Source: a candidate division TA06 bacterium SM23_40
GTDB taxonomy: Bacteria > LJUI01 > SM1-40
Length of the DNA stretch: 8,094 bases
Direction of reading: 5' to 3'
Assembly (NCBI GenBank): GCA_001303705.1
Contig: LJUI01000115.1
Span: forward strand, 1 to 8,094
This document shows positions 1-8,094 of the stretch, in pieces. Position numbers and translations under genes: made by a program. The notes beneath the pieces are model-generated. The model was not told the DNA's origin and did no database searches. It worked only from the letters and a program-made list of their open reading frames with translations. Position 1 is the first letter of the stretch; every line of letters begins with the position of its first letter.

Positions 1-307
1 CGTAGGGGCGATCAGAGCCGGGATCGATGGCCAGCATCTTGTCGTTGACGGTATGGTAGACGGAGGATCCTCCCCGTACCGCGACATCTCTCGGGCATGG
101 TCGTGGGACACGAAGTGACGGTTTGCTGCCGTCAGGATGGACTGCGAGCATCTCGTCGCCTGAGGCACGGCTGACCGAGCTGCTCCCCGCTGCGACATCG
201 GGGTGCAGGCCCAGGATGAGAAAGGAAAAGGGAGCCTTCGCGGGCAAGCCGTGGCCCAGGGGACTCTCGAGAGAGGTGTTCTGTTCGAGGCTCTCCTGCT
301 GCGGCAT
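1..307 (-). CDS. Possible partial gene with two NHL/beta-propeller-like repeats (runs off left edge)
   Basis: The minus-strand frame is open from just after the fbp stop to the window edge, about 142 codons. From the ATG at 307 it gives 102 residues with no end in the window. Two similar segments can be aligned: residues 37-60 (DVAA...SSSV...DEMLAVHPDG) and 74-98 (DVAV...SSV...DKMLAIDPGS), about 38 residues apart. The pattern P-x-DVAV, then GG-S-VY, then an ML-A-[VI]-x-P-[DG] strand resembles NHL or related beta-propeller blades. The two copies differ at synonymous codon positions, which favours real coding. The start is uncertain: ATG 307 has only an AGGGG almost touching it, and GTG 373 has no Shine-Dalgarno. 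The segment upstream of 330 is arginine-rich and does not look like protein. It could also be a decayed gene. I cannot assign a function. Confidence 0.4.
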   Translation of the reverse strand, partial: MPQQESLEQNTSLESPLGHGLPAKAPFSFLILGLHPDVAAGSSSVSRASGDEMLAVHPDGSKPSLRVPRPCPRDVAVRGGSSVYHTVNDKMLAIDPGSDRPY

Positions 308-329
308 GCCCCTGAGATACAACGTGAGA

Positions 330-369
330 AGGGGACCTTCAGGCGAGATGCTATCTCCTGAGGTCCCCT
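330..369 (-). terminator. Strong inverted repeat after fbp, possible terminator
   Basis: The arms AGGGGACCT (330-338) and AGGTCCCCT (361-369) are perfect reverse complements. A CAG/CTG pair and an inner GAGAT/ATCTC stem continue the helix around a GCT loop, with only a single-T bulge and a GC bulge. It lies about 60 nt past the fbp stop. There is no real T-tract on the minus side, only a mildly T-rich TTCTCACGTTGTATCTC, so classical intrinsic termination is not proven. It could instead protect the 3' end of the fbp transcript. Confidence 0.4.
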
Positions 370-427
370 CCACAGCGAGACACGGCCGCGCCTCACAGCG
401 CGATCGTCTCGCACGCGCTTGAGGGTA

Positions 428-1528
428 TCAGACTTTCTCGAACCGGTCCTCGAGCTTCTCCATCACCCCGGGCATCGTCGTATATTCCATCTCTTCGAGC
501 GGGAGGCGATGCGGCTCGAACGGCCCGTGGCGCCGCAGGTAGTCGGCGATATAGTTGGCCATCATCCGCGTATGGTCGAAGCTCGGGTCATCGAACATGT
601 CGCGTGGCCCGACGAGCTTCCCATCGGCCAGCTGGAATCCGGCACAGATGACCCGGGGCGGACCGTCGAACCGGGAGGGGTTCGCGCTGTCGAAGCTCGT
701 CGGCATCAGAGGTCCCTGGTGCGACCCGCGCATCCATCCGGCGACAGCATGGGGGAAGGCGAATGGCTCTAGTACTTCACCTACGGCTGGTAGTCCGCTC
801 TGGGCCCGAACGATGAGTACCGGATCGTCCTTGCCCACGTACCTCCCGGCGATGAGCGCGAGCCTCTGCGTCGAAGAGACGGCGCAGATGTCATTGTCGC
901 TCTTGCGATGGACCGATTGGATGATGTAGTACTCGGGCGCGCCGATGAGGACGAGGAGGTCGTACATTTCTTCAGGGCAGGAGAATGTGATGCGACGGTT
1001 CTTCATCACGTCCATCACTACGAAGTTGAACCCGTCGTGCATGCTCGGATCGATCACCAGACCCGCCGTGTTGAACGGGTCTGCGAACATCTTGAACACG
1101 GGATAGTTCCATGCCCCGGGGGAGGTCTTATCCGCCATGAAGATGAGGATAGGCTCGGCCTTCCGCTCCACGAACTCCATCTCCGCGACCCCGGGGCCCA
1201 TCCCCTTGACGTTTCCCGAGAACGCATCGCTCAGCAGATCCTGCCCGGCTCCGTACAGCTTCAGCTTCTTGGCGACCTCAGTGCATTCGACGAAGATGTT
1301 CCAGGCGAGTTCGTGAACTACGGTCGCATCGGTGCCGTGTCGGTGGGTCATGATGAATTCGATATCATCACCTACCCTGGTGACATGGACGTCGATGAGC
1401 GTTCCCGCCTTCTTCGCCTTCCCCAGACTCGCCTCGGCAGTGGCGATCAGATCTGGATGCATGCTTGAATGGCCTACATAGCCACCGACATCTGCTTTGA
1501 TTACCGAGACCGTAATCTTCTCTGCCAT
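428..1528 (-). CDS. fbp: Fructose-1,6-bisphosphate aldolase/phosphatase (bifunctional, class V FBPase)
   Basis: This 366-residue protein matches the length and motif order of the archaeal-type FBPA/P. The enzyme condenses dihydroxyacetone phosphate with glyceraldehyde 3-phosphate (EC 4.1.2.13) and then dephosphorylates the product to fructose 6-phosphate (EC 3.1.3.11), making gluconeogenesis one-way. Visible family features are SVIKADVGGYVGH near the N-terminus (metal-ligand type D13 and H20), GDD at 53-55, YGAGQD at 92-97, MAD with D133, YVGK at 230-233 and MRGSHQGPLMP at 266-276. By analogy with the Sulfolobus tokodaii enzyme (Tyr229, Lys232), Y230 and K233 are the aldolase residues, and K233 forms the Schiff base. 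The start is fixed by an AGGAGG site 5 nt upstream. It is transcribed alone from its own promoter, divergent from the GyrI-like gene. No truncation or missing catalytic residue is seen. Confidence 0.96.
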   Translation of the reverse strand: MAEKITVSVIKADVGGYVGHSSMHPDLIATAEASLGKAKKAGTLIDVHVTRVGDDIEFIMTHRHGTDATVVHELAWNIFVECTEVAKKLKLYGAGQDLLSDAFSGNVKGMGPGVAEMEFVERKAEPILIFMADKTSPGAWNYPVFKMFADPFNTAGLVIDPSMHDGFNFVVMDVMKNRRITFSCPEEMYDLLVLIGAPEYYIIQSVHRKSDNDICAVSSTQRLALIAGRYVGKDDPVLIVRAQSGLPAVGEVLEPFAFPHAVAGWMRGSHQGPLMPTSFDSANPSRFDGPPRVICAGFQLADGKLVGPRDMFDDPSFDHTRMMANYIADYLRRHGPFEPHRLPLEEMEYTTMPGVMEKLEDRFEKV

Positions 1529-1569
1529 GGTTTCCTCCTGTTGCCTCGAGGTGATGAGGTGTGAAGACT

Positions 1570-1658
1570 GGCACTCATGAGAGAGACGCCGACTATCCGG
1601 GTTAGTGCCCCGTGCAAAGATCGCCCTTCTCGGTCGATACCCCGTATGGAGCGCGACC
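1570..1658 (-). promoter_or_regulatory. Structured leader of fbp mRNA
   Basis: The predicted transcript starts near 1666 and leaves a leader of about 135 nt. Two stems can be read in it. One is GGTCG plus ATAC (1632-1640 on the plus strand) pairing with GTAT (1644-1647) and CGACC (1654-1658), with a six-base bulge. The other is GGCACT (1570-1575) pairing with AGTGCC (1604-1609) around a long loop. A short CCC-GAA-GGG hairpin lies at the 5' end. No known riboswitch consensus was recognised, so a regulatory role is only a possibility. Confidence 0.3.
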
Positions 1659-1672
1659 CTTCGGGAGAGGAC

Positions 1673-1702
1673 ACTATATCAGGGTGCGACTCAGAGTGTC
1701 AA
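1673..1702 (-). promoter_or_regulatory. Sigma-70-like promoter for fbp
   Basis: Read on the minus strand, there is a perfect -35 TTGACA (1702-1697) and a -10 TATAGT (1678-1673, 5 of 6 to TATAAT) with an 18-bp spacer. Transcription would start near 1666, upstream of the fbp ATG at 1528. The quality of both boxes makes this a good prediction. Confidence 0.75.
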
Positions 1703-1753
1703 GCCAAAACGGGGAGGCCGGGGATTTTCCCTGTCCGGATGCGTCATTTGCGC
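1703..1753. other. Shared region between divergent promoters
   Basis: This 51-bp stretch separates the back-to-back -35 boxes of the fbp and GyrI-like promoters. It contains a small symmetric element, GGGATTTTCCC (1721-1731), with CCGG on both sides (1718-1721 and 1735-1738). A regulator bound here could affect both promoters, but no known operator is recognised. The rest of the 1529-1916 intergenic region holds the two leaders and no convincing gene. Confidence 0.25.
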
Positions 1754-1784
1754 TTGACACTGCTGGGGGGGAGTGGGGTATGAT
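1754..1784 (+). promoter_or_regulatory. Sigma-70-like promoter for GyrI-like gene
   Basis: There is a perfect -35 TTGACA (1754-1759) and a -10 TATGAT (1779-1784, 5 of 6) separated by 19 bp, slightly longer than ideal. Transcription would begin near 1791, which rules out the ATG at 1773 as a start and leaves a leader of about 125 nt. Confidence 0.7.
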
Positions 1785-1840
1785 CGGTCTTTCGAGATAT
1801 CTGGTTCATCAATGCCCGTCCTGCAACGATGCCCCAGCTT

Positions 1841-1879
1841 CCGCCCGCTTCCCTGCCATGGCCCCGTTGCCGCGGGCGG
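1841..1879 (+). promoter_or_regulatory. GC-rich hairpin in the GyrI-like leader
   Basis: CCGCCCGC (1841-1848) and GCGGGCGG (1872-1879) are perfect 8-bp reverse complements around a 23-nt loop. The hairpin ends 8 nt before the AGGAAG that precedes ATG 1896 and about 24 nt before the GAGGAGG that precedes ATG 1917. It could influence ribosome access or act as an attenuator-like element. There is no T-tract. Confidence 0.35.
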
Positions 1880-1916
1880 TGCACACAGGAAGCGCATGAC
1901 CGAGGAGGCAGAGACG

Positions 1917-2390
1917 ATGGCCGATCTCGGGGTGTCGATCGTGACGCTCGAGCCGATGCGCGTCGCCAGCGTCCGGGCGATCAGCGAGACTCCTGAGCGT
2001 GACGCGTGGAAGAAGGCGCGAGCATGGGCTCTGCCCAGGGGGCTGCTCGATGATGTCGAGGAGCACCCGGTCTTCGGGTTCAACAATCCGGATCCCTCGC
2101 CCCACCGCAAGGAGTATGGGTACGAGTTCTGGATCCGCATCGGGCCGGAGATCGAACCCGAGGGTGAGATCGAGGCCAAGGAGTTCGCCGGCGGGCTGTA
2201 CGCCGTCACGACGTGTGAAGTACGGGGAGATCCCTGGGAGACTATACCCGCCGCATGGAAGAGGCTCCTCGACTGGTGCCAGTCGAGCAGGTACAGGATG
2301 GGTAACCACCAGTGGCTGGAAAAGGTGCGAGACCCGCGGGCGTCGGAGGGAGACCTTGTTCTCGACCTCTATCTCCCGATCGAGGAGTGA
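1917..2390 (+). CDS. GyrI-like small-molecule-binding domain protein
   Basis: This 157-residue protein has the pattern of stand-alone GyrI-like (AraC effector-binding fold) proteins. It opens with VSIVTLEPMRVASVR, a first beta strand with the usual P-x-R-VA. It then carries HPVFGFNNPDPSP (50-62), YGYEFWIRIGPE (67-78), KEFAGGLYAV (88-97) and W-x6-WCQSSRYRM (114-128), and ends in a DLYLPI strand. Such proteins bind small hydrophobic or cationic molecules, and some hydrolyse toxic compounds. No DNA-binding domain is present, so it is not a full AraC or MerR regulator. ATG 1917 is chosen for its GAGGAGG (spacer 7). ATG 1896, with AGGAAG, is in frame and would add seven residues. The methyltransferase lies 129 nt downstream on the same strand. 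Confidence 0.85.
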   Translation: MADLGVSIVTLEPMRVASVRAISETPERDAWKKARAWALPRGLLDDVEEHPVFGFNNPDPSPHRKEYGYEFWIRIGPEIEPEGEIEAKEFAGGLYAVTTCEVRGDPWETIPAAWKRLLDWCQSSRYRMGNHQWLEKVRDPRASEGDLVLDLYLPIEE

Positions 2391-2519
2391 CGGGGTCAGT
2401 AGCAGAGGGATTGAATGCTTCGGCTCACACTGTGCGCGCGGGAGCGGTTCCCATAGCTCGGCCAGATCCTCGCCAGTGCAGTCGGGTCTCGCTGGGTCTC
2501 GGACCGGTCGGTGTGAACG

Positions 2520-3164
2520 ATGTGCGAACAGATCAGAGACGATCTGAGGGTCGCGTATGACGCTAACGCGGCCGCCCGGGACGGTGCCGCCATCTCGGAC
2601 TGGAAGGCGGAGGAGCGGGGGCGTTTTCTCGCTCAGCTCAAGAAGGAGAAGAAGACGAGGCTACTGGAGATCGGAGCGGGTCCGGGGCGGGATGGCGTCT
2701 TCTTCAGGGAGAACGGTCTATCGGTTGTGTGTACAGACCTGTCCCCGGCGATGGTGGATCTGTGCCGGAACAAGGGACTCGAAGCTCATGTGATGGACCT
2801 TCTCGATCTCGACTTTCCCGCGCAGAGCTTCGAGGGCGTCTTCGCATTGAACTGTTTGTTGCACGTACCGAAGAGCGAGATCCGGGCAGTCCTGGCCGCT
2901 ATCAGGGATCTGCTCGAGCCCTCGGGCATCTTCTATATGGGAGTGTACGGGGGGAAGGACTTCGAGGGGATATGGCAGTACGATCACCATGAACCCAAGC
3001 GGTTCTTCGCCTTATATACCGACCGAGGCATGCGTGCATTGGTGAGCGAGTTTTTCGAGTTGTTCTATTTCCGGAGGATAGGATTGGAGGGACCGGGGAC
3101 GGTTCATTTCCAGTCGATGATGCTGAGAAATCGCGGCCCTGTGGAAAGACCGTCTGATCACTGA
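2520..3164 (+). CDS. Class I SAM-dependent methyltransferase
   Basis: This 214-residue protein has a Rossmann-type methyltransferase core. Motif I is LLEIGAGPGRDG (48-59). The strand-2 acidic residue is D73 in VVCTDLSPAMV. M92-D93 suits the adenine-binding turn. Motif IV-like NCLLHV is at 111-116, followed by LLEPSGIFYMGVYGG as a post-core strand. A helical N-terminal part (AYDANAAARD) and a distinctive DFEGIW...HHEPKRFFALYTD segment are shared with a subgroup of uncharacterised small-molecule methyltransferases. The substrate cannot be told from sequence. An in-frame TGA lies six bases before ATG 2520, so this is the earliest ATG, though no good Shine-Dalgarno precedes it. The 129 nt separating it from the GyrI-like gene shows no clear promoter, so co-transcription is possible. 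Confidence 0.88.
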   Translation: MCEQIRDDLRVAYDANAAARDGAAISDWKAEERGRFLAQLKKEKKTRLLEIGAGPGRDGVFFRENGLSVVCTDLSPAMVDLCRNKGLEAHVMDLLDLDFPAQSFEGVFALNCLLHVPKSEIRAVLAAIRDLLEPSGIFYMGVYGGKDFEGIWQYDHHEPKRFFALYTDRGMRALVSEFFELFYFRRIGLEGPGTVHFQSMMLRNRGPVERPSDH

Positions 3165-3194
3165 AGGGGCGGATTCAGGCGAGGGGGCACGCCG

Positions 3195-3235
3195 CCCGGA
3201 GTGCGGTTTCCGCAGGGGCCGATCTGCCCTCCGGG
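3195..3235 (+). other. Cloverleaf-like inverted repeat downstream of the methyltransferase
   Basis: CCCGGAG (3195-3201) and CTCCGGG (3229-3235) form a perfect outer stem. It encloses a hairpin TGCGG-TTT-CCGCA (3202-3214) and a weaker GGG/CCC pair. It begins 30 nt after the methyltransferase stop and may be the transcript end, but no T-tract follows, so termination is uncertain. Confidence 0.35.
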
Positions 3236-3341
3236 GGCGTCCGCTTACCTGGCTGGCGAGAGCTATACCGGGGACCGCGGTGAGCGGTGCGGGCGCGGGC
3301 CTGACGTTCGCGGGGCCATCGAGAACGGACGCACTAACTAC

Positions 3342-3371
3342 TTGAAATGCCGGGACGATTTGTGGCAGAAT
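3342..3371 (+). promoter_or_regulatory. Candidate promoter for the gcvPB operon
   Basis: The -35 TTGAAA (3342-3347, 5 of 6) and -10 CAGAAT (3366-3371, 4 of 6) are separated by 18 bp. Transcription would start near 3378, giving a leader of about 190 nt before the TTG start. It is weaker than the two promoters near 1700, but it is well placed directly before the structured leader. Confidence 0.5.
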
Positions 3372-3390
3372 GGGACAGACAGCGCCGGGA

Positions 3391-3496
3391 GCTGCTGCAC
3401 CAGTGAGGAGCGAGGATCTGGCCGCGCTCCCGGGAGCGTGGCGGCGCCGGGCAGACCGATAGCCACGGCCTGCCGCGGGGGGTCTGAGCCAGCAGC
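3391..3496 (+). promoter_or_regulatory. Structured 5' leader of gcvPB, candidate cis-regulatory RNA
   Basis: GCTGCTG (3391-3397) pairs perfectly with CAGCAGC (3490-3496) to close a domain of about 105 nt. Two further stems lie inside. One is GCCGCGCTC/GAGCGTGGC (3421-3429 with 3434-3442, CCGG loop, one G-U pair). The other is CAGACC (3452-3457) with GGTCTG (3481-3486). Together they make a three-way junction. The canonical glycine aptamer core is not seen. This may be an unrecognised riboswitch or attenuator, or simply GC-rich folding. Confidence 0.4.
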
Positions 3497-3554
3497 CCGA
3501 CCTCATGGACGGTGTCGTCAGAATGTGGTGTCGCCGAGGGCAGGGTAGGCGTAC

Positions 3555-3568
3555 AGGAGAGTCGATTG
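3555..3568 (+). promoter_or_regulatory. Ribosome binding site that decides the gcvPB TTG start
   Basis: AGGAG at 3555-3559 lies six bases before TTG 3566-3568. This fits the family's usual N-terminus (LEP-IFDLS). The in-frame ATG at 3512 lacks a comparable site and would add 18 residues that do not look like the family. Confidence 0.7.
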
Positions 3569-5029
3569 AATATACTGGAGCCGACCATCTTCGATCTCTC
3601 ACAGGAGGGCAGGCAGGGCGCAGCGCTGCCGGATCTCGACGTGCCGGAGAAGCCGCTCGAGGAGCTCCTCCCGGAGGAGAGCCTGCGCCGGGATCTGCCG
3701 CACCTCCCGGAGGTGAGTGAGCCCGAGGTGGTCCGCCATTTCATTCACTTGTCGTCATTCAATCACCACATCGACAAGGGGTTCTATCCTCTCGGTTCGT
3801 GCACGATGAAGTACAACCCCAAGGTGAATGAGGTTTCGGCCCGGCTCCCTGGTTTCGCGCGGGTTCATCCGCTCGCGCCGGCAAAGACTGTGCAGGGCGC
3901 ATTGCGGCTGATGCATGAACTTGGCGATCTCCTCTGTCGCATCAGCGGCCTCGACGAGGTGACGCTCCAGCCGGCAGCTGGAGCGCAGGGAGAGCTGGCC
4001 GGCCTGATGATGATCCGCGCGTATCACGACAAGCGCGGGCACAGACGGTCCAAGGTGCTCATTCCCGATTCCGCTCACGGGACGAACCCTGCGAGCGTCA
4101 CGCTCGCGGGATACCGTTCGGTCCAGGTAGCATCGAACGACCGTGGGCTCGTCGATATCGATGATCTGCGCCGCGCGGCAGATGAGGAAGTGGCGGCGCT
4201 GATGCTGACGAATCCGAATACCTTAGGCCTATTCGAGTCCGACATCGAGGAGATCGAGCGGATCGTTCACGGGGTGGGGGCGCAGCTGTACATGGACGGC
4301 GCCAATCTCAACGCACTCCTCGGGATCGCGCGCCCGGGTGACATGGGGTTCGATGTCGTCCACTTCAACCTTCATAAAACATTCTCTACGCCTCACGGCG
4401 GCGGCGGCCCCGGGGCCGGGCCTGTTGGGGTGAAGGCACACATAGGACCGTTTCTCCCCGTCCCGGTGATCCTCCGGGACGGGGAGGAGTACCGCCTCGA
4501 CTATGATCGCCCCGATTCGATCGGAAAGATACAGAGCTTCTATGGCAACTTCGGCGTGATGGTACGGGCGTACACCTATATCAGAATGATGGGAGCTCGT
4601 GGGCTTCGCGCGGTGAGCGAGAATGCGATCATCAACGCCAATTATCTGAAGCGGAAGCTGGAGGGGACGTACGATCTCCCGTACCCGCAACACTGCCAAC
4701 ACGAGTTCGTACTCTCCGGAAGGCGCCAGAAGGAGCAGGGCGTGAAGACACTCGATATCGCCAAGCGTCTCCTCGATTTCGGCGTTCACGCGCCCACCAT
4801 CTATTTTCCGTTGATCGTCCCCGAGGCGCTCATGATCGAGCCCACGGAGACGGAGAGCAAGGAGTCGCTCGACGCGTTCATCGATGCGATGCTGACGATC
4901 GCCCGCGAAGTGTCAACAGATCCGGAGCGAGTTCGCACTGCTCCCCATACGACACCGGTGCGCCGCCTCGATGAAGCTGGGGCGGGGAGGAAGCTAGATG
5001 TTCGGCAGCGAGCCGATCGCGGGGTATGA
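3566..5029 (+). CDS. gcvPB: Glycine dehydrogenase (decarboxylating), subunit 2
   Basis: This 487-residue protein is the PLP-carrying half of the two-subunit P-protein. With GcvPA it decarboxylates glycine and loads the aminomethyl group on lipoyl H-protein (EC 1.4.4.2). From the TTG start the order is [14 protein letters not shown] (5-18), [13 protein letters not shown] (74-86), [13 protein letters not shown] (135-147), [11 protein letters not shown] (167-177), [11 protein letters not shown] (214-224), [10 protein letters not shown] (242-251), [18 protein letters not shown] (266-283) with K271 as the PLP lysine, HEFVLS, PTIYFPL and [12 protein letters not shown]. All family blocks are intact, so it should be active. 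The C-terminal tail beyond RRLDEAGAG is atypical, and its end overlaps the next gene by 32 bp. gcvPA, gcvT and gcvH are not adjacent upstream. The partner may be encoded elsewhere. Confidence 0.97.
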
Positions 5030-5351
5030 GGAAGTCTCGCCCGAGAGGAGAGACGAACTGCTGGACAAGCTTGCCAGGATGATCGTCGAGAGAGGATTGG
5101 TGACTCCCGCGATCTTCCTGCTCGAGTCGATGAAGCCACTCTCGTTCATCGGCAGCCAGGTGCTCGTCTTCCTGGAGCCGATGGTCAAGTCGGTGTTCAC
5201 GGTGAAGGAGTACGACGAATATACGAGATTGCTGGAAGATAGATCAAATGTGGAGCGGCTGCTCCAGCGGATCGAAGGTATGGAAGATGAAGCTCGCCGC
5301 GAGAGAGCGCGGCGCAAGAAGGAGCGCAAGGCAGAGAAGGAGAAAAAATGA
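4998..5351 (+). CDS. Conserved-looking small protein linked to the MutL-like ATPase
   Basis: This 117-residue protein has no assigned function. GGAGG (4986-4990) lies seven bases before ATG 4998, inside the gcvPB 3' end. Its TGA overlaps the next start in an ATGA, so translation of the two is likely coupled. Residues 1-60 hold a predicted helical, fairly hydrophobic core ([14 protein letters not shown], then [27 protein letters not shown]). A segment [23 protein letters not shown] (72-94) looks like an amphipathic helix. The last 25 residues are almost entirely K, R and E ([13 protein letters not shown]-type) and suit a charged helix or a nucleic-acid or membrane-surface contact. No signal peptide or zinc motif is seen. 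The hydrophobic stretch is too interrupted for a confident membrane helix. It looks like a dedicated partner of the ATPase encoded next. Confidence 0.85.
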
Positions 5352-7168
5352 CGATGAGCGATGCCAGCGAGATCACCTCCATCCTGGCAACCGACTGCGG
5401 CAGCACCACCACGAAGGCGATCCTGATCGAGAAGCGCGGTGATGAGTTCCGGCTCGTGGTGCGCGGCGAGGCGCCGACGACGGTGGAGGCCCCCTTTGAG
5501 GACGTGACGCGGGGCGCGCTCAATGCTATCCGTGAGGTCGAGGAGCTGGCCGGCCGCAAGTTCCTCGACGGCGAGCAGATCATACGGCCGCGACGGAGTG
5601 AGACCGAGGGGACTGATATCTACATCTCAACGTCGAGCGCCGGAGGCGGTCTCCAGATGATGGTCGCCGGTGTCGTCAAGACGATGACCGCCGAGAGCGC
5701 GGCACGCGCAGCCCTAGGTGCGGGGGCGATCGTGATGGATACGCTCGCCACCAACGACGGGCGATTGCCCCACGAGCGGGTGGCGAGGATACGAGCCCTG
5801 CGGCCAGACATGATCCTGCTCTCAGGGGGCGTTGATGGCGGCACTATCTCCCACGTTGTGGAGCTCGCCGAACTGATCGCCGCCGCCGATCCCAAGCCGC
5901 GGTTCGGGACGGGCTACCGGCTTCCGGTCATCTTCGCAGGGAACAAGGATGCGAGGGAGCCTGTGAAGGAGACCCTGGAGTCGAAGTCCGCTCTCGACAT
6001 CGTCGAGAACCTGCGTCCCGTCCTGGAGCGCGAGAATCTCGGTCCGGCGCGGGACAAGATACACGACCTGTTCATGGAACATGTGATGGCTCACGCCCCC
6101 GGGTACAAGAAGCTGATGAGGTGGACAGAGGTGCCGATCATGCCCACTCCGGGAGCCGTGGGACTATTGATTGACACGATGGGGCGCAAGGAGAAGATCG
6201 AGGCGATGGGCGTGGATATCGGAGGCGCGACGACCGACGTCTTCTCGCGTTTCAAGGATGTCTTCAATCGCACGGTGAGCGCCAATCTGGGGATGAGCTA
6301 CTCGATCTCGAATGTCCTCAGCGAGGCAGGGCTCCCCAATATCGTCCGTTGGATTCCGTTCAAGGTTCACGAGATCGATCTGCGCAACACTATCCGCAAC
6401 AAGATGATCCGGCCAACGACGATTCCCCATACGCTCAAAGAGCTCCAGATCGAGCAGGCCATCGCCCGCGAAGCACTCCGTCTCGCATTCGAGCAGCACA
6501 AGTCGATGGCCGTGGGGCTCAAGGGGATCCAGCAGGAGAGGACGATCTCCGATGCATTCGACCAGACGGCGACCGGGGCGACACTCGTCGATATGATGTC
6601 GCTCAGTATCATCGTCGGATCGGGCGGCGCGCTCTCCCACGCGCCCAGGCGCTCTCAGGCAGCGCTCATGCTGATCGATGCGTTCCTCCCCGAGGGCGTG
6701 ACGAGGCTTGCGGTCGACTCGATCTTCATGATGCCGCAGCTCGGCGTGCTCTCCACGGTCCACGAGAAGGCTGCCACCGATGTCTTCGATCGAGACTGTC
6801 TCATCAAACTCGGCACCTGCATCGCACCTGTGGGAACGGGGAAGGCGGGGGCGAGGGCGATCCGCGTCTCGGCGGCCCTGCCGGATGGGCGGAACGAGGA
6901 GCGGGAGGTAGGATTCGGTGAGATGGCCGCTATTCCCCTTGGCGTGGGTGAGAACGCGGAGGTCGAGATCAACCCCGAACGGGGGTTCGATATGGGTGCA
7001 GGGAGGGGGAAGGAGCTGCGTCGGACGGTTGAAGGCGGCGTCGTCGGGATCATTATCGACGCCCGTGGCCGTCCGTTCCAGCTCCCCGAGGATGACGATG
7101 AGCGAATCAGGAAGCTGATGGAGTGGGAGACCGTGCTCGACGTCTATCCTGAACGGAGCAGCAGTTGA
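5348..7168 (+). CDS. MutL/GlmL-family ASKHA ATPase (glutamate mutase L-like)
   Basis: This 606-residue protein belongs to the glutamate-mutase-associated MutL/GlmL family, not the mismatch-repair MutL. It has actin/Hsp70-fold ATPase motifs twice. An N-terminal phosphate loop TDCGSTTTKA (15-24) is followed by LLSGGVDGG (157-165). A second phosphate loop, GVDIGGATTDVFS (288-300), is followed by IIVGSGGALSH (421-431). The C-terminus carries a typical IPLGVGENAEVEI...GFDMGAGRGK...VVGIIIDARGRP block. In clostridial glutamate mutase operons this family is thought to help reactivate or assemble the B12 enzyme. Here no mutase subunit is nearby, so the client is unknown. AAGGAG (5337-5342) lies five bases before ATG 5348, and ATG 5354 is an alternative. 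The next gene begins 39 bp downstream. Confidence 0.9.
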   Translation: MTMSDASEITSILATDCGSTTTKAILIEKRGDEFRLVVRGEAPTTVEAPFEDVTRGALNAIREVEELAGRKFLDGEQIIRPRRSETEGTDIYISTSSAGGGLQMMVAGVVKTMTAESAARAALGAGAIVMDTLATNDGRLPHERVARIRALRPDMILLSGGVDGGTISHVVELAELIAAADPKPRFGTGYRLPVIFAGNKDAREPVKETLESKSALDIVENLRPVLERENLGPARDKIHDLFMEHVMAHAPGYKKLMRWTEVPIMPTPGAVGLLIDTMGRKEKIEAMGVDIGGATTDVFSRFKDVFNRTVSANLGMSYSISNVLSEAGLPNIVRWIPFKVHEIDLRNTIRNKMIRPTTIPHTLKELQIEQAIAREALRLAFEQHKSMAVGLKGIQQERTISDAFDQTATGATLVDMMSLSIIVGSGGALSHAPRRSQAALMLIDAFLPEGVTRLAVDSIFMMPQLGVLSTVHEKAATDVFDRDCLIKLGTCIAPVGTGKAGARAIRVSAALPDGRNEEREVGFGEMAAIPLGVGENAEVEINPERGFDMGAGRGKELRRTVEGGVVGIIIDARGRPFQLPEDDDERIRKLMEWETVLDVYPERSSS

Positions 7169-7207
7169 GGGCTCGGCGCATTTCTACGGTTTCAAGGGAG
7201 ATTCCGC

Positions 7208-8094
7208 ATGGCACATGCATATACGCCTGGACTGACCGTGACGGAGAGGACAGTCGTGCGCAAGGAGCGCCGTCTTCCGCTTGCCGGCGATGTCATCGTG
7301 GCTCGCGAGGATAAGGTGAAGGCGGAGACGATCGTCGCCCGTACCAACCTTCCGGGAAACGTACAGACGATCAATGTCGCGGGCAGGCTCTCTCTCCCGC
7401 CCGAGGATATCCACGAGAGCATGGCGGTCGGAGTCGGCGATGCAGTGAAGAAGGGTGACATCGTCGCCCATACCAAGGGATTCTTCGGGTTGTTGAAGTC
7501 CACCTGCCGCGCTCCTGCCGAGGGCACGATCGAGAGCATCTCCGACATCACCGGTCAGGTCATCTTGCGGGAGCCTCCCCTGCCTGTCGAGGTCGCAGCA
7601 TACATCGATGGCGTGGTGACCGAGGTCATGGAACATGAGGGCGCGGTGATTGAGGCGCTCGGGACGTTCGTTCAGGGCATCTTCGGCATCGGTGGGGAGC
7701 GGTACGGAACGATCAAGAAGGTATGCGATGATCCCTCGGACATCCTTACGGATAAGGAGATCGATGAGGAGTGTCGCGGGGCGGTCCTCATCGGCGGTGC
7801 GTTGGCCACGAGTGAGGCGATCAAGCGGGCGATCGCGGTCGGGGCGCGCGGCGTGGTGGTCGGGGGCATGGACGACCGCGATCTCAGGGGGTTCCTCGGG
7901 TATGATATAGGTGTGGCGATCACCGGCGCCGAGGACATCGACGTGACGGTCATCGTGACGGAAGGCTTCGGCCGGATGAGCATGGCAGACAAGACATTCC
8001 GGCTTCTCACATCTCATGAGGGGCACAAGGCGTCGATGAACGGTGCGACGCAGATTCGCGCAGGGGTCATCCGCCCCGAGGTTATCGTTCCGCT
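7208..8094 (+). CDS. Barrel-sandwich-hybrid-like protein of unknown function (3' end outside window)
   Basis: 295 residues are visible with no stop. AAGGGAG (7194-7200) lies seven bases before ATG 7208. Residues 20-120 resemble a biotinyl/lipoyl-type barrel-sandwich hybrid: AGDVIV (26-31), VGVGDAVKKGDIVAHTKG (74-91), CRAPAEGTIESIS (100-112) and VILREPP. The lysine hairpin of true lipoyl or biotin carriers is not evident, so it is probably a structural or binding barrel. A glycine-rich segment AYIDGVVTEV...FVQGIFGIGGERYG (131-167) follows. A Rossmann-like alternating part then has GAVLIGGALATSEAIKRAI (191-209), ARGVVVGGMDD (213-223), GYDIGVAITG (231-240), VTVIVTEGFG (246-255) and SMNGATQIRAGVIRPEV. 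I know of no characterised homologue. The tight spacing after the ATPase suggests a shared process. Confidence 0.85.
   Translation, partial: MAHAYTPGLTVTERTVVRKERRLPLAGDVIVAREDKVKAETIVARTNLPGNVQTINVAGRLSLPPEDIHESMAVGVGDAVKKGDIVAHTKGFFGLLKSTCRAPAEGTIESISDITGQVILREPPLPVEVAAYIDGVVTEVMEHEGAVIEALGTFVQGIFGIGGERYGTIKKVCDDPSDILTDKEIDEECRGAVLIGGALATSEAIKRAIAVGARGVVVGGMDDRDLRGFLGYDIGVAITGAEDIDVTVIVTEGFGRMSMADKTFRLLTSHEGHKASMNGATQIRAGVIRPEVIVP

Follow-up and report, generated by a model that had tools for sequence, protein, structure and literature searches.

Proteins of the MutL/GlmL type have been described as chaperones that reactivate glutamate mutase (PMC4682846), and in glycerol dehydratase reactivase the alpha subunit comprises ATPase, insert, linker and swiveling domains (PMC7674605). 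Here we analyzed a window of 8,094 bp, which is an entire contig (C72) of a 2.88-Mb bacterial genome that is 90% complete, and which encodes a long MutL-type ATPase (F0) together with two partner proteins (F1 and F2). The window represents the cytosolic half of a larger, membrane-associated system of about seven to eight genes, and we regard the existence of this system as nearly certain.

The three genes follow one another on the forward strand. F2 (positions 4998..5351) is an open frame whose small product (117 aa) ends in a charged tail rich in K, R and E, and is represented by a family alignment (A3); it overlaps the upstream gcvPB gene by 32 bp. F0 (5348..7168), an ASKHA ATPase of 606 aa, starts inside an ATGA at the stop codon of F2, and F1 (7208..8094), a barrel/swivel/KOW protein whose family occurs in 91 of 366 genomes, begins after a gap of 39 bp. 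The contig end cuts F1 at 295 aa, compared with about 375 aa in its relatives, and the AlphaFold2 model was built on a full-length relative. These ORF coordinates confirm the three-gene unit, with both overlaps and the 39-bp gap, that had been proposed from the sequence alone.

The upstream neighbor of F2, gcvPB, encodes glycine dehydrogenase subunit 2 (3512..5029, forward strand; NF003346, 761 bits against a cut-off of 441) and has an uncertain start codon. Neither gcvT, gcvH nor gcvPA was found within the window. Further upstream, judged by eye, lie a conserved-looking 366-aa ORF on the reverse strand that is possibly an archaeal-type fructose-bisphosphatase (428-1528), a GyrI-like ORF (1773-2390) and a methyltransferase-like ORF (2520-3164).

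Domain analysis placed F0 within the MutL family (PF13941; E = 2e-123, 412.7 bits against a Pfam cut-off of 27), and its best 80 relatives, drawn from many uncultured phyla, share 66-77% identity with it. The forward-strand gene encodes a phosphate-1-type ATPase motif, DCGSTTTK (5393..5416), a phosphate-2-type motif, DIGGATTD (6215..6238), and an adenosine-type motif, GSGG (6617..6628), each almost invariant among 79 relatives; F0 thus carries the two phosphate motifs and the adenosine motif that define ASKHA ATPases. We additionally observed weak Pfam relations of F0 to the hydantoinase A and BadF/BcrA (BcrAD) families, while direct sequence matching to solved structures returned nothing of note.

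Despite this family membership, F0 is not GlmL. Its PF13941 match stops at residue 484 of 606, leaving a C-terminal extension of about 120 aa (residues 485-606; 6800..7165, forward strand), whereas the GlmL-type proteins in our sample measure 441-510 aa. F0 scored below the curated cut-offs of the GlmL equivalog NF040745 (220.5 bits against 475), the Or-4 equivalog NF040744 (210.7 bits against 600) and glmL_fam. In a tree of 48 sequences, nine short relatives formed their own clade on a long branch (support 100/99), and the window F0 was placed beside a Latescibacterota protein (100/98). Moreover, the glutamate mutase E subunit (PF06368 above cut-off) was found in only 1 of 50 host genomes and is absent from the genome that carries the window. 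Reading F0 as a glutamate-mutase helper is probably misleading in these genomes.

Methylmalonyl-CoA mutase likewise offers no explanation of F0, as it occurs in 35 of the 50 host genomes and is absent from the other 15. The sequence-only reading had noted that no B12 mutase was present for the ATPase to serve, and had seen no tie to glutamate mutase. The latter point agrees with the survey of host genomes; the former is correct within the window and fails at the level of the genome, which contains two methylmalonyl-CoA mutase genes.

The N-terminal portion of F1 (approximately residues 11-150; 7238..7657, forward strand, boundary approximate) is a barrel-sandwich hybrid region that consists mostly of strands in the model and matches RnfC_N. 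The resemblance to a barrel, as originally suggested, is clear for the family, in which 18 of 41 members match RnfC_N with a best E-value of 6e-11, and is weak for the window protein itself (E = 0.0017). Against the curated RnfC model, the window F1, cut by the contig end, reached 16.6 bits compared with a cut-off of 245.95, and the full-length relative gave no match. We considered whether F1 might act as a carrier of lipoyl or biotinyl groups; this appears unlikely, because, on reading, no lysine is conserved at the expected position.

The following region of F1 (approximately residues 151-295; 7658..8092, forward strand) is a swivelling alpha/beta domain, and a C-terminal KOW domain completes the model of the full-length relative, which has a mean pLDDT of 87.5. 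Structure searches with the model of the F1 relative matched the swivelling domain to RraA (1j3l; Z 9.5, rmsd 3.9, 132 aligned residues) and to rifampin phosphotransferase (5fbu; Z 9.3, rmsd 2.9, 111 aligned), and RraA (3c8o) was also recovered by profile comparison with F1 (E = 0.0028). RraA and the phosphotransferase were the best matches, and the swivelling domain of reactivases was absent among the matches listed.

Fusions of MutL with F1, about 860-1015 aa long, occur as extra copies in eight genomes and support a physical partnership between F0 and F1. Three Bacillota loci (L056, L076 and L083) contain a second MutL-F1 pair in which F1 is longer (457-474 aa) and includes an extra barrel-like stretch. 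At another locus (L114), an apparent GGGP-synthase-like protein (2459-3181) and a thioesterase-like protein were read directly upstream of a fused MutL-F1 at 3588; gene lengths suggest the same order at L116.

F2 had no Pfam or NCBIfam match above cut-off, and neither database assigns a function to the F1 or F2 family. The description of this unit as an ATPase with two partners of unassigned function was thus borne out, as the motifs of F0 are intact and F1 and F2 carry no assigned, unrelated function. A defense system was considered upon a weak PADLOC match of F2 to Cas11a (E = 0.0012), which we took as chance.

To describe the distribution of these families, we surveyed 366 bacterial genomes. 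DUF6754 was carried by 95 of them, long MutL by 92, and F1 and F2 by 91 each, where the count of long MutL omits nine genomes whose MutL proteins are all short and GlmL-like, as well as two that carry fragments. DUF6754 and F1 co-occurred in 91 genomes, with four carrying DUF6754 only and none F1 only (phi 0.97); F1 and long MutL were found together in 90 (phi 0.98), and F2 and F1 in 87 (phi 0.94). In this survey phylogeny was corrected only through a subset of 59 genomes, each from a different family, in which DUF6754 and F1 occurred together in 12 genomes and alone in two and none, respectively (p = 8e-11).

Gene order is equally consistent. F2 precedes MutL in 61 cases to none, MutL precedes F1 in 66 to none, and F1 precedes DUF6754 in 36 to two. 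MutL and F1 are neighbors in 65 of 88 genomes, as are F2 and MutL in 61 of 86, so that the three families are indeed genomic neighbors; this invariant order, together with phi values of 0.94-0.98, upholds the claim of one conserved unit. Of 71 genomes, just 37 have a listed DUF6754 gene no more than 5 kb away from F1.

There are exceptions. DUF6754 occurs without F1 in G058, G077, G217 and G255; G007 has F1, F2 and DUF6754 without MutL; and G087 and G274 have MutL and F2 without F1 or DUF6754. Genome G058, which is a single contig, carries F2 (L124:8529-8873) and DUF6754 without MutL or F1, and has an unrelated repeat protein after F2. The genome from which the window derives possesses all four components (F2, MutL, F1 and DUF6754).

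Across 92 loci, the arrangement F2-F0-F1 is in many cases followed by the DUF6754 gene, F5, and then by genes for three further membrane proteins (F6, F7 and F8); F4, another small membrane protein, which shows a weak PH-like match, often precedes F2. The membrane partner F5 is a clear member of DUF6754 (PF20539). Its model predicts an N-terminal signal or anchor helix, an external FnIII domain (Z 11), a transmembrane segment, a cytosolic alpha/beta domain with a positive flank, and a further transmembrane segment, with the topology of F5-F8 inferred from hydropathy and charge. FnIII matches filled the list of the structure search with this model. F7 is predicted to have two transmembrane helices flanking a large domain, and F6 and F8 several transmembrane helices. 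For F6-F8 there was no match of note in Pfam, NCBIfam or PADLOC, and no solved relative was found for F7 or F8.

The genome of the window has one MutL gene and six DUF6754 genes, the latter distributed over three other contigs (C183, C119 and C133, corresponding to loci L111, L112 and L113). Each of the three contigs has F7 and F8 next to DUF6754, and two of them also have F6, which was not seen on C133. Two of these contigs end within a DUF6754 gene, and one may continue the window. Secreted repeat proteins with FlgD_ig/T9SS-like C-termini, identified by reading, adjoin the DUF6754 modules at L111:12328-13797 and L112:1111-2637; comparable proteins occur close to MutL at other loci. Because such proteins are probably abundant in these lineages, a link between them and the system was set aside.

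The sequence-only reading proposed an ATP-driven chaperone or reactivation system whose client would be a component of glycine cleavage or another cofactor enzyme. The linkage to gcvPB is indeed non-random: among 77 genomes with the system, 16 have the gene no more than 4 kb upstream of F2, always on the same strand, against approximately 0.2 expected by chance, and several lineages keep the whole order gcvT-gcvH-gcvPA-gcvPB-F4-F2-MutL-F1. Together with the chaperone role described for MutL/GlmL on glutamate mutase, this pattern would favor such a client. However, gcvPB is not adjacent in the remaining 61 genomes, so the genomic link to gcv genes is not constant, and in other lineages the unit stands beside cdsA, rpmF-plsX-fabH or a bifunctional nuclease. 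The constant partner is instead the DUF6754 membrane module, which lies outside the window; of 14 control genomes, 10 encode GcvP, and these lack DUF6754. Combined with the rarity of glutamate mutase and the patchy presence of methylmalonyl-CoA mutase among the hosts, these observations make a reactivase for glycine cleavage or another cofactor enzyme very unlikely. gcvPB is an occasional companion, not a constant member of the system, and serving it is probably not what the system is for. The proposed client is thereby set aside, while an ATP-driven chaperone or reactivation mode remains plausible by analogy.

The same neighborhoods bear on another interpretation, in which MutL and F1 would form an enzyme for ATP-dependent activation of a small molecule, akin to hydantoinases or acyl kinases, whose product is moved or used by the membrane module. 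The weak relation of F0 to hydantoinase A and BadF/BcrA is consistent with this, as are the occurrence of swivelling domains in phosphotransferases and pyruvate kinase, seen among the structure matches, and the proximity of some units to lipid genes (cdsA, plsX-fabH, and the apparent GGGP synthase next to the fused MutL-F1 gene at L114). Operon neighbors nevertheless proved heterogeneous across loci, which led us to drop a pathway shared among them, and no active-site residues of a known type were recognized in F1. We consider this enzymatic role unlikely.

Still less likely, in our assessment, is a cytoskeletal or energizing motor, in which F0 would provide an actin-like scaffold or an engine that powers the membrane module in transport or secretion. 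Actin-like proteins belong to the ASKHA ATPases, and the predicted extracytoplasmic domains of DUF6754 and F7, along with the several transmembrane segments of F6 and F8, would suit such a machine. Pfam, however, groups F0 with MutL and returned no match to FtsA, ParM or MreB, and no transporter or secretion family was recognized among F5-F8.

The explanation we tentatively favor, at slightly less than an even chance, is that F0 and F1 constitute a reactivase-like ATPase machinery that remodels, assembles or re-activates its own membrane module, a reading based on analogy. F0, judging from its motifs, would bind and hydrolyze ATP, and the resulting conformational change may be passed on by F1 through its swivelling domain, which is similar to mobile parts of other enzymes. 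F2 could help dock the F0/F1 pair at the membrane, where the putative target would be the cytosolic alpha/beta domain of DUF6754. One ATPase might serve several paralogous membrane modules; the presence of at least two DUF6754 genes in 45 of 95 genomes fits such a shared engine, although copy number may reflect duplicated modules rather than several clients of one ATPase. In addition, the match of the swivelling domain is to RraA and phosphotransferase domains and is not specific to reactivases. Genomes G058 and G007, which have DUF6754 and F2 but lack MutL, also count against this reading, as does the limited proximity of F1 to DUF6754 genes.

Collectively, roughly one in four genomes of a broad bacterial sample (91-95 of 366) has this gene set, and this wide carriage, coupled with the high identity of F0 across phyla among its best 80 relatives, suggests a central role. 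Beyond MutL and DUF6754, the parts of the system have no family name, and the set provides a defined list of partners for testing. Our literature search, which covered few subscription journals, found no publication that deals with DUF6754 or this gene set, and the GlmL-family literature contained nothing on this system. It is possible, at somewhat less than an even chance, that the system represents a new class of membrane machine with no known model, in which an ATPase of the Hsp70/actin superfamily acts with a swivelling adaptor on one or more four-protein modules bearing extracytoplasmic domains, in many mostly uncultured phyla.

Comparison with known systems delineates what is shared and what is distinct. 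GlmL/MutL and the Or-4 protein of ornithine degradation have the PF13941 family and the ATPase core in common with F0, which differs from both in being about 120 aa longer, in falling below both curated cut-offs and in having F1, F2 and DUF6754 as partners. The glycerol and diol dehydratase reactivases combine a chaperone-like ATPase and a swivelling domain in one chain (PMC7674605), and an ATPase and a swivelling fold, the latter with RraA and a phosphotransferase as best matches, also occur here; the swivelling domain, by contrast, resides in the separate protein F1 together with barrel-sandwich and KOW domains and is joined to the ATPase in a single chain solely in paralogues, and the B12 dehydratase client of the reactivases is replaced by a constant membrane-module partner. 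The N terminus of F1 shares its barrel-sandwich domain with the N-terminal regions of RnfC and NqrA, with swivelling and KOW domains in place of the rest of RnfC. The middle domain of F1 adopts the RraA-like swivelling fold, which is one of three domains and, as a shared fold, shows no function. F5, finally, joins the system to DUF6754, a family of unknown function.
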